A DNA stretch of 9,251 nt from Desulfofustis sp. (GTDB lineage: Bacteria > Desulfobacterota > Desulfobulbia > Desulfobulbales > Desulfocapsaceae), in the NCBI GenBank assembly GCA_030604345.1, contig JAUVWB010000043.1, positions 1 to 9,251 on the forward strand. The letters run 5' to 3'. A program made the position numbers and the translations under genes. The notes beneath the pieces are model-generated. The model saw only the letters and a program-made list of their open reading frames with translations. It had not been told where the DNA came from and ran no database searches. Below, piece by piece: positions 1 through 9,251 of the stretch. Every line of letters begins with the position of its first letter. The first letter of the stretch is position 1.

Positions 1-45
1 GGCAAATTGTTCAATAGTCTGCACGGCGACAGACGAATCACCTGC

Positions 46-50
46 AAGGA
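46..50 (+). promoter_or_regulatory. Ribosome binding site of the membrane-protein gene
   Basis: AAGGA six bases before the ATG at 57. It fixes this start, because an in-frame TAG at 15-17 prevents any earlier one within the window. Confidence 0.7.
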
Positions 51-56
51 CCGACC

Positions 57-1205
57 ATGCGCAGCGAATCACCGATCAACCCCCAGTTTTTTCTCGATAC
101 CCGGCTCCGGGCCTTCATCCTGGGAATCATGGTCATCGCCTTTTTCTTCGGTTTCGCGGACCAAATATACAACCGTAATTTCGAAAGGTTGCACATCTTT
201 CTCTTCAATCTCTGCGCCGGCGGTTTCATTATTCTCTATCATACCGAGAACACCGCTCGGCCGTCATTTCGCTGTTATCTCTTTCTCGCAACCAGCCTCC
301 TTTACGCCCTTCTCGCCTTTCTCAACCTCTACCCCCCGGCTGCCTTACTTTCCTTGTTCCTCGGCGTGCTGGTCGAAACCATTCGAACCAGGATTTTTCC
401 TGTCATCCCGCACGATCTGTTCGACCCATCCGTGCCGGTCAGCGATAAATACCACCACGCCTCTATCCTCTGTCTGTCCTTGGCCTTGTTCATCGCCACC
501 TTCGTCCTGCTCAACAGCACGGCGTTGCATTGGCTGCCCTATAAGAGCCTCACCCTCAACGTCTTTTTTCTCGGTTTTTCATTTCCCGTGTCGCTGATCA
601 CCATGTCGGTGATGTTCTCATTTATTCGGCGTGATGGCGGTCCGCTGGTCCACCTGCTGCAACAAGCCTTTTTTTGGCTGATCAACCTCGGCGTCATTGT
701 CTTCTTTCTGTTCATCATTTTCGAGATGCAGTTGGCCAAGGTGACCATTGCCGTTACCCTGTTTCTGACCGTGCTCCTCATCTTCGCCTTTTTCCTCAGA
801 CTCGGGATGAACATGCAGCAAAAGCAGTTTTTATTGTCGGGCATGGTCTTTCTCGTGTTCACTGGGATAACCGGTATCTTCTACATCATCCTGGCCCGCT
901 ATCCAGCGGCTTACGAACAATGGGGCAGACTCCTGCTCAGCTGTCACGCGTACCTGTCGCTCTACGGCTGGAGTCTGAGCGGCCTGCTCATCCTGATACG
1001 CTGGAACGATTTCCCGTTACGGCTCAACTCGCTGCTGATCATCTTCTTTCACTGGCTGGTCATCGGTATCCTGGCACCAATCGGCAAAGCAGACCCGTTC
1101 ACGGCGGTTGCCGCAGTCATCTGCTACTGTCTGTTCCTCCATCTGTTCTTCGCCGAGACGAAGGTCCGGCCGATGAACGGGGCGCAGCAGCACGGGCGCC
1201 GTTAA
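57..1205 (+). CDS. Polytopic inner-membrane protein, family not recognised
   Basis: A 382-residue, very hydrophobic protein. I count about 12 membrane-spanning stretches, near residues 18-36, 45-62, 72-90, 93-107, 134-154, 165-186, 202-222, 226-248, 256-280, 291-314, 322-342 and 347-365, with short loops, a basic C-terminal tail and no soluble domain. The ATG start has a good ribosome site, AAGGA at 46-50, six bases upstream. Histidines sit in or at the edge of several helices (His46, His62, His297, His332, His362). The segment HAYLSLYGW (297-305), followed by FHWLVIG (331-337), loosely recalls helices of 12-helix haem-copper-like proteins (NnrS, cbb3 subunit I), but the paired-His ligand pattern is not complete. 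That resemblance is a hint, not an assignment. The gene stands alone in its direction and converges on the mutY-like gene with 19 bases between stop codons. Expression and membrane location are near certain from composition; function is unknown. Confidence 0.85.
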   Translation: MRSESPINPQFFLDTRLRAFILGIMVIAFFFGFADQIYNRNFERLHIFLFNLCAGGFIILYHTENTARPSFRCYLFLATSLLYALLAFLNLYPPAALLSLFLGVLVETIRTRIFPVIPHDLFDPSVPVSDKYHHASILCLSLALFIATFVLLNSTALHWLPYKSLTLNVFFLGFSFPVSLITMSVMFSFIRRDGGPLVHLLQQAFFWLINLGVIVFFLFIIFEMQLAKVTIAVTLFLTVLLIFAFFLRLGMNMQQKQFLLSGMVFLVFTGITGIFYIILARYPAAYEQWGRLLLSCHAYLSLYGWSLSGLLILIRWNDFPLRLNSLLIIFFHWLVIGILAPIGKADPFTAVAAVICYCLFLHLFFAETKVRPMNGAQQHGRR

Positions 1206-1421
1206 GCACCGTTGCGTATCTGCTTCAAGAAAGTGTCAGAAGCGGCCCCGCCGCCACCATCCCTTCCACCTGAAGGGCGTTGACCAGGCGTTGCACCCGA
1301 TCGACCGGTTCTTGCAACAACTCCGCCAGAGCCTCGATCGTAACGCTCTGACCGCCAAGCAGGGTCTCCAGGATCTTGCCTCGTAGCTGGCGATCCGAGC
1401 CTACAAAAGGAGTTTGTCTCT

Positions 1422-1452
1422 GGTAATGCCGGCTGCGTCGGCCGGCATTACC
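1422..1452. repeat. Perfect 12-bp inverted repeat inside mutY-like gene
   Basis: GGTAATGCCGGC at 1422-1433 is the exact reverse complement of GCCGGCATTACC at 1441-1452, separated by seven bases. As RNA it would form a 12-bp hairpin. It lies in the stretch encoding IGNAGRRSRHYQR, about 130 bases downstream (in transcription) of the T8 run. There is no U-tract after it on either strand, so it does not look like an intrinsic terminator. Confidence 0.8.
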
Positions 1453-1578
1453 GATTGTCTGTTTCAACAGCACCCCGTAATCCATCAAGGCGTAGTACCA
1501 GTCACGTGGACGTTCGACTTCCAGAGTACGCTCGACCAGCGGCAGGATCTCCCGGTCATCCACGGAATCGGCGGCAGG

Positions 1579-1586
1579 AAAAAAAA
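1579..1586 (-). other. Homopolymer run at the mutY frameshift
   Basis: Eight consecutive A on the plus strand, read as eight U in the mutY mRNA. The upstream frame reads His-Phe-Phe-Phe-Leu-Pro-Pro and the downstream homologous frame reads Phe-Phe-Pro-Ala-Ala-Asp-Ser-Val-Asp-Asp-Arg. Nine T (or six) would join the two frames exactly here, and conserved sequence lies on both sides with no gap. Confidence 0.85.
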
Positions 1587-2121
1587 GTGGAGAAATACCG
1601 TGCGGATATTGGTTTCGATAAATACCAGCGGCCGGTTGTAGGCGAACACGCAAATCGAGGCGGCCGTTGCCGGGCCGATACCGGAAAAGGTTTGCAGCAC
1701 TTCCGGACGATCGGGAATGATTCCGTCCCATTCATCAATCACCTTGATCGCCGCGTCTTGCAGATACCTTGCTCGGCGATTGTAACCAAGGCCTTTCCAC
1801 ACTCCGAGCACCTCGGCAAAGGGAGCCGCGGCCAAGGACTGAAGGGTGGGAAAGCACTTCATGAATCGCGCAAAGAAAGGTGCCACCCGAGTCGTCTGGG
1901 TCTGTTGCAGCATGATCTCGGAGACCAGCACACGGTACGGGGAGATCTCGTCGCGCCAACTGAAATCACGGCGATGCCGGAGATAATGATTGAAGATGGT
2001 GGTCCGGAAACGGCTCAGCGTCTCAGCGCACACGCCGTACTTCTGGTAAAACTCGGCCCAGCTATCGATGAAAAATGTCGGTGGAGACTCACCGGAAGAA
2101 CTGCTTGACCGCCGTGCCATA

Positions 2122-2652
2122 TCACGAGAGGATCCGTTTGCGGTGCTTACGCACCAGCAGATAGCGAAGCATGGCAAACGACGCCACGTAGACTATAAAC
2201 GCGGCCACCAGGCCGACCATGATACTGCCGATGATCAGCGGGATGATAATCTCCTGGCTGAGGTTCATCACCGCCTTGAACTGCTCGAGCATCTCCCACC
2301 CTTCCAGTTTCATCATCCGGACCGCCAGATCGGCAAAGACATGATACACATCAGCGGTGGACGGTCCCTCCCACAGCAAACTGCCGACCCAGTAATTGAA
2401 CGTATAGATCGGCGCCATGGTGGCCACGTTGGTGATCCAAATGGTCACCAGCGCCGCCGGCCGATTCATGTTCAACAGGGTGGCAAGAAACAGCACGATG
2501 GCAAACTGCACTCCTATGGTCGGGGTGAAGGCGATAAAGGTCCCCAGCGCAAACCCGCCGGCAATCGCTCGGGGAGAACGGCGCAGCCGCACCATCCATT
2601 TGATCACCGAGCGGAAAGGGATGACCTGTTTACGAGGAGAAGCGTTTTGCAC
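2122..2652 (-). CDS. DUF2062 family membrane protein
   Basis: A small integral-membrane protein matching DUF2062 (PF09835 family, function unknown). The family core is the stretch from SPRAIAGGFALGTFIAF through PTIGVQFAIVLFLATLLNMNRPAA to TNVATMAPIYTFNYWVG: a Gly-rich first helix, a TPTIG turn, then the N-x-x-T-x-x-P-x-Y motif. A central amphipathic stretch follows (about residues 100-133), then a final hydrophobic segment (about 135-165) and a very basic tail RKHRKRILS. The frame opens at a GTG at 2659-2661, but the Shine-Dalgarno-like AAGG at 2663-2666 is only one base from it. The next GTG (2650-2652) sits eight bases from AAGGTG and is preferred, giving 176 residues. The stop TGA at 2122-2124 is one base from the mutY-like ATG, implying coupled translation. 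I see no convincing promoter in the 233 bases upstream. Confidence 0.85.
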   Translation of the reverse strand: MQNASPRKQVIPFRSVIKWMVRLRRSPRAIAGGFALGTFIAFTPTIGVQFAIVLFLATLLNMNRPAALVTIWITNVATMAPIYTFNYWVGSLLWEGPSTADVYHVFADLAVRMMKLEGWEMLEQFKAVMNLSQEIIIPLIIGSIMVGLVAAFIVYVASFAMLRYLLVRKHRKRILS

Positions 2653-2885
2653 GGCACCCACACCTTAACACAACGTCCCGGTTTGATCCGGCCGGTCAAC
2701 GATGACCTGTCTGTCGCACGGAAAAGATCAAGCGACAATCGCTGCGCTGACCAGACGGCTGCACACAGGCAAGAAATCCAACCTTATATAATAATTCATC
2801 ATGGCCTTTGTGGCCACCATTGATCCTGCAAACAATTAATTGAAGTGCTGGTGAGGTTCGCGGCAATCGACGGAGAAAGGGAGAG
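2653..2885. other. Gap between lipB-lipA and the DUF2062 gene
   Basis: The only sizeable non-coding stretch in the minus-strand cluster. It is clearly more AT-rich than its surroundings around 2780-2845. It holds a perfect 10-bp palindrome CAATTAATTG (2833-2842), a weak hairpin TGGCC-TTTGT-GGCCA (2802-2816) with no T-tract, and a 30-codon minus-strand reading frame (2728-2820) with AGGA just upstream. No clear terminator for the gcv operon and no paired -35/-10 promoter for the DUF2062 gene could be made out. Confidence 0.5.
2661..2666 (-). promoter_or_regulatory. Ribosome binding site deciding the DUF2062 start
   Basis: AAGGTG read on the minus strand, eight bases before the GTG at 2650-2652. 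It overlaps the alternative GTG at 2659-2661, which it therefore cannot serve. Confidence 0.55.
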
Positions 2886-4433
2886 TCAGCTGGTCGTGTC
2901 GCGGCCCATCTGACGAAAGAGCTGGCCTGCCCGAAAAGAACTTCGCACCTGCGGTCCCGATGCCACACCGGTAAAACCAAGGTCAAAAGCCAGCAGACGA
3001 AGCTCGTTGAATTCCTTCGGCGGCAGGTAGCGGTGAACCGGCACATGATCCCTTGTGGGCTGGAGATATTGGCCAAGCGTCAACAATTGGCAGCCTGCTC
3101 GACGCAGATCTTCAAGCGTCTGCCGGATCTCGGGCAGGGTCTCGCCGAGGCCGAGCATTAATCCGGATTTGGTAACAATCGTCGGCGCCGTTTCGCGCAC
3201 CACCTGTAAAAGATCGAGGGAGCGGCGGTAATCGGCCTGCGGGCGGACCCGGTCGTACAATCTCGGCACCGTCTCGATATTATGATTGATCACCTCGGGA
3301 TGTGCCTCACAGAGGCGGCGTAACGATTCCCAATCGCCGCGCAGGTCGGGAATAAGGATCTCATCGGGGGTCCCCGGGACCATCTCGCGGATGGCGCTTA
3401 TGGTGTGGATGAAATGTCCAGCACCGCCATCGGCAAGATCATCCCTGGTCACCGAAGTAAGCACTACATGATCGAGTCCCATCTCGGCAACCGCCATGGC
3501 GATCCGCCGCGGCTCTTCATCATCGAGTGGTTCGGGCCGCCCATGGCCGACAGCGCAGAATCGGCAGTTTCGCGTACAGGTCTGCCCCATGATCATGAAA
3601 GTCGCCGTGCCTCGACCATAGCACTCGAACTGATTGGGGCACCGCGCCTCCCGACAGACTGTCTGCAAACGCCCCCGATCGATCAGGCGGCGTGTCTGTT
3701 CGTACGCCCCTCCGGAGGGAAGCGGTTTCTTCAGCCATTTCGGCTTCGCTAACCGCTGGTTCCGGCCCGCCTCAGGCCCCATGGACTGGACCTGACGACG
3801 GTCGGCAAAGACCTGCTGCAACGCGATGATCAATTCCTGCCGCACCGTCTCGAGGATCACTGGTGATCCGCACTCGCGCTCCAGCGAGGTGATGGCCACC
3901 TGGGTCAAACCGCAGGGATTGACCCAGGTGAAAGGTTCGAGATCGAGGGCGACATTGAAAGCCAACCCATGGAAGGTGATACCGTGGCGAATGGCGATAC
4001 CGACACTGCCCAGTTTTCTTCCGTGCACCCACACACCACGATTCCGCTCGTCGCGGCCGGCCGGCACGCCGCAGGCAGCGGCGGTCCGCAGCATAACCTC
4101 CTCCAATAGATTGACAAAGGCGACAACGCTCAGACCGCGGCGGCGCAGATTGACGATCGGGTAACAGACCAGCTGTCCAGGGCCGTGATACGTCACCTCA
4201 CCGCCGCGCTCCACCCGGATCACCTCAATGCCGCGCTGCCGCAGAAAGGATTCATCGACACTTACATGTTTTGTGGACCCGTGTCTGCCGAGGGTGAATA
4301 CGGCAGGATGCTCAAGGACCAGGCAGCGGTCCGGTGCCGCCGGCTGGCGATGCAACATCTCCACCAGGTGCACTTGCCTGTCGTAGGCTTGCCGATACGG
4401 TAGTACCCCGTGGCTTTCGATCACCAGGTCCAC
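2886..4433 (-). CDS. lipB-lipA: Bifunctional octanoyltransferase-lipoyl synthase (LipB-LipA fusion)
   Basis: A 515-residue fusion of both steps of de novo lipoate assembly. Residues 1 to about 212 are LipB, which moves octanoyl from acyl carrier protein to a lysine of GcvH and other lipoyl domains: RGGEVTYHGPGQLVCYP (76-92), GRKLGSVG with catalytic Lys140, and NPCGLTQV with catalytic Cys174. After a linker of about 15 residues, 227-515 are LipA, the radical-SAM sulfur inserter. Its auxiliary-cluster CX4CX5C is Cys260/265/271, its SAM-cluster CX3CX2C is Cys286/290/293, and the C-terminal RSS(F/Y) motif is at 497-500, where a Ser ligates the auxiliary cluster. Each half has normal family length and nothing essential is missing. 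The start is GTG at 4431-4433, nine bases after the gcvPB stop, with AAAGGA 12 bases upstream. It lies last in the gcv operon, next to its substrate carrier GcvH. An internal ATG (Met218) could yield free LipA. Confidence 0.96.
   Translation of the reverse strand: MDLVIESHGVLPYRQAYDRQVHLVEMLHRQPAAPDRCLVLEHPAVFTLGRHGSTKHVSVDESFLRQRGIEVIRVERGGEVTYHGPGQLVCYPIVNLRRRGLSVVAFVNLLEEVMLRTAAACGVPAGRDERNRGVWVHGRKLGSVGIAIRHGITFHGLAFNVALDLEPFTWVNPCGLTQVAITSLERECGSPVILETVRQELIIALQQVFADRRQVQSMGPEAGRNQRLAKPKWLKKPLPSGGAYEQTRRLIDRGRLQTVCREARCPNQFECYGRGTATFMIMGQTCTRNCRFCAVGHGRPEPLDDEEPRRIAMAVAEMGLDHVVLTSVTRDDLADGGAGHFIHTISAIREMVPGTPDEILIPDLRGDWESLRRLCEAHPEVINHNIETVPRLYDRVRPQADYRRSLDLLQVVRETAPTIVTKSGLMLGLGETLPEIRQTLEDLRRAGCQLLTLGQYLQPTRDHVPVHRYLPPKEFNELRLLAFDLGFTGVASGPQVRSSFRAGQLFRQMGRDTTS
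3780..3793 (-). promoter_or_regulatory. Possible internal ribosome site and start for free LipA
   Basis: Within the fusion gene, ATG at 3780-3782 (Met218) lies in the linker between domains and is preceded by AGG (3791-3793) with an eight-base spacer. Initiation here would give a 298-residue, full-length LipA. The signal is short and could be chance. Confidence 0.3.
3897..3930. repeat. Perfect 12-bp inverted repeat around the LipB active-site codon
   Basis: CACCTGGGTCAA at 3897-3908 is the exact reverse complement of TTGACCCAGGTG at 3919-3930, with a 10-base loop. On the mRNA it covers the codons for TWVN-PCG-LTQV, and the TGC codon of catalytic Cys174 is in the loop. No T-tract follows, so it is not a standard terminator. 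Confidence 0.8.
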
Positions 4434-4442
4434 GTTATGACG

Positions 4443-5900
4443 TCATCCTTTCAGGCACGGATTGCGCGCCGCTCGTGTTTCATCGAGCCGCCGCACCTTG
4501 GTCCTGGTCGGGGCCTGGCGCAGCCGTTCCGCATCAACGGCCGCTTCCTGCACGACTTCCTTGAAGACGGCGATGAACCGATCCAAATCCTCCTTGCACT
4601 CGGTCTCGGTCGGTTCGATCATGATCGCTCCGGGAACCACCAGCGGAAAATAAATGGTGGGTGGGTGATACCCGTGATCAATCAACCGCTTGGCCATATC
4701 CAGCGTGGTCACCTTGAACTGGTGCTGGCGCCGATCGGAAAAAACACACTCATGCAACGACGGTCGGTCATAGGCAAGCTCCAGAGTGTCCCGCAGCTGC
4801 TCGCGGACATAAACGGCGTTGAGGACCGCCAGCTGGCTCGCCTTACGCAAAAACTCCGGTCCCATGGCAAGGATATAACTGTACGCCCGCACCAGCACGC
4901 TGACATTGCCGAAAAAGGCATGCATGCGGCCGATACTGTCGGGATGGCCGGTCTCCAGGCTGAATCCCGCATCGCCCTTCGCTATCCGAGGAACCGGCAA
5001 AAACGGTTCGAGCTTGGCCACCACGCATACCGGCCCGGCGCCGGGACCACCGCCGCCATGCGGGGTGGAAAAGGTTTTGTGCAGGTTCAGATGCATGGCG
5101 TCAACGCCGCATCGTTTGGAATCCACCATTCCCATGACGGCGTTAAGGTTGGCACCATCCCCGTAAACCAGACCGCCGTGCTGGTGAACGACCTCGGTAA
5201 TGGTGCGGATATGCTCCTCGAAGAGGCCAAGCGTGTTGGGATTGGTGAGCATGATGCCGACGGTTTGCTCATCCATGACCGCCGCCACGGATTCCGGCGA
5301 GAGTATCCCATCCGGCCCGGATTGCAGCGAAACCGGGGAAAAACCACAGAGCGCGGCACTGGCCGGGTTGGTGCCATGGGCGGTGTCGGGGATCAGAATC
5401 TTCGTGCGCCGTTCGCCTTTCTTGCGAAAATAGGCGGCAAACATCAGCATCGCCGTCAATTCTCCATGGGCCCCGGCCGCCGGTTGTAACGATACCGCGT
5501 CCATCCCGGTGATGGCCGCCAGAAAGCGCTCCAGATCGAAGAGCAGTTCCAGCACGCCCTGGCAGGCTGTCGCGTCCAACAGCGGGTGGGCGGCTGCCAG
5601 TGCCGGCGTTGCCGCCAGACGATCATTGATTTTGGGGTTATATTTCATGGTGCAGGAACCCAAGGGATACATGCCACTGTCGATGCCGAAATTCCACTGG
5701 GAGAGTCGGGTGTAATGCCGCACCACATCCACCTCGCTGAGATCCGGAAAATCCAGATCATCACCAAGCAAGTCCGCATCCACCGCGCTTTCCGGCACAT
5801 CCGGGACGGGCAGACTGAACGCCGACCGCCCGTGTTTCCCTTTTTCCCACAGCAGCGGCTCGTCAAGCACGAGTCCGGTACTTCCCGGGCCGTTGATCAT
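4443..5900 (-). CDS. gcvPB: Glycine dehydrogenase (decarboxylating) subunit 2
   Basis: The PLP-binding subunit of the two-subunit P-protein. With GcvPA it decarboxylates glycine and loads the aminomethyl group onto lipoyl-GcvH in the cytoplasm. The PLP Schiff-base lysine is Lys275 in HLNLHKTFSTPHGGGGPG. Other family blocks are YPLGSCTMKYNPKIND (78-93), LQPAAGAHGELTAMLMF (138-154), PDTAHGTNPASAALCGF (171-187) and LTNPNTLGLFE (218-228). At 485 residues it is normal for this subunit. The ATG at 5898-5900 overlaps the gcvPA stop by four bases, and GAGGTG five bases upstream, inside gcvPA, serves as its ribosome site. This arrangement should couple the two subunits in equal amounts. Confidence 0.98.
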   Translation of the reverse strand: MINGPGSTGLVLDEPLLWEKGKHGRSAFSLPVPDVPESAVDADLLGDDLDFPDLSEVDVVRHYTRLSQWNFGIDSGMYPLGSCTMKYNPKINDRLAATPALAAAHPLLDATACQGVLELLFDLERFLAAITGMDAVSLQPAAGAHGELTAMLMFAAYFRKKGERRTKILIPDTAHGTNPASAALCGFSPVSLQSGPDGILSPESVAAVMDEQTVGIMLTNPNTLGLFEEHIRTITEVVHQHGGLVYGDGANLNAVMGMVDSKRCGVDAMHLNLHKTFSTPHGGGGPGAGPVCVVAKLEPFLPVPRIAKGDAGFSLETGHPDSIGRMHAFFGNVSVLVRAYSYILAMGPEFLRKASQLAVLNAVYVREQLRDTLELAYDRPSLHECVFSDRRQHQFKVTTLDMAKRLIDHGYHPPTIYFPLVVPGAIMIEPTETECKEDLDRFIAVFKEVVQEAAVDAERLRQAPTRTKVRRLDETRAARNPCLKG

Positions 5901-7231
5901 GATCGCACCTCTTCACTGATTTCATCGAGAATCGATCGACTCACCATCTCGGTTGCGCAGAACAGAAAAGCGTTTTGGTAATCGGGGTACCAGGTGCTGA
6001 TATCCAGACCGGCGATGATACCCCGCTCCACCAGCCGCTCGCGCCGCCGCTCGAATCCGGACGGCATTACCGCCACGAACTCGTTGAAGGTCGGTCCGTC
6101 GAACAGCAGGGTGGCCCCGGCGCCCAGTAGCACGTGCTTCAGATACTCGGCCTTGTCGTGATTGAGTTGAGCGACTCGACGCAGCCCGCTGCCGCCCAGG
6201 CTGGCCATATAGATGGCGGCCGTCATGGCGCAGAGTCCCTGGTTGGAACAGATGTTCGAGGTCGCCTTCTCCCGGCGGATATGCTGCTCACGGGTCGACA
6301 GGGTAAGGACGAAACCGCGCCTGTTGTCCATGTCCACCGTCTCACCGACCACCCTGCCTGGCATCTGCCGCAGATAGTGCTGGCGACAGGCAAACATGCC
6401 GAGCCCGGCACCGCCGAACGACGGGGCCAGGCCAAAGCTCTGTCCCTCGCCGCAAACGATATCGGCCCCACAGGCCCCGGGACTTCGCAACAGTCCGTAG
6501 GCAAAGGGTTCGGTAAAGCCGGTCACACAGAGCGCATCGGCTGCATGGGCTCCCTCCGCAACCCGGGCAAGATCTTCGATTACCCCGAAGAAGTTGGGGG
6601 ATTGAACGGCCACGGCGGCGAGATCCCCGCTTTTCGGTAACCCCGTCAAATCGGTCCGGCCGGTCGCCGCCACCGGCAGCTCCACGATGCTGAACCCGCC
6701 AGGCTCCAGATAGGTGCGCACCACCTGCCGATAGTGCGGGTGGATTGCCGCGGAGAGGGCCACTGTCCGTTTTTTCCGGGACACCCGCAAGGCCATCAGC
6801 AACGCCTCGGCCAGCGCCGAAGCACCGTCATACATGGAGGCGTTGGCCACATCCATGCCGAGCAATCTCGCCGTCAAGGTCTGGTATTCGAAAATCCCCT
6901 GCAGCGTTCCTTGCGCCATCTCCGGCTGATACGGCGTATAGGAGGTGACGAATTCGGAACGGCCGGCCAGGGCGCGGACGATCTCCGGGATATGATGATA
7001 GTAGCTGCCACCCCCGATCAGCACGGCCCGGGAAGCAGCGCCACGAATCCGGTCGCCGAGTTCCTTGAATCTGGCAACCAGATCCCATTCGGTCAAGGGG
7101 CCGGGAACCTCAGGCAACCCCGAGAAACGGCAATCCGCTGGGATTGATGTGAACAGGTCGTCGAGTTCTTGTCTGCCGACAACGGCCAGCATCGCCTCGA
7201 TCTCATCCGGTGTATGGGGCAGATAGCGCAT
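5897..7231 (-). CDS. gcvPA: Glycine dehydrogenase (decarboxylating) subunit 1
   Basis: The N-terminal-half subunit of the split P-protein. It pairs with GcvPB and is a PLP-fold protein without the Schiff-base lysine. Hallmarks are the start MRYLPHTPDEIEAML, the block TSYTPYQPEMAQGTLQ (96-111), GMDVANASMYDGASA (125-139), and toward the C terminus REKATSNICSNQGLCAMTAAIYMASLG. The length of 444 residues is typical. The start ATG lies three bases after the gcvH stop and has AAGGA at 7238-7242, six bases away, overlapping the end of gcvH. The stop TGA overlaps the gcvPB ATG. Split P-proteins are usual in Gram-positives, archaea, Thermus and many Desulfobacterota, whereas E. coli has a single-chain GcvP. 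Confidence 0.98.
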   Translation of the reverse strand: MRYLPHTPDEIEAMLAVVGRQELDDLFTSIPADCRFSGLPEVPGPLTEWDLVARFKELGDRIRGAASRAVLIGGGSYYHHIPEIVRALAGRSEFVTSYTPYQPEMAQGTLQGIFEYQTLTARLLGMDVANASMYDGASALAEALLMALRVSRKKRTVALSAAIHPHYRQVVRTYLEPGGFSIVELPVAATGRTDLTGLPKSGDLAAVAVQSPNFFGVIEDLARVAEGAHAADALCVTGFTEPFAYGLLRSPGACGADIVCGEGQSFGLAPSFGGAGLGMFACRQHYLRQMPGRVVGETVDMDNRRGFVLTLSTREQHIRREKATSNICSNQGLCAMTAAIYMASLGGSGLRRVAQLNHDKAEYLKHVLLGAGATLLFDGPTFNEFVAVMPSGFERRRERLVERGIIAGLDISTWYPDYQNAFLFCATEMVSRSILDEISEEVRS

Positions 7232-7234
7232 GAC

Positions 7235-7630
7235 TCATCCTTGCAGGAGGGCCAGATAGTCGTCACGGCTGAGCAGCTCGTCATACTCGTCTTCAGCGCT
7301 TGGCCGTAGCTCGATAATCCAGTTATCATAAGGGTCTTCGTTGAGCAGTTCCGGTGCATCGACCAGAGCCTTATTGACCGCCACCACTTCACCGCTCAAC
7401 GGCGAATAAATCTCTGAAACCGCCTTGACCGATTCCAAGGTCCCGAGCTCTTCACCTTTTTCCAGAACCGCACCAACTTCCGGTAATTCAACGAACACGA
7501 TATCGCCCAACTGGTCTTGCGCGTAATCGCTGATCCCCACCTTTACCGTCTCTCCCTCCTTGCGCGCCCACTCGTGCTCCGGCGAATAGTAGACGTCACC
7601 GGGCAGATTCAATTCATCAATCTCTTTCAT
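7235..7630 (-). CDS. gcvH: Glycine cleavage system H protein
   Basis: The lipoyl carrier protein of the complex, 131 residues. It shuttles the methylamine and reducing equivalents between the P, T and L proteins. The lipoylation site is Lys69 in GTLESVKAVSEIYSPLSG, the canonical hairpin of the lipoyl fold, and YYSPEHEWARKEG (14-26) is the standard H-protein N-terminal motif. The reading frame is open 56 codons further upstream, but that part is the gcvT gene in another frame. The ATG at 7628-7630 is the real start, supported by GGAGGGACGAG just before it and by protein homology. It overlaps the gcvT stop by four bases. It is the expected substrate of the LipB-LipA fusion encoded three genes downstream. 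Confidence 0.98.
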   Translation of the reverse strand: MKEIDELNLPGDVYYSPEHEWARKEGETVKVGISDYAQDQLGDIVFVELPEVGAVLEKGEELGTLESVKAVSEIYSPLSGEVVAVNKALVDAPELLNEDPYDNWIIELRPSAEDEYDELLSRDDYLALLQG

Positions 7631-8934
7631 CTCGTCCCTCCCCTCATTTCCTGGTTTCTCATGTCTCGCATCGACCGGCGAGCGGTCCGGTCGGGCCGAA
7701 TATCTCGCCTGATCTCCACCTGTACACTCCGTTTCCCGTCCGTCAATCGCACTTGTTCTCCAACTGCACAGGGACGATTGGTCTTGACGAACCCGCAACT
7801 CAAGCCACGCGCCTGGAAATCGACCGGCCGACCGGCCGACTCCGAGGTAACGATGCTGACGATCCGTTCACCGACCCGGTCAATCCCCATGTCCGTCGTA
7901 CAGGTCAGAACCGTGCCGATCGCCACCTCTTGTCGGTCAAGCACCACGGTCTTGTCGGTTACCGGAATCTTTCTCGGGTCATAACCGGCAAACGGATAGG
8001 TGTAGCTCTCGTCCCTGGCTGCCGACAGGCTCTCCGCTCCGATGAAATTTTTGCTAAACCGACGAATGGTCTCGTCCCAGGGCAGGACAAACGACCACGG
8101 CGTATTCTGGAAAAGCCAATCGCCGATATCCTGATGGGACAAGGGAAGCACCGCTCCGGTGCGGAGGGAATCGCGAGACGCCAGTCCACAGGCGGCAATC
8201 TCCCGGCTCCGCCCCGCCGCCAGCAACTGCTCCCAGACGGCAAGCGTAGCGGCAACCGGTAGATAGATCTCAAAGCCAAACTCTCCGGTATAACCGGTGC
8301 GAGAGAGCAGGATTGGTGTCTTGTCCCGCAAGAGGACCGCCGCCGGCCCTTCCTCGACGTCTCCTTTGCAGGAAAAATAGATCATGTCGGACAACACCTT
8401 ATCGGGGTCGTCCAACAAACCTTCCAGCACGAGGGCGGCGGCTGGCCCCTGGACATCGATCTTACCGATCCTGCCGCTGTGGTCCACCACTTCCAGCGGC
8501 CCGTCGGCGTACAACAGCAGGTGCTCCCTGACGATTGGTCCCATGCCGCTGTTCACCACCACCAGATACCGTTGCGGTCCCAACTGGCTGATGATGGCGT
8601 CGTCCAGAACGGTGCCGTCTTCCCGCAAGAACAAACCGTACACACACCGGCCTGGCGTCAAAGGTCCTGGCTTGATCCCGATACAGGTGCGCAAATCACG
8701 GCTGAAACAGTGCTGCAACAACGACCAGGCAGCCTCTCCGGCGACGGTGAGGACTCCCATGTGGCTGGTATCGAACAAACCGACTCCGGTCAGTACCGTC
8801 CGATGTTCTTGTTTAGCGCCAGATGGATACCACAAGGGCATCTGGTATCCCCCAAACGCTGCCATGGTCGCATGGTTGGCCAGGTGCCAGTCGAACAGCA
8901 CGGTTTTCCGCACAGCGGTCTTTTCTGTGGTCAT
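7627..8934 (-). CDS. gcvT: Aminomethyltransferase (glycine cleavage T protein), long divergent form
   Basis: The T protein transfers the methylene group from aminomethyl-GcvH to tetrahydrofolate, releasing ammonia. Recognisable family blocks are GLFDTSHMG (52-60), GTVLDDAII with the Asp pair 111-112 that aligns with the catalytic Asp region, YLVVVNSGMG, LSRTGYTGEFGFEIYLP, and CGLASRDSLRTGAVLP. It is 435 residues against about 360-370 usually. The usual R-L-E-A-G-M-x-L-Y-G-x-E segment reads RTGAVLPLSHQDIG, followed by an unusual FQNTPWSFVLPWDE stretch. A basic tail after about residue 410 carries the gcvH ribosome site. The ATG at 8932-8934 overlaps the stop of the upstream regulator by four bases. 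Its own ribosome site is weak, so translation probably depends on coupling. Folate binding at normal efficiency is inferred from the neighbours, not shown. Confidence 0.93.
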   Translation of the reverse strand: MTTEKTAVRKTVLFDWHLANHATMAAFGGYQMPLWYPSGAKQEHRTVLTGVGLFDTSHMGVLTVAGEAAWSLLQHCFSRDLRTCIGIKPGPLTPGRCVYGLFLREDGTVLDDAIISQLGPQRYLVVVNSGMGPIVREHLLLYADGPLEVVDHSGRIGKIDVQGPAAALVLEGLLDDPDKVLSDMIYFSCKGDVEEGPAAVLLRDKTPILLSRTGYTGEFGFEIYLPVAATLAVWEQLLAAGRSREIAACGLASRDSLRTGAVLPLSHQDIGDWLFQNTPWSFVLPWDETIRRFSKNFIGAESLSAARDESYTYPFAGYDPRKIPVTDKTVVLDRQEVAIGTVLTCTTDMGIDRVGERIVSIVTSESAGRPVDFQARGLSCGFVKTNRPCAVGEQVRLTDGKRSVQVEIRRDIRPDRTARRSMRDMRNQEMRGGTR

Positions 8935-9251
8935 GATGTCTGCTTTTCCTGTTCAGGTCCAAGATGAGGCAACGGCACTTTGAGATTAAAACTTTTATAA
9001 ATAACGAACGTTTCCACCGATTGTACCTTGTCGACTTTAGAAACCTCATCGGTATAGAATTGCAGGATGCCAAACGTCTTGTTGGTCATAACGGTGAGAA
9101 TAAGATCGAAACGACCGGTAACCACGGATACGGAAATAACGCCACGCAACCGGCTGAACTCTTCCCCCTTTTTGACCAGATCCATGTCCTTCAGGCGTAC
9201 CCCGACCAGTACCACCGTATGATCGGGCAATGCTTCCGGATCCACCAACCC
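8931..9251 (-). CDS. Lrp/AsnC-family regulator, C-terminal part (5' end outside window)
   Basis: The last 106 or so codons of a gene that enters from the right edge. The visible part is the RAM effector-binding domain of Lrp/AsnC regulators: TVVLVGVRLK (beta strand), a helix KKGEEFSRLRG, then VISVSVVTGRFDLILTVMTNKTFGILQFYTDEVSKVDKVQSVETFVIYKSFN, with the typical V-x-x-V-x-x-x-T-G-x-x-D-L-x-L pattern and the final strand. The N-terminal helix-turn-helix, if present, is off-window; a TTG near the edge (9246-9248) is unlikely to be the true start. The stop overlaps the gcvT ATG by four bases, so it is the operon's upstream gene. By family habit it would sense an amino acid and control this operon, possibly glycine, but the ligand cannot be read here. 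A stand-alone RAM protein without an HTH is the alternative. Confidence 0.85.
   Translation of the reverse strand, partial: GLVDPEALPDHTVVLVGVRLKDMDLVKKGEEFSRLRGVISVSVVTGRFDLILTVMTNKTFGILQFYTDEVSKVDKVQSVETFVIYKSFNLKVPLPHLGPEQEKQTS

Follow-up and report, generated by a model that had tools for sequence, protein, structure and literature searches.

We asked why a mutY-like DNA glycosylase gene in Desulfofustis sp. is broken at an eight-base homopolymer. The run might act as a reversible switch, the break might be bridged during expression, the gene might have been lost, or the length of the run might be wrong in the record. Throughout, the window is the whole stretch of 9,251 nucleotides that was analysed; the gene lies on its minus strand, where the run reads as T8 (A8 on the plus strand).

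Layout of the locus

The mutY-like gene spans positions 1225–2120 on the minus strand and at full length has 298 codons for amino acids (Table 1). Its N-terminal frame starts with an ATG at 2120, continues through T8 and stops at 1485, giving a product of 211 amino acids whose final 30 residues are read out of frame. The other frame, which encodes the C-terminal part, has no stop across the T8 run and ends at 1225, within an ORF of 168 amino acids. An interval of 1485–1731, given for the gene in an earlier note made from the sequence alone, corresponds to the overlap of these two ORFs and not to the gene span. The same note put the full-length protein at about 298 residues, and this agrees with the best homologue, an intact protein of 298 residues (P0001). 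P0001 is identical to the N-terminal part of the window gene at 181 of 181 residues and to the C-terminal part at 117 of 117. Because P0001 residues 1–181 and 182–298 match both halves exactly, no second lesion is seen, which bears out the description of two halves of one glycosylase that meet at T8 without other damage.

Table 1. Features at the broken glycosylase gene, in window coordinates
Feature	Position	Strand	Remarks
DUF2062 protein, intact, neighbour upstream of mutYX	2122..2661	-	PF09835, 124.8 bits
Predicted MutYX-type adenine glycosylase, N-terminal part (residues 1–181)	1579..2120	-	HhH-GPD domain with E68 and E169; PF00730, 65.6 bits; equals P0001 1–181
T8 homopolymer, meeting point of both frames	1579..1586	-	A8 on the plus strand; zero-frame codons CAC TTT TTT TTC CTG
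Glycosylase C-terminal part (residues 182–298)	1225..1578	-	Other frame; last core helices and winged helix-turn-helix; equals P0001 182–298
Out-of-frame tail (30 residues) with the stop codon that ends the 211-residue truncated product	1485..1578	-	

The break removes a conserved part of the protein: 11 of the 39 columns that are invariant in a 60-sequence alignment lie after it. E68 and E169 are retained in the truncated product of 211 residues, but the final core helices and the winged helix are missing from it, and it is probably inactive. The run itself is the sole run of at least eight As or Ts in the whole window. It is unremarkable all the same, since an A or T run of at least eight turns up in 13% of 2000 simulations when the window is modelled as a first-order Markov chain.

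The minus-strand genes of the window are gcvT, gcvH, gcvPA, gcvPB, a lipB–lipA fusion, the DUF2062 gene and the mutY-like gene, with gcvH assigned by position and sequence only and the other window genes through family searches. In the fusion, LipB octanoyltransferase and LipA lipoyl synthase share one ORF of 515 amino acids (2886–4433, minus strand) that adjoins the glycine cleavage genes; in two relatives, G029 and G028, the two are likewise single ORFs, of 518 and 524 amino acids stop to stop. None of the 12 NCBIfam matches of this ORF is a LipB–LipA fusion model, and the LplA–LipA fusion model matches the LipA half only, under its cut-off. On the plus strand, positions 57–1205 encode a protein of 382 amino acids that is hydrophobic by eye and matches nothing in Pfam or NCBIfam at E 0.001. 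This ORF is probably a real gene, because its dN/dS of 0.056 against G029 indicates strong purifying selection.

Identity of the glycosylase

Sequence motifs and a structure model together indicate that the predicted gene product belongs to the MutYX type, clusterless MutY proteins that end in a winged helix, and is not a canonical MutY with FeS cluster and Nudix domain. An HhH-GPD domain is present (PF00730), and E68, which we take to be the MutY catalytic Glu, lies in an SE-MLQQT stretch and is invariant in 60 sequences picked from homologue searches. In comparison with the solved MutY chain 9bs2, a Glu stands opposite its Asp and GIGPAT opposite its GVGPYT, with Ala for Tyr; we assume that this Asp and this Tyr are catalytic residues of the MutY core. 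The 4Fe-4S cysteine motif, C-x6-C-x2-C-x5-C, was found in 0 of the 120 homologues listed, and the only cysteines of P0001 are at positions 31, 89 and 157. Scored against the MutY model TIGR01084, the intact copy in G029 reaches 165.1 bits, under the curated cut-off of 286.5.

The fold points the same way. The structure model of P0001 (pLDDT 91.7) has its best fold match in 8UUC, at 44% identity, TM 0.84/0.91 and an rmsd of 1.6 Å over 270 columns. For the C-terminal part, 8UUC is the sole match among solved structures at E 0.01, and the C-terminal ORF has no Pfam match. The entry is titled 'bacterial clusterless MutYX bound to an Abasic site analog (THF) opposite d(8-oxo-G)'. A meeting abstract describes MutYX from Eggerthella sp. 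YY7918, which carries a winged helix-turn-helix (PMC12585504), and by joining the structure title with this abstract we infer that 8UUC is the Eggerthella enzyme. In the model of P0001, a winged helix-turn-helix takes the place of the Nudix C-terminal domain. The MutY-like label of the earlier note therefore stands as far as a MutY-type glycosylase goes, but by fold, FeS absence and TIGR01084 score the protein is better described as a clusterless MutYX than as a canonical MutY.

We also looked at the glycosylases of 11 relatives (G001, G002, G028, G029 and G065–G071). MutM/Fpg scores over its own cut-off in 10 of the 11, and the Nth model gives 169–189 bits in all 11, under its cut-off of 211.7. 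MutYX may be the sole MutY-type enzyme of the clade, replacing MutY, because no gene in any of the 11 relatives exceeds the TIGR01084 cut-off by any match, a cut-off that was itself reached in just 7 of 14 control genomes. Loss of MutYX may thus have no second enzyme as cover.

The site in other genomes

The intact copy carries the source tag 'lgn', which we take to mean Logan assemblies of public reads. Because 16 residue differences separate P0001 from the G029 copy, the species, strain or population of the window itself is very probably the source of P0001, to judge from the protein comparison. Its cluster at 90% identity comprises 7 member sequences and 5 contigs, and split copies could sit hidden inside it. 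A protein search with the C-terminal ORF (168-residue query, candidates limited to proteins of about 92–294 amino acids) returned 1238 matches; among the 120 listed, none was above 64% identity, and no stand-alone, near-identical C-terminal half was seen. The same DNA had 0 matches in viral contigs.

The closest genome found, G029, aligns with the window from a 4.23 Mb contig and is colinear with it end to end over the whole 9.25 kb at 93.8% DNA identity. Between the two there are 571 mismatches and just two indels. One lies in an intergenic region at position 32, the other in the A8 run, and the latter is the sole coding indel; the other eight ORFs align without a gap. At the A8 site G029 is one base longer, its run is interrupted by another base, and its frame is intact. 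Against G029, the two mutY halves have dN/dS values of 0.11 and 0.19 and the eight neighbours 0.04–0.19; both halves are under purifying selection, like their neighbours. With G028 as outgroup, which at about 72% identity gives rough polarity and left 146 differences unpolarised, G:C to T:A changes make up 12 of 170 polarised changes in the window lineage and 21 of 206 in the G029 lineage (Fisher P 0.36), and these 9 kb thus bear no mutator footprint in the form of a G:C to T:A excess. Since both halves show purifying selection and the footprint is missing, the break is either not real or very young.

Across the family, P0001 matches 45 of 93 genomes at E 1e-30, 11 of them at E 1e-40 or better and the remaining 34 more weakly, at 34–41% identity; a class-wide search of 257 genomes returned the same 11 genomes only at E 1e-40. 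All 11 orthologues cross the site in a single frame. Over 24 bases at the site, and with duplicate loci taken as one, the maximum length of an A or T run is 8 bases in a single orthologue (L001), 6 bases in six of them, 5 bases in two and 3 bases in another two. L001, with its T8, has an intact gene; L001 and L002 are named as Desulfobulbaceae and Desulfofustis metagenome genomes. Loci in which the site pattern was unmatched were excluded from the count, namely L003 (distant, 55%), L006–L008, L017 (ends before the site) and L018–L036, the last being weaker matches that are presumably canonical MutY genes. A candidate second frame break, in G066, was rejected as an assembly cut: its gene is divided between two contig ends, with pieces that overlap in the protein, and the second piece (L037) is the one used in the count.

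These comparisons bear directly on the proposal, made in the earlier note, that a single lesion in a slippery run suggests a reversible state and that a switch of this kind would toggle mutation rate. Reversible slippage in T8 would then turn repair on and off, as at the homonucleotide tract of Helicobacter pylori mutY, where an excerpted review gives a mutation rate about 26-fold higher in the off state (PMC8875331); intact and broken forms of an otherwise identical protein are, moreover, both on record here. A single fresh lesion, however, is just as much to be expected from a misread base or a newly arisen indel. The tract is not conserved: the orthologue comparison that the note had called for found ten runs of 3–6 bases and one T8 in an intact gene, the run is interrupted in G029, and the mutation spectrum lacks the mark of a mutator. 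Nor is a run at this place unlikely. Phe-Phe-Phe follows an ETN-R-V stretch in 106 of the 120 homologues listed, 67 of the window's 145 counted Phe codons are TTT, and a run of at least eight bases at such a motif is expected about 1 time in 5 (0.214). T8 would thus be there because a conserved Phe-Phe-Phe motif is written with TTT codons in this lineage, and repeat-specific selection seems unnecessary to account for it. The note had also named what would tell against a switch, relatives with no homopolymer and an intact frame together with additional decay in this strain; such relatives exist, as the interrupted run of G029 shows, and additional decay was not seen. We consider a phase-variable switch very unlikely.

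Possible rescue, loss or miscount of the run

Could the broken gene still yield some full-length protein, through −1 ribosomal frameshifting at U_UUU_UUC or through RNA polymerase slippage? The slippery-heptamer rule for −1 frameshifting is consistent with the first route in that the zero frame contains the heptamer T TTT TTC, from which a −1 shift enters the C-terminal frame directly. However, no Shine–Dalgarno-like pattern lies within 20 bases upstream, and the downstream RNA fold has a z of 0.71, its stability being equalled or exceeded by 150 of 200 shuffles. In the searched part of the review PMC5009743, the string U_UUU_UUC occurs only in a paramyxovirus slippage site. The second route has precedents: in an excerpted study of E. 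coli and Buchnera, insertions during transcription become exponentially more frequent as homopolymers lengthen, every one of them in an A or T run (PMC5574713), and a human gene broken at eight As yields about one tenth full-length product by slippage (PMC1088944, in excerpt). Against this, the same excerpt reports selection against A/T runs that is evident, in a large proportion of bacterial genomes, from nine bases, longer than T8, and none of the 11 orthologues examined has a frame break that would need rescue. We therefore regard rescue as highly improbable. The same judgement applies to a compound case, equally remote, in which a real T8 allele and an intact allele share one population of an anaerobic bacterium of sulfate-reducer-like type and −1 frameshifting or transcript slippage at U_UUU_UUC makes the clusterless MutY a leaky, revertible mutator.

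So far the break is private to this record, which points to a homopolymer-length error, the most likely explanation, or to a very recent loss by slippage. In the latter case a real one-base indel, through replication slippage or through loss of a base in or next to the run, would have inactivated mutYX very recently. The lesion does coincide with the window's longest A/T run, and more than a quarter of the invariant columns lie past it. The G029 site is one base longer and interrupted, so the event could have created T8 instead of being caused by it. Yet an identical intact protein is on record, very probably from the same population, no second lesion accompanies the break, and the absence of a G:C to T:A excess means that a loss, if there was one, happened too recently to show in the mutation spectrum. 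A fresh loss is possible, but we hold it to be somewhat doubtful.

We favour, as just about probable, the reading in which an ordinary, functional-looking mutYX gene is split only because the length of T8 was miscalled by one base in the record. Homopolymers are places where some sequencing methods miscount. In the scheme that we propose, the conserved Phe-Phe-Phe in TTT codons would have given rise to the T8 run, and a length called one base off would then have produced the apparent split of an intact gene. An error is favoured because the one-base difference is private, sits at the longest run and is accompanied by an identical intact protein in public assemblies. Published excerpts are in line with this: nanopore errors typically fall at homopolymers and short repeats (PMC9600527), and a survey of 1106 prokaryotic genomes expected BLASTp-validated singleton frame breaks to be sequencing errors and not genuine indels, while leaving it undecided whether its 3244 doubly confirmed singletons were likely errors or pseudogene indels (PMC3711429). 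On the other side, the record is not generally poor at homopolymers, since six further runs in the window, of 6–7 bases, align with G029 free of indels, and a genuine indel of very recent origin would look no different from an error in such comparisons. The earlier note had itself named a homopolymer error in read or assembly as a rival to its switch, and the identical intact P0001 and the intact relatives fit that error as the likeliest reading.

The case carries a caution: one clean frame break in a homopolymer is not to be taken for a switch. If the eight-base allele is real and revertible, on the other hand, the range of the H. pylori mutY mutator switch would grow to include a free-living anaerobe as well as the clusterless MutYX branch.

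Three known systems frame the locus. As in H. pylori, a MutY-type gene is broken at a homonucleotide tract (PMC8875331, in excerpt); unlike there, the tract is not conserved, the protein is clusterless, and neither reversion nor a second state at the DNA level was seen. With MutYX of Eggerthella sp. YY7918 (8UUC) the predicted glycosylase shares the missing FeS motif, the winged-helix C-terminal domain and the Glu at the position of the catalytic Asp, whereas that enzyme comes from a distant bacterium and the window copy is split by a frame break. The GeneTack survey defined its singletons by its own gene prediction and clustering, and the present break was found by other means; like the singleton frame-break genes in the excerpted survey (PMC3711429), however, this gene has one break confirmed by intact homologues, here with 11 unbroken orthologues.
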